The translations under genes were made by a program, and so were the position numbers. A model generated the notes under the pieces. That model was not told the origin of the DNA. It ran no database searches and saw only the letters and a list, made by a program, of their open reading frames with translations. From Rhodobacter viridis (GTDB lineage: Bacteria; Pseudomonadota; Alphaproteobacteria; Rhodobacterales; Rhodobacteraceae): a DNA stretch of 64,000 nucleotides. Shown here one piece after another: positions 1 through 64,000 of the stretch; position 1 is the stretch's first letter; each line of letters opens with the position of its first letter. The stretch is from NCBI RefSeq assembly GCF_003217355.1, contig NZ_QJTK01000008.1, positions 103,503-167,502 on the forward strand, given 5' to 3'.

Positions 1-530
1 AGGCCGGGCTTTTGCGCGGTGGCGCCCTCGTTGCCACGGTGATGTCGAACCTTGGTCTGGAACGCTTTCTCACCGGGCGCGGGGTCGGGCTTGAACGCAC
101 GGCGGTCGGCGATCGCTATGTGGTCGAGCGGATGCGCGCGGGCGGTTTCAACCTTGGCGGCGAGCAATCGGGCCATATCGTGATGACCGATTACGCAACG
201 ACGGGCGACGGTCTGATGGCGGGGCTGCAATTTCTGGCCGCGATGGCCGAGACCGGACAACGCGCCTCGGAACTGACCCGGCAATTCGAAACCGTGCCGC
301 AGATGTTGAAAAACGTAAAGTTCAAGGCTGGGCAGTTACCGCTTGAGAACGAAAACGTTCGAAAAGTGATAGCCGCTGCGGAGGACAAGATCGCCGGTCA
401 GGGCCGGATCCTGATCCGGAAATCGGGTACCGAACCGCTCATCCGGGTGATGGCCGAATGCGAAGATGCTGCTCTTCTGGCTGAAACGGTCGAGGGGATC
501 GTGGCGGCGGTCGAGCAGGCCACCGCCTGA
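1..530 (+). CDS. glmM: Phosphoglucosamine mutase, C-terminal part (partial)
   Basis: The reading frame is open from the window edge (frame starting at base 3) and stops at 530, giving about 175 C-terminal residues. GlmM converts glucosamine-6-phosphate to glucosamine-1-phosphate for UDP-GlcNAc, peptidoglycan and LPS synthesis in the cytoplasm. The sugar-recognition motif GGEQSGH lies early in the fragment, and the phosphate-binding loop [11 protein letters not shown] lies near the end, both typical of the alpha-D-phosphohexomutase family. The catalytic serine region lies outside the window. The identity as GlmM rather than a phosphomannomutase is supported by the exact form of these two motifs. 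Confidence 0.93.
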
Positions 531-533
531 GGG

Positions 534-902
534 TTACAGCGTGACGGCGGCGTAAAGCCCGTAAACGGCGATCCCCGCCGTCACGATCACTCCGGCGATC
601 GGATAGCCGCCGCGCACGCCAAGGCGCAGGAGCGCCCGCAGCACGCCGAGCGTCCAGAGCGCATAAAGCCCGGCGACGACGCGCAGGAAGGGCATCATCG
701 CCCCGGGCGCCTCGGCGTAAAGCATCCCGGCAATCAGCACCACGGCGGGCACGACGAAGAGCATCACGCCAAACAGTCCAAGCCAGAATGTGTCGCCAAA
801 TCCGAGCCTTGCGCCGAAAAGATCAGCAAACCAGCCGGGGGTGAAGATCTTGGCGCGCTCGACCGCCAACGCCTCAAGCTGCTTTTCGTTCAATTCGCTC
901 AT
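534..902 (-). CDS. Small hypothetical inner-membrane protein
   Basis: A 122-aa protein starting at the ATG at 902. The first 35 residues are polar and include the stretch IFTPGWFADLFG. Three or so hydrophobic segments follow (roughly residues 37-60, 68-88 and 98-120), so it is probably an integral membrane protein. It lies just downstream of the ilvC terminator and ends three bases from the glmM stop, so the two genes converge. I recognise no family or catalytic motif. The start is supported by a purine-rich stretch (GGAGAGA) just upstream on the minus strand. Confidence 0.6.
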   Translation of the reverse strand: MSELNEKQLEALAVERAKIFTPGWFADLFGARLGFGDTFWLGLFGVMLFVVPAVVLIAGMLYAEAPGAMMPFLRVVAGLYALWTLGVLRALLRLGVRGGYPIAGVIVTAGIAVYGLYAAVTL

Positions 903-931
903 CGGTCTCTCCTTTGCGCCGACCCTGAACG

Positions 932-960
932 AAAAAGGGGCGCCCCGCAAGGCGCCCCCC
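932..960 (-). terminator. Rho-independent terminator of ilvC
   Basis: Read on the minus strand, a GGGGCGCC-type stem closes over the short loop TTGCGG, followed by a run of T residues. It lies about 20 bases beyond the ilvC stop and upstream of the small membrane protein gene, so it should separate the two transcripts. Confidence 0.8.
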
Positions 961-979
961 GGAAGTCCTGTCGCGCGGA

Positions 980-2581
<1,602 letters not shown>

Positions 2582-2585
<4 letters not shown>

Positions 2586-3040
2586 TCGCGCTCGATGACA
2601 TCGACCGCGCGATCCTGCGGGCGCTTTCTGACGATGCGACGCTGGGGGCAGGGGAGCTTGGCCGTCGGTTCGGGCTCTCGCAGCCTGCGGCCTGGCGACG
2701 AGTTAGGCGGCTCGAAGAGGCCGGGGTGATCGCGGGGCGCCGCCTTGTGCTGGATCGGCAGGCGCTCGGCTTTGGCGTTACCGTCTTTCTGGGCATCAAA
2801 CTTGCGACCAAGGGGCGGATTTCGTTTGAAGATTTCGAGCGCGCCGTGCAGGCGATCCCCGAGGTGCAGGTGGTGCAGCACGTTCTTGGCCGCTTCGACT
2901 ATCGGCTGCGCGTCGGCGCCCGCGACATTGCCGATTTCGAGCGCGTGCTGCGGCGCCGGATCATGACCCTGCCCGGGGTCGGGCAGATCGAGGCGAATGT
3001 GATGCTGTCAGAGGAGCGCCGTCCGGGGCCGCTCGGCTAG
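2582..3040 (+). CDS. Lrp/AsnC family transcriptional regulator 2
   Basis: A 152-aa protein with GTG start overlapping the previous stop. It begins MIALDDIDRAILRALSDDAT, carries an HTH (ELGRRFGLSQPAAWRRVRRL) and an AsnC/RAM ligand domain (VFLGIKL... EVQVVQHVLGRFDYRLRV). It is a clear paralogue of the preceding regulator. Tandem Lrp pairs of this type occur in other alphaproteobacteria. The ligand is unknown. Confidence 0.88.
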
Positions 3041-3095
3041 TTTTTGGACCGATTAATGCGTGAGCAATGCGGCGTCATTTTGTGCACTTCAGGTC

Positions 3096-3111
3096 TGGCC
3101 GCATTCTTGCT
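3096..3111 (+). promoter_or_regulatory. -24/-12-like promoter element upstream of ureD
   Basis: TGGC at 3096 and TTGCT at 3107 place GG and GC exactly ten bases apart, as in sigma-54 promoters. It lies immediately before ureD. If used, transcription would begin at about 3122, so an internal ureD start (ATG at 3137 or 3170) would be more likely than the GTG at 3125. In R. capsulatus NtrC-type regulation is reported to use the housekeeping sigma factor, so this remains a weak call. Confidence 0.3.
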
Positions 3112-3124
3112 GTGATCCTCTGCC

Positions 3125-3982
3125 GTGCCTGACATGGACGCGCGCCCGCGCCGGGCGTTTGCTGTCGCCATGTTCGACTCTGCGCATCCGCCTCGTTTTC
3201 AGCGCAGCCACGGCCATGCCGCCGTGGCCTTCGACGGCGCACGTCTCAAAACCCTCGCGCAACGCGGCTCGGCGAAGGCCCTGTTGCCCCATGTGCGTGG
3301 CGTGCCGGAGGTGGTGTTTCTGAACACCTCGGGCGGTCTGACGGCGGGGGATACGCTGCGCTACGGGCTTGATCTGGACGGAGGTGCCAAGGTCGTGGCG
3401 ACGACGCAGGCGGCCGAGCGCGCCTACCGGGCCGAGGGCGACGCCGCGCGGGTGACGGTCGCGCATCGGGTCGGGCAGGGGGGGTGGCTCGACTGGCTGC
3501 CGCAGGAAACGATCCTGTTTGATCGGGCGCGGCTGCATCGCGAGACCACGGTGGATCTGGCCCCTGATGCCGGGTGCCTGCTGCTCGAGGCGGTGGTTCT
3601 GGGTCGTGCCGCGATGGGCGAGACAGTGCAAGACTTGCACTTTTGCGACATTCGCTGCGTTTCGAGGGCCGGAAAAACAATATTTCTGGAACCTCTGCTG
3701 CATAATTCGAACATTCAAGCCAAGGGCCCGCGTGCGGCGCTGCTTGGCTCTGCGCGCGCATTCGCGACGCTTGTTCTGTGTGCGCAGGGGGCGGAAGACG
3801 CGGTCGGTCAAGCGCGTGCAGCCTTGACGGTGCCCGGTGTCGAGGCCGCCGCTTCGGGCTTTGACGGCAAATGCGTGGTGCGATTGCTGGCCGAGGATGG
3901 TTGGCCGCTGCGCAAACAGATCCTGCAACTGATGGGCGCATTGCGGCGGGGCAGTCCCCCGCCGCGCGTCTGGCAAACCTGA
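3125..3982 (+). CDS. ureD: Urease accessory protein UreD
   Basis: A protein of up to 285 aa that binds apo-urease and, with UreF and UreG, delivers nickel. Family motifs are visible: PPRFQRSHGHAAVAF near the N terminus, VVFLNTSGGLTAGD at about 60-75, and the central DWLPQETILFD. The GTG at 3125 is the longest start; ATGs at 3137 and 3170 are alternatives, the last giving the more usual UreD N terminus MFDSAHPPRFQ. It is first in ureDABC, nine bases before ureA. Confidence 0.93.
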   Translation: MPDMDARPRRAFAVAMFDSAHPPRFQRSHGHAAVAFDGARLKTLAQRGSAKALLPHVRGVPEVVFLNTSGGLTAGDTLRYGLDLDGGAKVVATTQAAERAYRAEGDAARVTVAHRVGQGGWLDWLPQETILFDRARLHRETTVDLAPDAGCLLLEAVVLGRAAMGETVQDLHFCDIRCVSRAGKTIFLEPLLHNSNIQAKGPRAALLGSARAFATLVLCAQGAEDAVGQARAALTVPGVEAAASGFDGKCVVRLLAEDGWPLRKQILQLMGALRRGSPPPRVWQT

Positions 3983-3991
3983 GGGGACAAG

Positions 3992-4294
3992 ATGAACCTG
4001 AGCCCGCGTGAAAAGGAAAAGCTGCTCGTCAGCCTTGCCGCCATGGTGGCGCGGAACCGGCTGGAGCGGGGGGTGAAGCTCAACCACCCGGAAGCCATTG
4101 CGATCATTTCAGATTTCGTCGTTGAAGGCGCGCGCGAGGGCCGCACGGTCGCTGACCTCATGGAGGCGGGCGCCCATGTCATCGCGCGCGAGCAGTGCAT
4201 GGAGGGGATCGCCGAGATGATCCACTCGATCCAGGTCGAGGCGACCTTTCCCGACGGCACCAAACTTGTCACCGTCCATCACCCGATCCGTTGA
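3992..4294 (+). CDS. ureA: Urease gamma subunit
   Basis: A 100-aa small structural subunit, the exact usual length. The start [20 protein letters not shown] and the stretch [22 protein letters not shown] are diagnostic. It assembles with UreB and UreC into the cytoplasmic nickel enzyme that hydrolyses urea to ammonia and carbamate. It is followed nine bases later by ureB. Confidence 0.97.
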
Positions 4295-4303
4295 GGTAAG
4301 CCC

Positions 4304-4609
4304 ATGATACCCGGAGAAATCTTCCCCGCCGATGGGGACATCGAACTGAACGCGGGGGCAACCGCGATCACGCTGATGGTGGCCAATACGGGAGATCGCC
4401 CGGTGCAAGTGGGCTCACATTACCATTTCGCCGAAACGAACCCGGATCTGTCCTTTGATCGCAACGCCGCGCGGGGCTATCGTCTTGATATCGCAGCGGG
4501 AACGGCCGTGCGCTTCGAGCCGGGCCAGACCCGTGAAGTGAGTCTCGTGCCGTTTGCCGGGGCCCGCCGTGTCTTCGGGTTCAATGCCACAGTGATGGGG
4601 GAACTCTGA
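4304..4609 (+). CDS. ureB: Urease beta subunit
   Basis: A 101-aa small subunit beginning [18 protein letters not shown], with the family core [19 protein letters not shown] and the end [14 protein letters not shown]. It packs between UreA and UreC in the urease trimer. The stop overlaps the ATG of ureC by one base (TGATG), indicating translational coupling. Confidence 0.97.
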
Positions 4610-6315
4610 TGCCGCGTCTCATTTCCCGCGCGACCTATGCCGACATGTTTGGTCCGACCACCGGCGACAAGCTGCGTCTGGCCGACACCGACCTGATCAT
4701 CGAGGTTGAGAAAGACCTGACAACGTATGGAGAAGAAGTGAAATTCGGCGGTGGCAAGGTGATCCGCGACGGCATGGGGCAAAGCCAGATCCCGCGCGCG
4801 GGGGGCGCCATGGACACCGTCATCACCAATGCGCTGATCGTCGATCATACCGGGATCTACAAGGCCGATGTCGGGTTGCGCGAGGGCTGCATCGCGGGGA
4901 TCGGCAAGGCGGGCAACCCTGACACGCAGCCGGGGGTGACGCTGGTCATCGGCCCCGGCACGGAAATCATTGCTGGCGAGGGGAAAATCCTGACTGCCGG
5001 CGGGATCGACACGCATATTCACTTCATTTGCCCGCAGCAGATCGAGGATGCGCTGGCTTCGGGCATCACCACGATGCTCGGCGGCGGTACCGGCCCGGCG
5101 CATGGGACGCTCGCCACCACCTGCACGCCGGGGCCGTGGCATATTTCGCGGATGCTGCAAAGCTTCGAGGCCTTCCCGATGAACCTCGCCCTTGCGGGCA
5201 AGGGCAACGCGAGCCTGCCCGAGGGGCTGGTCGAACAGGTCAAAGCGGGCGCTTGTGCCTTGAAATTGCATGAGGATTGGGGCACGACCCCGGCTGCGAT
5301 CGATTGTTGTCTGTCGGTGGCCGAGGACATGGACGTGCAGGTGATGATCCACACCGACACGCTGAATGAATCGGGCTTTGTCGAGAACACGCTGGCGGCC
5401 TTCAAGGGCCGCACCATCCATGCCTTCCACACCGAGGGCGCGGGCGGAGGCCATGCGCCCGATATCCTGAAAGTCGTTTCTTCCCAGAATGTTATCCCAT
5501 CGTCGACGAACCCGACCCGGCCCTATACCAAGAACACGGTCGAGGAACATCTCGACATGCTGATGGTCTGTCACCACCTCGACAACAAGGTGCCGGAGGA
5601 TGTGGCCTTTGCCGAAAGTCGCATTCGCAAGGAGACGATCGCCGCCGAGGATATCTTGCATGACATGGGCGCGATGGCAGTGATTTCGTCCGACAGTCAG
5701 GCGATGGGGCGGGTGGGCGAGGTGATCATTCGCTGCTGGCAAACCGCTGACAAGATGAGAAAACAGCGCGGGCGGCTGGCCGAAGAGACAGGCGCGAACG
5801 ACAATTTCCGGGTCCGCCGCTACATCGCGAAATACACGATCAACCCGGCGATAACGCATGGTCTGGCGGAGCATGTCGGCTCTGTCGAGGTTGGCAAGCG
5901 TGCCGATCTGGTGCTCTGGCATCCGGCTTTCTTTGGTGCCAAGCCCGAGATGGTGCTGATGGGCGGGATGATCGTTGCGGCGCAGATGGGCGATCCGAAC
6001 GGCTCGATCCCGGCGCAGCCCTTTTACACCCGACCGATGTTTGGCGCTTTTGGCAAGGCCTTGTCGAATGCGGCCGTCACCTTTGTCTCGGCGGCGGCCG
6101 AGGCGGAAGGTGTGGCCGAGAAGCTGGGCCTGTCGAAGCAGGTGCTGGCGGTCAAGGGCACCCGCACCATCGGGAAGGCCTCGATGCGACTGAACACCGC
6201 GACGCCGCAGATCGAGGTGGATCCTGAAACCTACGAGGTGCGGGCCGATGGCGAGGTGCTGACCTGCGAGCCGGCAGAGAGCCTGCCGCTTGCCCAGCGT
6301 TACTTTCTGTTCTGA
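4609..6315 (+). CDS. ureC: Urease alpha (catalytic) subunit
   Basis: A 568-aa amidohydrolase holding the two nickel ions. The metal ligands HIH are in [12 protein letters not shown]. The lysine that is carbamylated lies in [12 protein letters not shown]. Other active-site pieces are [27 protein letters not shown] and the aspartate of SSDSQAMGR. All expected ligands are present, so the enzyme should be active. It ends four bases before a small gene on the opposite strand, which separates it from ureE. Confidence 0.98.
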
Positions 6316-6319
6316 GGCC

Positions 6320-6670
6320 TCAATGCGGGTGTTGACCGGCAAAAAGCCTCGCGCGCAACGCAATGCGCGGGGCGAGCGCGGGCAGTTCAACCGTCTCTGC
6401 CTGCGTGGTCGGACCCTTGCGGGTGGCGCGCAGCACGCGGGTCACCTTTTCGCGGGTGTAGGCCGGATCGAGGCGGATCTCCTCGGGCAGGAGCCGGGGG
6501 TCGAAGACTCGCTGTCGGTTCGTGACCAGATCGACCTTGTGAAAACGACCGATTTTTGGCATCGCCGCATCGTGCAAAAGCAACGCGCGCAGCTCGCCTT
6601 CGCGGGCGCGCAATCGGGCGATTTCGGCGCGGATTTCGGCCAGTTCGTCGGCAGGGGGTTTGAGCTGCAT
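6320..6670 (-). CDS. Hypothetical protein antisense within the urease cluster
   Basis: A 116-aa protein on the opposite strand between ureC and ureE. The N-terminal third is a short charged helix (ADELAEIRAEIARLRAREGELRALL), probably a coiled coil. A basic middle follows (IGRFHKVDLVTNRQRVFDPRLLPEEI). I do not recognise the family. The overlapping plus-strand frame is less protein-like in composition. It interrupts the urease operon, so ureEFG probably have their own promoter or depend on readthrough. Confidence 0.55.
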   Translation of the reverse strand: MQLKPPADELAEIRAEIARLRAREGELRALLLHDAAMPKIGRFHKVDLVTNRQRVFDPRLLPEEIRLDPAYTREKVTRVLRATRKGPTTQAETVELPALAPRIALRARLFAGQHPH

Positions 6671-6750
6671 TCCTAGCTCCCGTTCTGGGTTACGTGCGCT
6701 TATGCTGCCAAGTCACTCTTAACAAAGCTCTAAATGGCGGAGGAAAAAAC

Positions 6751-7221
6751 ATGTCGCTGTTGAATCGGGCCAGTCGTATCGTGCCTGCGGGCAGCTGGAG
6801 TGCGGCCGCCGATCATGTGGCGCTTGATTATGAGGCACGGTTCTTGCGTCGCAAGCGGCTGGTGGCGGCCTCGGGTGCCGAGTTTCTGGTCGATCTGGCC
6901 GAGGTGACGAATCTGCGCGGCGGCGAGGCCTTCGCGCTGGAGGACGGGCGGCTGATCGAGGTGCGCTGCGGGCTTGAACCCGTGCTGGTGGTGACGGGCG
7001 ATCTGACCCGGCTTGCCTGGCACATCGGCAACCGGCACACGCCCTGCCAGATCGAGACCGACCGGCTGGTGATCCGCGATGATCATGTGCTCGAGGCGAT
7101 GCTGCGCGGCCTTGGGGCGCGGGTGGACAAGCGGATGGAGCCCTTCCGCCCCGAAAGCGGCGCTTATGGCACCGGCCGGACCATGGGACATGACCACGGC
7201 CACTTCCATGCCCACGCCTGA
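6751..7221 (+). CDS. ureE: Urease accessory nickel chaperone UreE
   Basis: A 156-aa metallochaperone with an N-terminal UreE domain and a histidine-rich tail ([11 protein letters not shown]) that binds nickel. The central HIGNRHTPCQIE and DHVLEAMLRGLGA match the family metal-binding domain. The ATG at 6751 is chosen because GGAGG lies eight bases upstream. The end overlaps the ureF start by 14 bases. Confidence 0.94.
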   Translation: MSLLNRASRIVPAGSWSAAADHVALDYEARFLRRKRLVAASGAEFLVDLAEVTNLRGGEAFALEDGRLIEVRCGLEPVLVVTGDLTRLAWHIGNRHTPCQIETDRLVIRDDHVLEAMLRGLGARVDKRMEPFRPESGAYGTGRTMGHDHGHFHAHA

Positions 7222-7849
7222 GCACGATCTGCTCAGCCTCGTGCAGTGGCTCTCTCCGGCCTTTCCGACCGGGGCTTACGCCTATTCGCACGGATTGGAA
7301 CAGGCGGTCGCGGCGGGCGATGTGCGCTCGGAGCCGGAGCTGCGCGAGTGGCTTCAGGACATCCTGGAACACGGAGCCGGATGGAACGATGCGGTGCTGC
7401 TGGCCTGCGGTTTGCGGGGCGAGGATCTGGGCGCGCTTGCCGATCTTGCGCGCGCGCTTGCGGGCACGGCTGAGCGCCTGAAGGAGACCGAGGAGCAGGG
7501 GGCCGCCTTTGCCAAGGCGCGGGCGGAGATGACCGGCACTTGCACAAATGCGATGCCACTGCCTTTGGCAATTGCTGAACAAGCCAAGGAATTATCGATA
7601 TCCTGCGAGCAGGTTATTGCACTTTTCCAACATGCCTTCGCATCCAGTCTTGTCTCGGCCGGGGTGCGGTTCATCCCCCTTGGGCAGGCGGCAGGGCAGC
7701 GGGTTCTGGCCGCCCTGCACCCGACGATCGCCGCGCTTGCCACCCGCGCCGCGACGGCCACGACCGCCGATCTGGCGCAATCCGCCTTTCGCGCCGAGAT
7801 CCAGTCGGCCGCCCATGAAACGCTTGATGTGAGGATCTTCAAGACATGA
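7208..7849 (+). CDS. ureF: Urease accessory protein UreF
   Basis: A 213-aa helical protein acting as the checkpoint for UreG in nickel insertion. Recognised by [27 protein letters not shown] near the N terminus and the conserved C-terminal half with [15 protein letters not shown]. The start MPTPEHDLL at 7208 overlaps ureE; an upstream in-frame ATG at 7190 is possible. The stop overlaps ureG by four bases. Confidence 0.94.
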
Positions 7850-8472
7850 CACACGGACCTTTGCGCGTCGGCATCGGCGGCCCGGTCGGCGCGGGCAAGA
7901 CGACGCTGACCGAACAGCTCTGTCGTGCGCTGGCGCCTCGGCTCTCGATGGCGGTGGTGACGAATGACATCTACACCCGCGAGGATGCCGAGGCGCTGAT
8001 GCGTGCGCAGGTGCTGCCTGTCGACCGCATCCGCGGCGTCGAGACCGGGGGTTGCCCGCATACGGCGATCCGCGAGGATGCCTCGATCAACCTTGCCGCC
8101 ATTGCCGATCTGAGCCGGCTGCATCCCGATCTGGATCTGATCCTGATCGAGTCGGGGGGCGACAACCTTGCCGCCACGTTCAGCCCGGAGCTGGCCGATC
8201 TGACGATCTATGTCATCGACACCGCCGCCGGGCAGGACATTCCGCGCAAGCGGGGGCCGGGGGTGACGCGATCGGATCTGCTTGTCGTGAACAAGACCGA
8301 CCTTGCGCCGCATGTGGGGGTTGATCCGGTGCTGCTCGAGGAAGACACGAAACGCGCCCGCGGCGCCCGTCCCTATGTGATGGCGCGGCTGCGGCATGGG
8401 GTGGGTATCGATAAAATCGTCGCTTTTCTGATCCGGGAAGGCGGTCTTGAGCAAGCGGCCGATCCGGCCTGA
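7846..8472 (+). CDS. ureG: Urease accessory GTPase UreG
   Basis: A 208-aa SIMIBI-class GTPase that drives nickel transfer into urease. The P-loop [11 protein letters not shown] is at about residues 8-18. The metal-binding CPH lies in [17 protein letters not shown], and the guanine-recognition motif is VVNKTDLA. It is the last gene of the cluster and is followed by a terminator-like hairpin. Confidence 0.96.
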
Positions 8473-8502
8473 CATGCAAGATTCGCGCCAAACCCGTTTC
8501 CA

Positions 8503-8536
8503 AAACGCCCGGTTCTTGCGCAAAGGCCGGGCGTTT
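8503..8536 (+). terminator. Terminator-like hairpin after ureG
   Basis: AAACGCCCGG (8503-8512) and CCGGGCGTTT (8527-8536) form a perfect ten-pair stem ending in three T residues, 30 bases after the ureG stop. It probably ends the ureEFG transcript before the urt operon. Confidence 0.6.
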
Positions 8537-8563
8537 GCCTGTCGGATGCACAATTCTATGCCT

Positions 8564-8579
8564 TGGCCCTTTTCCTGCT
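8564..8579 (+). promoter_or_regulatory. -24/-12-like promoter element upstream of urtA
   Basis: TGGCC at 8564 and TGCT at 8576 keep the GG-N10-GC spacing of sigma-54 promoters, about 120 bases before urtA. A similar element precedes ureD. Sequence match outside the invariant GG and GC is modest, so the call is tentative. Confidence 0.3.
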
Positions 8580-8697
8580 AGGCGCGTCCTTGCCGCACTG
8601 CGGCGCCCCGGTTTTGCTCGTTTCGCGGGCCGTGCCCCGCCACAAAGCAACCTCGTGCCCACCTTCCCGGGCTGCGTGAACAGGAACAGGGGAACTC

Positions 8698-9999
8698 ATG
8701 ATTACTCGGCGCAATCTGCTGATGACCGCTGCGGCGGCCGGTGCCATGTCGATGACGGGGCGCATCGCCTTTGCGGCGGGCGACACCATCAAGGTGGGCG
8801 TGCTGCATTCGCTCTCTGGCACGATGGCGATTTCGGAAACGACGCTGAAGGACACGGTCCTGATGCTGATCGAGGCGCAGAATAAAAAGGGCGGCGTGCT
8901 GGGCAAGCAGCTGGAAGCCGTCGTGGTCGATCCGGCCTCGGACTGGCCGCTCTTTGCCGAAAAGGCGCGCGAGTTGCTGACCGTCGACAAGGTCGATGTG
9001 ATGTTCGGCTGCTGGACCTCGGTCTCGCGCAAATCGGTGCTGCCGGTGATCGAGGAGCTGAACGGCCTTCTGTTCTATCCGGTGCAATACGAGGGCGAGG
9101 AAAGCTCGAAGAACGTCTTTTATACCGGGGCGGCGCCGAACCAGCAGGCGATCCCGGCGACCGACTATTTCCTGAAAGAGCTTGGGGTGCAGAAATTCGC
9201 GCTTCTGGGCACCGACTACGTCTATCCGCGCACCACGAACAACATTCTGGAAGCCTATCTCAAGTCGAAGGGCATCCCGGCCGAGGATATCTTCGTCAAC
9301 TACACCCCCTTCGGTCAGTCGGACTGGTCGAAGATCGTCGCCGACGTCAAGGCGCTTGGCGCGGATGGCAAGAAGGTCGGCGTGATTTCGACGATCAACG
9401 GCGATGCGAACATCGGCTTCTACAAGGAACTGGCGGCCTCGGGCATCACCGCGGATGACATCCCGGTTGTCGCCTTCTCGGTTGGTGAGGAAGAGCTTTC
9501 GGGCCTTGGTGCCGGGGATCTCAAGAACCTCGTCGGCCAGCTGGCCGCCTGGAACTACTTCGAAAGCGCCGATACGCCGGAAAACAAGGCCTTCATCGAG
9601 GCCTGGCACAGCTTCATCGGCAATGACAAGCGCACCACGAATGACCCGATGGAGGCCACCTATATCGGTTTCAATATGTGGGTGAACGCGGTGACGGCGG
9701 CGGGCACGACCGAGGTCGACAAGGTCGCCGAGGCGATGATCGGGCAGAAATTCCCGAACCTGACCGGCTCGATGGCCGAGATGCTGCCGAACCACCATCT
9801 GACGAAGCCGGTGCTGATCGGCGAGATCAAGGAAGACGGCCAGTTCGACATCATCAGCCAGACCGACCCGGTGCCGGGCGATGCCTGGACCGACTTCCTG
9901 CCGGAATCCGCCGTGCTGACCTCGGATTGGAAAGATCTGAAATGCGGCATGTACAACACCGAAACCAAGACCTGCGTGCAGCTGAAATCGAACTACTGA
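8698..9999 (+). CDS. urtA: Urea ABC transporter, substrate-binding protein
   Basis: A 433-aa periplasmic binding protein of the type 1 (LIV-like) fold. It begins with a twin-arginine style signal (TRRNLLMTAAAAGAMSM... AFA). The mature part starts GDTIKVGVLHSLSGTMAISE, and motifs typical of UrtA follow (VMFGCWTSVSRKSVLPV, LLFYPVQYEGEESS). A GGGGA ribosome binding site precedes the ATG. It is the first gene of urtABCDE and lies next to urease, which fixes the substrate as urea. A GC hairpin follows the stop. Confidence 0.95.
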   Translation: MITRRNLLMTAAAAGAMSMTGRIAFAAGDTIKVGVLHSLSGTMAISETTLKDTVLMLIEAQNKKGGVLGKQLEAVVVDPASDWPLFAEKARELLTVDKVDVMFGCWTSVSRKSVLPVIEELNGLLFYPVQYEGEESSKNVFYTGAAPNQQAIPATDYFLKELGVQKFALLGTDYVYPRTTNNILEAYLKSKGIPAEDIFVNYTPFGQSDWSKIVADVKALGADGKKVGVISTINGDANIGFYKELAASGITADDIPVVAFSVGEEELSGLGAGDLKNLVGQLAAWNYFESADTPENKAFIEAWHSFIGNDKRTTNDPMEATYIGFNMWVNAVTAAGTTEVDKVAEAMIGQKFPNLTGSMAEMLPNHHLTKPVLIGEIKEDGQFDIISQTDPVPGDAWTDFLPESAVLTSDWKDLKCGMYNTETKTCVQLKSNY

Positions 10000-10019
10000 T
10001 CTGATTTCAAACGCAAACC

Positions 10020-10040
10020 GAGGGGGCGACAAGCCCCCTC
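10020..10040 (+). terminator. Intercistronic hairpin between urtA and urtB
   Basis: GAGGGGGC (10020-10027) and GCCCCCTC (10033-10040) form a perfect eight-pair stem with loop GACAA, with no T run directly after it. Such stems after binding-protein genes usually give partial termination or 3'-end stabilisation, raising binding protein over permease. Confidence 0.6.
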
Positions 10041-10059
10041 CCGCACCCCGGATTTTTTC

Positions 10060-12036
10060 ATGCGCAGCCTTCTTCTGGCCTTCGCAACGAGCCTTGCGCT
10101 CGCCTTGCCCGCGGCCGCCCAAGACGCGGCCCCGCCCGTTCCCGTTGCCACCGTCCAGACCGGCCTTGCCGCCGTCATCGCGCAAAATGCGGGTGCCATC
10201 GCCAAGCCGTCGCGCCAGACCATCGCCCCGGTGATCGCGGCGCTGGGGCAGGCGGGGGCGGGCGCGCCCGACTTCCTGCAGGCCTGGGCCGACAAGAAAC
10301 TGGGCGCGCGCAAATCCGATGGCGCGATCTTTCGCGTGACGAAATCCGCGGACGGCTACGCGCTTGCCGATCCGGCGACCGGCGCCGATCTGGGCACGGC
10401 CGCGAAGGCGGAGATTGCCGAGATCAAGCCCAATGCCGGGGTCCGGGGGCTGATCGCCTCGGCGCTCATTCAGTTCCAGCTGTCCGATCCCGATCCGAAG
10501 ACCCGGCTGGCCGCGCTGACGGCACTGGCCCGCGACGGTGCCGCCGAGCATCTGGCGCCTTTGGCGGCCTCGATCGAGACCGAGGCCGACCCGGCGATCA
10601 AGGCGCAGAAGGAGCGGTTGCTGGGGTTGCTGACGATCCGCTTTGGCGCCACGCCCGAAGCCCGCGTGGCCGCGATCGAGGGCTTCGGCGCCGATCTGGG
10701 GCTGGATTTCCGCGCGGCGCTCAACCCGATCCTCGCCACCTCGCGCAAGGTTTTCAACGAGGCGCCGAGCGGAAACGTGGCGCTGACCCTTACCCCCGGC
10801 AAGCCCGGCTTCTCCGAGGCCGAGGCTTATGATCTGCTCGTCACCGAGGGGCTGGCGCCGAAACGGCTCTCCTCGGCCGATCTGCGGGCCGCACTCGAAT
10901 CCCATATCGAAAACAACGCTGTGGGCGGCGTGCCTGTGACGGAGCTTGCTGATCCGGGCAAGCGCGAGGCTGCCTATGCGGCGCTGGAAGCGGCGGGCAA
11001 GGTGCCTGCCGGGGCCACCGATGCCGAGGTCAGCGCCGCCGTCGCGCAGACCCGCTTCGCCGACATCTATGCCGAGCCGGACCCGACCGTGACCGATGCC
11101 GCGAAAGCCGCGCTTGATGCGGTGTCGCTCAAGGTCTCGGCGATGCAGGGGGCGGACCTGACGCTTGATGCGCTCTCGCTCGCCTCGATCTATTTCCTCG
11201 CCGCTATCGGCCTTGCGATCACCTTCGGGGTGATGCGGGTGATCAACATGGCGCATGGCGAGTTCATCACCATGGGCGCCTATACCGGCTATGTGGTGCA
11301 GCAATTCATCTCGGATTACACGATCTCGATCCTCGTCGCGCTGCCGCTCGCCTTTGCCGTCACCTTCGCCGCCGGGGTGGCGATGGAGCGGCTGGTGATC
11401 CGCCATCTGGCCCGCCGCCCGCTTGAAACCCTGCTCGCCACCTTCGGGATCTCGATCGCGCTGCAGCAGCTCTTCAAGAACATCTTCGGCACACAGGCCC
11501 GGCCGCTGACCGCGCCCGAATGGCTCGATGGCGCCTGGGTGCTGAACGACATCGTCTCGATCAGCTACATCCGCATCGCGATCTTCGCACTGGCGCTGAC
11601 CTTCCTTGGCCTGTTCCTTGTCGTGATGAAGCGCACCCGCCTGGGCCTCGAGGTCCGCGCGGTGACGCAAAACCCGTCGATGGCGGCCTCGATGGGGATC
11701 AACCCCGACCGCATCAACATGCTGACCTTCGGGCTTGGCTCCGGCATCGCCGGGATCGCGGGTGTCGCCATCGGGCTCTTCGCCAAGGTGACGTCCGAAC
11801 TGGGCGCCGACTACATCGTGCAAAGCTTCATGACCGTGGTCGTCGGAGGCGTCGGCAATATCTGGGGCACGCTGGCGGGCGCCTCGCTCGTCGGCGGTCT
11901 GCAAAAGGGGATCGAGGCGCTCAACCCCTCGAATACGCTCGCGGCGCAGACCTACATGATCCTCTTCATCATCATCTTCATCCAGTTCCGCCCGCGCGGC
12001 ATCATCGCCCTGAAGGGCCGGGCCGCAGGAGATTGA
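10060..12036 (+). CDS. urtB: Urea ABC transporter, permease UrtB (long form)
   Basis: A 658-aa protein. A signal peptide (MRSLLLAFATSLALALPAAA) is followed by about 340 soluble, helical residues typical of long UrtB proteins, then a LivH-type permease from about residue 370. The latter has FGVMRVINMAHGEFITMGAYTGY and the late FVVVGGVGN-like loop (VVVGGVGNIWG). The role of the extracytoplasmic domain is not established. It partners UrtC, with UrtD and UrtE as ATPases. It is three bases from urtC. Confidence 0.94.
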   Translation: MRSLLLAFATSLALALPAAAQDAAPPVPVATVQTGLAAVIAQNAGAIAKPSRQTIAPVIAALGQAGAGAPDFLQAWADKKLGARKSDGAIFRVTKSADGYALADPATGADLGTAAKAEIAEIKPNAGVRGLIASALIQFQLSDPDPKTRLAALTALARDGAAEHLAPLAASIETEADPAIKAQKERLLGLLTIRFGATPEARVAAIEGFGADLGLDFRAALNPILATSRKVFNEAPSGNVALTLTPGKPGFSEAEAYDLLVTEGLAPKRLSSADLRAALESHIENNAVGGVPVTELADPGKREAAYAALEAAGKVPAGATDAEVSAAVAQTRFADIYAEPDPTVTDAAKAALDAVSLKVSAMQGADLTLDALSLASIYFLAAIGLAITFGVMRVINMAHGEFITMGAYTGYVVQQFISDYTISILVALPLAFAVTFAAGVAMERLVIRHLARRPLETLLATFGISIALQQLFKNIFGTQARPLTAPEWLDGAWVLNDIVSISYIRIAIFALALTFLGLFLVVMKRTRLGLEVRAVTQNPSMAASMGINPDRINMLTFGLGSGIAGIAGVAIGLFAKVTSELGADYIVQSFMTVVVGGVGNIWGTLAGASLVGGLQKGIEALNPSNTLAAQTYMILFIIIFIQFRPRGIIALKGRAAGD

Positions 12037-12039
12037 GCC

Positions 12040-13266
12040 ATGACCCACGGTTTTCTGACGAAGAACCCTTCGGTTCTGATTTTCCTTGGCCTTCTGGCGC
12101 TCTTTACCCTGACGGTCACGCTGCTCTCGAACGCCTATGGGGTCGAGGTGATTTCGACCTCGATGGTGAAGACGCTCGGCAAGACGCTGTGTCTGTGCCT
12201 GATCGCCCTGGCGATGGATCTGGTCTGGGGCTACATGGGCATTCTCAGCCTTGGCCATTTCGCCTTCTTCGGGCTGGGCGGCTACATGATCGGCATGTGG
12301 CTGATGGTGGCACGCACCCGCGAGATCGTGCTGGCCTCGGCCACGGGTCTGCCGATGACGCCGCAGGAGCTGAACGACGCCATCGCAACGCAGATCTTCG
12401 GCGTGGTCGGCACGTCGCAGATGCCCGCGATCTGGGCCTTCGCGGGCTCGCTTCCGGCGCAACTGGCGCTTGTCGTGCTGGTTCCCGGTCTGCTGGCGCT
12501 CGGCTTTGGCTGGCTCGCCTTCCGCTCGCGCGTGACTGGGGTTTATCTCTCGATCCTGACGCAGGCGATGACCCTGGCGCTGGCGCTTTATCTCTACCAG
12601 AACGACAGCGGCTTGCGGGGCAACAACGGGCTTTCGGGGCTGCAGAACATCCCCGGCCTTGACTGGGCGGGGCAGGATCGGCTCTCGGTCTGGTTCCTCT
12701 GGGCCTCGGCGCTGGCGCTCGGCCTTGGCTATCTCGCCTGCGCTTTCACCGTCTCGGGCAAGTTCGGTTCGGTGATGCGCGCGATCCGCGATGACGAGGC
12801 CCGGGTGCGGTTTCTGGGCTACCCGGTCGAGGGCTACAAGCTTTTCGTCTTCACCCTGACCGCGCTGATCGCCGCCATCGCCGGGGCGCTTTACTACCCG
12901 CAGGCGGGGATCATCAACCCGGCCGAGATTGCGCCCATCGCCTCGATCTACCTCGCCGTCTGGGTGGCGATCGGGGGCAGGGGGCGGCTGTGGGGCGCGG
13001 TGATCGGCGCGGCTTTCGTCTCGATGGTCTCGACCTGGTTCACCGGCGGACGGGCGCCCGATCTGAACCTCGCGATCTATACGGTGAAATGGGTGGATTG
13101 GTGGCAGGTGCTTCTGGGGCTCTCCTTCGTCTCGGTCACGCTTTTCGCGCCGAAGGGGCTGTCCGGGCTCGTCGATCTTCTGGCCGGTCTGCGCCCGCCG
13201 CAGCGGCGCGGTGCCCCCCTTGGCCCCGATGACGGCGCCTTGATGGAACAGGAGGCCCGGCAATGA
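12040..13266 (+). CDS. urtC: Urea ABC transporter, permease UrtC
   Basis: A 408-aa LivM-type permease with about ten hydrophobic segments. Family motifs are LVWGYMGILSLGHFAFFGLGGY (split here at its natural break), SGLRGNNGLSGL and the late AVWVAIGGRGRLWGAVIGA. It forms the membrane channel with UrtB. The stop overlaps the urtD ATG by four bases. Confidence 0.94.
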   Translation: MTHGFLTKNPSVLIFLGLLALFTLTVTLLSNAYGVEVISTSMVKTLGKTLCLCLIALAMDLVWGYMGILSLGHFAFFGLGGYMIGMWLMVARTREIVLASATGLPMTPQELNDAIATQIFGVVGTSQMPAIWAFAGSLPAQLALVVLVPGLLALGFGWLAFRSRVTGVYLSILTQAMTLALALYLYQNDSGLRGNNGLSGLQNIPGLDWAGQDRLSVWFLWASALALGLGYLACAFTVSGKFGSVMRAIRDDEARVRFLGYPVEGYKLFVFTLTALIAAIAGALYYPQAGIINPAEIAPIASIYLAVWVAIGGRGRLWGAVIGAAFVSMVSTWFTGGRAPDLNLAIYTVKWVDWWQVLLGLSFVSVTLFAPKGLSGLVDLLAGLRPPQRRGAPLGPDDGALMEQEARQ

Positions 13267-14003
13267 CTGAACTGCTTGAAGTCTCGGGGATTTCCGTCTC
13301 CTTCGACGGGTTCAGGGCGATCAACAACCTCAGCTTCTCCATCGGCCCGGCCGAGCTGCGCGCGGTGATCGGCCCGAACGGGGCGGGGAAAACCACCTTC
13401 ATGGATATCGTCACCGGCAAGACCCGGCCCGACGAGGGCCGCGTGCTTTGGGGCGAGCGCTCGATCGACCTGCTGAAGCTCGACGAGGCGCAGATCGCCC
13501 GGCAGGGGGTGGGTCGCAAGTTCCAGCGCCCGACGGTCTTCGAGGATCAGACCGTGGCGGAAAACCTGATGATGGCGCTGAAGGCGCATCGCAGCCCGTG
13601 GCGGGTTCTGGTCTGGAAGCCGAAAGCCGCCGATCACGCAAGGGTCGAGGCGCTGGCGGTGCAGGTGGGTCTGGGGGAAGCGCTTGCGCGCAAATCCGGA
13701 GAATTGTCGCACGGGCAGAAACAATGGCTGGAAATCGGCATGCTCTTGGCACAGGAGCCGCGGCTGCTCTTGGTCGACGAACCGGCGGCGGGGATGACCT
13801 TGGCCGAACGCGAACAGACAACCGCGCTGCTGGTCGAGCTGGCGAAGACCCATGCCGTGGTGGTGGTCGAGCATGACATGGAGTTCGTGCGCAGGCTGAA
13901 TTGCAAGGTCACCGTGCTGCACGAGGGCTCGGTTCTGGCCGAAGGCTCGCTCGATCATGTGACGGCGAACCAGCAGGTCATCGAAGTTTATCTGGGGCGC
14001 TGA
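13263..14003 (+). CDS. urtD: Urea ABC transporter, ATPase UrtD
   Basis: A 246-aa LivG-type ATPase. Walker A is GPNGAGKTT (about residues 37-45), the signature is LSHGQKQWLEIGM and Walker B is LLLVDEPAAGM. The H-loop histidine is in VVVVEHDMEFV. It should pair with UrtE. It lies two bases before urtE. Confidence 0.94.
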   Translation: MTELLEVSGISVSFDGFRAINNLSFSIGPAELRAVIGPNGAGKTTFMDIVTGKTRPDEGRVLWGERSIDLLKLDEAQIARQGVGRKFQRPTVFEDQTVAENLMMALKAHRSPWRVLVWKPKAADHARVEALAVQVGLGEALARKSGELSHGQKQWLEIGMLLAQEPRLLLVDEPAAGMTLAEREQTTALLVELAKTHAVVVVEHDMEFVRRLNCKVTVLHEGSVLAEGSLDHVTANQQVIEVYLGR

Positions 14004-14005
14004 AC

Positions 14006-14701
14006 ATGCTGAAAACAGAGGCACTTACGCTGCATTACGGCGGCTCGCAGATCCTGCATGGCGTCGATATCGCGGCCCGCGCGGGCGAGGTCACCTGCAT
14101 CATGGGCACGAACGGGGTTGGCAAGACCTCGCTTTTGAAGGCGATTGCGGGCACGCATCCGCGCTCGGGCGGGGGGCTGGTGCTCGATGGGGAAGCGGTC
14201 GGCCGCGTCGCGCCGCAGGCGATGGCGCGGCGGGGGCTCGCTTATGTGCCGCAAGGGCGGATGATCTTTCCGCTGCTGACGGTGCGGGAAAACATGGAAA
14301 CCGCTTTTGCCGTGCTGCCGCGGGCCGAGCGGTTCATCCCCGATGAAATCTACGAGTTGTTTCCGATCCTGAAAGAGTTCCTCAATCGCCGCGGTGGCGA
14401 TCTGTCGGGCGGGCAGCAACAGCAACTCGCCATCGCGCGGGCGATGCTGATGAAGCCAAAGCTGCTGCTGCTTGATGAGCCGACCGAGGGCATTCAGCCC
14501 AACATCATCCAGCAGATCGGCCGGGTGATCAAATATCTGCGCGATACCAAGGGGATGGCGATCATTTTGGTCGAGCAGTATTTCGACTTCGCGCATGACC
14601 TGGGCGATCGCTTTTACGTCCTCAAGCGTGGGGCGGTCGCGATGGAGGGCACGAAGGACAGCCTTTCCCGTGACGCCTTGCGCGCGGTTGTCAGCGTCTG
14701 A
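14006..14701 (+). CDS. urtE: Urea ABC transporter, ATPase UrtE
   Basis: A 231-aa LivF-type ATPase. Walker A is GTNGVGKTS, the signature is LSGGQQQQLAIARAM and Walker B is LLLLDEPTEGIQPN, whose TEGIQP form is characteristic of UrtE. The ATG at 14006 starts MLKTEALTLHYGGSQ. This is the last urt gene and is followed by a convergent-junction palindromic repeat. Confidence 0.94.
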   Translation: MLKTEALTLHYGGSQILHGVDIAARAGEVTCIMGTNGVGKTSLLKAIAGTHPRSGGGLVLDGEAVGRVAPQAMARRGLAYVPQGRMIFPLLTVRENMETAFAVLPRAERFIPDEIYELFPILKEFLNRRGGDLSGGQQQQLAIARAMLMKPKLLLLDEPTEGIQPNIIQQIGRVIKYLRDTKGMAIILVEQYFDFAHDLGDRFYVLKRGAVAMEGTKDSLSRDALRAVVSV

Positions 14702-14703
14702 GA

Positions 14704-14837
14704 AAGGGGGCTCTGCCCCCTCGGCTTCGCCTCACCCCCGAGATATTTAAGGCAAGATGAAAGTCCATTCTTTCACCTTGCGCCAAATATCTCGGGGGGT
14801 GAATTGGCCGAAGGCCAAGAGGGGGGCAGCGCCCCCC
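14704..14837. repeat. Dispersed palindromic terminator-type element, copy 1
   Basis: The element has a small left hairpin (GGGGGCTCTGCCCCC, 14706-14720) and an internal inverted repeat, CACCCCCGAGATATTT (14733-14748) against AAATATCTCGGGGGGTG (14785-14801). A right hairpin follows (14821-14837, GGGGGGCAGCG then C run). It sits between convergent urtE and the flavin monooxygenase gene. A second copy lies at 34500-34640 between another convergent pair. It probably terminates transcription in both directions. Confidence 0.75.
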
Positions 14838-14869
14838 TGTCCGGGGCGGGCCGCAGGCCCGCAACCGCC

Positions 14870-16084
14870 TCAGCGCATCCCCAATCCCGCCCGCATCAGC
14901 GTCTTGCGCACCGGTTTGAGCGCGTAAAGCGCGCCGAGCGCCGCGGCGCGCAGATCGCGCAGCGGCCGCGGTTCCACCATCGAGGCGCGGTTCAGAAGAT
15001 CGATGCCGACCTCGCGCGCCTTCACCTCGGGCCAGCGGCGGCGGTTGTAAGCGGTCAGCATTGCCGGACTGCCCAGATGCGCCGGGTCCTTTTCCGCCAG
15101 ATCGAGCAGGCAACGCAGATCGGCAAGGCTCATGTTCAGCCCCTGCGCGCCGATCGGCGGGATCACATGCGCGGCCTCGGCGATCAGCGCGACGCGTTCG
15201 CCGGTGAACGTGCAGGCGATCTGGGTGATCATCGGCCAGAGCGCGCGTCGGGTGACGAGCGTCAGCGGACCCAGCAGCCCGGTCGAGCGTTCGGTCATCT
15301 CGCGCTCGAAATCCGCGGGCTCAAGCGCCGCCAGACGCTCGGCCTCCGGGCCGCGCTCCATCCAGACGATCGCCGACGACGGCTTGCCGTCGCGATCGGG
15401 CAGGGGGACGAGCGTGAAGGGGCCGCCCGAGCGGTGCACCTCGGTCGAGACATTGCCGTGCGGCGAGGGGTGGGTGACGGCGCACACAAGCGCCTTTTGC
15501 CCGTAATGCGTTGTTTTCGTGCCGATCCCCGAGGCCTCGCGGACAAAGGAATTGCGTCCGTCGGCGCCGATCACCAGCTTCGCGGTCACCAGCGTGCCGT
15601 CCGACAGCCGCACCTCGGCGCCGCTTTCGCGGGTCAGAAGTCCGACCGTTGCCACGCCGGGGCGGAAATCGACAAGCGGGATCTCGGCCAGACGGGCGAC
15701 CATCTCGCGGCGCAACAGCCAGTTCGGGAAGTTCCAGCCGAAGGGTTCGTCGGAGATATCGGCCGCATCGAAATCGCGCACGATCCGTGCTTCGGGGCGG
15801 GCGCCGCCGGCGTCGATGATCCGCATCACCTGCAGCGCCGCCGCATGCGGGGCAAGCCGTGCCCAGAGCCCGGCGCGTTCCAGCACCGCGCGCGAGGGAT
15901 GCAGGAAAGCGGTCGTGCGCATGTCGGCGCGCGCGTCGCTTTCGGCGGTCACCGGCGGCTCGGGGTCGACGCAGATCGTCGTGAACCCGGCCGAGCCAAA
16001 GGCCGCCGCGGCGACAAGGCCTGCGACGCCGCCGCCGGAAATCAGGATATCGGTCGAAAGACGCGGTGCGGCGGTCTCGGTCAT
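14870..16084 (-). CDS. FAD-dependent UbiH/UbiF/Coq6-family hydroxylase
   Basis: A 404-aa flavoprotein monooxygenase, most likely adding a hydroxyl group to a ubiquinone precursor at the membrane. The N-terminal dinucleotide fold has GGGVAGLVAAAAFGSAG. The DG motif is in VIGADGRNSFVREASG. The ribityl-binding motif near residue 290 reads IAEAAHVIPPIGAQGLNMSL, with AEAAH instead of the common GDAAH. Which ring position it modifies cannot be told from sequence. It converges on urtE across the palindromic element. Confidence 0.82.
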   Translation of the reverse strand: MTETAAPRLSTDILISGGGVAGLVAAAAFGSAGFTTICVDPEPPVTAESDARADMRTTAFLHPSRAVLERAGLWARLAPHAAALQVMRIIDAGGARPEARIVRDFDAADISDEPFGWNFPNWLLRREMVARLAEIPLVDFRPGVATVGLLTRESGAEVRLSDGTLVTAKLVIGADGRNSFVREASGIGTKTTHYGQKALVCAVTHPSPHGNVSTEVHRSGGPFTLVPLPDRDGKPSSAIVWMERGPEAERLAALEPADFEREMTERSTGLLGPLTLVTRRALWPMITQIACTFTGERVALIAEAAHVIPPIGAQGLNMSLADLRCLLDLAEKDPAHLGSPAMLTAYNRRRWPEVKAREVGIDLLNRASMVEPRPLRDLRAAALGALYALKPVRKTLMRAGLGMR

Positions 16085-16157
16085 GGCTCACTCCCCTGAG
16101 GTCTGCCCTCAAGATGGCACAACCGGGGCCGGTTTCAACCGTCCGCAGCCAAATCCG

Positions 16158-16340
16158 TCAGGCCATCGAGATGACGACGAGCATCCCGAGCATCAGGAAG
16201 GTCATCACGACGAACCAGAGGATCACGCCGCCAAGGCCGCCAAGCACGAAGCCCGCAGCCGCGCCGCCGATGAACAGCGCCGCAATGAGAAACATAAGAA
16301 GCGTCGCCCCCACATTGGACGTCGGGTTCGCAGTGCTCAT
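16158..16340 (-). CDS. Small two-helix membrane protein 1 of three
   Basis: A 60-aa protein: a polar start (MSTANPTSNVGA) then two hydrophobic segments separated by GLGG (GFVLGGLGGVILWFVVMTF). It resembles the two small proteins encoded just upstream on the same strand in length, topology and the GLGG turn. No known family is recognised. A ribosome binding site (GGAAGGGA) precedes the start. Confidence 0.6.
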   Translation of the reverse strand: MSTANPTSNVGATLLMFLIAALFIGGAAAGFVLGGLGGVILWFVVMTFLMLGMLVVISMA

Positions 16341-16485
16341 GGTCGATCCCTTCCGATTGCTCAGCTGTGACGGAATGTCGGGGGAAGAAGGCCATGGCGC
16401 GGGCCGGATCGGCCAGATCGCATTTCGCCGCAGCGGCGGGGGGGGGCATGCCGGGGCCGCGGGAAACCCGGCCCCGGGTCGGTCG

Positions 16486-16668
16486 TCAGTTCCGCGCGGT
16501 GACCGCCATCATCACCATCACGACGGCGGTCAGGCCGACAAAGCAGGTGATCAGGCCGCCGAGGCCCGCGATCATGTAGGAGGCGACGATCACCGCAAAG
16601 ATCGCGAAGGCGATCAGATAGAGGGTGAGGGCGGTATTGCTGTCGTTGGACGATTGCGTCGTGGTCAT
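16486..16668 (-). CDS. Small two-helix membrane protein 2 of three
   Basis: A 60-aa protein starting MTTTQSSNDSNTALTLYLIA at the ATG at 16668, preceded by AAAGGAA. Two hydrophobic segments flank IAGLGGLITCFVGL. A GC-rich inverted repeat without a T run follows its stop (16451-16477). It is a likely paralogue of its neighbours on both sides. Confidence 0.65.
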   Translation of the reverse strand: MTTTQSSNDSNTALTLYLIAFAIFAVIVASYMIAGLGGLITCFVGLTAVVMVMMAVTARN

Positions 16669-16765
16669 GAAGGTTCCTTTCGCCGGGGAAGGGCGGTTGC
16701 GAGTCGAACCCCGGGAAAATCTGCTCAATGCAAGCAAAAAACGAGCCAGCAAAAGGTCGCTGAGA

Positions 16766-16795
16766 CAAAAAGGCCCGGGCTGCGACCCGGGCCTT
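16766..16795 (-). terminator. Rho-independent terminator after small membrane protein 3
   Basis: On the minus strand AAGGCCCGGG and CCCGGGCCTT form a ten-pair stem with a six-base loop, followed by a T run. It lies about 25 bases beyond the stop at 16819, so the third small gene is a separate transcript. Confidence 0.8.
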
Positions 16796-16818
16796 GGTGC
16801 GGTGCGAGTTGGAGGGGC

Positions 16819-17037
16819 TCAGCCACCCGCGGTCATCACGACGAGAAGCGCCAGCATGAACCAGGTCGCGCCGACGCCGAAAAGGATCAGCCCGCCCAGA
16901 CCCATCGTGGCCACCGCGAAGGCGATGATCCCGATCACCACCGCCGCGATCAGATACATGGCGAGGGTGTAATCCTTTTTCTCGGTGTGCCCGTGATCGG
17001 AACCCGAGAAAGCGCCGGCGGCAGTGGTCATGGTCAT
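16819..17037 (-). CDS. Small two-helix membrane protein 3 of three
   Basis: A 72-aa protein starting MTMTTAAGAFSGSDHGHTEK at 17037, with GGGAG at proper spacing upstream. Two hydrophobic segments surround ATMGLGGLILFGVGATW. It is longer at the N terminus than its two likely paralogues and has a short His-containing segment (DHGHTEKKDYT). An inverted repeat lies just upstream of the gene (17079-17094). Confidence 0.65.
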   Translation of the reverse strand: MTMTTAAGAFSGSDHGHTEKKDYTLAMYLIAAVVIGIIAFAVATMGLGGLILFGVGATWFMLALLVVMTAGG

Positions 17038-17078
17038 TCTGCTGTCTCCCAGAGCCATCTCCCAAGATGGCCAATTCT

Positions 17079-17094
17079 GCATACGCTTGTATGC
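17079..17094. promoter_or_regulatory. Perfect inverted repeat upstream of small membrane protein 3
   Basis: GCATAC-GCTT-GTATGC is a perfect six-base inverted repeat 42 bases before the start at 17037. The ten bases TTGTATGCCG at 17087-17096 recur in reverse complement (CGGCATACAA) at 17958-17967, upstream of the GntR gene. This suggests one regulator binds both. Confidence 0.45.
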
Positions 17095-17181
17095 CGAGGC
17101 AGAGATTCGCGTCAAGTTGTCGCGCCATAAAAGGTTAGAATTATTTTAACCCCGTCTGTTTCGGAAGCGGGACAGGTTGGC

Positions 17182-17841
17182 CTAGCGATGCCGGGCCGCG
17201 CGCAGGCTGCGCAGGAAGCGCGGCAGGTCGTTTGTGTGATGCTGGATATGGGGCGCGTGCTCGGGCTGGGGCGCCACATGCACGGTGCGCATGCCAAGCG
17301 CATGGGGTACGGCCAGATTGCGCGGGTCATCCTCGAACATCGCGGCGCGGATGGGATCGACGCCCGCAAGGCCGAAGATCGTGGCAAAGGCGCGGGCAGC
17401 GGGTTTGGGGTGATAGTCCGCGTGCTCGACCCCGAAGATGCCGTCGAAAAGCCCGCTAAGCCCGCGGGCTGCCAGCACCTTTTCCGCATAGGGGGCGGAG
17501 CCGTTGGTGAAGACGATCTTGTGGCCGGGCAGATCGGCGATGGCGGCGCGCAGCGCGGGATCGGGCGTCAGCACCGAAAAGTCGATGTCATGCACGTCTT
17601 CCAGATAGGGCGTCGGATCGACGCCATGCACCTGCATCAGCCCGGCAAGCGTCGTGCCGTGGCTGCGCCAGTAGTGATCGCGCAGGTGATCGGCCTCGTC
17701 CCGCCCGATGTCGAGCGCGCGCATCACATAGGCCGTCATCCGCACTTCGATCTGATCGAAGAGCCGCGCCGAGGGCGGATAGAGCGTGTGGTCGAGGTCG
17801 AAGACCCAGTGACAGACGTGGGAAAAGGCGGAAGCGGGCAT
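17182..17841 (-). CDS. HAD-family phosphatase, pyrimidine 5'-nucleotidase type
   Basis: A 219-aa haloacid dehalogenase hydrolase. Motif I is FDLDHTLYPPS (two catalytic aspartates), motif II FTNGS, the motif III lysine is in YHPKPAARAF, and motif IV is FEDDPRN. The DLDHTLYP form is typical of the SDT1/pyrimidine 5'-nucleotidase subgroup, which dephosphorylates pyrimidine monophosphates. Exact substrate is unproven. It is divergent from the GntR regulator. Confidence 0.85.
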   Translation of the reverse strand: MPASAFSHVCHWVFDLDHTLYPPSARLFDQIEVRMTAYVMRALDIGRDEADHLRDHYWRSHGTTLAGLMQVHGVDPTPYLEDVHDIDFSVLTPDPALRAAIADLPGHKIVFTNGSAPYAEKVLAARGLSGLFDGIFGVEHADYHPKPAARAFATIFGLAGVDPIRAAMFEDDPRNLAVPHALGMRTVHVAPQPEHAPHIQHHTNDLPRFLRSLRAARHR

Positions 17842-17947
17842 GGGCTCAGGCTAGAGAGGTCGGTGAGGTAGTGCAAGGCGTCGGATTTGCAACTGTGGCG
17901 GCTTGTCACGGCGCACACCTGCGCCTAATGTGCCCGATATCCCGATT

Positions 17948-17967
17948 CCGCATACTGCGGCATACAA
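17948..17967. promoter_or_regulatory. Candidate operator before the GntR gene
   Basis: CCGCA-TAC-TGCGG (17948-17960) is a perfect palindrome, and GCATAC occurs twice ten bases apart (17950 and 17960). It overlaps the probable promoter of the regulator if translation starts at 17999, which would fit autoregulation. Confidence 0.4.
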
Positions 17968-17998
17968 TGGGAAGGTGACGGGAAAGGTCGGAAGTTCG

Positions 17999-18634
17999 AT
18001 GCAGAAGGACGCCTATACGCTCATTCTCGAGGCGATCGATGCCGGGCTTTACCGGCCGGGCGATCGGCTTGTGGAATCCGAGCTGGCGGAGCGTTTCGGC
18101 GTGTCGCGCACGCCGGTGCGCGAGGCGATGCAGCGGCTCGAGACCCAGGCGATGCTGGCGCGCGACGGGCGTTCGCTGATCGTGGCCTCGCTCGATCACA
18201 ACCAGCTGGCCGAGCTTTATGTCGTGCGCGCCGAACTCGAGGCGCTGGCGGCGCGGCTGGCGGCGAAACATGCCGCACCCGAGGAAATCCGGGTGTTGCA
18301 GGACATGATCGACAGCGACCGGGCGCAACAGGATGATCCGATTGCGCTGTCGCGGGCGAACAAGCGCTTTCACCGGCAGCTGCATCTGGCCTCGCACAAC
18401 CGGTATCTGGTGCAGCAGCTCGACCTTGTGCACCGCTCGATGGCGCTTCTGGCGACGACCTCGCTTGCGGCCGAGGGCCGGGGGTCGATGGCGCTCGACG
18501 AGCATCAGGCGATCGTCGATGCGATCGGCGCGGGCGATGCCGAGGCGGCCGCCTCGGCGCTGCGTCATCACATTTCGCAGGCCTTCGAGACCCGGCTGAA
18601 GCTGGATGCCGAGGCGCGGACCGAGCATCCCTGA
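17999..18634 (+). CDS. GntR-family regulator with FCD ligand domain
   Basis: A 211-aa FadR-subfamily regulator. The winged helix (GDRLVESELAERFGVSRTPV, then REAMQRLE) is followed by an all-helical FCD domain with the metal-binding pattern ANKRFHRQLH, LDEHQAIVDAI and ALRHHI. The ATG at 17999 starts MQKDAYTLILEAI, the usual beginning; an upstream in-frame ATG at 17903 would add 32 residues that do not look conserved. Effector unknown. A shared ten-base motif suggests it may control the small membrane protein gene at 16819. Confidence 0.85.
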   Translation: MQKDAYTLILEAIDAGLYRPGDRLVESELAERFGVSRTPVREAMQRLETQAMLARDGRSLIVASLDHNQLAELYVVRAELEALAARLAAKHAAPEEIRVLQDMIDSDRAQQDDPIALSRANKRFHRQLHLASHNRYLVQQLDLVHRSMALLATTSLAAEGRGSMALDEHQAIVDAIGAGDAEAAASALRHHISQAFETRLKLDAEARTEHP

Positions 18635-18670
18635 TCCTTGCCGCTCCGTGGGGGCGCAGGACGGTCTTTC

Positions 18671-20797
18671 TCAATCGATCAGCGGCGCGAGCGGCGTGCG
18701 CTCAGCGACTTCGACGCCGGGCATGGCGGCGACGATTTCGGCAACAAGATCCGAGCGCAGCGCCGGTGCCGAGATGTGATGCTCGGCGTCGAAGACGCCA
18801 TGCACGGTCTTGTCCCAGTAGAACGGGCGGCTGATCACCTCGTAGATCGCCTTCCAGCCCGCGAGCGCCCCCAGCGGAAAGTAGAAGTTCAGCGTCGGCA
18901 CCCAGGGGATCAGGTGGCGGTGGTCCTTGCCGCGCACGGCCCAGGCGCCGACGGTGATGTTGATCAGTTCGGTCAGCACGAAGGTGAACAGAAGCCAGGT
19001 CTCCATTCCGCGCGACAGGATCGCTTCGATCGGATGCCAGACCCCGAACAGGATCAGCCAGCACGACCACAAGAGCGGCGCGAGGAGGTATTGCGACAGC
19101 GCCCCCAGGATCAGGATCTGCAGGCCGAAGAAGCGCTTCGGGCCAAGATCGTGCCAAAGCTGCGCCGGGTTGCGCATGTGCACGGCCCAGGTCATCGCAT
19201 AGCCCTTGAGCCAGCGCGAGCGCTGCTTGATCCAGGGCAGGGGGCGGCAATTTGCTTCCTCATGCGTGACGGCGGGGATCAGCTCGGTGCGGTAGCCATA
19301 GCGCGCCAGACGAATGCCCAGATCGGCATCTTCGGTCACGTTATGCGCATCCCAGCCGCCCAGCTCCTCGAGCGGGCCGCGGCGGAAAAAGAGCGTGGTT
19401 CCACCCAGCGGGACGACAAGGCCGAGCCGGGCCAGACCGGGCAGCATGGCGCGAAACCAGGCCGCATATTCGATGGTGAAGCAGCGCGCGAGCCAATTCG
19501 TGCGCGGATTGTAGTAATCGAGAATGCCCTGAAGGCAGGCGACCTCGGGGCCCGCGTCGGCGAAGCGGCGGGCGACGATGTGCAGTTGGTCGGGCTCGGG
19601 CATGTCCTCGGCGTCATAGACCCCGATCACCGAGCCGCGGCAGAAGTTCAGCGCATAGTTCAGCGCCCGCGGTTTCGTCTGGATCGGCCCGGCAGGAACG
19701 GTCACGACGCGGATCCAGCGCGGCAAGTCGGCGCCGTGCAATGCCTCGCGGGTGGTGCGGTCGGTCTCCTCGACCACCAGCAGGATATCGAGCAATTCAC
19801 GCGGCCAGTTCAGCCGGGACAGGCGCGCGACGAGCCGCGGGGCGATGTCGCGCTCCTTGTGCAGGGGCACCATGATCGAGATCAGCGGCAGCCGATGCTG
19901 CGGATGCGGGGTCGTGGCCGCCTTGATCGCGGCCTGATGGTCCTGCCCCCGGCCGCGGATCTCGGCGATCCAGGCGATCAGCTTGAGCCCCATCGTGGCG
20001 TAAAGCGTCACCATCGCCCAGAGAAAGAGCAGCGCGAAGACGACTTCGGGGGCGACAACCAACCCGACGACGGCAAGCGCGGTGGTGGCCAGAACAAGGC
20101 GTGAGGCAAGCCGTTCGTTGTGGGTTCGGCAGGACTCCGCGGGATCGACCTTGATTTCGGCACGGCGGATCAGGGCGGTCTGGCGCCGCGCGAGCAGGGC
20201 CGCATGCACGTCGCGCTCTGGCGCCAGAGCCATCCGGTAGGGGCCGAACTCGGGCGGCAGTTGCGCGTTCAGACGGGTGAATTGTTCGGGCCGGGCAGTG
20301 GCGATCAGGGTGATGCCGCCGATGCGCCGCCAGGGCACCATCGCTTCCTTGAGGCAAAGTTCGGGGCCGAGCGTGTCAATCAGCCGGGGGTCCGGCGGCT
20401 CGGCCACAAGATCGATCACCGCCGCCTGCGACTGCTTTGCCAGCGCCGCCATCAGATCGGTCTCGCTCACCCAGCCATGCGTCAGAAGGATATCGCCGAG
20501 CCGCACGTCCTGGCGCTGGCGCAGTGCAAGCGCCTTGAGCATGTCGCCCGGTTGCACCGCGCCCATCTCGAGCAGGATCTGACCAAGCGGCACGCGGTCC
20601 CGCCCGGGGCGAACACTGCGCTGCGGATCGGCCGTCACGGACCGGGCCGGGCGTTTGAACGGAGGTTTGTCGAGCGCAGGTTTCGCGAGGATCGCGGCGG
20701 CCTGTGCCGCCACCGGGGCGGGCGAAATCGTTGCGACGACCGCTGGCCGTTCCACAACCTCTACGGATGTCATCTTGAGTTGAGCAGACTGTTGCAT
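18671..20797 (-). CDS. Membrane glycosyltransferase (GT2) with GspE N-terminal domain
   Basis: About 708 aa. Residues around 65-190 match the type II secretion ATPase N-terminal domain (VPLGQILLEMGAVQPGDML... RLGDILLTHGWVSETDLM), here without any ATPase. Two hydrophobic helices follow near 230-280. Then comes a family 2 glycosyltransferase with SIMVPLHKE, DAEDMPEPDQ, TEDADLGIRLA and the QRSRWLKG motif of processive enzymes, and C-terminal membrane helices. Probable role is exopolysaccharide or envelope glycan synthesis. The ATG at 20797 has a purine-rich upstream region; a GTG at 20827 is an alternative. Confidence 0.8.
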   Translation of the reverse strand: MQQSAQLKMTSVEVVERPAVVATISPAPVAAQAAAILAKPALDKPPFKRPARSVTADPQRSVRPGRDRVPLGQILLEMGAVQPGDMLKALALRQRQDVRLGDILLTHGWVSETDLMAALAKQSQAAVIDLVAEPPDPRLIDTLGPELCLKEAMVPWRRIGGITLIATARPEQFTRLNAQLPPEFGPYRMALAPERDVHAALLARRQTALIRRAEIKVDPAESCRTHNERLASRLVLATTALAVVGLVVAPEVVFALLFLWAMVTLYATMGLKLIAWIAEIRGRGQDHQAAIKAATTPHPQHRLPLISIMVPLHKERDIAPRLVARLSRLNWPRELLDILLVVEETDRTTREALHGADLPRWIRVVTVPAGPIQTKPRALNYALNFCRGSVIGVYDAEDMPEPDQLHIVARRFADAGPEVACLQGILDYYNPRTNWLARCFTIEYAAWFRAMLPGLARLGLVVPLGGTTLFFRRGPLEELGGWDAHNVTEDADLGIRLARYGYRTELIPAVTHEEANCRPLPWIKQRSRWLKGYAMTWAVHMRNPAQLWHDLGPKRFFGLQILILGALSQYLLAPLLWSCWLILFGVWHPIEAILSRGMETWLLFTFVLTELINITVGAWAVRGKDHRHLIPWVPTLNFYFPLGALAGWKAIYEVISRPFYWDKTVHGVFDAEHHISAPALRSDLVAEIVAAMPGVEVAERTPLAPLID

Positions 20798-20952
20798 CTC
20801 GCCCCCGCGCAGATTTGCTGGGGCCACAATTTCGCCTTCGTAGTTAATGTGAGGTTAAACAAAGCTTTCCGGAATGCGGATTCCGCGAGTCATTTTTTCG
20901 GCCGCCCAAGGGGCGGCTGGAACAGGTGGAGAACATCTGTGGATAACTTCGA

Positions 20953-22119
20953 TCAGGCCGCGCGACGCGCGGCCATGGCGGCGGCAAACCGCTCGAAAAG
21001 GTAAAGGCTGTCCTGCGGGCCGGGGCTGGCTTCGGGGTGGTATTGCACCGAAAACACGGGGCGATTCTCGACCGCGATGCCGCAGTTCGAGCCGTCGAAC
21101 AGGCTGACATGCGTCTCTTGCACGCCTGCGGGCAGGGTCTGCGCATCGACGGCGAAGCCGTGGTTCATCGAGGTGATCTCGACCTTGCCGGTGGTCATGT
21201 CCTTGACCGGATGGTTCGCGCCGTGGTGGCCGTGGTTCATCTTGATCGTCTTCGCGCCAAGCGCCAGCGCCAGCATCTGGTGACCCAGGCAGATCCCGAA
21301 CAGCGGCAGGTCGGTCTTCAGCACGCCCTGGATCATCGGCACCGCATAGGCGCCCGTCGCGGCCGGATCCCCCGGACCGTTCGACAGGAACACGCCTTCG
21401 GGGTTCAGCGCCAGCACCTCTTCGGCGGTGGCGGTGGCGGGCAGAACCGTCACGTCGCAGCCCGCCGAGGCGAGGCAGCGCAGGATGTTGCGCTTGGCAC
21501 CGTAATCGATGGCGACGACCTTGAAGCCCGGACCCTCGCGGCGGGTGTAGCCTTCGGGCCAGGACCAGCGTTGCTCGTCCCAGGTGTAGCTTTGCGCGCA
21601 GGTGACGTCTTTCGCGAGATCAAGGCCGACGAGGCCCTTCCAGTCGCGCGCCTTTTTCACCAGCGCTTCGATGTCGAAGACACCATCGGGGTTGTGGGCG
21701 ATCGCCACATGCGGCGCGCCCTGTTGCCGGATCGCGCGGGTCAGGCGACGGGTGTCGATGCCGCCGACGCCGATCCGGCCGCGTTTCTCCAGCCAACCGA
21801 CCAGATTTTCCACCGACCGCCAGTTCGAGGGCTCGGTCGGGTCCCATTTCACCACCAGACCCGCGGCGACGGGATCGCCGGTCTCGTCATCCTCGGGGGT
21901 GACGCCGACGTTGCCGACATGGGGGAAGGTGAAGGTGACGACCTGACCGGCGTAGCTCGGGTCGGTCATGATTTCCTGATAGCCGGTCATCGCGGTGTTG
22001 AAGACAAGCTCGGCGACGGTTTCGCCGGTGGCCCCGAAGCCGCGGCCGTAGAAGAGTTGTCCGTCTGCGGTGGCGATGAGCGCGGTGGGTTTTTCCGACG
22101 ACTGGGGGCTCATGGGCAT
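20953..22119 (-). CDS. carA: Carbamoyl-phosphate synthase, small (glutaminase) subunit
   Basis: A 388-aa class I amidotransferase that supplies ammonia from glutamine to CarB for arginine and pyrimidine synthesis. The N-terminal CPSase domain has DGQLFYGRGFGA and FNTAMTGYQEI. The catalytic cysteine is in FGICLGHQMLALALG, and the histidine in VQYHPEASPGPQD. Length is normal. carB is not in the window. Confidence 0.97.
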   Translation of the reverse strand: MPMSPQSSEKPTALIATADGQLFYGRGFGATGETVAELVFNTAMTGYQEIMTDPSYAGQVVTFTFPHVGNVGVTPEDDETGDPVAAGLVVKWDPTEPSNWRSVENLVGWLEKRGRIGVGGIDTRRLTRAIRQQGAPHVAIAHNPDGVFDIEALVKKARDWKGLVGLDLAKDVTCAQSYTWDEQRWSWPEGYTRREGPGFKVVAIDYGAKRNILRCLASAGCDVTVLPATATAEEVLALNPEGVFLSNGPGDPAATGAYAVPMIQGVLKTDLPLFGICLGHQMLALALGAKTIKMNHGHHGANHPVKDMTTGKVEITSMNHGFAVDAQTLPAGVQETHVSLFDGSNCGIAVENRPVFSVQYHPEASPGPQDSLYLFERFAAAMAARRAA

Positions 22120-22301
22120 GGCGCGACTCTCCGGGGCAAAATTCGGCCGAACCTACGGGGAGGGGCGGTTTTGGTCAAGGCCTGCGGGGAGGAATAAGAT
22201 GTTGTTGAAAATCAATACTTTGGCATGGCTCAGCCGGGCGGCGGGGCGCAGCCCTCGGTCCGCGCGGGATATTTGGGGCCAAGCTGACCGGGCTGCCGGG
22301 C

Positions 22302-22685
22302 TCAGCCGGTGACGGGGGTGCAGATCTCGACCAGCGTGCCCTCTGGCGCGCGGACGTAAGCGGTGGTCTGGCCCCAGTCCATTTCTTCGACGCCCTGAAC
22401 CAGCGTTGCCCCGGCCGCAAGGGCGCGGGCGAGCGCCGCGGCCACGTCCTCGGTTTCGAAGGCCAGCTCGAACGAGGGCAGGGCGGGCGGCGTCTTTGCC
22501 ACCTGCTTGCCGATCGCCTCCATCAGCGCAATCGCGCTGAAACAGAGCTTCGTCGCTCCGGTGACCATTTCGCCAAAGCTGCCGCTTTCGTGCAGGACGG
22601 CGCGCTCCAGCCCGAAGGCGCGGGCGTAGAAGTCCATCGTGGCGGGGACGTCGGGAACGTAGAGGATCACATAACGCAGCTGCAT
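22302..22685 (-). CDS. VOC-superfamily (glyoxalase-like) protein
   Basis: A 127-aa protein with the beta-alpha-beta-beta-beta fold of the vicinal oxygen chelate superfamily (LRYVILYVPDVPATMDFYAR... YVRAPEGTLVEICTP). GGAGG precedes the ATG at 22685. Such single-domain proteins may be isomerases, dioxygenases or resistance proteins; the substrate cannot be inferred. It lies between carA and cytochrome c2 on the same strand but probably forms its own unit. Confidence 0.75.
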   Translation of the reverse strand: MQLRYVILYVPDVPATMDFYARAFGLERAVLHESGSFGEMVTGATKLCFSAIALMEAIGKQVAKTPPALPSFELAFETEDVAAALARALAAGATLVQGVEEMDWGQTTAYVRAPEGTLVEICTPVTG

Positions 22686-22738
22686 CGGGGCCTCCGGGGG
22701 GTCGGTCAGCCTAGCCCGGCGCGCGCGTCGTGCCAAAT

Positions 22739-22770
22739 GAAAAGGCCCGGTCGGAGAACCGACCGGGCCC
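22739..22770 (-). terminator. Rho-independent terminator of cytochrome c2 gene
   Basis: On the minus strand an eleven-pair stem (GGCCCGGTCGG against its complement, loop TTCT) is followed by TTTT. It starts about 20 bases after the cycA stop, so cycA is transcribed alone. Confidence 0.85.
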
Positions 22771-22791
22771 GGAACCAGCAGAAGCCGGATC

Positions 22792-23205
22792 TTATTTCAC
22801 GACCGAAGCGAGGTAGGCCGCAACGTCTTCGCCGCCCTTGGCGAGTTTGAACGCCATTTGCGACTTGGCTTTCTTGTCGTCCAGCTTTTCCTTCAGGAAG
22901 GCGGTCGGATCTTTCACGTAGGTCGCGATGTCTTCTTCGGTCCAGGCGAAGCCGGTGGCGCCGAGCGCGACGATCGAGTCCTTGTATTTGAACTCGGGGT
23001 AGGTGCCAGCGGTGCGGCCGACGACGCCGTAGAGGTTCGGACCGGTTTTCGCGCCTTTCACGATCGCGGTCCCATCGGGAGCGGTGATCGAGTGGCAGGT
23101 CTTGCACTTGTTGAATTCTTTTTCGCCGGCGGCCGGGTCACCCGCGAAAGCGGGGGCGGCGAGCACGAGCGCGGCGACAGTGGCGGCAGTGAGGCTGATC
23201 TTCAT
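22792..23205 (-). CDS. cycA: Cytochrome c2
   Basis: A 137-aa precursor. The Sec signal peptide is MKISLTAATVAALVLAAPAFA, giving a mature protein of about 116 residues. The haem site is CKTCH, and the distal methionine is in KSQMAFKLAKGG. This soluble periplasmic carrier moves electrons from the bc1 complex to the photosynthetic reaction centre and oxidases. The mature sequence is close to R. capsulatus c2 as I remember it, with a handful of substitutions. The ATG at 23205 gives the correct signal peptide. Confidence 0.96.
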   Translation of the reverse strand: MKISLTAATVAALVLAAPAFAGDPAAGEKEFNKCKTCHSITAPDGTAIVKGAKTGPNLYGVVGRTAGTYPEFKYKDSIVALGATGFAWTEEDIATYVKDPTAFLKEKLDDKKAKSQMAFKLAKGGEDVAAYLASVVK

Positions 23206-23398
23206 CGCTGTATCCTTGGTCTGTTTGCTTGCCCGGTCTCTCGCCGGGGCCAAGGGGCAGATTCCTTACCCATCCGACGCTTTACCACAAGGCAAAAGGT
23301 CGCGCATATCACTTTGTTCCAATTCGACGATGTGCCGGGCAAGATTCCGTGCGCAAAGTGAATGCCAGATGAAGCTAATGCATTCTTTTGTCGGGATT

Positions 23399-24061
23399 TC
23401 AGCGCCCGCACTGCGGCGAAAAATCCGTCTCGAAACGGTGTTTCAACGCCAGGTCGAGATCGGCCATGGTGACCGGCAAGCCCAGATCGACCAGCGAGGT
23501 CACGCCATGCTCGCGGATGCCACAGGGCACGATGCCGGAGAAATGGCTCAGGTCGGGATCGACATTGATCGAGATGCCGTGAAAGCTGACCCAGCGGCGC
23601 AGCTTCACCCCGATCGCGGCGATCTTGTCCTCGCGCATCGTGCCATCCGCCATGGGCGGCTTGTCGGGCCGTGTCACCCAGACGCCGACGCGGCCGTCGC
23701 GAATCTCGCCTTTCACGTTGAATTCGGCCAGCGCGCCGATCACCCAGTTTTCCAGCGCCTGCACGAAACAGCGCACGTCGCGGCCGCGCTTGTTCAGATC
23801 CAGCATCACATAGACGACGCGCTGACCCGGGCCATGATAGGTGTATTGCCCGCCGCGACCGGCCTCGAAGACCGGGAAACGATCCGGGTCGGTCAGGTCG
23901 GCGGCCCGCGCCGAGGTGCCTGCGGTGTAAAGCGGCGGATGTTCCAGAAGCCAGATCGCCTCGTCGGCCGTGCCCGCCGAGATCGCGGCCACCCGCGCCT
24001 CCATGAAGGCCAAGGCATCGGGATAGGGCACAAGCGTGTCCGAGGTGATCCATTCGGGCAT
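23399..24061 (-). CDS. lipB: Octanoyl-ACP:protein transferase (lipoate synthesis)
   Basis: A 220-aa LipB enzyme moving octanoyl groups from acyl carrier protein to lipoyl domains. Motifs are [35 protein letters not shown] and the acyl-binding lysine in [13 protein letters not shown]. The catalytic cysteine is in [16 protein letters not shown]. Length is normal. The intergenic 23206-23398 should hold the cycA promoter on the minus strand; I cannot point to a clear core promoter. Confidence 0.95.
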
Positions 24062-24201
24062 GTCGGTCTCCGGTGTCGTGTCGAACTAAAGTAATAAATT
24101 CCTTGCCTCAAGGATGATTCGGGCGAAAACTCACGACAGTTTTATCTCGGCTCATCGGGATTGGGCCGCATGGGGCACCAAGCCCCGAATTGGAGGAAGT
24201 C

Positions 24202-26001
24202 ATGAAAGGTCGTCAACTCATCACCGGGCTCGTCATGTGCGCAGTCGGGCTCGGTACGGGCAACCCCGTTCTGGCCAACGGCGGCGACGTGATCGGGGGG
24301 CTGATCGTCGGCGGCCTGCTGGGGGCCGCGATTGCCAACGATCAGAACCACCGCCGGGCACCGACCCATCGCTATGTTGCACCGAAATCCGGCGTCTCGA
24401 GCGCGCAGCGCGAACAGAATCGCGAAGTGCAGACGGCGTTGAATTATTTCGGCTATCCGGTCGGCACGCCGGATGGCTCGCTCGGGCCGAAGTCGCGCGC
24501 GGCGATCTCGCAATATCAGGCGCTTCTGGGCTTCCCCGCCACCGGCCAGCTGGCCGAGATGGAGCGGCAGATCCTCGTCACCGGCTACAATCGCGCAATG
24601 ATCGGCGGGCCGCAGGTGCAACAGATCATCGCCTCCAGCCCGCAGGGCATCCGCGGTGTGCTGCTGGCGCAGCGCGACCAGACGCTGGGCACCGCCACCG
24701 CCGGGGCCGCGCCCGCGATGATGCCGGGTGGCTCGATCGGCGGGCTGCCGCCCGATGTCTCTTCGGCGGTTTACGAGATCGCCCGCAACGCCAACGTCGA
24801 TCCGATGCTGCTGATGCAGCGCGCGGGCTTCGTGACGATGACCGATCTGAACAATGACGGGCGCACCGATTACATGCTCGACACCTCGGTGTCGGGCTCC
24901 GGCTTCTGGTGCAATGGTCCGGCCTGCACGGTCGAGATCTTTGCCTCGACGCCGCAGGGCTATCAGCGCAACGACTTCCAGGTTGCCGGGGCGACGCCTG
25001 CGATGTTCTCCTGCACGCATGGCGCCTGCGAGGTGAAACCGGGCGGGGCGCCGACGACGATGGCGGCGCAGCCTGCGCCGGTCGCGCCCGCGCCGATGAT
25101 GCCCACCTTGCCCGCGCCGGTGACGGTGGCCCAGCCCGCGGCGCCTGCGCCGATGGCGGTGATGCCGAATTTCGCCGCTGCGATGACGCCGCCGAAACTG
25201 ACGATGGCGAGCTATTGCAGCGCCGTCGGCGCGAAATCCGGGGCGAATGGCACGCCGCAGACCGTGGCCGCGATGAGCGATCCGGCGCAGGCGCTGGGCG
25301 AGCAGTTCTGCGCCGTCTCGGCGGCCGCCAAGGCCGATGGCGCGGCGCTGGCCGCGCAGATTCCGGGCTTCACCCCGGCGCAGATCACCGAACAGTGCAA
25401 GGGCTTCTCGGCCGCGCTCAAGGATCAGGTCGCCAAGATCGCCACGACGCCGCGCGATGACATGGTCGCCTCGATCCAGGGCTGGCTGAAGACCTCGGGC
25501 ATGCCCGAAGCGCAGCTGGCCGCGACCTCCAAGGTCTGCCTTGGCGTCGGCTATGAAACCGATGATGCCGAAATGGCGCTGGCCTCGGCGCTGGTGCTGA
25601 CCGGCACCGGCAACATGGTCTATGCCGAGATGATCGGGCACCATCTGGCCTCGGGCGTCGGGCTTGAGGCACATCCCGCGCTGGCGCTCGACTGGTATGA
25701 CGTCGGCCTGAATGCGCTCAGCGTCGGCCAGACCCCGGTGTTCCTGCCCGAGCAGACCGACCGCGCCGCGCTGATCAAGAAAGCCGCGCTGGCGATCAAC
25801 GGCCGGGCCGACGCGCTGCCGATGCTGCCGGTGCCGGTGGTGGCTGAAACTGCGCCCGCGCCGGTGGCGCCGAGCGCGACGGTTTCGACCAAATCGGCCT
25901 CGATCGGCGGGCTTGCGGGCTTTGCCGGGGCGGCGGCCTCGCTGGTTTCGAGCGGGGCCTCGATGCTGCCCTCGAAGGGCACCGCCACCGCGGCGCCGTG
26001 A
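24202..26001 (+). CDS. Secreted peptidoglycan-binding-domain protein
   Basis: A 599-aa protein with an N-terminal signal peptide (MKGRQLITGLVMCAVGLGTGNPVLA) and a short glycine-rich segment. A PG_binding_1 domain spans about residues 60-125 (VQTALNYFGYPVGTPDGSLG, SRAAISQYQALLGFPATGQL). The middle is rich in Pro, Ala and Met, and the C-terminal half is an uncharacterised helical domain with several cysteines. GGAGG precedes the ATG at 24202. It probably acts at the cell wall; no catalytic motif is seen. It ends at a strong terminator. Confidence 0.75.
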   Translation: MKGRQLITGLVMCAVGLGTGNPVLANGGDVIGGLIVGGLLGAAIANDQNHRRAPTHRYVAPKSGVSSAQREQNREVQTALNYFGYPVGTPDGSLGPKSRAAISQYQALLGFPATGQLAEMERQILVTGYNRAMIGGPQVQQIIASSPQGIRGVLLAQRDQTLGTATAGAAPAMMPGGSIGGLPPDVSSAVYEIARNANVDPMLLMQRAGFVTMTDLNNDGRTDYMLDTSVSGSGFWCNGPACTVEIFASTPQGYQRNDFQVAGATPAMFSCTHGACEVKPGGAPTTMAAQPAPVAPAPMMPTLPAPVTVAQPAAPAPMAVMPNFAAAMTPPKLTMASYCSAVGAKSGANGTPQTVAAMSDPAQALGEQFCAVSAAAKADGAALAAQIPGFTPAQITEQCKGFSAALKDQVAKIATTPRDDMVASIQGWLKTSGMPEAQLAATSKVCLGVGYETDDAEMALASALVLTGTGNMVYAEMIGHHLASGVGLEAHPALALDWYDVGLNALSVGQTPVFLPEQTDRAALIKKAALAINGRADALPMLPVPVVAETAPAPVAPSATVSTKSASIGGLAGFAGAAASLVSSGASMLPSKGTATAAP

Positions 26002-26030
26002 CCGGCCAAGCCCCGGAAAAGACGACGGGA

Positions 26031-26055
26031 AGGGGCGCTCTTGCGCCCCTTTTTC
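26031..26055 (+). terminator. Rho-independent terminator
   Basis: AGGGGCGC and GCGCCCCT form a perfect eight-pair stem with loop TCTT, followed by a T run, 30 bases after the peptidoglycan-binding protein stop. Confidence 0.88.
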
Positions 26056-26149
26056 GTGCCGCGATGAAAGACTTTTTTCGAAACCTGCAAAATGGGGCTT
26101 TTCATTCCCCGCGGGCTCGGCTAAATCGCCCCTCACCAAGCCAGAACAT

Positions 26150-26236
26150 GCGGTTGTGGCGGAATTGGTAGACGCGCAGCGTTGAGGTCGCTGTGGGGTA
26201 ACTCCCGTGAAAGTTCGAGTCTTTTCAACCGCACCA
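26150..26236 (+). tRNA. tRNA-Leu (GAG)
   Basis: An 87-base type II tRNA with encoded CCA. The acceptor stem GCGGTTG pairs with CAACCGC. The anticodon arm CAGCG-TTGAGGT-CGCTG gives anticodon GAG. A long variable arm (GTGGGGTAACTCCC) and the T loop TTCGAGT are present. Leucine is clear from the anticodon and variable arm. Confidence 0.95.
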
Positions 26237-26252
26237 CTGGCCTGAAGGCCGC

Positions 26253-26288
26253 AAGCCCGGAGCGCAAGCTCCGGGCTTCGTCGTTTTT
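26253..26288 (+). terminator. Rho-independent terminator of tRNA-Leu
   Basis: AAGCCCGGAGC and GCTCCGGGCTT make a perfect eleven-pair stem with GCAA tetraloop, followed shortly by TTTTTT. Confidence 0.9.
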
Positions 26289-26419
26289 TCGGCCCGGCCC
26301 GAGTGCGGCAAATGCTGGTTACTTCTTTCAGAAGCGTTAAGGCTGCGTTGAGGAATTTACGTCAGTCTCACCTTGGGGAACTCCGCGGCAACAGCGGGGC
26401 GGGATGAGGCAAGCTGAAC

Positions 26420-29400
26420 ATGACCACCTGGACCGTCCAGGGCTTTTACGGATCACAAATCCAGGTCGAGGGCGGGGGCTCTACGCTCTCTGTCGGGTCG
26501 CATTTCAAGCTTGACCCGGCATGGGACTATTCGACCTCGCGGCGGACCTTTGTCTTCACCGACGACGATGCGAACCTGTCGGGCGACAGCAACTTCATGG
26601 CCGACGAGATCGGCAATGATTCGAACCAGCATGTCGATGTCTATGACGCCTCGGGCACGCTGCTGTATTCGGGGCAGGTCTATGCCGAATGGTCTTCGAC
26701 CTTCACCGATCCTTCGGGCACGACCGTGCACATGTATACGCTGGAAATCGGCGGCACGATCATCGGCGAGGTGGCGACAAGCGCACTGACGCCGGGCGTC
26801 ACCTATCAGGTCAGCGCCACCCCGGACGAATCGACGGGCCCGCTTTACAGTACGCTCACCTCGATGAGCTTCGACCCCGATCTGGTCAACACGATCCTTG
26901 GGGGCGATTACAACGACAGCATCGCGGCGGGGGCGGGCAATGACACGATCAACACCGGTGCAGGCTCCGACACGATCGATGGTGGCACCGGCAACGATTC
27001 GATCCAGTTTGGCACCGGTGGCGATTCGGTTCATGGCGGCACCGGCGACGATTACATCGACGATTACACCGGCTCGACGGGTTATGTGTACAACGACACG
27101 ATCTATGGCGACGCGGGCAACGACACGATCTATGCCGGGGCGGGCAACGACCATGTCGAGGGCGGCGACGACAACGACACGATCTATGGCGAGGATGGCA
27201 ATGACACCATCCTCGGCGGCAATGGCATCGATTCGATCGGCGGCGGCAATGGTGACGACAGCATCGATGGCGGGGCGGGCCTCGACATCATCCTCGGCGA
27301 TGCCGGCAATGACACGATCTATGGCGGCGATGGCGCCGATCATCTGGCGGGCAATGCTGGCAACGATCTGATCTATGGCGATGCCGATGGCGATCACATC
27401 TATTTCGAGGCGGGCTGGGGCTCGGACACGGTCTTCGGCGGCGCGACCACCACGGCGGGCGGCATTGATCTTGATGTGCTCGACTTCACCTATTTCGTCG
27501 GGGCCGGGGTCTCGGTCACCTATACCGGTTGGGAAGACGGCACCGCCACGCAGGGCACGGACTCCATCACCTTCGACAATATCGAAGGGTTTCAGGGCTC
27601 GGCGCAGGCCGACACGGTCAACGCGGCGGCCGATGGCTCGGGCCTGTGGATGGATGGCGCCGCGGGCAACGACAGCCTTGTGGGGGGCAGCGGCAATGAC
27701 ACGATCGGCGGCGGCACCGGCGATGACACGATCTACACCGGTCTCGGCAACGACAGTGCGACGGGGGGCGACGGCAACGACCTGATCGACGATCTGGCGG
27801 GCGTCCGGGCCGAGACCTACACGAATTACGTTGATGCCGGTGCAGGCAATGACACCGTCTTCACCGGGGGGGGTTCCGACACCATCCTGGGCGGCAGCGG
27901 CGACGACCAGCTGCATGGCGAGGCGGGCAACGACAGCATCGATGCGGGGGCGGGGGCCGACACGGTCGATGGCGGCACCGGCGATGACACGATCTGGGCG
28001 GGGGCGGACAACGACTCGGTCTGGGGTGACGCGGGCAACGACCTGATCTATGGCGAGGGCGGCAACGACACGCTCTTGGGGGCGGCGGGCAACGACACGA
28101 TCTCGGGGGGCTCAGGGTCGGACCAGCTGCTGGGCGGCGATGATGCCGACACCTTCCTTTACTACTACGGTGCCGGGGCCGGATCGATCTTTGGCGGCGA
28201 AGGCGGCACCGACACCGATCGCGTGCAGCTTTATGGCGCCGCGGCGCAGGTGACATGGTCGGGCTGGGAATATGGCACGATCACTTATGCGGGCGACACC
28301 GCCACCCACAATTTCTGGGAAATCGAGCAGTTTACCGGCTCCGATTACGCCGACAGTTTCAACGCCACCGTGGCGCTGACCGGGGTGACGCTGGATGCCG
28401 GGGCGGGCAATGATACGATCCTCGGCTCGGCCTATGCCGACAGTCTGACAGCGGGCGACGGCGCCGATACGGTGCAGGCGGGCGACGGCAACGACACGAT
28501 CGCGGCCGGAAATGGCGATGATTTCATCGATGCGGGCGCTGCGAACGATTCCATCGATGCCGGGGCGGGCAACGACTCGATCTGGGGCGGCGCGGGCGAC
28601 GACACGATCGTGGCCGGAGCGGGCGCGAACTGGATCGCGGGGGGCGATGGCGCCGATCTGATCACCGGCTCGACCGACGCTGGCGCCGATACGGTCGATG
28701 GTGGCGCGGGCAATGACACGATCGCGGAGGGGGCAGGGGGCGACCGCATCACCGGCGGGACGGGGGATGACCGCATCACCACCGGGCTTGGCCTCGACAC
28801 GATCATCATGGCCGATGGCGCGGGCCATGACTTCATCACCGATTTCGACGTCTCGCCGAACGGGGCGCTGACGACCGATCAGCTCAATGTCGCGGGGCTG
28901 CATGACGGTTCCAGCAATCCGATCAACGTCTGGGACGTGTCGGTGACCGACGACGGGCTTGGCAATGCCTTGCTGACCTTCCCGGATGGCACGGCGGTGA
29001 CGCTTCTGGGCATTGCGCCTGCGACGGTGCAAAGCCCCGGCATGCTGCATGCGATGGGCGTGCCCTGTCTTGTCGCGGGCAGCCGCATCGCCACGCCGCG
29101 CGGCCCGGTCCCGGTCGAGGATCTGCGCCCGGGCGATCTGGTCACGGTGCGCGAGGGGCCGCCCATGCCGGTGCTCTGGATCGGCACGCGCCGGGTGACC
29201 GGGCCGGAGCTGGCCGCCGATTCGAAGCTGCGCCCGGTCGAGATCAAGGCGGGGCGGTTGGGCAATGCCGCGCCGGTGCGGCTGTCGCCGCAGCATGGCA
29301 TCGCGGTTCCGGGCGGCGTTCTGGCGCGCGCCGGGCATCTGGCCGCGACGGGATGGGGTGGCGCGCGGGTGCTCAATGGCGTCACGCGCCATCCGGCGGG

Positions 29401-29749
29401 GGTGCTTTACCTCCATCTGCTGCTGCCCCGCCATGCGCTGATCCAGGTCGAAGGCCTCTGGGTCGAGAGTTTCTGGCCTGGCCCCATGGGAATCGCTGCA
29501 CTGGATCTGGCGGCAAAAGCGACACTGATTCGGGCGATTCCGGCACTGGCCGGGGTGGTCTGGGCGGGGGCACCTGTCCAAAAGGCCTATGGCCCCCCGG
29601 TGGGACGGTTTTTGCGGCGCTGCCAAATTGATCGCGCTGCATGTGCGAACTGGTCGCACATCACCTGCGATTTGACGCATTCTGACGGTTTTATGACCGA
29701 AGCGGCGAGGCCGCACACCGCTTTCACGGGATTGGGAAATCTCGGTTGA
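26420..29749 (+). CDS. Large RTX calcium-binding protein with C-terminal Hint domain
   Basis: A 1109-aa acidic protein without a Sec signal. After about 150 unclassified residues come blocks of RTX nonapeptides (many GGxGNDTIxG units; about residues 155-330, 410-590 and 650-810). They are separated by two similar non-RTX modules, each containing a TxSGWE/YTGWE-type motif (about 330-400 and 590-650). The C terminus has a Hint-type domain beginning PCLVAGSRIATPRGPVPVED and continuing with RLSPQHGIAVPGG. RTX proteins bind calcium outside the cell and use type I secretion; no T1SS genes are adjacent. Adhesion or biofilm roles are possible. Confidence 0.85.
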   Translation: MTTWTVQGFYGSQIQVEGGGSTLSVGSHFKLDPAWDYSTSRRTFVFTDDDANLSGDSNFMADEIGNDSNQHVDVYDASGTLLYSGQVYAEWSSTFTDPSGTTVHMYTLEIGGTIIGEVATSALTPGVTYQVSATPDESTGPLYSTLTSMSFDPDLVNTILGGDYNDSIAAGAGNDTINTGAGSDTIDGGTGNDSIQFGTGGDSVHGGTGDDYIDDYTGSTGYVYNDTIYGDAGNDTIYAGAGNDHVEGGDDNDTIYGEDGNDTILGGNGIDSIGGGNGDDSIDGGAGLDIILGDAGNDTIYGGDGADHLAGNAGNDLIYGDADGDHIYFEAGWGSDTVFGGATTTAGGIDLDVLDFTYFVGAGVSVTYTGWEDGTATQGTDSITFDNIEGFQGSAQADTVNAAADGSGLWMDGAAGNDSLVGGSGNDTIGGGTGDDTIYTGLGNDSATGGDGNDLIDDLAGVRAETYTNYVDAGAGNDTVFTGGGSDTILGGSGDDQLHGEAGNDSIDAGAGADTVDGGTGDDTIWAGADNDSVWGDAGNDLIYGEGGNDTLLGAAGNDTISGGSGSDQLLGGDDADTFLYYYGAGAGSIFGGEGGTDTDRVQLYGAAAQVTWSGWEYGTITYAGDTATHNFWEIEQFTGSDYADSFNATVALTGVTLDAGAGNDTILGSAYADSLTAGDGADTVQAGDGNDTIAAGNGDDFIDAGAANDSIDAGAGNDSIWGGAGDDTIVAGAGANWIAGGDGADLITGSTDAGADTVDGGAGNDTIAEGAGGDRITGGTGDDRITTGLGLDTIIMADGAGHDFITDFDVSPNGALTTDQLNVAGLHDGSSNPINVWDVSVTDDGLGNALLTFPDGTAVTLLGIAPATVQSPGMLHAMGVPCLVAGSRIATPRGPVPVEDLRPGDLVTVREGPPMPVLWIGTRRVTGPELAADSKLRPVEIKAGRLGNAAPVRLSPQHGIAVPGGVLARAGHLAATGWGGARVLNGVTRHPAGVLYLHLLLPRHALIQVEGLWVESFWPGPMGIAALDLAAKATLIRAIPALAGVVWAGAPVQKAYGPPVGRFLRRCQIDRAACANWSHITCDLTHSDGFMTEAARPHTAFTGLGNLG

Positions 29750-29822
29750 AATCCTTGGGCCGCGCTGTTTTAGTCTGCGTCACGGGAGCTAACGAACCAG
29801 AAAAAACCACGGGGAGCCCGCA

Positions 29823-30926
29823 TTGACTGCGACAACGACCGACGAAGGATTCGTCGTCTTCGACCATGTGCAGAAAAGCTATGACGGCGAGACTCTCGTC
29901 GTCAAAGATCTGAACCTGTCGATTGCGAAGGGCGAATTCCTGACCATGCTCGGCCCCTCGGGCTCGGGCAAGACCACCTGCCTGATGATGCTTGCGGGCT
30001 TCGAAACGGCAACGAACGGGCGCATCCTGCTGGACGGGACGAACATTAACGAATTGCCGCCGCACAAGCGCGGCATCGGGATGGTGTTCCAGAACTACGC
30101 GCTGTTCCCGCACATGACCGTGGCCGAGAACCTGTCCTTCCCGCTTGAAGTGCGCGGCATGGGCAAGTCCGAACGCGAAGCCAAGGTGATGCGCGCGCTC
30201 GACATGGTGCAGATGGGCAAATTCGCCCACCGCCGTCCGGCGCAGATGTCGGGCGGTCAGCAACAGCGCGTGGCGCTCGCCCGGGCGCTGGTCTTCGATC
30301 CGGCGCTCGTTCTGATGGACGAACCGCTCGGCGCGCTCGACAAGCAGCTGCGCGAACACATGCAGTTCGAGATCAAGCACCTGCACGACAGCCTTGGGCT
30401 GACCGTGGTCTATGTGACCCACGATCAGGGCGAAGCGCTGACGATGTCGGACCGCGTCGCCGTGTTCAACGATGGCCGGATCCAGCAGCTGGCGCCGCCG
30501 GATGAACTTTACGAGCGTCCGAAGAACAGCTTCGTCGCCCAATTCATCGGCGAGAACAACAAGTTGCCGGGCATTGTCGAAGAACTGGACGGCGAGAAAT
30601 GCCTTGTCCGTCTGGCCACGGGCGAGATCATCGACGCGACGCCGGTGAACATCCGCCACAAGGGGCAGGAGACGCTGGTCTCGATCCGCCCCGAGCGGGT
30701 GGAATTCAAACCCGAGATGATGCCGCCGGGCGCCCACATGATCGACGCCGAAGTGCTCGAAGTGATCTACATGGGCGATATCTTCCGCACGCGCATGAAG
30801 GTTGCAGGCAGCACGGATTTCGTGATGAAGTCGCGCAACACGATCGGCCAGACCAAGCTGCACCCGGGCCAGCACGTGAAGATCGGCTGGCATCCGGCCG
30901 ACGCGCGGGCGCTCGATCCGATGTAA
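29823..30926 (+). CDS. Polyamine-type ABC transporter ATPase (PotA-like)
   Basis: A 367-aa ATPase with Walker A GPSGSGKTT, signature MSGGQQQRVALARAL, Walker B LVLMDEPLGALD and a C-terminal TOBE regulatory domain (about 280-365). Translation appears to start at TTG (29823) after GGGGAGCC. It energises import by the two permeases encoded downstream. The subfamily carries spermidine, putrescine or related cations; substrate is inferred. Confidence 0.9.
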   Translation: MTATTTDEGFVVFDHVQKSYDGETLVVKDLNLSIAKGEFLTMLGPSGSGKTTCLMMLAGFETATNGRILLDGTNINELPPHKRGIGMVFQNYALFPHMTVAENLSFPLEVRGMGKSEREAKVMRALDMVQMGKFAHRRPAQMSGGQQQRVALARALVFDPALVLMDEPLGALDKQLREHMQFEIKHLHDSLGLTVVYVTHDQGEALTMSDRVAVFNDGRIQQLAPPDELYERPKNSFVAQFIGENNKLPGIVEELDGEKCLVRLATGEIIDATPVNIRHKGQETLVSIRPERVEFKPEMMPPGAHMIDAEVLEVIYMGDIFRTRMKVAGSTDFVMKSRNTIGQTKLHPGQHVKIGWHPADARALDPM

Positions 30927-31074
30927 GATCGGAACGATCGGGACCGAGGGATGAGATCCGGCCGCCATGCGGCCCAACCAAGACAAGATGCGGCGTCGCC
31001 GCCGCATCATCCGCAAAGCGGGGGCACATCCGCAGGCGGGCATCCAACAGCCAAATCAACAAGGGAGTAACCTC

Positions 31075-32148
31075 ATGAAGAAACTTCTGATCGTCACCAC
31101 GGCGCTGGTTGGCGTTTCTGCCGCCGCTCAGGCCCAGGAACTCAACGTCGTCTCGTGGGGCGGCGCCTACACGGTTTCGCAGGTCGAGGCCTATCACAAG
31201 CCCTTCACCGCTCAGACCGGCATCAAGATCAACTCGATCGACGCCGACAACCCGGCCGCTCCGGTGAAAGCCCAGTCCGAAGCCGGCAACGTCTCGATCG
31301 ACCTTGCCGACGTCGAACTCTCCGACGCGATCAAGATGTGCGACGAAGGCCTGCTCGAGCCGATCGATCCGGCGACGCTGCCCGCCGCGCCCGATGGCAC
31401 CCCGGCCACCGAAGACTTCGTGCCGGGCGCGATCCAGGATTGCGCCGTTGCGAACATCGTCTGGGCGACCGTCATCGCCTATGACAAGACCAAGGTTGGC
31501 GACACCCCGCCCACCACGGTGGCCGATTTCTTCGACACCAAGAAATACCCGGGCAAGCGCGGCCTGCTGAAAGCCGCCAAGCGCACGCTGGAACTGGCGC
31601 TTTACGCGGACGGCGTTCCGGCCGACCAGATCTATGAAGTGCTCGGCACCCCGGAAGGCGTTGACCGCGCCCTGAAGAAACTCGACACCATCAAGTCGGA
31701 CATCGTCTGGTGGGAAGCTGGCGCGCAACCGCCGCAACTGCTCGCCGACGGCGAAGTCGTGATGACGAACGGCTACAACGGCCGTTTCTTCGCCGCCGAA
31801 GTCGGGGAAGGCAAGCCCTTCGGCACCGTCTGGGACGGCTCCTACATGGACTATGACCTGTGGGTGATCCCGAAAGATGCGCCGCACAAGGAAGATGCGA
31901 AGAAATTCCTGGCCTTCTCGACCGACACCCAGCGTCTCGCCGATCAGGCCAAGTGGATCTCCTACGGTCCGGCCCGCAAGTCGTCGAACGCCCTTGTCGG
32001 CCTTTACCAGGACGGCAAGACCGAAATGGCGCCCTACATGCCGACCAACCCGGACAACATGAAGTCGCCGATCTGGACCGACCCGACCTTCTGGGCCGAC
32101 CATGACACCGAGCTGAACGAAAAGTTCAACGCCTGGCTGGCTGGCTGA
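31075..32148 (+). CDS. Polyamine-type ABC transporter, substrate-binding protein
   Basis: A 357-aa periplasmic protein with signal peptide MKKLLIVTTALVGVSAAAQA and mature start QELNVVSWGGAYT. It belongs to the PotD/SBP_bac type (VVSWGGAYTVSQVEAYHKPF, VWWEAGAQPPQLLADGEVVM). GGGAG precedes the ATG at 31075. The binding protein sits between ATPase and permeases, and a strong hairpin follows it, so it is probably made in excess. Confidence 0.9.
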   Translation: MKKLLIVTTALVGVSAAAQAQELNVVSWGGAYTVSQVEAYHKPFTAQTGIKINSIDADNPAAPVKAQSEAGNVSIDLADVELSDAIKMCDEGLLEPIDPATLPAAPDGTPATEDFVPGAIQDCAVANIVWATVIAYDKTKVGDTPPTTVADFFDTKKYPGKRGLLKAAKRTLELALYADGVPADQIYEVLGTPEGVDRALKKLDTIKSDIVWWEAGAQPPQLLADGEVVMTNGYNGRFFAAEVGEGKPFGTVWDGSYMDYDLWVIPKDAPHKEDAKKFLAFSTDTQRLADQAKWISYGPARKSSNALVGLYQDGKTEMAPYMPTNPDNMKSPIWTDPTFWADHDTELNEKFNAWLAG

Positions 32149-32163
32149 TCGCCCGAGTTTCGA

Positions 32164-32185
32164 CGGGCGGGGGAAACCCCGCCCG
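32164..32185 (+). terminator. Intercistronic hairpin after the binding-protein gene
   Basis: CGGGCGGGG (32164-32172) and CCCCGCCCG (32177-32185) form a perfect nine-pair stem closed by GAAA, with no T run. It is placed like the urtA/urtB hairpin and likely sets relative expression within the operon. Confidence 0.65.
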
Positions 32186-32242
32186 ACCGCCTCTCCGCCG
32201 CATCCCCTGCGGCGGCACTTCCTCACATGTCCGGGGAACCGA

Positions 32243-33508
32243 ATGACCGACGCAACCACCGACCTTGCCACCGGGCCGATCACCACGAATGATGGCCGCC
32301 CGCTGAAAGAGGCCCTTGCCGCCTCGCTGGCTGTCCGCCGCCGCCGTGCCTTCCTGCTTGTTGCACCGCTCTTTCTGTTCATCCTGATCAGCTTCATCAT
32401 CCCGATCGGGCAGATGCTGGGCAAGTCGATCTACAACGATGGCTTTTCGTCCCACGCCCCGGCGCTTGCCGCCTGGTTTGACGCGCATCCCGCAGGCTCT
32501 GCGATCGACGAAAGCGCCTATGTGGCGCTGCGCGACGATCTGGTGGCGATGAAGAAGGACAAGACCGCGGGCGAAGCGGGCACGCGGATCAACTACGACA
32601 TCTCGGGGACGCGCTCGCTCTTCACCGCCGCTGCCCGCGGCGCCGAGAAGATGCAGCCGCCCTATATGGACGCCTTCCTGAAGCTCGACAAGAAATGGGG
32701 CGATCCCAATGTCTGGCGCGCGATGCGCTCGGCCTCGTCGCCCTTCACCATGGACTTCTATCTGGCTGCGAATGACCTCAAGCGCAATGAGGACGGCAAG
32801 ATCGTCTCGGTGGGCGAGGGGCAGGCGGTCTACAAGAAGCTGATGCTGCGCACGCTGGTGCTATCTTTGGAAATCACCGCGATCTGCCTGCTGATCGGCT
32901 TCCCGATCGCGCATCTTCTGGCGACGCTGCCGATGCGCAAGGCGATGCTTTTGATGATCTTCGTGCTCTTGCCGTTCTGGACCTCGCTTCTGGTGCGCAC
33001 CACCGCCTGGATGGTTTTGCTGCAGCAACAGGGCGTGCTGAACGATCTGATGGTCTGGCTTGGCATCATCGGCGACGATGGCCGCGTGCAGATGATCTAC
33101 AACCAGATGGGCACGATCATCGCGATGACCCATATCCTGCTGCCCTTCACCATCCTGCCGCTCTATTCGGTGATGAAGACGATCCCGCCGAGCTATGTCC
33201 GCGCCGCGCGCTCGCTCGGGGCGACCTCGTGGACGGCTTTCCGCCGGGTCTATGTGCCGCAAACGCTGCCGGGTGTCGGGGCAGGGGGGCTTCTGGTCTT
33301 CATTCTGGCGATGGGCTACTACATCACCCCGGCCCTCGTGGGCGGCGCCGATGGGCAGATGATCTCCAACCTGATCGCCTTCCACATGCAGAAATCGCTC
33401 AACTGGTCGCTTGCCGCCGCCTTGGCCGCGCAACTGCTCGCCGTCGTGCTGATCTTCTTCTGGATCTACGACCGCCTCGTCGGCATCGACAAGATGAAGC
33501 TGGGCTGA
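32243..33508 (+). CDS. Polyamine-type ABC transporter permease 1 (PotB-like)
   Basis: A 421-aa permease, longer than classical PotB because about 140 residues are inserted between the first and second membrane helices (about residues 55-195). The BPD_transp_1 core follows, with the EAA loop AARSLGATSWTAFRRVYVPQTLPG. The inserted segment probably faces the periplasm. It is 12 bases from the second permease. Confidence 0.88.
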   Translation: MTDATTDLATGPITTNDGRPLKEALAASLAVRRRRAFLLVAPLFLFILISFIIPIGQMLGKSIYNDGFSSHAPALAAWFDAHPAGSAIDESAYVALRDDLVAMKKDKTAGEAGTRINYDISGTRSLFTAAARGAEKMQPPYMDAFLKLDKKWGDPNVWRAMRSASSPFTMDFYLAANDLKRNEDGKIVSVGEGQAVYKKLMLRTLVLSLEITAICLLIGFPIAHLLATLPMRKAMLLMIFVLLPFWTSLLVRTTAWMVLLQQQGVLNDLMVWLGIIGDDGRVQMIYNQMGTIIAMTHILLPFTILPLYSVMKTIPPSYVRAARSLGATSWTAFRRVYVPQTLPGVGAGGLLVFILAMGYYITPALVGGADGQMISNLIAFHMQKSLNWSLAAALAAQLLAVVLIFFWIYDRLVGIDKMKLG

Positions 33509-33520
33509 GAGGACGAACCC

Positions 33521-34471
33521 ATGGCACTTCCCGTCTACGCAACCCCGCTCGAAAAGCTGTGGCACTATACCTACCTTGGTATCTGTGCGCTGATCTTCCT
33601 GTTCCTGATCGCGCCGGTGATCATCGTGATCCCGCTCAGCTTCAACGCAGAGCCCTATTTCACCTTCACCGAGAAGATGATGACGCTCGATCCCAGCGGC
33701 TATTCGCTGCGCTGGTATGACAGCCTGATCACCTTCGGGATGCAGAACCCGGATGCGCCGCGGGATGCGGCCTTCTGGTGGGACTTCTGGCAGAATGCGA
33801 CCTGGGTGCAGGTGACGAAGCATTCGGTGATCATCGGCGTCTTTGCCACGCTGATCTCGGCCGGGCTTGGCACCATCGCGGCGCTGGGTCTGACCCGCCC
33901 CGAGATGCCTTGGCGCAAGCCGATCATGGCGGTGCTGATCTCGCCGATGATCGTGCCGATCATCATCTCGGCCACCGGCATGTTCTTCTTCTACTCGATG
34001 AAGTGGATGCCGATGCTGACCGAGGACGGGATCGGCTTCGGACGCCTTGCGGGTACCTATGCCGGGATCATCCTTGCCCATGCGGCGCTCGGCATTCCCT
34101 TCGTGATCATCACCGTGACGGCGACGCTTTCGGGCTTCGACCAATCGCTGGTGCGCGCTGCCGCCTCGCTGGGTGCCAATCCCCGCACCGCCTTCTTCCG
34201 GGTGCAGATGCCGCTGATCATGCCGGGCGTGGTGTCGGGCGGGCTTTTCGCCTTCACCACCTCGTTCGACGAGGTGGTGGCCGTGCTCTTCATCGCGGCG
34301 AACGACCAGCAGACCATTCCGCGGCAGATGTGGAACGGCATCCGCGAGCAGATCAGCCCGGCGATCCTGGCCGTGGCGACGCTGCTCGTGATCATCTCGG
34401 TCGCGCTCCTGACGGTGGTGGAGCTTCTGCGCCGCCGCTCGGAACGTCTGCGTGGCATGAGCCCGACCTGA
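33521..34471 (+). CDS. Polyamine-type ABC transporter permease 2 (PotC-like)
   Basis: A 316-aa permease with six hydrophobic helices and the EAA loop AASLGANPRTAFFRVQMPLI. A loop of about 50 residues after the first helix (LITFGMQNPDAPRDAAFWWD) is specific to this group. It is the last gene of the operon, followed by the second copy of the palindromic convergent-junction element. Confidence 0.88.
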   Translation: MALPVYATPLEKLWHYTYLGICALIFLFLIAPVIIVIPLSFNAEPYFTFTEKMMTLDPSGYSLRWYDSLITFGMQNPDAPRDAAFWWDFWQNATWVQVTKHSVIIGVFATLISAGLGTIAALGLTRPEMPWRKPIMAVLISPMIVPIIISATGMFFFYSMKWMPMLTEDGIGFGRLAGTYAGIILAHAALGIPFVIITVTATLSGFDQSLVRAAASLGANPRTAFFRVQMPLIMPGVVSGGLFAFTTSFDEVVAVLFIAANDQQTIPRQMWNGIREQISPAILAVATLLVIISVALLTVVELLRRRSERLRGMSPT

Positions 34472-34499
34472 GACGGGGCGACATTCGGAACCGGAGAGA

Positions 34500-34640
34500 G
34501 GGGGCTCTGCCCCCTCTTTTTCTTTGCAAAATTCACCCCCGGGATATTTCGGGCAAGATAAAACTGCCCCGGTTTCAGGGATTTATCTTGCCAAAAATAT
34601 CTCGGGGGGAGTCCCGCAGGGACGGGGGGCAGCGCCCCCC
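34500..34640. repeat. Dispersed palindromic terminator-type element, copy 2
   Basis: It has the same plan as 14704-14837: a left hairpin GGGGGCTCTGCCCCC (34500-34514), an inverted repeat CACCCCCGGGATATTT (34534-34549) against AAATATCTCGGGGGG (34595-34609), and a right hairpin (34624-34640). The inner spacer (CGGGCAAGATAAA... TTTATCTTGCC) also pairs. It lies between the convergent permease and AEC genes. Confidence 0.75.
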
Positions 34641-34646
34641 TCTTGC

Positions 34647-35597
34647 TTACGGCAGGATCGCGAGCCAGACCCAGATCGACAGGATCGAGAGGCCCGTGGC
34701 GATCAGCACGCTGGACGCCGCCACGCGCTGCGCCGTTCCGTAGAGGTTCGCGAACAGATAGGCGTTGACGCCGGGCGCCATCGCCGCCGTCAGCACCGCC
34801 GAGCGTAGCCCGGCCACTGGCGTGTGAAAGACGAAATGCGCGAGGCTGTAGGCGATGCCCGGGTGCACGATCAGCGAAAGCGCGGTCACCATCGCGATCG
34901 CGCGGCCGTCGCCCTCGGGGCGGTAGCGCAGCAGCACCCCGCCCAGACCGAAAAGCGCCGCGGGGAGCGCCGCCTGCGCGATCATGTCCATCGCCGCCAT
35001 CAGCGGTCCGGGCACGGCTTGACCGGTCAGCGCCGAAAACGCCTGCAGGGCGAAACCGCACAGGATGCCGATGACGAGCGGCGTGCGCAGGATGCCGACA
35101 AGTGCGTTCAGCCCGACGCGCGAGAGCCCGGCACCGGTGCCGTGGCTTCGCACCCATTCCATCGCCACGATGCCCACCGTGTAGAAGAAGGGCGAGTGAA
35201 ACGAGATGATTGCAAAGTTGCCCGCCAGCGCGTCCGGGCCATAGGCGCGCTCGGTGATCGGCACGCCAAGGAGCAGCGAGTTCGAGAACATCGCCGCAAA
35301 GCCGATCGCCACCGCATCGGGGCCGGTCCGCTTCAGCCAGATCCGCGCCGCAAGGCTGCCGATCGCAAAGCAGGCGAGCGCCCCGGCATAGAAGGACAGC
35401 ATCGGGCCGGGATCGTAGCTGGCCGACAGGTCCAGCTTCGCGATCGAGCGTGCCAGCAGCACCGGCACGGCGAAATTCTGCGCAAAGCGCATCAGCCCCT
35501 CGACCGCGGGGGCGCTGAAAAGACCTTTCCACGCCACCAGATAGCCAAAGCCGATCACCAGAAAAACCGGCAGGATGACGTCGATCAGCGCCGACAT
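34647..35597 (-). CDS. AEC-family (auxin efflux carrier type) transporter
   Basis: A 316-aa membrane protein with about ten hydrophobic helices and family features PVFLVIGFGYLVAWKGLFS, FAQNFAVPVLLARSIA and the C-terminal LTAAMAPGVNAYLFANLYG. Such carriers export or import organic acids; substrate unknown. Its ATG overlaps the stop of the upstream hydrolase gene by one base, linking them in translation. Confidence 0.85.
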   Translation of the reverse strand: MSALIDVILPVFLVIGFGYLVAWKGLFSAPAVEGLMRFAQNFAVPVLLARSIAKLDLSASYDPGPMLSFYAGALACFAIGSLAARIWLKRTGPDAVAIGFAAMFSNSLLLGVPITERAYGPDALAGNFAIISFHSPFFYTVGIVAMEWVRSHGTGAGLSRVGLNALVGILRTPLVIGILCGFALQAFSALTGQAVPGPLMAAMDMIAQAALPAALFGLGGVLLRYRPEGDGRAIAMVTALSLIVHPGIAYSLAHFVFHTPVAGLRSAVLTAAMAPGVNAYLFANLYGTAQRVAASSVLIATGLSILSIWVWLAILP

Positions 35598-36397
35598 CAG
35601 ACGGAAAGTTCCAGCACCATCCCGTCATAGGCGGCGCGGACATGGGCCGGGGTCTCGCGCTCCAGATCCGAATGGTCGAGGTCGATATGCATGTTCGTCA
35701 GCACGGCTTCGCGCGGCGCCGCCCGCGCGATCCATTCGAGCGAGAGTGCCAGATGCGCGTGGCTCGGATGCGGTTTGCGCCGCAGCGCGTCGAGCACCCA
35801 GATGTCGAGCCCTTCGAGCACGGGCCAGACCAGCTCGGGAATGGCCGAGACATCGGGCAGATAGGCGAGCCCGCCGATGCGGAAGCCAAGCGCCGGGATG
35901 TTGCCGTGCTCGACCCGGAACGGGACCAGCGTCACCGGCCCGCCGGCGCCGGTGATGGTGAAGGGGCCCTCGATCCGGTTCAGATCGCAGATCGGCGGGT
36001 AGTCGCTGCCCGCGGGCTGCACGAAGGCATAGTCAAAACGCAGAAGCAGCGCCTCGGTCGTGGGGGGATCGGCCCAGACCGGCAGCCGCGCATGCATGTT
36101 GAAAGTGATCTGCCGGATGTCATCGAGCCCGTGCATGTGATCGGCATGCGGATGGGTGAAGGCCACGGCATCGAGCGTCGCCACCTCGGCGCGCAAAAGC
36201 TGCTCGCGCAGGTCAGGCGAGGTATCGATCAGCACGCGGGTAATGCCCTCCGCGCCGATCCGCTCGATCAGCATCGAGCAGCGGGTGCGGCGGTTCTTCG
36301 GGTTCGCCGGATCGCATTCGCCCCAATGACCGCCGATGCGCGGCACGCCGCCCGAGGAACCGCAGCCAAGGATGGTGAAGCGCAGCCGGTCAGCCAT
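35597..36397 (-). CDS. MBL-fold metal-dependent hydrolase (PhnP-like)
   Basis: A 266-aa metallo-beta-lactamase-fold protein. The metal motif is FTHPHADHMHGLDDI, and the N terminus has LGCGSSGGVPRIGGHWGECD. These features match the PhnP/RNase Z-like group acting on cyclic phosphodiesters. No phn genes are nearby, so substrate is unknown. It overlaps the tatD stop region by eight bases, within an apparent holB-tatD-MBL operon. Confidence 0.87.
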   Translation of the reverse strand: MADRLRFTILGCGSSGGVPRIGGHWGECDPANPKNRRTRCSMLIERIGAEGITRVLIDTSPDLREQLLRAEVATLDAVAFTHPHADHMHGLDDIRQITFNMHARLPVWADPPTTEALLLRFDYAFVQPAGSDYPPICDLNRIEGPFTITGAGGPVTLVPFRVEHGNIPALGFRIGGLAYLPDVSAIPELVWPVLEGLDIWVLDALRRKPHPSHAHLALSLEWIARAAPREAVLTNMHIDLDHSDLERETPAHVRAAYDGMVLELSV

Positions 36398-37187
36398 GGC
36401 AGGCCTTTGCGAAAAGACGGTCGAAATTGGCGCTGGTCGCGGCGGCGAAATCGGGGAGCGACAGGCCGAAGACCTCGGCGCCGATCTTCGCGGTATGGGC
36501 GGTATAGGCGGGCTCGTTCCTGCGCCCGCGGAAGGGCGGCGGGGCCAGATAGGGCGCGTCGGTTTCCAGCAAGATCCGGTCGAGCGGCGCGGTCTTGAAG
36601 ATGTCGCGGATCTCTTGCGATTTCGGGAAGGTGGCGACGCCCGACATCGACAGATAGCAGCCGAGTTCGAGCGTCACCCGCGCCAGTTCCGGCCCCGAGG
36701 AGAAGCAATGCATGACGCAGCCAAAGGGTTTGCGGGCCATCCCCTCGGTCAGGATCGCGGCCATGTCGTCATCGGCGGCGCGGGAGTGGATGATCAGCGG
36801 CAGCCCGGTTTCCTGCGCGGCCTCGATGTGCAGGCGCAGGGAAACCTTTTGAATTTCAGCGCTTTCCGCGGTGTAGTGGTAATCCAGCCCGGTTTCGCCG
36901 ATGCCGACAAATTTCGGATGCGCGGCAAGGGCGACCAGTTCCTCGACCGTCGCCATCGGTTCCTCGGCGGCGCTCATCGGATGGGTTCCCGCGGCCCAGA
37001 AGACGCCCTCGTATGCTTCCGCGATCGCCCGCACCTGCGGCACGCTGCGCAGGCGGGTGCAGATCGTCACCATCCGCGTCACCCCGGCCGCGCGGGCACG
37101 GGCGACGACCTCGGGCAGTTCTTCCGCGAAATCGGGGAAATCGAGGTGACAATGGCTGTCGACAAGAAGCGGAAGGGGCTCGGCCAA
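36390..37187 (-). CDS. TatD-family metal-dependent DNase
   Basis: A 265-aa TIM-barrel hydrolase. Motifs are LVDSHCHLDFPDF, GIGETGLDYHY, IHSRAADDD, MHCFSSG and LLETDAPYLAPP, all expected for TatD/YcfH. TatD enzymes are 3'-5' exonucleases with proofreading or repair roles. Location directly after holB, as in many bacteria, fits the YcfH branch. Confidence 0.93.
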   Translation of the reverse strand: MAEPLPLLVDSHCHLDFPDFAEELPEVVARARAAGVTRMVTICTRLRSVPQVRAIAEAYEGVFWAAGTHPMSAAEEPMATVEELVALAAHPKFVGIGETGLDYHYTAESAEIQKVSLRLHIEAAQETGLPLIIHSRAADDDMAAILTEGMARKPFGCVMHCFSSGPELARVTLELGCYLSMSGVATFPKSQEIRDIFKTAPLDRILLETDAPYLAPPPFRGRRNEPAYTAHTAKIGAEVFGLSLPDFAAATSANFDRLFAKACHG

Positions 37188-37202
37188 GGGACTCTCCTGC
37201 GC

Positions 37203-38312
37203 CTAGGGCGCGGCGTTGATTGCCAGAACCATATCCATGACCAGCGTCGCCGGGTCAAGGTTGACCGCCTTGCCATGCCGCGCCCGCGCGCCCAGATCCT
37301 GATGCAGCCCGGCCCATTTCTGCGCCGCCGCGCCATCGGGGCAGAGCCGGGTCAGCAGAGCGGCCTCGCCCGGGGCGGCCTCGGGTTGCGGTGGGCCGGT
37401 CAGACCGGCGCGGGCCAGACGGGCCAGAAACAGGTCCATCAGGCCGAGCATCAGATCAAACCGCGCCTCGTTGCCCTTGCCGGTCATGCCCTCGGCCAGC
37501 GCCCAGGCCTTTTGCCGGTCGATCCGGGGCAGGCCCGACAGAAGCCCGACCAGCGCCCGGTAGGCGTCGAGCCCGTCGAGATTGATCAGCCGGATCGCCT
37601 CGCCGACCGAACCACCGGCAAGGGCCGAGAGGGCCAGCGTATCCTCGGTCTCGGCGCCCGCGCCTTGAAGCGCCTGCGCCAGATCTTCGGGGGCCAGCGC
37701 CGCCAGCCGCAATTCGCGACAGCGCGAGCGGATCGTCGGCAAAAGCCGCGCGGGCTGGTGCGTGACGAGCAGGAAGGTGACCAAGGGCGGCGGCTCTTCG
37801 AGCAGCTTCAAAAGCGCATTCGCCCCGGCGGTCGCCAGTTCATCGGCGGCATCGACGATGACCACGCGCCGCCCGCCATCGGCCGCCGAAAGGTGCAGGA
37901 ACGAGGTCAGCTTGCGCACCTCGACCACGCGGATGTCTTCCGAAAGGGCGGTTTCCTTGTCGTTCGGGCCGCGCTTGAGATGGAACAGCCGCGGCTCGGC
38001 CCCGGCCAGCAGACGACGGCTGACCGGATGCTCGGGGTCGGCGTCAAGGTGGCGCGGCGGCTCGGGGGCACCGAAGAGCCCGCCGCCCTCTTCCAGCGGT
38101 TGCGTCAGCAGAAACCGCGCGATGCGCCAGGCGAGCGTCGCCTTGCCGACGCCGCGCGGGCCGGTCAGCATCCAGGCGTGATGCAGCCGATGTGAGTTGA
38201 AGGCGGTCAGGAAATCCGCCTCGGCCTTGTCCTGACCGTAAAGATGCAGGGTCTGGCGCGGGTGGGGCGCACCCTCGATCTGCGTTGGATCGGGAAGCTC
38301 GTCGCGGCTCAT
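37203..38312 (-). CDS. holB: DNA polymerase III subunit delta'
   Basis: A 369-aa clamp-loader subunit. AAA+ features are AWMLTGPRGVGKATLAWRIA (P-loop) and RVVIVDAADELATAGANALLKLLEEPP (Walker B and sensor region), then a C-terminal helical domain. Gene order tmk-holB-tatD is widely conserved and supports the call. The start overlaps the tmk stop by four bases. Confidence 0.93.
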   Translation of the reverse strand: MSRDELPDPTQIEGAPHPRQTLHLYGQDKAEADFLTAFNSHRLHHAWMLTGPRGVGKATLAWRIARFLLTQPLEEGGGLFGAPEPPRHLDADPEHPVSRRLLAGAEPRLFHLKRGPNDKETALSEDIRVVEVRKLTSFLHLSAADGGRRVVIVDAADELATAGANALLKLLEEPPPLVTFLLVTHQPARLLPTIRSRCRELRLAALAPEDLAQALQGAGAETEDTLALSALAGGSVGEAIRLINLDGLDAYRALVGLLSGLPRIDRQKAWALAEGMTGKGNEARFDLMLGLMDLFLARLARAGLTGPPQPEAAPGEAALLTRLCPDGAAAQKWAGLHQDLGARARHGKAVNLDPATLVMDMVLAINAAP

Positions 38313-38929
38313 GCGCGGGCCTGCAGCGCGGCAAGGGTCAGCGCCAGCACCTCGGCCGCGACGGCCTCTGGCGCACGATCGCCCTCGATCACCTTGAAGC
38401 GGTTGGAGAATTCCTGCGCGAGGGTCAGGAAGCCGTCGCGCATCCGGGCCTGCATGGCGAGCCCCATATCCTCGAAACGTTCCTCGTGGCCCTGTCGCCC
38501 CTTGGCGCGGGACAGCCCCACGGCGGGGTCGATGTCGATCAGAAAGGTCAGGTCCGGCTCGCGCCCGATCATCAGCCGGTGCAGATCATCGACCAACGCC
38601 CGCAGATCGCCGCGCGACAGGCCCTGATACATCCGCGTGCTGTCGGCAAAGCGGTCGCAGACCACGACCTTGCCCGCCGCCAGCGCGGGTTCGATCGTGC
38701 GTTCCAGATGGTCGCGCCGCGCGGCGGTAAAAAGCAGGATCTCGGTCTTCGCCGACCAGCGGTCGGGATCGCCCTGCAGCACCAGCGCGCGGATTTCCTC
38801 GGCCCCCGGGCTGCCGCCCGGCTCGCGGGTGCGAAGCACATCGCGTCCAAGTCCGGTCAGCGCCTCGGCCAGAAGCCGGGCCTGCGTGGATTTGCCCGAG
38901 CCGTCGATGCCCTCGAAAGTGATGAACAT
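38309..38929 (-). CDS. tmk: Thymidylate kinase
   Basis: About 206 aa, phosphorylating dTMP to dTDP. The P-loop is FEGIDGSGKSTQARLLAE, the DR(Y/F) motif is VVCDRFADSTRMYQG and the lid is near SRAKGRQGHEERFED. I place the start at the ATG at 38929, five bases after the upstream carboxypeptidase stop; a TTG at 38944 would overlap that gene. Translation coupling with both neighbours is likely. Confidence 0.95.
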   Translation of the reverse strand: MFITFEGIDGSGKSTQARLLAEALTGLGRDVLRTREPGGSPGAEEIRALVLQGDPDRWSAKTEILLFTAARRDHLERTIEPALAAGKVVVCDRFADSTRMYQGLSRGDLRALVDDLHRLMIGREPDLTFLIDIDPAVGLSRAKGRQGHEERFEDMGLAMQARMRDGFLTLAQEFSNRFKVIEGDRAPEAVAAEVLALTLAALQARA

Positions 38930-38933
38930 CGGC

Positions 38934-40112
38934 TCAGCTGGCAACCATCTGGCGCGCTTGCGCCATCAGCCGCCCGGCCGCCGAGGTGAAGCGGACCATA
39001 AACCCGCCCGCGGCCACGTCGGTTTCGGCCAGCAGCGGCACGGTGCGCAGGCCAAGCCCCGGCACGGTGATTTCCAGCCGACCAAGCTCGGCCCCGGCCT
39101 TCACCGGCGCGGTGATCGGGCCGGAAAAGACCGCCTCGGCCTTCACGCCCTCGGCCGCGCCCGCCGGGATCAGCATCGAAACATCCGTCGCGGGCACCAG
39201 CCCCACGGTCGCTTCCGAACCGAGCCAGACCGGCGCCTCGGCCAGCCGGGTGCCCTTCGGCGCCACGGTCTTCATCACGAATTGCCGAAACGCCCAGTTC
39301 GCCACCGCTTCCGCCTCCGACGCGCGGTCCGCCTCGGAGGCCAGCCCCGAGATCACGAAGACGATGCGCCGATCGCCCATCACCGCAGAGCCGACAAGGC
39401 CGTAGCCCGCCTCTTCGGTATGGCCGGTCTTCAGCCCGTCGGCGTGCCAATCGGCGGCGGCGATCTTCAGAAGCGGGTTGCGGTTGTGCGAATTCGCCGG
39501 GGCGCGGTTCTTGTAGTTGAACTGCGTCTCCGAGAAGAGCGGGTAATATTGCGGGAATTGCGTGATCAGCCGCACCGCCAGAATGCCGAGGTCATGCATC
39601 GACATGCGCTGGTTCGGATGCGGCCAGCCCGAGGCATTGGCAAAGGTCGATTTCGTCATGCCAATCATCTTCGCGCGCTCGGTCATCGCGGTGGCAAAGG
39701 CCTCTTCCGAGCCCGCCAGCCCCTCGGCGACGACGACACAGGCATCGTTGCCCGAGTTGATCGCGATCCCCTGCATCAGATCATGGACCGAGGGTCGGTC
39801 CATCTCGTTGAGGAACATCGTCGAGCCGCCCATCTGCTTGGCCTTGGTCGAGACGGCAAAGGTCGTGTCCATCGTGACGCGGCTTTCCGACAGCGCCTCG
39901 AACAGCATGTTCAGCGTCATCAGCTTCGACATCGAGGCGGGCGGGATCGAGATGTCGGCGTCCTTTTCCAGAAGCACCGTCTGCGTCGACAGATCATAGA
40001 CCCAGGCCGCGCGGGCGCGGGTGTCGAAGGCCTGCGCGGGCAGGGCGGTCAGCACGGCAAGGGCGCAAAGCGCGATCAGGCGAAAAAACGGCATCGGCGC
40101 GGTGGTCCTCAT
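38934..40112 (-). CDS. D-alanyl-D-alanine carboxypeptidase (PBP5/6 type)
   Basis: A 392-aa periplasmic penicillin-binding protein trimming peptidoglycan stem peptides. The signal peptide spans about residues 1-28 (ending LTALPAQA). The catalytic SxxK is in PASMSKLMT, SxN is in AINSGNDAC and KTG is in HADGLKTGHTEEAG. A C-terminal beta-sheet domain and a final amphipathic helix (RLMAQARQMVAS) for membrane attachment follow. All catalytic residues are intact. The start overlaps the stop of the SPOR lipoprotein gene. Confidence 0.94.
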   Translation of the reverse strand: MRTTAPMPFFRLIALCALAVLTALPAQAFDTRARAAWVYDLSTQTVLLEKDADISIPPASMSKLMTLNMLFEALSESRVTMDTTFAVSTKAKQMGGSTMFLNEMDRPSVHDLMQGIAINSGNDACVVVAEGLAGSEEAFATAMTERAKMIGMTKSTFANASGWPHPNQRMSMHDLGILAVRLITQFPQYYPLFSETQFNYKNRAPANSHNRNPLLKIAAADWHADGLKTGHTEEAGYGLVGSAVMGDRRIVFVISGLASEADRASEAEAVANWAFRQFVMKTVAPKGTRLAEAPVWLGSEATVGLVPATDVSMLIPAGAAEGVKAEAVFSGPITAPVKAGAELGRLEITVPGLGLRTVPLLAETDVAAGGFMVRFTSAAGRLMAQARQMVAS

Positions 40113-41047
40113 CTCGAAACGGCATAGGCGTCGGGATAGCCGAGGCCCTTGATCTTGGCGAGCAGCGCGGTCTTGTCGCCAGCCGAGCCTGCCGGCCCCG
40201 CCACGACGCGCCAGAAGGTCTTGCCCTTGGCGCTTTCGGTGCGGATCGTGCTGGGAACGCCCGCTTTTTTCAGCTGGTCAACGGCGCGCTTGGCATTGGC
40301 TTCCTGCGAGAAGATGCCGATCTGCACGAAGCCCTTGGCCCCGGCCGCAGGTTTCGCGGCCGCGCCTGCGGGCGGTTTCGGCGGTTGGCCGGGCTTCGCA
40401 TCGGCCGCGGCAATCGCGGCTCCGGCGGTGGCGGCAATATCGGCCGCGGGCTTTCCGCCTTTCGGCGGCGGCGCCCCGGGCTTGCCCGGCGCAGGTTTCT
40501 CGCCCGGTTTTCCGGGTTTGCCCGGCGGGGCTGCAAGCGGCGTCGCGGCGATATCCTCGGCCGGGGGCAGGGCGCCCTTGGCCCCCGGGGCCGGGGCGGC
40601 ATCCGGGTCGGGCTGTTCCTCGCGGCGCAGGGCCACGACCGACAGCTTCGTCGGCGCCCCGGCGAGCATGTCGAGCGCCGCCGCGGCATCCGAAGACACC
40701 TGCAGCTTCGGGCCCGGGTTTTCGCGTTCGCGCCGGAACAGCGCGCCGATGACGAACTTGCCATTGGCCGGGTTGCGGATGATCACGCGTTCGGGGTCCT
40801 TGACGGTCGGATGCGCGACCCAGACGCCGCCGAGCGAGGGGCGCCCGTCCCACAGGCCCTCGTCATTTGCGGAAAAGACTTCGGGGGCTTCGACATCGCG
40901 TTCGACGATCCGGGCCGAGGTCGAGGCAGGGGCCGTCGCGCCCTCTTTCGGGGCGTCGGTCGGATCGGCGCCATTGCCCGTCATCTGGCATCCCCCAACC
41001 GTCAGCGCCGTGCTCAGCGCCAAGATCCACCGCATTGATCCGTTCAT
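40109..41047 (-). CDS. SPOR-domain lipoprotein
   Basis: A 312-aa protein with a lipoprotein signal (ILALSTALTVGGC, lipidation at that Cys). An N-terminal domain of about 110 residues follows. A low-complexity Pro/Ala/Gly/Lys linker spans about residues 140-235. A C-terminal SPOR domain (FVQIGIFSQEANAKRAVDQL... YPDAYAV) binds denuded glycan at the division site. Neighbouring carboxypeptidase supports a cell-wall role. Confidence 0.85.
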   Translation of the reverse strand: MNGSMRWILALSTALTVGGCQMTGNGADPTDAPKEGATAPASTSARIVERDVEAPEVFSANDEGLWDGRPSLGGVWVAHPTVKDPERVIIRNPANGKFVIGALFRRERENPGPKLQVSSDAAAALDMLAGAPTKLSVVALRREEQPDPDAAPAPGAKGALPPAEDIAATPLAAPPGKPGKPGEKPAPGKPGAPPPKGGKPAADIAATAGAAIAAADAKPGQPPKPPAGAAAKPAAGAKGFVQIGIFSQEANAKRAVDQLKKAGVPSTIRTESAKGKTFWRVVAGPAGSAGDKTALLAKIKGLGYPDAYAVSR

Positions 41048-41291
41048 GCCCGTCTGCCCCTGCTCAATCGTTCCGAAACGCCGGGGATCAGCCCCGCCGG
41101 ACCCGGCTGTTTCTGCTGCAGTCCCTTGTCGGGACCGTTCTGGACCGAGGGCGCAGCCCGCGCCGCTCCGGCCTGTCGGGCCGACTGTAGCGGGTTCGGC
41201 GCGGCAAGAAAAGCGGGCGCGGGGGGCGGCTGCGGATTCCGACGCCCGGATGCTTTCAGAATCGCGTGAGAGCGGTTAGGGCAGGGGGAAC

Positions 41292-41381
41292 GGAAGTGTG
41301 GCCGAGTGGTTTAAGGCTCTGGTCTTGAAAACCAGCGAGGGGGAGACCCCTCCGTGGGTTCGAATCCCACCGCTTCCGCCA
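41292..41381 (+). tRNA. tRNA-Ser (UGA)
   Basis: A 90-base type II tRNA with encoded CCA. The acceptor GGAAGTG pairs with CGCTTCC. The anticodon arm CTGGT-CTTGAAA-ACCAG gives TGA. A long variable arm (CGAGGGGGAGACCCCTC) and TTCGAAT are present. It marks the border between core DNA and the accessory region to its right. Confidence 0.96.
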
Positions 41382-41435
41382 CTTCCTGCTGGTATAATAT
41401 AATCCTTAAAAATCAAAAGCATAGGTCAGACTGTC

Positions 41436-41925
41436 TTGGGATTCCCACACATGTCTTCCACACATGTTCCCCACACAGGTGATCTGCAGATACGACTTGG
41501 TTTGAACGTCGAATCGTCGCGGGCGTACCTGTGGGGTGTAGCGCGCCACGAAATTTTGTGTCACCCGACAAAAACACCCGGTACATCGGACAAAAACCGG
41601 GAACAGCTGGGAATAGCCGGTAACAGGCGATAACGCGCGCAATTACAATGTGTTAGATGGCGGCCGAAGCGTCTGGCATCGCTCGAACTTTGCACTTCGA
41701 CGGCATGACGAGTTGCGACAAGGGCGCAGATAATCGTCCAAACAGTGATCGCAGGCGCCTTGGCTCACGTTGCCGAAAAACAGCCTAAAGCACAGATTTT
41801 ACGGCATTTTACGGCGCATTGGAGAGGACGCGAAGCAGCCTGAACTTTGCACTTCGGAGGCATTCGGGAGCGTTGAGTGCAAAGTTGCGCTGTAGCGCGT
41901 GTAGCGCGCCACGAAATTTTGCAGT
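41436..41925. repeat. Non-coding, repeat-rich segment downstream of tRNA-Ser
   Basis: Bases 41382-42158 hold no convincing gene. Short repeats are dense. CCACACATGT occurs twice near 41445-41470. TGTAGCGCGCCACGAAATTT recurs at 41537 and 41900. GAACTTTGCACTTCG is at 41685 and 41842, with its core inverted near 41876. The region is lower in GC than the flanks and may be a decayed integration end or a phage control region. I found no second copy of the tRNA 3' end that would define an attachment site. Confidence 0.5.
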
Positions 41926-42158
41926 GTGTGCCACAGATATTTGCAGCAGATGAAAATCGTTAAGGGTTGTCTAATGGGGTTTTAGCGATCCCCATCACTC
42001 CCTCTCAGCGCGCCGAGCGGATGGACTTGCTGTCGCTGCCGGTCCAGTTTCGCGCGGATCGAGGCGATGGTCGTCATGGTTACGGCCATGCGGCGTCATC
42101 AGACCACTTGGGGCGCCAGTAGAACTGGTTGCTTGGAAGTGTCGGCATGATTTCCCCC

Positions 42159-44012
42159 TTACGGCGCGGCCACGAAACGGAATACGCCAGTCTGAATATA
42201 GCTATAGCCGGGAAACTCCCGCGTCTCCGCGAGGATATTCGTCGTCTTCGCGACGCGCATTGTCGTCGTGTGGATGTGCGTGTTGTAGCGCCACTTCTTG
42301 AGCACGGTCTCGTCCAGCCGTGTCGGGTTGACGTGCTGAAGCAGTGTCAGCATGGACTGCGGGTTGCCCATACCCATCACCGCGCCAGTGCCGTGCCGCC
42401 CTGTTGCCATGTCGATGAGCAGAGAGCCCTCAGCAACGGTGAGCGCCGGATAGTCGAAAATGTTCGTAACCGTGGTTGGGCCCGGGGAAGCCACAGACCG
42501 TTGCCCTGTCGCCCCGAGTGCGAAAGACGATGCCCCGCGGAGGACCAACACGCAGAAGCTGCAATAGGCGATGAGGCCCATTTTGTCGAAACTCGCCGGC
42601 CACGTCGCGCTGTTGTAGACCCCCCACGAGCAGTTCATCGAGACCCGGCGCGCGCTATCAGTAGCAGCGATCTTGGAGATAATCCGGTTCGGCACGAGCG
42701 CGTAGTAGGCGGGCTTGGTGGCGTCTCCTGGGTTTGCCCAAATGCCGTCGAGGTTGTTTTGCACAACGCCGATAAAAGCGACGATATCACCGTCTTGCAG
42801 GCCCGTTGGCATCGTAACAGTGAGGCCGGTTGACACCCCGGCTGTGTCATACCAGTCCATCGCCACGATCTGCACGGGGCTCGTGCCCTGCGTCAGCACA
42901 TTTATCGGCGTCGCCCAGTTCGCGGAGTTGTTTGCTTTAATTTCGATTGCGTTGTCATGCCCGCCTAGAGCGAGCGGGATCGTCTGCGGCAACGTCGCGG
43001 CGGCGACGTTTGTCACCACCCCGGCCTGATTACGCAGATCAAAAGACGTTGCTCCCGCGGGCGCTTTGTAGACGGTGATGCTGTCCAGTGCATCGGCGCG
43101 CACGCCATATTCTGGGGCCGTCCAGCCGTCGCCGCCGAAACCATTCAAGGGCTCGGCCTGCACGATTTCCCAGATGATGTTGCGGAGCCATGTGGCCGTC
43201 GCTTCGGTGATCGATTTTGCCGGAGCCGTGAACATCGAGGCGAACGGCATTGTCGATTGCCGTTGGTAGATGGTGCAGAAAGCCGTCGTCGCAATCACAA
43301 AGCGCCCGACCTCTGACGGGTGACCGTCCGTGTAGGTACCCGCGGCCCCATGAAAGAGCATCATCGCGCCATTCGCGGCCGCGGCGGTCAGCAGTTCTGC
43401 GGGCGCAGTTCCGTTGAGAATTTCCTCGTAGACGCGGATGTGCACGTCGTTGAACGGGATCACTTTCATGGGCCGCGTGCCAGGGCGGCGCCCCGCGTTG
43501 ATGTCATTGACCACCCAATTCCAGAGCCGCCTCCGATACAAGCTCTCCTGATACCAGGCCGCCCAAGATGCCCCAGCGCTGCCGGGCATCGAGCTATTCC
43601 AGATTTTGTAGAAATACGGGTCGGCGCCATATTGGTTTGCGAGGTCCAGCCACTTGACGCCGTAGCTGATCACGGTCTGATCTCCGATGCCGCCAGACAT
43701 GTCGGACATGACGAAGATTTTGGTATTGCCGAGGGCCAGTTCGGCGCGGGCGTCGATGCCGCTTTCCTGCGGCAGTTCCCAGAACTGTTCGAGACCGGAT
43801 GCTCCGATGAACTCAAATTTGTAGCTCGGTGTCCCTCCGTGGTAGGTGATCAATTTTGGCAGTTCGGTGTTGATAGCCGACCCCATCGACGCCGAAACGT
43901 TCACCACGCTTTCATTCAATGCATGAGGGGCGAACGCCGGTGCCGAAGTCACACTCATCGCCACGCCCATCACTCCCAGGCCGAGTCCTCCAAGACCAAG
44001 GCCAAGCATCAT
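42159..44012 (-). CDS. Phage tail-associated protein with SGNH-hydrolase-like segment
   Basis: A 617-aa protein starting MMLGLGLGGLGLGVMGVAMS at 44012, where its ATG overlaps the preceding stop. The region around residues 40-260 looks like an SGNH/GDSL-type domain ending in the pattern TDGHPSEVGRF. A beta-rich C-terminal half follows. Position after a J-like tail tip and a tail fibre gene suggests a phage receptor-binding or tail-spike role. Function is inferred from context. It appears intact, unlike its two larger neighbours. Confidence 0.6.
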   Translation of the reverse strand: MMLGLGLGGLGLGVMGVAMSVTSAPAFAPHALNESVVNVSASMGSAINTELPKLITYHGGTPSYKFEFIGASGLEQFWELPQESGIDARAELALGNTKIFVMSDMSGGIGDQTVISYGVKWLDLANQYGADPYFYKIWNSSMPGSAGASWAAWYQESLYRRRLWNWVVNDINAGRRPGTRPMKVIPFNDVHIRVYEEILNGTAPAELLTAAAANGAMMLFHGAAGTYTDGHPSEVGRFVIATTAFCTIYQRQSTMPFASMFTAPAKSITEATATWLRNIIWEIVQAEPLNGFGGDGWTAPEYGVRADALDSITVYKAPAGATSFDLRNQAGVVTNVAAATLPQTIPLALGGHDNAIEIKANNSANWATPINVLTQGTSPVQIVAMDWYDTAGVSTGLTVTMPTGLQDGDIVAFIGVVQNNLDGIWANPGDATKPAYYALVPNRIISKIAATDSARRVSMNCSWGVYNSATWPASFDKMGLIAYCSFCVLVLRGASSFALGATGQRSVASPGPTTVTNIFDYPALTVAEGSLLIDMATGRHGTGAVMGMGNPQSMLTLLQHVNPTRLDETVLKKWRYNTHIHTTTMRVAKTTNILAETREFPGYSYIQTGVFRFVAAP

Positions 44013-44275
44013 TCCCACCCCGTCAGGCCGGTTGCCGTGGTCCCCGTGGCCCAGATCCGGCGCGCCCAGATCGAATGCGTGCCCACCGGCAGCGGCCCGG
44101 TGGTGCAAACCGCCCCCGTGCGCGCATGGGTGTATTTCACCACCCCCGCCGCCGTGCCGATCGTCACCGCCCGCACGGGGGCCGCCAGATCCACCGTGTC
44201 GGAAGGCGTGACGGAAAAGGCCGAGAGCGCGGGGCTGTTCAGATCCACGGTGTCGAAGTCTAGTTCCGTCGCCAT
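44009..44275 (-). CDS. Small phage tail-region protein
   Basis: An 88-aa protein starting MATELDFDTVDLNSPALSAF, composed of short beta-like segments (TVDLAAPVRAVTIGTAAGVV) and ending TTATGLTGWE. The start follows the tail fibre frame end by about 16 bases. Such proteins occur in phage tail cassettes; no specific family is recognised. Confidence 0.5.
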   Translation of the reverse strand: MATELDFDTVDLNSPALSAFSVTPSDTVDLAAPVRAVTIGTAAGVVKYTHARTGAVCTTGPLPVGTHSIWARRIWATGTTATGLTGWE

Positions 44276-44291
44276 TGCTGCGTCTCCTTGT

Positions 44292-45643
44292 TCAAAGCTT
44301 GAGCCAGATTGCGGGCGCCGCCGCGGCGGTGATCTCGGTCGCGCTCCACCCCCAGTTGGCTGCTGCGGCAGTGGCGAAGGTGCGGAGGCGCTGCAGTGTC
44401 TTCCGCGCGCTGGTCGAAGGAGCACCGCCGTTGATGTCGGGTGTCGCCGTGATTGGCCACGTCGAAATCGACGCTGTGCCGGAGTAGCGGAAACCGATCC
44501 AGTAGGTGCGTCCTGCTCGCAGCTCATACCGCCATGAGCAGCTTCTTTGACGCCCGTTGCAGACAGATCGACGGTCGCGGTTTCGATCAGCAGCGCTGCG
44601 GGGCGCCCCGCAGCGTCGGACGCATAGATGACGAATTTCCCCAAAGCTCCGCCCATGGCAGCAGTGCAATTGACGGCGAGCGCAGCGACGGCCATGTCCG
44701 CCCGCGGAACATAGGGGAACAGGTCCATCCGGTTGGCGTAACCGGCGGCCGCTCCCAGCGCGCCACCGCCGCACCCGACAGTCGTCATCGCATATTCTCC
44801 GGAGACCGGGACGAGCATCGGAATCGCGGATTGTCCATCCAGCACCCGGCTCTCGTTGCCGACGAACGCCTTGATGTGGCCCGTGGCCGCATCGTGCCAG
44901 ATCTGCCCCGCCTCGGGCGTGGTCGGGTCGGCCGCGCGGCCCGAGAGCACGAACGCGCCCGACCCACTGAACCGCTTGATGCCAGCAACGGTCTGGGTGG
45001 CGTCGAGCAGCATCAGATTTTCGGTGGTCCACGTCCCGTCGCCCCGCAAGAACGCGGCTGCGGCTCCTCCTGTCGCGGGCACCACACCTGCAGCGGTATC
45101 GCTGAAAGCACCGAGCATCGCCGTCAATTGGGTGGCCGTCAGCTCCTGAGGCGCGCCAGCAGCGGCGGTGCTGTTGCCCAGGATCCTTTTGGCCGCGATC
45201 GTCCGGGGGAAGAACGGCAACGAGAAAAAATCGGTGCCGGTGCAGACCACGATGACAGTGCGGCCAGCGGCGATCTGCAGCGTTGCGGCACCGTCGATCA
45301 GGGTCGGGGCCACCGGCGTCACCGTGATCGCGCCAGTCCCGGAGTTGCGCACGACGATGCACCATCCGGCCGCCGCACTCACCGCGCTGGGGAGCGTCAG
45401 TGCCCAGGTGCCGCTGCAGGCGATGAGCTTGCCGCGGTCATCAACGGCCACGGTCGTGGCGGCAGCGCAGGCGACATGGGCAGCCATCAGCGCGCCAAGC
45501 GTCGCCAGCGCGGTCGAGGTCAGGCCATCGGCGCCAAGCAGCCCTGCGAGGAATGCCCGCAGGTTGGCGAAATTCTCCCGCATCGCGGCGTGGCTCGATG
45601 GGGGCGTGGTCAGAGTTGCGGTCGTCGGCAAGGGTGTCGCCAT
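44292..45643 (-). pseudogene. Phage tail fibre gene with a frameshift
   Basis: The frame starts MATPLPTTATLTTPPSSHAA at 45643, one base after the tail-tip stop, and reads coherently to about 44535 (LIETATVDLSATGVKEA). A coherent C terminus (YELRAGRTYWIGFRYSGTAS to AAPAIWLKL, stop at 44292) continues in the -1 frame. The slip is within a few bases of AAAGAAGCTGCTCATGG on the minus strand. Either the gene is inactivated by a one-base loss or it is a sequencing error; a programmed shift is less likely as no classical slippery heptamer is seen. Confidence 0.6.
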
Positions 45644-45644
45644 G

Positions 45645-48048
45645 TCAGGTACTCCAGAACGGGGTGGAATCGCCCAGCCAGAAGGGCGCGGTATCGGCAA
45701 TCCAGAAATCGGGGATCAGCGTGCCGAGAGTGGTCGCGACCCACGGACCCGCCGTCAGCCCGACGGCACGAACGCGGATCATGGTGCGGTTGGGATAGAG
45801 GATGTCGCAGGCATAGGCGGCAGAGGTCGTATCTCCAACCCGCGTCCAGGTGACGTCGCTGTCGCTCGGGTCATCGCCTTCAGCCATCTCGAGCTGGTAG
45901 CTGTCTGCGCCCGGGGCGGGCTGCCACGCGAAGACGGCTTTCGTCGCGCTGTCCGCCGAGCGGCGCCCGATGAGGCCGCGCACTACCGGCCGCGTCGCCC
46001 GTGCGGGCAGCTGTGACCAGACGACCGGCGGCGCGACAACCCCATCCTCGGCGGTGTGTACAGACGGGTCTTCAATGACCGCTTGAATGGTGTATTGCGT
46101 GAGCGATTTTGCCGAAACGTCGGCGACCTTCGCCAGCGCCGCCCAGGTCGTGCCCACCCCGAAAGAGACATGCGTTCGTTCCATGTCCGCCCCGGTCGCA
46201 AGGGCGAAGTCGGGCGCCGTCGCCAAGATCAGATGATAGGCGTCCGCTCCAGCCGTGACAGCGATGGGGCCGCACAGAGAGCCGTCCGGGCGGCGAAGGC
46301 CGAGGTAATGCACACCTGATGCCTCGAAGGTCATCGGCTCCGAAAGCGTCAACCGCCGGGTCGGCCCATCCCATGCCAGAGCTTCGGCCTGCGCCCCCCA
46401 GGCGGGCATCGAATGCTGAACCGAGATCAGCTCGCCGATCATCGGCATGCGCCCTTCCATCTCGGTATCGAAGCGCACGATGCGTCGGCGGCGCTGGTTC
46501 GCGGCTGCCAGATAAGTGCCATCCCGCACGGCCTGATCGCGGCCAGTGACGCCAAAGAGTTGCGCCTTTGCCGCCTTCGGCGCCCGGCTGCCCGGGATGC
46601 GGCAGCGCACCGTCTGCTCAGACCACGACACCGCATCGAAATAGCTCACCAGGATGGTGTCCGCGGTGTCCGCGGTCGGCATCAGATAATCGACCGAAAA
46701 AGATCCGCTCTGGATGTTGCGCTCCGAAAAATGCAGCGTCGGCACCGAGGCCAGACCATCGCGCACGGTGCGCAGGACGCCGCCCTGGACGAAACAGGCC
46801 GCGCGGCCCGCCCGGGCGATCTTCTGGATCTGGTCCCACCAGGTCCCCGGCTGGTCAAAGCGCGCATCGAAGCGATCGCCACGCGCATCCCACAGCGCGG
46901 CGAGATCCAGCAGCGCGTCCAGATCAATTTCGGCATCGGCCATGCCGGGTCCGTAGTCGGAGTTGCGGGCGGCATCGGCGATGGCCCAGGCGATCGAGCG
47001 GGTCGCGACGGGATCCGTCCATCCTGCCCCAGTCCAGACCGGCAGCTTGCGCGTCGCCAGAACCGCAATCTGCCGTGACGCCTGCATCGACAGGTTGTTC
47101 GTCGCCCGCATCCGCACGGCGATCAGGGTAACCGGGCCGAAGTTCTGCGGCTTGCGCAGGTACGCACGTAGCCCAGCAAAGAGCACGACGTGCCCGTCAG
47201 CGGAGCTGGTCGATTTGGCATCGTTGCGATACGCGCGAACGGCATACCGGCCAGGCACAACAGAGAACCGGTAAGACCGTCGGATCGAGGTATTCGTGCG
47301 GTCGGTGATCGATCTGGTTCCGAGCACATTCCATTCGCCGATCGGCTGGCCCAGATCATCGATCTGTCTGGCCTCGAATGTCACCGACAGCGATTTCGCC
47401 GCCAGCGAGCCACTGCCGCCCGCGAACAGACCGTAAGGCAACACCAAATCCACGCCAATGACGGTTGTGATCGTATCTGCTGGTGCAGCAACAAATCCGA
47501 CAGCTCCGCCCCCGAGGACAGACTTGAGCGTCAGGCTGCCCGAGGCGGAACCTGAGGTGGCCGACGTGACGGACCAGACCCAAGTTCCCGTGAAACTTTG
47601 AGAGTAGGTGTGCTCGCCGTCATACTCGGTCCATGATCCCGTCACGGTTCCGGATCCGACCCCCTCAGGCGCAGTCACGGTGATCCCCTCCGGGGCCCGC
47701 CGGTGTCGCCAAGCGCATCCCAGCAGCGGGCGCGGATAAGGGAACAAGAGCAGGACTGGCTGCCCCGTCGCGCGGCCATGCGCTGTTTCTGTGACCGTGA
47801 TCGTCGTCCCGGGTTTGACGTAGGTCCCGGACTTGGCCCCCCCCCCCCAGTTCCTGCCCGGAGACCTCATCGGACGCCACGACGGCTGTGGGGAACAGGG
47901 TGACAGTTCCGCCGGGCGGAATGATTTCGGTCTCCACCTCGGAAAATGCAGTGATCGGCGTGTCCTTGATCCGGATTTCCTCGATCGCGAACCCTCCAGC
48001 GCCGAGGCAAAGCAGCTGGTATTGAAATGGGTCGCCGTTGGATCGACG
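45645..48048 (-). pseudogene. Phage tail-tip/host-specificity (J-like) gene, frameshifted and 5'-truncated
   Basis: A long frame encodes tail-tip protein features (WAIADAARNSDYGPGMADAE, FSERNIQSGSFSVDYLMPTA, then fibronectin-like ATRPVVRGLIG... AFAWQPAPGADSYQLEMAEG). Its natural upstream continuation (PFQYQLLCLGAGGFAIEEIR) lies in another frame. The two join at a run of twelve G on the minus strand (47837-47848); eleven would restore the frame. The first part of a typical J protein is missing before about 48048. The module looks like a decayed prophage tail. Confidence 0.65.
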
Positions 48049-49212
48049 TGTGACAGATCTCCGCCACGTCGATGATCGTGCATGACAAAGCGCAGATGTT
48101 CCTCGGATGCATCCCTTTGAACCGCAGGACGACAGGGAACCCTTTTCCTGAAACAGGAAATACATTTTCAAATTTTGGCTGGACGGACATGATTTCCTCG
48201 GGAAATCTGCTGCAAGGACATTGTCCAACCTGCCCCGAAAATCGCCGCATCCTTTTCATTCACGGCTCCGTGAAGTTTTCATGGAGTTTACTCAGTAGAT
48301 ATTTTGCAATCCGCTGGCGCGGATTTCAAAATACCCGTTTGCTCAGGGGATACCCCCGAGACCCCTTCTCGCAATCCCAGACTAGCCGGAAGTGCCGCGA
48401 CCAGCATGCTGCTGGCCCGGACCCATTTTCCTGAATTGGGTTTTCCTGATTTATTTGACTGTTCGACATGGCCCGCAAACCAACTCATTCCCTTGACGTT
48501 CGACGCAGCGAAGCTTTGCGAGGAGTTTCGTCGGTGTCATTCCGCGTGCGATCGGTCACGCCGGATTTCGAGGTTTTCCACAATCGCGGAAAATCGAACG
48601 CCTGACTTTCTCAAAATGACCGGGAATCTTCGTCGGTCTGTTTGAGTTTTTCTATCGGAGCCGAGACGATGGTGGTTGAAAGCGCGGGAGCCCGTCTGCA
48701 CGCCCTTGCGATCTACGACCGACAAAATCGATGGCGAGGACGTTTCCGCGCGTCTGTTTGACGACATCCATGCGCTGGCGAACCTTTGCGCCAATGCCGT
48801 CATTCCCAAGAGTTCGTCCGCACCGATTGCTCTGGAAAGCGTTCCGGATTTCGTGCTGTCACGCGATGATGCACGGTTGCTTCCTCTGGATGGGCCGATC
48901 GGCACGGACCTGTCGTTTCTTGCGCCCGTCTCGGCACCGCTCAAGGGGCGACGGGGTGAAATGCGCCGAGCCGGAACCCAGACGAGGCTTCGGATCGACT
49001 GCACATTCCGGGGACCATCTCGCGCGATCATTTCCAGCGCGTTCAGCGCGTCACCGCCGATGGGATCGCGGCTTCGGTCCGTGCGCGGTCCTCCTCAATC
49101 GCCCCATGAAGCCGATGCCGACCCAAATCTCTGGTGGGGTCGATGCGGGCTTGCCGGAAGTGTGTGATGGTGGTGGGATGGGGAACGCCTTTTGGTTGAA
49201 TCGAGATTTCCA
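48049..49212. other. About 1.1 kb without a recognisable gene
   Basis: Between the tail-tip remnant and cas3 several frames of 60-165 codons are open on both strands, but none shows a recognisable domain, good start context or a consistent protein-like composition. The longest is a plus-strand frame, 48676-49167, starting at TTG. The stretch is lower in GC than flanking genes. It must contain the cas operon promoter near its right end, but I cannot identify one with confidence. Confidence 0.5.
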
Positions 49213-51806
<2,594 letters not shown>

Positions 51807-51830
51807 GCTGGCCCGAATTCGAGGTGACCT

Positions 51831-52529
51831 ATGGCATATGGAATTCGTTTGCACGTCTGGGGGCGCAATGGGCTTTTCACCCGCCCCGAACTCAAGGTGG
51901 AGCGCGTCACCTATGACGTGATGACGCCCTCTGCCGCGCGTGGGATCCTTGAGGCGATCCATTGGAAGCCCGCGATTTCCTGGGTGATCGACCGGATTCA
52001 TGTGCTGGAGCCGATCCGCTTTCAGCAGATCCGCCGCAACGAGGTCGGGCACAAGGCGCCTGCGGGCACGATCAAGCAGGCGATGAACCGGGGCGATCTG
52101 GGCGGGGTGCAGCTTCTGGCCGACGAGGACCGCCAGCAACGCGCCTCGACCGTGCTGGTGGCGCCCGCCTATGTGATCGAGGCGCATTTCACCCTGACCG
52201 CGAAAGCCGGGGCCGAGGACAGCGAGGGCAAGCACCTTGATATCTTCAACCGCCGCGCCGAACGGGGGCAGTGCTTTCACCAGCCCTGCCTTGGCACCCG
52301 CGAGTTTGCCGCGCATTTCGCGCTGATCGCCCCGGGTGCGGCCTTGCCACCGCGCGCCTCGCAGGCCGAGACGGCGGATCTGGGCTTTGGCACCCCGCGC
52401 GATCTGGGCCTGATGCTGTGGGACATCGACCACACGGCGCCGGGCCGCCCCTCGATGTTCTTTCGCGCCCGGCTGGTCGATGGCGTGATGGCGGTGCCCG
52501 CGCCCGGATCGGCGGAGGTGCTGCGATGA
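51831..52529 (+). CDS. cas5c: Type I-C Cas5 (Cas5d) pre-crRNA endonuclease
   Basis: A 232-aa RAMP protein. In type I-C, which lacks Cas6, Cas5 cuts the repeat and holds the crRNA 5' handle. The N terminus (IRLHVWGRNGLFTRPELKVE), the TPSAARGILEAIHWKPAISW motif and the late CFHQPCLGTREF are family hallmarks. AGGTGA lies just before the ATG. It overlaps cas8c by four bases. Confidence 0.96.
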   Translation: MAYGIRLHVWGRNGLFTRPELKVERVTYDVMTPSAARGILEAIHWKPAISWVIDRIHVLEPIRFQQIRRNEVGHKAPAGTIKQAMNRGDLGGVQLLADEDRQQRASTVLVAPAYVIEAHFTLTAKAGAEDSEGKHLDIFNRRAERGQCFHQPCLGTREFAAHFALIAPGAALPPRASQAETADLGFGTPRDLGLMLWDIDHTAPGRPSMFFRARLVDGVMAVPAPGSAEVLR

Positions 52530-54283
52530 GTATGCTTGCCTCGCTGGTGCGGGCCTATGACCGGCTGCCGTGGAAGCCGCCCTATGGTTTTGCGGTGCAG
52601 AACATCGGCTATTGCGTCGTCTTGACCCCGGATGGCGCCGTGGCCGAGGTGGTCGACCTGCGCGATACGGACAAGAAGCGCAGCCCGCGCCAGATGGCTG
52701 TCCCGGCCTGTCCCAAGCGTGCCGGTGTGACGCCGCGCCCGAATTTCCTGTGGGACAATGTCAACTACGCGCTTGGGGCCGGAACGCTGACCGACCCCGA
52801 GGACAAGCGCTTCGAGGCTTTCCGCGACAAGCATCTGGAGTTTCTTGAGGCCGTGGAGGATGCCGAGGTGCAAAGCTTCTGCGCCTTTCTTCGGAGTTGG
52901 TCCCCTGAAGCCCTGTCGCAGCATTTCGATCTGGAAATACTGCCTACTGCGGGGATCGTCTTTGCGATGGCGGGTAGCTATCGCGATCACTGCTTGCACG
53001 ATGCGCCCGCCTTGCGGTCGGTCTGGCTGAGCGAGCGCGAGCGTTGGACTGCCGTCGAGGGCAAGGCCGCGGCTGAGGCGGTCTGCCTCGTCTCGGGCAG
53101 ACGTTCGGCGATTGCGCGGACCCACCCGCCGATCAAGGGCGTCTGGGGGGCGCAGGTTGCCGGGGCGGCAATCGTGACCTTCAACTCGGATGCCTATGAA
53201 TCTTACGGCCACGAACAGGGCGACAATGCCCCGGTGTCAGAGGCCGCAGCCTTCGCCTATACCACGGCGCTCAACCGCTTTCTGGACAAGGACAGCGGCC
53301 ACCGGATCCAGATCGGCGATGCTTCGACGGTGTTCTGGGCCGATGCCGCCGAGGCCGAGGCCGCCGCCTTGGCCGAAGCATTCTTTGGCGAATTTTTCGA
53401 TGCCAGCGCATCGGAAAAGATCAACACTGACCGCATCGGTGCGCAGCTGGAGCGGATCCGGCGCGGCGAGCCGCTCTCCGAGGTTGCGCCGCAGCTCGAT
53501 CAGGGCGTGACCTTCTGCGTGCTTGGTCTTGCCCCCAATGCGGCGCGGCTTTCGGTGCGGTTCTGGTGGGAAAGCAGCTTTGGCACGCTGACGCGGCATT
53601 ACCAGCGTTTCGTTGAGGACATGCGCCTTGATCCGCCGCCGCGCGACGGCTGGCCGCCGCTCTGGCGCTATCTGGTCGAGCTGGCCGCGCAGGGCAAGCG
53701 CGAGAACGTGCCCCCCCTGATCGCGGGCGAGTGGATGCGCGCGATCCTGACCGGCACCGCCTATCCGCTGACGCTGCTCTCGACCACGCTCATGCGCATC
53801 CGGGCCGATGGCGAGATCAACGCCCTGCGCGCCGCCATGCTCAAATCCGTTCTGATCCGCAATTTCGCCAAGGAGGTTCCCGTGGCGCTTGATCCCGGAA
53901 ATACCAACAAAGGTTACATCCTCGGGCGGCTCTTCGCCGTCTATGAAGAGGTGCAGCGCGCGGCGCTGGGCGGCAATGTCAATGCCACCATCAAGGACAA
54001 GTTCTATGGCGCCGCCTCGGCTGCGCCGCAAAAGGTGTTCCGCACGCTCGATGCAGGGGCGCAGAACCATTTCGCCAAACTGCGCAAGCTCAGCCCCGGC
54101 CGGGCGGTGAATCTGGAAAAACTGCTCACCTCGATCACCGATCTGATGGAGCCGGGCAATGACCCGATCCCCGCCAGCTTGGCCAGTGCAGAACAGGCGC
54201 TGTTCGGCATCGGCTATTACCACCAGCGCAGTGATTTCTTCCGCAAGCATGACGATACGCCCATCACGGAGGCCGACCAATGA
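52526..54283 (+). CDS. cas8c: Type I-C Cascade large subunit Cas8c
   Basis: A 585-aa protein with the Csd1-type beginning LASLVRAYDRLPWKPPYGFA. Characteristic segments are PNFLWDNVNYALG, SGRRSAIARTHPPIKGVWGA, ATFNS-like IVTFNSDAYESYGHEQGDNA and the C-terminal ALDPGNTNKGYILGRLFAVY. It recognises the PAM and target DNA; an internal start within the gene may also give the small subunit Cas11, as known for type I-C. Its stop overlaps cas7c. Confidence 0.95.
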   Translation: MSMLASLVRAYDRLPWKPPYGFAVQNIGYCVVLTPDGAVAEVVDLRDTDKKRSPRQMAVPACPKRAGVTPRPNFLWDNVNYALGAGTLTDPEDKRFEAFRDKHLEFLEAVEDAEVQSFCAFLRSWSPEALSQHFDLEILPTAGIVFAMAGSYRDHCLHDAPALRSVWLSERERWTAVEGKAAAEAVCLVSGRRSAIARTHPPIKGVWGAQVAGAAIVTFNSDAYESYGHEQGDNAPVSEAAAFAYTTALNRFLDKDSGHRIQIGDASTVFWADAAEAEAAALAEAFFGEFFDASASEKINTDRIGAQLERIRRGEPLSEVAPQLDQGVTFCVLGLAPNAARLSVRFWWESSFGTLTRHYQRFVEDMRLDPPPRDGWPPLWRYLVELAAQGKRENVPPLIAGEWMRAILTGTAYPLTLLSTTLMRIRADGEINALRAAMLKSVLIRNFAKEVPVALDPGNTNKGYILGRLFAVYEEVQRAALGGNVNATIKDKFYGAASAAPQKVFRTLDAGAQNHFAKLRKLSPGRAVNLEKLLTSITDLMEPGNDPIPASLASAEQALFGIGYYHQRSDFFRKHDDTPITEADQ

Positions 54284-55245
54284 TCCCGCTTTCCCGCCGC
54301 CACGATTTCGTGCTGATCTTCGATGTCACGAACGGCAACCCGAACGGCGACCCGGATGCGGGCAACCTGCCGCGGCTTGACCCCGAAACGAACCATGGTC
54401 TGGTGTCCGACGTCAGCCTCAAGCGCAAGTTGCGCAACTATGTCGAGCTGGCTCGCACCGGTGAAGCCGGTCACCACATCTATGTGCAGGAAGGCGCGAT
54501 CCTGAACGAGAAGCACCGCGAAGCCTATGTCGCCAAACGGGCCGATGACGCCAAGGCCCTCAAGGAGGCGAAAGAGGCCAAGAAGCTCAACCCGAAAGGT
54601 GACGACGAAGCCCGCGCGCTGCGCGACTGGATGTGCGCGAATTTCTTCGATGTGCGGACCTTTGGCGCGGTGATGTCGACCGGCATCAACTGCGGTCAGG
54701 TCAAAGGGCCGGTGCAGATGACCTTCGCCCGCTCGGTCGAGCCGATCCTGCCGGTCGAAATCTCGATCACCCGCATGGCCGCCACCAACGAGGCGGAACA
54801 GAAGAAACGCGCCGAGGGCGAGGAGGGCGAGGCCCGCACCGACAACCGCACCATGGGCCGCAAGCATATCGTGCCCTACGGGCTTTACGTCGCGCATGGC
54901 TTCATCTCGGCGAAATTCGCCGAGCGCACCGGCTTTTCCGAGGCCGATCTCGATCTGCTCTTCGAGGCGCTGGCGAACATGTTCGAGCATGACCGCTCGG
55001 CGGCGCGTGGCGAGATGACGACGCGCAAGCTGATCGTCTTTGCGCATGAAAATGCGCTGGGCAATGCGCCTGCTCATGTGCTCTTTGACCGGGTCCGCAT
55101 CGGCCGCGCCGTCGATGGCGAATTCCGCGATCTGGATGACCGCGGCCTTGGCAACCTCGCGCCCGCGCGGAAGTTTGCCGACTACCGCGTCGAGATCGAC
55201 CGCGACGGCCTGCCCGCGGGCGTCGAGATCCGCGAGTTGCTCTGA
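54280..55245 (+). CDS. cas7c: Type I-C Cascade backbone subunit Cas7c
   Basis: A 321-aa Csd2-type protein. RHDFVLIFDVTNGNPNGDPD is the defining N terminus, with VSLKRKLRNYV-like SDVSLKRKLRNYVELA and FFDVRTFGAVMSTG following. It polymerises along the crRNA. The last base of the stop is the first base of an ATG that begins a short remnant matching the start of cas4, showing that cas4 once followed directly. Confidence 0.96.
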   Translation: MIPLSRRHDFVLIFDVTNGNPNGDPDAGNLPRLDPETNHGLVSDVSLKRKLRNYVELARTGEAGHHIYVQEGAILNEKHREAYVAKRADDAKALKEAKEAKKLNPKGDDEARALRDWMCANFFDVRTFGAVMSTGINCGQVKGPVQMTFARSVEPILPVEISITRMAATNEAEQKKRAEGEEGEARTDNRTMGRKHIVPYGLYVAHGFISAKFAERTGFSEADLDLLFEALANMFEHDRSAARGEMTTRKLIVFAHENALGNAPAHVLFDRVRIGRAVDGEFRDLDDRGLGNLAPARKFADYRVEIDRDGLPAGVEIRELL

Positions 55246-55290
55246 TGCCCGCGCTGCCCGCCGAGGGGGAGACGATCCCGCTCTCGGCGG
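55245..55290 (+). pseudogene. Duplicated 5' remnant of cas4
   Basis: The frame begins at the ATG overlapping the cas7c stop and encodes MPALPAEGETIPLSA, whose ETIPLSA matches residues 4-10 of the intact Cas4. Twenty-two bases (55269-55290) recur exactly at 55923-55944 inside cas4. After 55290 similarity is lost, and the frame stops at 55370. It marks the left border of the inserted module. Confidence 0.75.
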
Positions 55291-55325
55291 GGGCGCTGCC
55301 GCTGCTCTCGGATGGTGTAAGCGGA

Positions 55326-55393
55326 TGTGTCAACTTCTCTGCATGTGAGTTATCTGGCTTAGCCAGATAACTCATAAAATTTCCGTTGACACA
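55326..55393. repeat. Concentric palindrome at the head of the inserted module
   Basis: Outer arms TGTGTCAAC (55326-55334) and GTTGACACA (55385-55393) are perfect inverted repeats. Inner arms GAGTTATCTGGC (55347-55358) and GCCAGATAACTC (55362-55373) are also perfect, around TTA. Both pairs share the same centre (about 55360). A looser outward extension (GTAAGCGG at 55317; CGCT near 55399) suggests a small terminal-inverted-repeat element. The right arm contains TTGACA, and TAAAAT lies at 55375-55380, so a promoter is likely here. Confidence 0.7.
55335..55372 (+). promoter_or_regulatory. Candidate Cascade binding site (TTC motif plus partial protospacer)
   Basis: TTC (55335-55337), the usual type I-C PAM, is followed by TCTGCATGTGAGTTATCT. 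This matches the sequence directly after the solitary repeat at 55800-55830 in 15 of the first 18 positions. Mismatches are at 6, 12 and 14; positions 6 and 12 are the flipped-out bases that type I effectors ignore. The site lies over the left half of the palindrome and just upstream of TAAAAT. Binding without cleavage would repress transcription. Confidence 0.7.
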
Positions 55394-55558
55394 ATGACGC
55401 TCTCGCCTCATGGTTGATCTGCGAAACAGAAAAGGCCGGGCACGCGAATGCACCCGGCCCCTGCAAGCAAGACAGGCTTGGCTTGCGATCTAGCACATCA
55501 ACCATATCCAAGCCTGTCTCTTTTCACAACAGGGCAGTTGCCCGGAAAGGAAAACGAC
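55387..55558 (+). ncRNA. Highly structured leader or RNA in the inserted module
   Basis: About 170 bases before the DUF1508 start are unusually rich in complementary arms. ATGGTTGAT (55410) pairs with ATCAACCAT (55497), GGCCGGG (55434) with CCCGGCC (55453), and GACAGGCTTGG (55471) with CCAAGCCTGTC (55508). The first and third pairings cross, so they form a pseudoknot or alternate states. GGGC-AGTT-GCCC sits just before the ribosome binding site. A seven-codon frame (55394-55417) lies at the front. It may be a toxic RNA, a regulatory leader or both; this is inference. Confidence 0.5.
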
Positions 55559-55729
55559 ATGTTTGAGATTTTCTACACTGTTGGAAGGGGTTACTGGTGG
55601 CATCTCAAGGCCGGCAATGCTGAAGTCCTTTGCCACTCCGAAATGTATGCCTCCAAGCAGGGCGCGCAGAATGGGATCGACGCCGTCAAGCGGATCGCTC
55701 CGGGCGCTCCGGTCTATGATCGGACTTGA
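55559..55729 (+). CDS. DUF1508 (YegP-like) small protein within the cas operon
   Basis: A 56-aa protein, one complete DUF1508 unit: MFEIFYTVGRGYWWHLKAGN, then AEVLCHSEMYASKQGAQNGI and DAVKRIAPGAPVYDRT. The ribosome binding site GGAAAGG precedes the ATG at 55559. DUF1508 proteins are small beta-alpha proteins without known biochemical role, common on chromosomes but not part of type I-C systems. It lies between a candidate Cascade-repressed promoter and a crRNA-like gene, so it may be the regulated product. Function unknown. Confidence 0.85.
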   Translation: MFEIFYTVGRGYWWHLKAGNAEVLCHSEMYASKQGAQNGIDAVKRIAPGAPVYDRT

Positions 55730-55735
55730 TGGCTT

Positions 55736-55758
55736 CGGAGGTTTTGCCGCCTCCGTTT
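55736..55758 (+). terminator. Terminator-like hairpin after DUF1508 gene
   Basis: CGGAGG (55736-55741) and CCTCCG (55750-55755) form a stem with an eight-base loop followed by TTT, seven bases after the stop codon. Confidence 0.55.
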
Positions 55759-55773
55759 CCCCCTGAAGCCTTG

Positions 55774-55797
55774 CGTCCGCGACCCGTGTCGCGGACG
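55774..55797. other. Strong hairpin directly before the solitary repeat
   Basis: CGTCCGCGAC (55774-55783) and GTCGCGGACG (55788-55797) pair perfectly around CCGT. No T run follows. It may insulate the crRNA-like RNA from upstream transcription or be a processing site. Confidence 0.55.
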
Positions 55798-55799
55798 TT

Positions 55800-55888
55800 G
55801 TCGTCTCCCGAGCGAGACGTGGATAGAAACTCTGCTTGTGATTGATCTTGGCTTTAGCCAGTGAGGTCGGTCTGTTAGACTGGCCTCA
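55800..55888 (+). ncRNA. Solitary CRISPR-like repeat with pseudo-spacer (crRNA-like regulator candidate)
   Basis: Bases 55800-55830 (31 nt) mirror the 32-nt array repeat: they start GTCG and end GTGGATAGAAAC, against GTGGATCGAAAC. The stem is kept although two C-G pairs became T-A pairs (positions 5/18 and 7/16), a compensatory change. The following ~31 bases act as spacer and match 55338 beside TTC. Then a twelve-pair hairpin (55862-55888, loop GTT) stands where the next repeat stem would be. This resembles a mature type I-C crRNA. Similar RNAs are CreA, CreR and phage Racr elements. Confidence 0.7.
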
Positions 55889-55913
55889 TTCTGGTTAGCG
55901 GATCGAAGGCATC

Positions 55914-56549
55914 ATGGATTTTGAGACGATCCCGCTCTCGGCGGTGCAGCATGCGGTTTACTGTCTGCGGCAGGCGGCGCTGATCCATCTCGAGCGGCTT
56001 TGGGACGAGAATATCTTTACCGCGCAAGGGGATGTGCTTCATGCCGTGGCCGACAAGGGCGGCAGCCGAAAGGGCAGGGGAGGGCGGCGGGTGCTGTCGC
56101 TGCCGCTCGGCTCTGTCCGGCTTGGCCTTTCGGGCGTGGCCGATCTGGTCGAGTTCCAGCCCCTGCCTGAGGGCGGCGAGCGCCCGTTTCCGGTCGAATA
56201 CAAGCGCGGCAAGCCGAAGCTGCACCGCGCCGACGAGGCTCAGCTTTGCGCGCAGGCGCTCTGCCTCGAGGAGATGACCGGCCAGTCGGTTCCCGAAGGC
56301 GCGCTTTCCTATGCGCAGACGAAACGCCGCGTCACCGTGCCCTTCGATGCTGATCTGCGCGCCCTGACCGAGGCCACGGTGGCCGATCTTGCCGCCGTCT
56401 TCGCCAGGGGTGCCACCCCGCCGCCAACGCCGCATCGCAGCCGTTGCCGGGCCTGTTCTTTGCTCGACCTCTGCCGCCCCGACACCGTCGCCCGCCCGGT
56501 CAAACGCTGGCGCGATCAGACCCTTGCCCGGTTGCTGGAGGCGCGATGA
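55914..56549 (+). CDS. cas4: CRISPR adaptation exonuclease Cas4
   Basis: A 211-aa RecB-family nuclease that trims and PAM-selects prespacers. One Cys lies at residue 17 (AVYCLRQAALIHLE), and three are in the C-terminal RCRACSLLDLCRPD, the expected iron-sulphur ligands. The nuclease core has FPVEYKRGKPK and ADEAQLCAQALCLE. The start MDFETIPLSAV is shorter than the remnant version (MPALPAEGETIPLSA), so the inserted module replaced the first residues. The stop overlaps cas1. Confidence 0.93.
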   Translation: MDFETIPLSAVQHAVYCLRQAALIHLERLWDENIFTAQGDVLHAVADKGGSRKGRGGRRVLSLPLGSVRLGLSGVADLVEFQPLPEGGERPFPVEYKRGKPKLHRADEAQLCAQALCLEEMTGQSVPEGALSYAQTKRRVTVPFDADLRALTEATVADLAAVFARGATPPPTPHRSRCRACSLLDLCRPDTVARPVKRWRDQTLARLLEAR

Positions 56550-57580
56550 AGAAGCTTCTGAACACCGTTTACGTTACCACCGAAGGCGCGGCGCTGCGGC
56601 TGGAGGGCGAGACCCTCGTGGCCGAGATCGAGGGCGCCGACAAGACTCGGGTGCCGTTGCACATGCTCGCCTCGGTCGTGGTGTTCGGCCCGGTCCTGTT
56701 GACGCCCGCACTGATTGCTGCTTGCGCGGAACGCGGCATCGCCCTCGCGCTGATGGGCCGCAACGGCCGGTTTCAGGCCCGTGTCGAAGGCCCGGTCTCG
56801 GGCAATGTGCTGCTTCGGCGCGAGCAATACCACCGCGCCGACGCGCCCGAAGAGATCGTCCGATCCTTCGTGCTGGGCAAGGTGTCGAACCAGCGCGCCG
56901 TGCTGCGCCGTGCCCTGCGCGACTACGGCGAGGAGATGGCGTTCTCCGCGCGCGCGGCGCTTGAGGCCACCTGCGAGCGCCTCGCGCAGATCCTGCGCCG
57001 GGTGCAGTTGGCCGACAGCACGGTCGAGGAAATGCGCGGCTTCGAGGGCGAGGCGGCCAATCTTTACTTCGCGGTCTTCGATCATCTGATCCGGTCGCCC
57101 GATGCAGAACTGCGCTGGACCCTCCGCTCCCGCCGCCCGCCGCTCGATCCGATGAACGCGCTGTTGTCGTTCCTTTATACGCTGCTGACGCATGACTGTC
57201 GCTCGGCCTGCGAGGCGGTGGGGCTGGATCCGGCGGTGGGGTTCCTGCACCGCGACCGTCCCGGCCGGCCCAGCCTTGCCCTTGATCTGATGGAGGAATT
57301 GCGCGCCCCCTTGGCCGACCGGCTGGCGCTGTCGCTGGTCAATCGCCGTCAGTTACGTGCGGGGGATTTCCGGCAGATGGAGGGCGGCGCGGTGCTCTTG
57401 ACCGATGAGGCGCGGCGTACCGTTCTGACCGCGTGGCAGGAACGCAAACGCGAGGAGCGGCTGCATCCCTTCTTGCAGGAAAAGGCCCCCTTCGGCCTTG
57501 TGCCCTTCCTGCAGGCGCAGATGCTGGCCCGCCATCTGCGTGGCGACATCGACGCCTATCCGCCCTGGTTCTGGAGTTGA
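56546..57580 (+). CDS. cas1: CRISPR integrase Cas1
   Basis: A 344-aa type I-C Cas1. The N terminus [20 protein letters not shown] and the metal site residues in [10 protein letters not shown] (Glu), [20 protein letters not shown] (His) and [17 protein letters not shown] (Asp/Glu) are all present. It integrates new spacers at the leader end together with Cas2. It lies one base before cas2. Confidence 0.96.
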
Positions 57581-57581
57581 G

Positions 57582-57872
57582 ATGCTGGTTCTGGTCACCT
57601 ATGACGTCAACACGCTCGAAGAGGGCGGCAAGAAACGGTTGCGCCGCGTGGCGAAGGCCTGCGAGGATTTCGGCCAGCGGGTGCAGTTCTCGGTGTTCGA
57701 GATCGAGGTCGATCCGGGCCAATGGGTGAAACTCAAGGCGCGGCTGGAGGGGATCATTCGGCCGGAGTTCGACAGTCTGAGGTTCTACTACCTCGGTGCG
57801 AACTGGGAACGCAAAGTCGAGCATGTCGGTGCAAAACCCGCGCTGGATCTCAACGGCCCGCTCGTACTCTGA
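57582..57872 (+). CDS. cas2: CRISPR adaptation protein Cas2
   Basis: A 96-aa ferredoxin-fold protein with the typical start [11 protein letters not shown] (conserved Asp in YDVNT) and [20 protein letters not shown] following. It bridges two Cas1 dimers during spacer integration. It is the last cas gene; the array leader begins at once after it. Confidence 0.95.
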
Positions 57873-58049
57873 TCTGCGAACCACAAGCGTGAAGCGGTTT
57901 CCTGCGCGGTTCGCAACTTGGGTGCTCTTTGAAAACGTTAAGAGAAATGTGACCTCAGGCGTCGGCAAGGCGGGAACGCCGGGTTTTCACGAGTCTTTCG
58001 CAAGGTGAGTCGGATTTACTCAATCTGCGCAAATGGTTATCGAATGAGA
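57873..58049 (+). promoter_or_regulatory. CRISPR leader
   Basis: About 177 bases between cas2 and the first repeat, with no gene. An AT-richer stretch (CTCTTTGAAAACGTTAAGAG, near 57928) may carry the array promoter. GGCG-GGAA-CGCC near 57970 can form a hairpin. New spacers are expected to be added at its right edge. Confidence 0.75.
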
Positions 58050-61000
58050 GTCGCCCCCTTCGCGGGGGCGTGGATCGAAACCTTGCGCTGGACATGGCGT
58101 TGCACCTCGCCTTCGTCGCCCCCTTCGCGGGGGCGTGGATCGAAACCGTTTGGACGCGCCGCACCTCGTCAAGCACCAGATGTCGCCCCCTTCGCGGGGG
58201 CGTGGATCGAAACCTTGTGGTAGCCATAGCCACCCGCCTTGCCGCAGCGTCGCCCCCTTCGCGGGGGCGTGGATCGAAACCTCGCTTTCGCCGTCGATGG
58301 TGTCTCCCTCGACAGCGTCGCCCCCTTCGCGGGGGCGTGGATCGAAACATCTGGGGATCTGGCGCGGTCGAGATGATCGCCGTCGCCCCCTTCGCGGGGG
58401 CGTGGATCGAAACGAACGGCGCCGGATGCCTGCGATGCCGCCGCCGCCCGTCGCCCCCTTCGCGGGGGCGTGGATCGAAACATATAGGCCGCGATCGAGA
58501 TAGCCATCGACGGCCGGTCGCCCCCTTCGCGGGGGCGTGGATCGAAACTCGGCGGCCAGCGCCTCGATGGCGTCGGCGGCTTGTCGCCCCCTTCGCGGGG
58601 GCGTGGATCGAAACTCGTCGTCTGGCAGGCTCGCCCCGCCGCGCTGCCAGTCGCCCCCTTCGCGGGGGCGTGGATCGAAACGCCCAGCTCGCGCCACATG
58701 TCGGCCACGGTGCGCGTCGCCCCCTTCGCGGGGGCGTGGATCGAAACACCAGATGAAACGCGACCTGCCAGCCCACGTCTACAAGTCGCCCCCTTCGCGG
58801 GGGCGTGGATCGAAACTATGAGCTGAGGGCGATGAAGTGATCCGTCAGCCGTCGCCCCCTTCGCGGGGGCGTGGATCGAAACATGTCGCCGATCACCTCG
58901 ACGACGCCTGGCTTGCGGTCGCCCCCTTCGCGGGGGCGTGGATCGAAACTGTTGCATCGCACCTTTACTGGGTGTAAACATGACCGTCGCCCCCTTCGCG
59001 GGGGCGTGGATCGAAACTCTGGCTCATGGGGTGGGGCCCGGCGTACAGGCCCGTCGCCCCCTTCGCGGGGGCGTGGATCGAAACCGCAATCTCGCCGCGG
59101 CGCAGCTGCTTGTAGCTGGTCGCCCCCTTCGCGGGGGCGTGGATCGAAACCAGATCGGATCGATCAGCTTGTGCAGCTCTTGGCGTCGCCCCCTTCGCGG
59201 GGGCGTGGATCGAAACCAGTTCTTCGACAGCGAAGAAGATCGCGCCGCCGTCGCCCCCTTCGCGGGGGCGTGGATCGAAACGTGCAGCACTTCGTAGCGC
59301 GCCACGCCCGCAAATAGTCGCCCCCTTCGCGGGGGCGTGGATCGAAACCTGCCGCCCGCGCCACGGTGACCGCAGCGAACACGTCGCCCCCTTCGCGGGG
59401 GCGTGGATCGAAACCTCGGTGGCGCAAAGGCGCTTTTCAAACTGATCGGTCGCCCCCTTCGCGGGGGCGTGGATCGAAACGCCATGCGGCTTTCGATGCG
59501 CGCGACCTGCTGCAGTCGCCCCCTTCGCGGGGGCGTGGATCGAAACGATCTTGGCGACCTCAAGCTCGGATGCCGCGGCGTCGTCGCCCCCTTCGCGGGG
59601 GCGTGGATCGAAACGATCCGCTGGCGCAAATCCGGCGCCGTCTGGGCCGGTCGCCCCCTTCGCGGGGGCGTGGATCGAAACTTGTAGGTGCAGCTGCGCC
59701 GATCCCACGGGTTGAAGTCGCCCCCTTCGCGGGGGCGTGGATCGAAACGGACGGTGGAACTCAACCGCGCCACCTCGCCCACGTCGCCCCCTTCGCGGGG
59801 GCGTGGATCGAAACAAGAGCTGGTGCAGCCATCGTATGCGCGTCCTATCGTCGCCCCCTTCGCGGGGGCGTGGATCGAAACACCGGAGCGATGCAGGATG
59901 CCGTTTCCGCACGCTGTCGCCCCCTTCGCGGGGGCGTGGATCGAAACCAGCGCCCGTTGAACGCGCGCTCAACCATACAGAGTCGCCCCCTTCGCGGGGG
60001 CGTGGATCGAAACATCAGCACGAGGTCGAACCCGACGCCGAGCCATCCGGTCGCCCCCTTCGCGGGGGCGTGGATCGAAACCGATCCGGCCCCGGCGGGG
60101 TTGAGCGCAGCGTCACGTCGCCCCCTTCGCGGGGGCGTGGATCGAAACTGCCGCTTGGCATGTTCGGCCCGCGCCGCCCGCTGTCGCCCCCTTCGCGGGG
60201 GCGTGGATCGAAACGAAAGGTCAGGCAGACGTTTCGGGGTGACGCGGCGTCGCCCCCTTCGCGGGGGCGTGGATCGAAACAGCTCGAACGCGTTCAGCGC
60301 CGTGCCCGACAGCGCGTCGCCCCCTTCGCGGGGGCGTGGATCGAAACGGTCACCCCGTAGGTGCCATCCTCCTTGCGGCTGGTCGCCCCCTTCGCGGGGG
60401 CGTGGATCGAAACTCGCACTACCGCGCCGGTCAGACCGTCGCCGCCTTGTCGCCCCCTTCGCGGGGGCGTGGATCGAAACATCGCGTCTATCCAAGCCTT
60501 TGACGAGGCCATCAAGTCGCCCCCTTCGCGGGGGCGTGGATCGAAACATGGGCGGTCAGACGTTCGGCGCTGTCAGCCCGCTGTCGCCCCCTTCGCGGGG
60601 GCGTGGATCGAAACAGACCGCCTTCGGGATGCCGCCGAGGATCGCGTTGTCGCCCCCTTCGCGGGGGCGTGGATCGAAACTTCACGGTGCCGGGGGCGTA
60701 GATTTTCTGCAGGAGTCGCCCCCTTCGCGGGGGCGTGGATCGAAACCATGTCAGCAAAGTAGCGCCCATCGCTACAATTCGTCGCCCCCTTCGCGGGGGC
60801 GTGGATCGAAACACGCGGCGGGTCACGTTGACCCGGACCGCCTTATTGTCGCCCCCTTCGCGGGGGCGTGGATCGAAACCACCATGGCAATCCTCTACGC
60901 CTGGCATAAGGCCGGTCGCCCCCTTCGCGGGGGCGTGGATCGAAACGTTTAATTGGTGCAAGCGCAATTCATGGTTAACGGTCGCCCCCTTCGCGGGGGC

Positions 61001-63417
61001 GTGGATCGAAACCTGCCCCTGCAAGCCCAGAGCGTCCCAAGTCTCGGCGTCGCCCCCTTCGCGGGGGCGTGGATCGAAACCATCAGACGCGATAAATTTG
61101 ACCGCTGCCACCGGGTCGCCCCCTTCGCGGGGGCGTGGATCGAAACCCGCCAAAACGGAACGCCTGAACCCGATCACGATGTCGCCCCCTTCGCGGGGGC
61201 GTGGATCGAAACTCGACCATGACGCGATCCTCCTTGGCGAAGAAGGTCGCCCCCTTCGCGGGGGCGTGGATCGAAACCTGCGCGACCGGGTTCGAACCGT
61301 CGAACCGCCACGGTCGCCCCCTTCGCGGGGGCGTGGATCGAAACAGTTGTTCCGAGAGGGCGTTGACCGTCTCGGAGAGGTCGCCCCCTTCGCGGGGGCG
61401 TGGATCGAAACTCCGAAAAGTGGGTCAACTCGTCAAACAGGAACAGTCGCCCCCTTCGCGGGGGCGTGGATCGAAACGGCTACGACATGCCCAACCCATT
61501 CGTGCCCGGACTGTCGCCCCCTTCGCGGGGGCGTGGATCGAAACTCGACCGGCTGCGCGCCAAGCAACGGATAGAGGTCGCCCCCTTCGCGGGGGCGTGG
61601 ATCGAAACGGCCCGGCCGGTTTCGGGGTTTTCCGGCCGGGCCGTCGCCCCCTTCGCGGGGGCGTGGATCGAAACTTCTTCTTCGCCACCGGACCCTCAAT
61701 GGTGGCGGTCGCCCCCTTCGCGGGGGCGTGGATCGAAACCGCTAAGGCGTTGAAAAGTAAGAATGCAGATATGGTCGCCCCCTTCGCGGGGGCGTGGATC
61801 GAAACTGGGCGGTGCCGCTGACTGCATCGCTGACCGAGGGGTCGCCCCCTTCGCGGGGGCGTGGATCGAAACTGTGGTGTCCAGCGGCCCCCACTCACCC
61901 CACTGCTTGAAGTGGTCGCCCCCTTCGCGGGGGCGTGGATCGAAACAAGCAGTGGGGGGAATGGGCAGATCAGACAAACGGTCGCCCCCTTCGCGGGGGC
62001 GTGGATCGAAACGTGCCGTGGACCTGCCCGCTGCCAGCCTATGCCGAGGTCGCCCCCTTCGCGGGGGCGTGGATCGAAACGGATGGTTAACGTCTGATTC
62101 TGCGGCGGCGTGTCGTCGCCCCCTTCGCGGGGGCGTGGATCGAAACATGCTTCCGCGTCGTGGCCACCTGCCTCCGACACTCGTCGCCCCCTTCGCGGGG
62201 GCGTGGATCGAAACCGCGGTGGGGGTGTGGCACGGTGGGGCAGGCATGGTCGCCCCCTTCGCGGGGGCGTGGATCGAAACGGCCACCTGACCGCCGAGCG
62301 CGTCACCGTCGAGGAGTCGCCCCCTTCGCGGGGGCGTGGATCGAAACTGCGGGGGTGAAGTGAAAATTAAACTGCGCGGAGTCGCCCCCTTCGCGGGGGC
62401 GTGGATCGAAACCGCAGCCCTGACCGAGGCGCAGGTCGAGCGTGACGTCGCCCCCTTCGCGGGGGCGTGGATCGAAACACGGCGCTAGTCCGCAGCTACA
62501 TGCAGAGCGACCGTCGCCCCCTTCGCGGGGGCGTGGATCGAAACATGTGCGCGGGGCGGGCATCTGGAGACGCTGTGCAGTCGCCCCCTTCGCGGGGGCG
62601 TGGATCGAAACATCAGGACGCCCATCGACGCCGAGACATAGACGATGGTCGCCCCCTTCGCGGGGGCGTGGATCGAAACGCTTTCAAGACTTCGCTGAGC
62701 GTGGACGACGCCAAGTCGCCCCCTTCGCGGGGGCGTGGATCGAAACCGGACACCCTTGCCCGTCTTGGGCGCAAGTTGCGTCGCCCCCTTCGCGGGGGCG
62801 TGGATCGAAACGCCGTGCGCCATTGCGCGGCCAATGCCCTGCGCGGAGTCGCCCCCTTCGCGGGGGCGTGGATCGAAACGCTGAACACGCCGCGAATAGA
62901 CCGGGCCGGGCGGGCGTCGCCCCCTTCGCGGGGGCGTGGATCGAAACCCGAAAGCATCGAATGGGATCACGCGGCGATAGTGTCGCCCCCTTCGCGGGGG
63001 CGTGGATCGAAACTTGTTGAGTGTCACGCAAATTGCGCTTTGACGGCAAGTCGCCCCCTTCGCGGGGGCGTGGATCGAAACAAGGCCGAACTGTCTGGCA
63101 AGTCACGACTGCGCACGTCGCCCCCTTCGCGGGGGCGTGGATCGAAACAGCGATGCCGTCGCCCACTCCCCGCCGGACTTGGGTCGCCCCCTTCGCGGGG
63201 GCGTGGATCGAAACAGGTCGGCCCGTCGCCGATTGCGCAGATCGTGGCCGTCGCCCCCTTCGCGGGGGCGTGGATCGAAACCCGGTGCTGGAAGACCAGA
63301 TGTGCAGCCTCACGGTGGGGTCGCCCCCTTCGCGGGGGCGTGGATCGAAACCTTCATCCTCGGCTCGCTGTGACCAGCCCCGCCCGTCGCCCCCTTCGCG
63401 GGGGCGTGGATCGAAAC
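58050..63417 (+). CRISPR. Type I-C CRISPR array, 81 repeats and 80 spacers
   Basis: The 32-base repeat starts GTCGCCCCCTTCGCGGGGGC and ends GTGGATCGAAAC; CGCCCCC and GGGGGCG form its stem. I located repeat starts one by one from 58050 to 63386 and counted 81. Repeats look identical throughout, including the last. Spacers are mostly 33-36 bases; one is 42 (61873-61914) and one 38 (63282-63319). Orientation from leader and GAAAC end is plus. Neighbouring spacers at 61873 and 61947 share a reverse-complement segment. Open frames crossing the array are artefacts of the repeat. Confidence 0.99.
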
Positions 63418-63555
63418 TTCGCATCCCCGAGCCAGATGAAGGTAAGCGGTGCATCGGCCCGATAAACCCCGATTTTCGGCCCCTGAGGGGAAAGATTCTT
63501 GGCGCAATTCCGCGCCCGGGGTCGAATCGAGCGATGATCGGAACGGTGGTGTAGG

Positions 63556-63853
63556 TGGGCGCGGACCGGCTGAACGCTTGGTTCGGGACCGCTGCCGCGG
63601 GTCGCGGATACCGCGCCCAGCTCTCATAAGGGGCGATGGCAATGATGCTCCTGCGGACCTGACGGCATGCCGGACCGTCTGCGGCGCTCAGGATGTGATG
63701 GAGTTGGGGGGCGAGAACCGGCTACGGTCGGTTCGAGACCGGTGTCGCTGGCTGTCGCCGTGCGGATGCCGCCCCCCAGCCCTCATACGGGGCGATGGCG
63801 GCGCTGTTCCTGCGGACCGGACGGCGTGTCGGCCTGCCTGCGGGGGACAAAAT
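63556..63853. repeat. Two tandem structured repeats of about 149 bp
   Basis: Copy A (63556-63704) and copy B (63705-63853) share long blocks, including CTCATAAGGGGCGATGGC-like and CTGCGGACC stretches. Each opens with a stem: TGGGCGCGG (63556) with CCGCGCCCA (63611), and TGGGGGGCG (63705) with CGCCCCCCA (63770). The bases of the stem differ between copies but pairing is kept, which implies selection on structure. Confidence 0.6.
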
Positions 63854-63915
63854 GGGATGGAGATGAGCGCGACCGGCGTGCGCCTCGAACGCGAGGCCCT
63901 GCGGTGGGCGCGAGG

Positions 63916-63999
63916 TCAGGCCGCCTTGCCTTGCGACGGGGCCTCGTTGGCGGCCTTGTAATGCCAGGGCATCAGCTGGCTGTAATCGGTCAGCTCACG
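63916..63999 (-). CDS. C-terminal end of a transposase-like protein (IS66 type, partial)
   Basis: Reading leftward from the window edge, 27 codons encode RELTDYSQLMPWHYKAANEA plus a short tail before TGA at 63916. The LMPWHY motif resembles the LLPWNW-type end of IS66 TnpC proteins. Too short for certainty. Confidence 0.45.
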   Translation of the reverse strand, partial: RELTDYSQLMPWHYKAANEAPSQGKAA

Positions 64000-64000
64000 C

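Follow-up and report, generated by a model that had tools for sequence, protein, structure and literature searches.

CreTA modules, classed as type VIII toxin-antitoxin systems, have been described in the type I-B systems of Haloarcula hispanica and Halobacterium hubeiense, in type I-F of Acinetobacter, and in type I-E of Citrobacter. As set out in excerpts of PMC8501985, the CreA guide of H. hubeiense pairs with its target at positions 1-5 and 7-11 beside TTC, changes at positions 6 or 12 are neutral, and the promoter of the creTA operon is autorepressed. The target of the Citrobacter type I-E guide is, according to an excerpt of PMC12055562, the UP element of the toxin promoter. For type I-C, corresponding excerpts indicate that promoter repression by Cascade with a TTC PAM is possible (PMC10865793) and that the crRNA is processed by Cas5c (PMC7684278). 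CreTA, I-C, and CRISPR are all named in PMC13131331. A search of the open-licence literature, judged from its listings, returned no type I-C CreTA module. A 2023 survey of CRISPR-derived regulatory RNAs by Shmakov and colleagues could already list such guides.

Here, we analysed a 64,000-nt stretch of the Rhodobacter viridis genome (the window), which encodes a complete type I-C system consisting of cas3, cas5c, cas8c, cas7c, cas4, cas1, and cas2, with an array from position 58050. Between the end of cas7c (55245) and the start of cas4 (55914) lies an insert (55291-55922) with a target next to TTC, a palindrome, and a TTGACA box, followed by a structured leader, a DUF1508 gene, one degenerate repeat standing alone, a guide, and a hairpin. 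The palindrome, leader, DUF1508 ORF, and solitary repeat were all present between the two cas genes as the initial annotation had them. The features of the locus are as follows.

54280..55245, plus strand: cas7c (Csd2), the upstream neighbour (TIGR02589, 1.6e-115)
55269..55290, plus strand: 22-nt direct repeat, copy 1, within the remnant of the original cas4 start (ATG 55245); repeat family D4, comparison with insert-free loci
55335..55337, plus strand: PAM TTC (guide-target search)
55338..55355, plus strand: guide target (protospacer), identical at 15 of 18 positions, all but 6, 12, and 14 (guide-target search)
55346..55374, no strand: palindrome overlapping the target, 14-nt arms 55346-55359/55361-55374 (repeat finding; strong also in L033)
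55386..55391, plus strand: -35-like TTGACA, 48 nt downstream of the PAM; L033 (47) and L117 (42) have the exact box too (motif search)
55409..55414, plus strand: candidate weak -10-like CATGGT, 17-nt spacing (motif search)
55421..55558, plus strand: structured RNA leader with a putative start; hairpin 1 55433-55444/55449-55460, hairpin 2 55470-55483/55506-55519 (z -4.23; covariation)
55559..55729, plus strand: DUF1508 gene, 56 aa, motif LCHSE (Pfam PF07411, 5e-17; PHROG 1422, 1e-8; HVO_2922 family below cut-off)
55800..55830, plus strand: solitary degenerate CRISPR repeat (psiR), stem 55802-55807/55814-55819, handle TGGATAGAAAC at 55820-55830 (repeat comparison, folding)
55831..55848, plus strand: guide, pairing part; psiS runs on to ~55861 (guide-target search)
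55862..55888, plus strand: strong hairpin after the guide that lacks a U-run and probably serves as a degenerate 3' handle; transcription may run on into cas4 (folding; no plus-strand terminator predicted)
55914..56549, plus strand: cas4, the downstream neighbour (TIGR00372, 1.8e-35)
55923..55944, plus strand: 22-nt direct repeat, copy 2, within cas4 (repeat finding)

The two cas genes had been said normally to abut. In a scan of genome contigs with Cas7c, in which 80 of 134 relatives were kept, 76 of the 80 loci had a detectable cas4 (the other four gave no cas4 match), and the cas7-cas4 gap is 88 nt or less in 61 of these 76 but exceeds 300 nt in the remaining 15, so the statement holds for most loci only. 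The insert in the window is flanked by a perfect 22-nt direct repeat, absent from the initial annotation, which is a duplicated piece of the cas4 start; in loci lacking the insert, such as L008 and L011, this start is uninterrupted. Because the original cas4 start has been left behind cas7, because 22 nt of it are repeated exactly at the far side, and because the other 17 genomes of the genus that were searched gave no DUF1508 match, we read the arrangement as a recent insertion into the start of cas4.

In the psiR of the window, the array stem is replaced by CGTCTC/GAGACG. The bases that follow it do match a TTC-flanked site, as had been proposed, with 14 of the 15 non-flip positions (all except 6, 12, and 18) identical, a match equalled in 3 of 5000 Markov-shuffled inserts. 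A second match of the guide, 13 of 18 at 55403-55420, lies over the weak -10 beside CTC instead of TTC. As predicted from the sequence, the cas locus carries a crRNA-like gene whose degenerate repeat has a 5' handle and a putative processing stem, together with a PAM-flanked partial match of its guide to a region that would control transcription of its own cargo.

The same cas7-cas4 insertion was sought elsewhere, and a cassette behind cas7 was found in four more loci, i.e. L033 of Paracoccus shanxieyensis, L117/L185, L118/L186, and L155/L187. L033 is among the 80 kept cas7c loci, and its DUF1508 is 70% identical to that of the window. A genus draw around L033 (125 genomes) gave four matches, with L033, L117/L185, and L118/L186 behind cas7 and L119/L188 elsewhere, and a family draw around the Mesorhizobium genome of L036 (327 genomes) yielded the fifth cassette, L155/L187. 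The cassette is rare: it is present in 1 of 18 genomes of its own genus (that of the window), in 1 of the 80 kept cas7c loci, and in 3 of 125 genomes of the L033 genus draw. At the DNA level, 5 of 295 family genomes matched, the window's own and four with 33-42 nt; the pattern GTGGATAGAAACTCTG occurs with at most one mismatch in 11 of 394 family genomes, exactly only in that of the window. A search of L001 and L033 against Rfam returned two weak matches in L033, outside the cassette and far below gathering. The handle is found in all five cassettes. The psiR stem is the best fold in three of them (window, L117, and L155), with a different sequence in each and just before the handle; L033 has a 7-bp stem for which another fold is predicted to be better, and L118 has no clear stem. 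A strong hairpin without a U-run follows the guide in the window, L033, L117, and L155, the stretch folded in L118 being too short to judge. The cassette lies directly upstream of cas4-cas1-cas2 in the window, L033, L185, and L187. L118/L186 has lost cas4 along with the N-terminal 52 residues of cas1 but keeps guide, target, and DUF1508 ORF, and in L155 the PAM and first 7 nt of the target overlap the last codons and stop of cas7.

To compare guides and targets across loci, we took the 18 nt after each handle as the guide and searched the cassettes, which have 17-30 TTC sites each, with rG:dT and rU:dG wobble counted. At the best TTC site, 14, 13, 14, 12, and 14 of the 15 non-flip positions match in the window, L033, L117, L118, and L155, respectively, against 9, 9, 10, 9, and 12 at the next best site; the fractions of Markov shuffles reaching the observed score are, in the same order, 0.0006, 0.0144, 0.003, 0.0526, and 0.0004. 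When both strands were searched and no PAM was required, the best ungapped 18-mer match adjoined TTC in five of five cassettes, always on the plus strand at the cassette head. Identity is 63/75 at pairing positions versus 4/15 at positions 6, 12, and 18 (Fisher 2.4e-5, with sites chosen over all 18 positions). Positions 6 and 12 are not paired by Cascade according to the excerpts of PMC8501985, and counting position 18 as unpaired is our own extension of the 6-nt period. Guides and targets vary between loci but change together, the matched letters differing at 12 of 15 non-flip positions. Swapping guides among loci always lowers the score: every cognate pair outscores all other pairings of its guide and of its target, and among the 120 possible assignments the cognate one comes first (63 matches versus at most 56). 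Past position 18, identity in the window, L033, and L155 resumes only with a 1-2-nt shift, which is not seen in L117 and L118; we read this slip of register near position 17-19 as a block to full pairing in those three loci.

The upstream region had been described as a promoter-bearing palindrome. Its TTGACA box (55386-55391) is strong, but the promoter as a whole is weak by consensus, with a poor -10 box 17 nt further on, and promoter prediction found none. In three of the five loci, the PAM is followed at a distance of 42-48 nt by an exact TTGACA (reached in 35, 25, and 32 of 2000 shuffles), L155 has a weak -35 box only, and L118 has no recognisable -35. That the target lies upstream of the -35 box, not over the -10, counts against the model of repression. 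The palindrome, clear only in the window and L033, was rejected as a defining part of the cassette: its Watson-Crick arm length is reached by 0, 0, 255, 41, and 396 of 400 shuffles in the window, L033, L117, L118, and L155, respectively, and by 0, 0, 112, 15, and 393 of 400 with wobble allowed. L118/L186 looks like a partly decayed member of the family, since it combines the weakest guide match with a missing -35, no clear psiR stem, and deletion of cas4 and the start of cas1.

All four leaders that were folded individually do better than shuffled sequences (z -4.23 in the window, -5.19 in L033, -3.95 in L185, and -4.39 in L186), and three DUF1508 leaders from outside CRISPR loci give weaker values (z -0.68, -2.06, and -2.38). 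In the common fold of the five leaders, which is favoured by having been derived from the same five sequences used for its test, both sides have changed in 14 of 26 pairs, and the covariation score is reached by none of 500 shuffles. Four of five covariation measures exceed all 500 shuffles, the fifth, further pair types, is not unusual (50 of 500), and the signal collapses on sliding. Hairpin 1 was also flagged by terminator prediction, on the minus strand. A 27-codon ORF at 55410 was considered as a CreT mini-ORF and rejected, having no Shine-Dalgarno sequence by eye and an ATG that is not conserved in L033. Where CreTA has a toxic RNA as cargo, the cassette has a structured, covarying leader, and its cargo also encodes a conserved protein. 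In pairwise comparisons of the five DUF1508 genes, third-position differences outnumber the sum of first- and second-position differences in 8 of 10 pairs, the exceptions being window-L117 (29 versus 31) and window-L118 (28 versus 29); dN is 0.18-0.33, and dS, which could be computed for four pairs but not for the other six, is 2.0-3.2. This codon pattern indicates that DUF1508 is under purifying selection.

These comparisons bear on whether the insert has any role. The 22-nt direct repeat that marks the insertion, the presence of the gene in the window's genome only within the genus, and L118, which shows that cassettes can decay, would all suit a decayed CRISPR unit joined by an unrelated inserted DUF1508 gene without present function. 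This reading is highly improbable in view of the same order of parts in five loci, the covarying guide-target pairs and leader hairpins, and the purifying selection on DUF1508. No more credit can be given to an RNA anti-CRISPR (Racr) captured from a phage, which the initial annotation had offered as an alternative. A solitary repeat could act as a mimic that occupies Cas proteins, and Racrs are known (PMC10651486, in excerpt), but the repeat lies in a cas operon, and searches of the phage and plasmid collections returned no match at the DNA level, nor did phages give one at the protein level. In addition, none of six viral matches of the pattern GTGGATAGAAACTCTG has a cas match in the surrounding stretch or, by eye, a repeat-like stem, and a Racr would not need the covarying PAM-flanked target found within the cassette itself in five cas operons.

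Guide-directed repression by type I-C Cascade is very likely, given that guides and targets covary, that the best match lies beside TTC in five of five loci, that the leader covaries, and that purifying selection acts on DUF1508. The proposal of a CreTA-like guide that aims the type I-C Cascade of the host at its own cassette is thus strengthened by the five-locus covariation, the PAM, and an anatomy as in CreTA, but its protein cargo is not new in kind, as CrePA illustrates. According to the model that we favour, Cas5c would cleave the transcript at the psiR stem and so release a CreA-like crRNA, with which Cascade would bind the target without full pairing. Since binding without full pairing is what the register slip in the window, L033, and L155 would impose, Cas3 would not destroy the chromosome. 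Bound Cascade might block RNA polymerase at an UP element or act as a roadblock to read-through from cas7, and when Cascade is lost or inhibited the cassette would be switched on as a putative alarm or poison guarding the immune system. We consider it probable that Cascade keeps the leader and DUF1508 silent via its own guide and that its loss or inhibition would release a harmful or protective product. Harm from this product, be it DUF1508 or the leader, is plausible.

A different use of the same guide would be a CreR-like autoregulator, through which Cascade limits cas4-cas1-cas2 so that acquisition rises when Cascade is titrated or inhibited, with DUF1508 as a passenger or adaptation helper. 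CreR has been described for types I-B, I-E, and V-A, and the position immediately upstream of cas4-cas1-cas2 in the window, L033, L185, and L187 would suit it. Moreover, since no U-run terminator was predicted on the plus strand between guide and cas4 in the window, transcripts may continue into cas4, which would permit regulation of cas4-cas1-cas2. In four loci, DUF1508 and then cas4 follow the target; L186 has a cas1 remnant there instead of cas4. On the other hand, the gene lying between target and cas4 is under purifying selection. L186 has retained guide, target, and DUF1508 ORF despite having lost cas4 and the beginning of cas1, although this argument counts for little because the L118/L186 cassette looks partly decayed. 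On balance, we regard such an autoregulator as unlikely, and Cascade repression of a guarded cargo as the better account.

What this cargo might do was approached through its relatives. Matches to the DUF1508 profile are frequent, in 34 of 394 genomes of one search and 130 of 327 of another, and of the 59 loci fetched from both (L126-L184) L155 alone is flanked by cas genes within ~1.5 kb. A class draw with P0007 matched 11 of 385, the best outside the window at 4.9e-10. By protein, plasmids gave 14 records, all ordinary DUF1508 proteins below 60% identity, and viral contigs gave two loci, one an ordinary DUF1508 (56% over 45 residues) and one a 10-residue match. Among the fetched loci, the LCHSE motif occurs in eight distinct genes, of which five are behind cas7, two are beside type I restriction-modification genes, and one is disrupted (L188). 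The two restriction-associated genes lie in defence islands, L189 with HsdM, HsdS, HipA, and AbiEi, and L190, where the motif reads ICHSE, with HsdM, GmrSD, and SLFN. LCHSE is also found in most of 24 database DUF1508 proteins, for 1 of which genome context was available. Because LCHSE-type genes are also found beside type I restriction genes, the CRISPR locus probably acquired its DUF1508 gene as an effector that already existed. More tentatively, LCHSE-type DUF1508 and the leader RNA may form a portable guard effector, locked in type I-C by Cascade and a CreA-like guide, and at type I restriction loci by an adjacent small regulator, that fires when the system is broken or inhibited. A sub-case of the main model, which we hold to be possible yet somewhat doubtful, is a back-up harmless to the cell, in which Cascade represses an accessory defence or stress protein that takes over under anti-CRISPR. 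It shares the same guide logic, and two of the eight LCHSE-type genes with known surroundings adjoin type I restriction-modification genes; against it, DUF1508 has no known activity, and the guarded cargos in the excerpted papers are toxins. In our literature search, judged from its listings, no report of DUF1508 function or toxicity was found.

Further candidates came from a scan of the 80 cas7c loci for a solitary handle with a stem, which returned 11 candidates, four of them reaching 13/15 (L033, L013, L019, and L078). L013, L019, and L078 have candidate CreTA-like guides in the cas3-cas5 gap, where 25, 66, and 5 of 3000 shuffled guides, respectively, match equally within the gap; for L019, the guide is by number only suggestive. 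By eye, TTGACA-N17-TATTTT adjoins the PAM in L019, which also has a hydrophobic ORF of 31 codons; in L078, TTGACA is accompanied by a 12-codon ORF that includes four AGA codons, a layout near that of classical CreT. Going by these three candidates, type I-C may harbour more guards than the literature records. From a guard cassette with a conserved protein, one could learn how CRISPR systems withstand loss and anti-CRISPR attack, and, if the model is true, a DUF1508 subgroup would gain its first possible function. The LCHSE motif, or a solitary handle with a TTC target, offers a searchable marker for more guards. Should the portable-effector reading be true, the cassettes would represent a new class of CRISPR-guarded effectors and a guard module for type I-C, a type without cas6.

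Compared with known systems, the cassette resembles CreTA in having a degenerate repeat within a cas locus and a guide that partly matches a PAM-flanked site in the putative control region of its cargo, in line with the 1-5 and 7-11 pairing in H. hubeiense and the UP-element target in Citrobacter, as excerpted. Unlike CreTA, it belongs to a type I-C system without cas6, whereas every creTA reported before the Acinetobacter study surrounds cas6 (PMC10097628). Its cargo is a structured leader with a conserved 56-aa protein rather than a mini-ORF RNA, and it has one psiR and a hairpin, two psiR being the commoner arrangement in the CreTA descriptions excerpted. With CrePA, it shares a protein-coding cargo repressible by Cascade and a CreA-like RNA, the repression being predicted here (review PMC12737573, in excerpt). 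In that excerpt, CreP is typically a KilA-N protein, which is not stated as obligatory, whereas Pfam identifies only DUF1508, and no KilA-N domain, in the protein of the window. As in CreR, a crRNA-like guide partly matches a site within the cas locus that precedes cas genes; unlike CreR, which generally lacks a toxin gene, the cassette of the window has a conserved cargo gene between target and cas4. With DUF1508/UPF0339 (YegP) proteins, which are common elsewhere and include solved structures (2k8e, 2k49, 6q2z, 3bid, and 2k7i), the cassette protein shares its domain, and the CRISPR-linked members share LCHSE. Taken together, these comparisons place the cassette with CreTA and CrePA, as a new form that belongs to type I-C and bears DUF1508: CRISPR-repressed cassettes as such are known, and what is new is the type I-C setting, the DUF1508 cargo, and evidence drawn from a family of five.

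Within the DUF1508 cassette, the insert between cas7c and cas4, a strong palindrome is found in two of the five cassette-bearing loci and is missing or weak in the other three. Its arms covary between the window and L033 (Paracoccus shanxieyensis) and, at several positions, also with the guide, i.e. the bases that follow the solitary degenerate repeat (psiR).

Window 55346-55374: strong palindrome
L033 about 8150-8190: strong palindrome
Window 55462-55431, minus strand: leader hairpin 1, intrinsic-terminator-like by terminator prediction

By eye, L118 has a T-run like that of the minus-strand terminator candidate at hairpin 1. The guide has a second partial match (13/18) at window 55403-55420, which adjoins CTC and covers a weak -10, and which could be either a second Cascade contact or chance. 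In the relative L186 (genome G818), cas4 is gone and cas1 is without its first 52 residues; the effector genes, the array and the DUF1508 cassette are still present, and the cassette looks partly decayed.

The window also has an ORF between cas3 and cas5.

Window 51405-51806: ORF resembling a GIY-YIG nuclease by eye

It has no Pfam match and a weak PHROG match to a homing endonuclease (0.0065). L054, L062, and L065 carry a relative of this ORF between cas7 and cas4, exactly where other loci have the DUF1508 cassette. In 11 more type I-C loci (L069, L070, L072, L075-L077, L079-L082, and L085), the cas7-cas4 distance is 517-1396 nt.

Where DUF1508 genes lie next to type I restriction-modification genes, an ORF of 83-84 aa precedes them in two genomes.

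L189 4856-5110: ORF preceding DUF1508
L190 5525-5776: ORF preceding DUF1508

This ORF, which has no Pfam match in either genome, is possibly a regulator.

In known CreTA modules, a crRNA-like guide lets Cascade silence the toxic RNA CreT. Candidate CreTA-like modules, each with a solitary psiR, a guide and a TTC target, occur in the cas3-cas5 gap of three type I-C loci.

L019 5150-5500: candidate module
L078 5300-5590: candidate module
L013 about 3231-3616: candidate module

The L019 candidate contains a hydrophobic mini-ORF of 31 codons, and the L078 candidate a 12-codon mini-ORF with four AGA codons.
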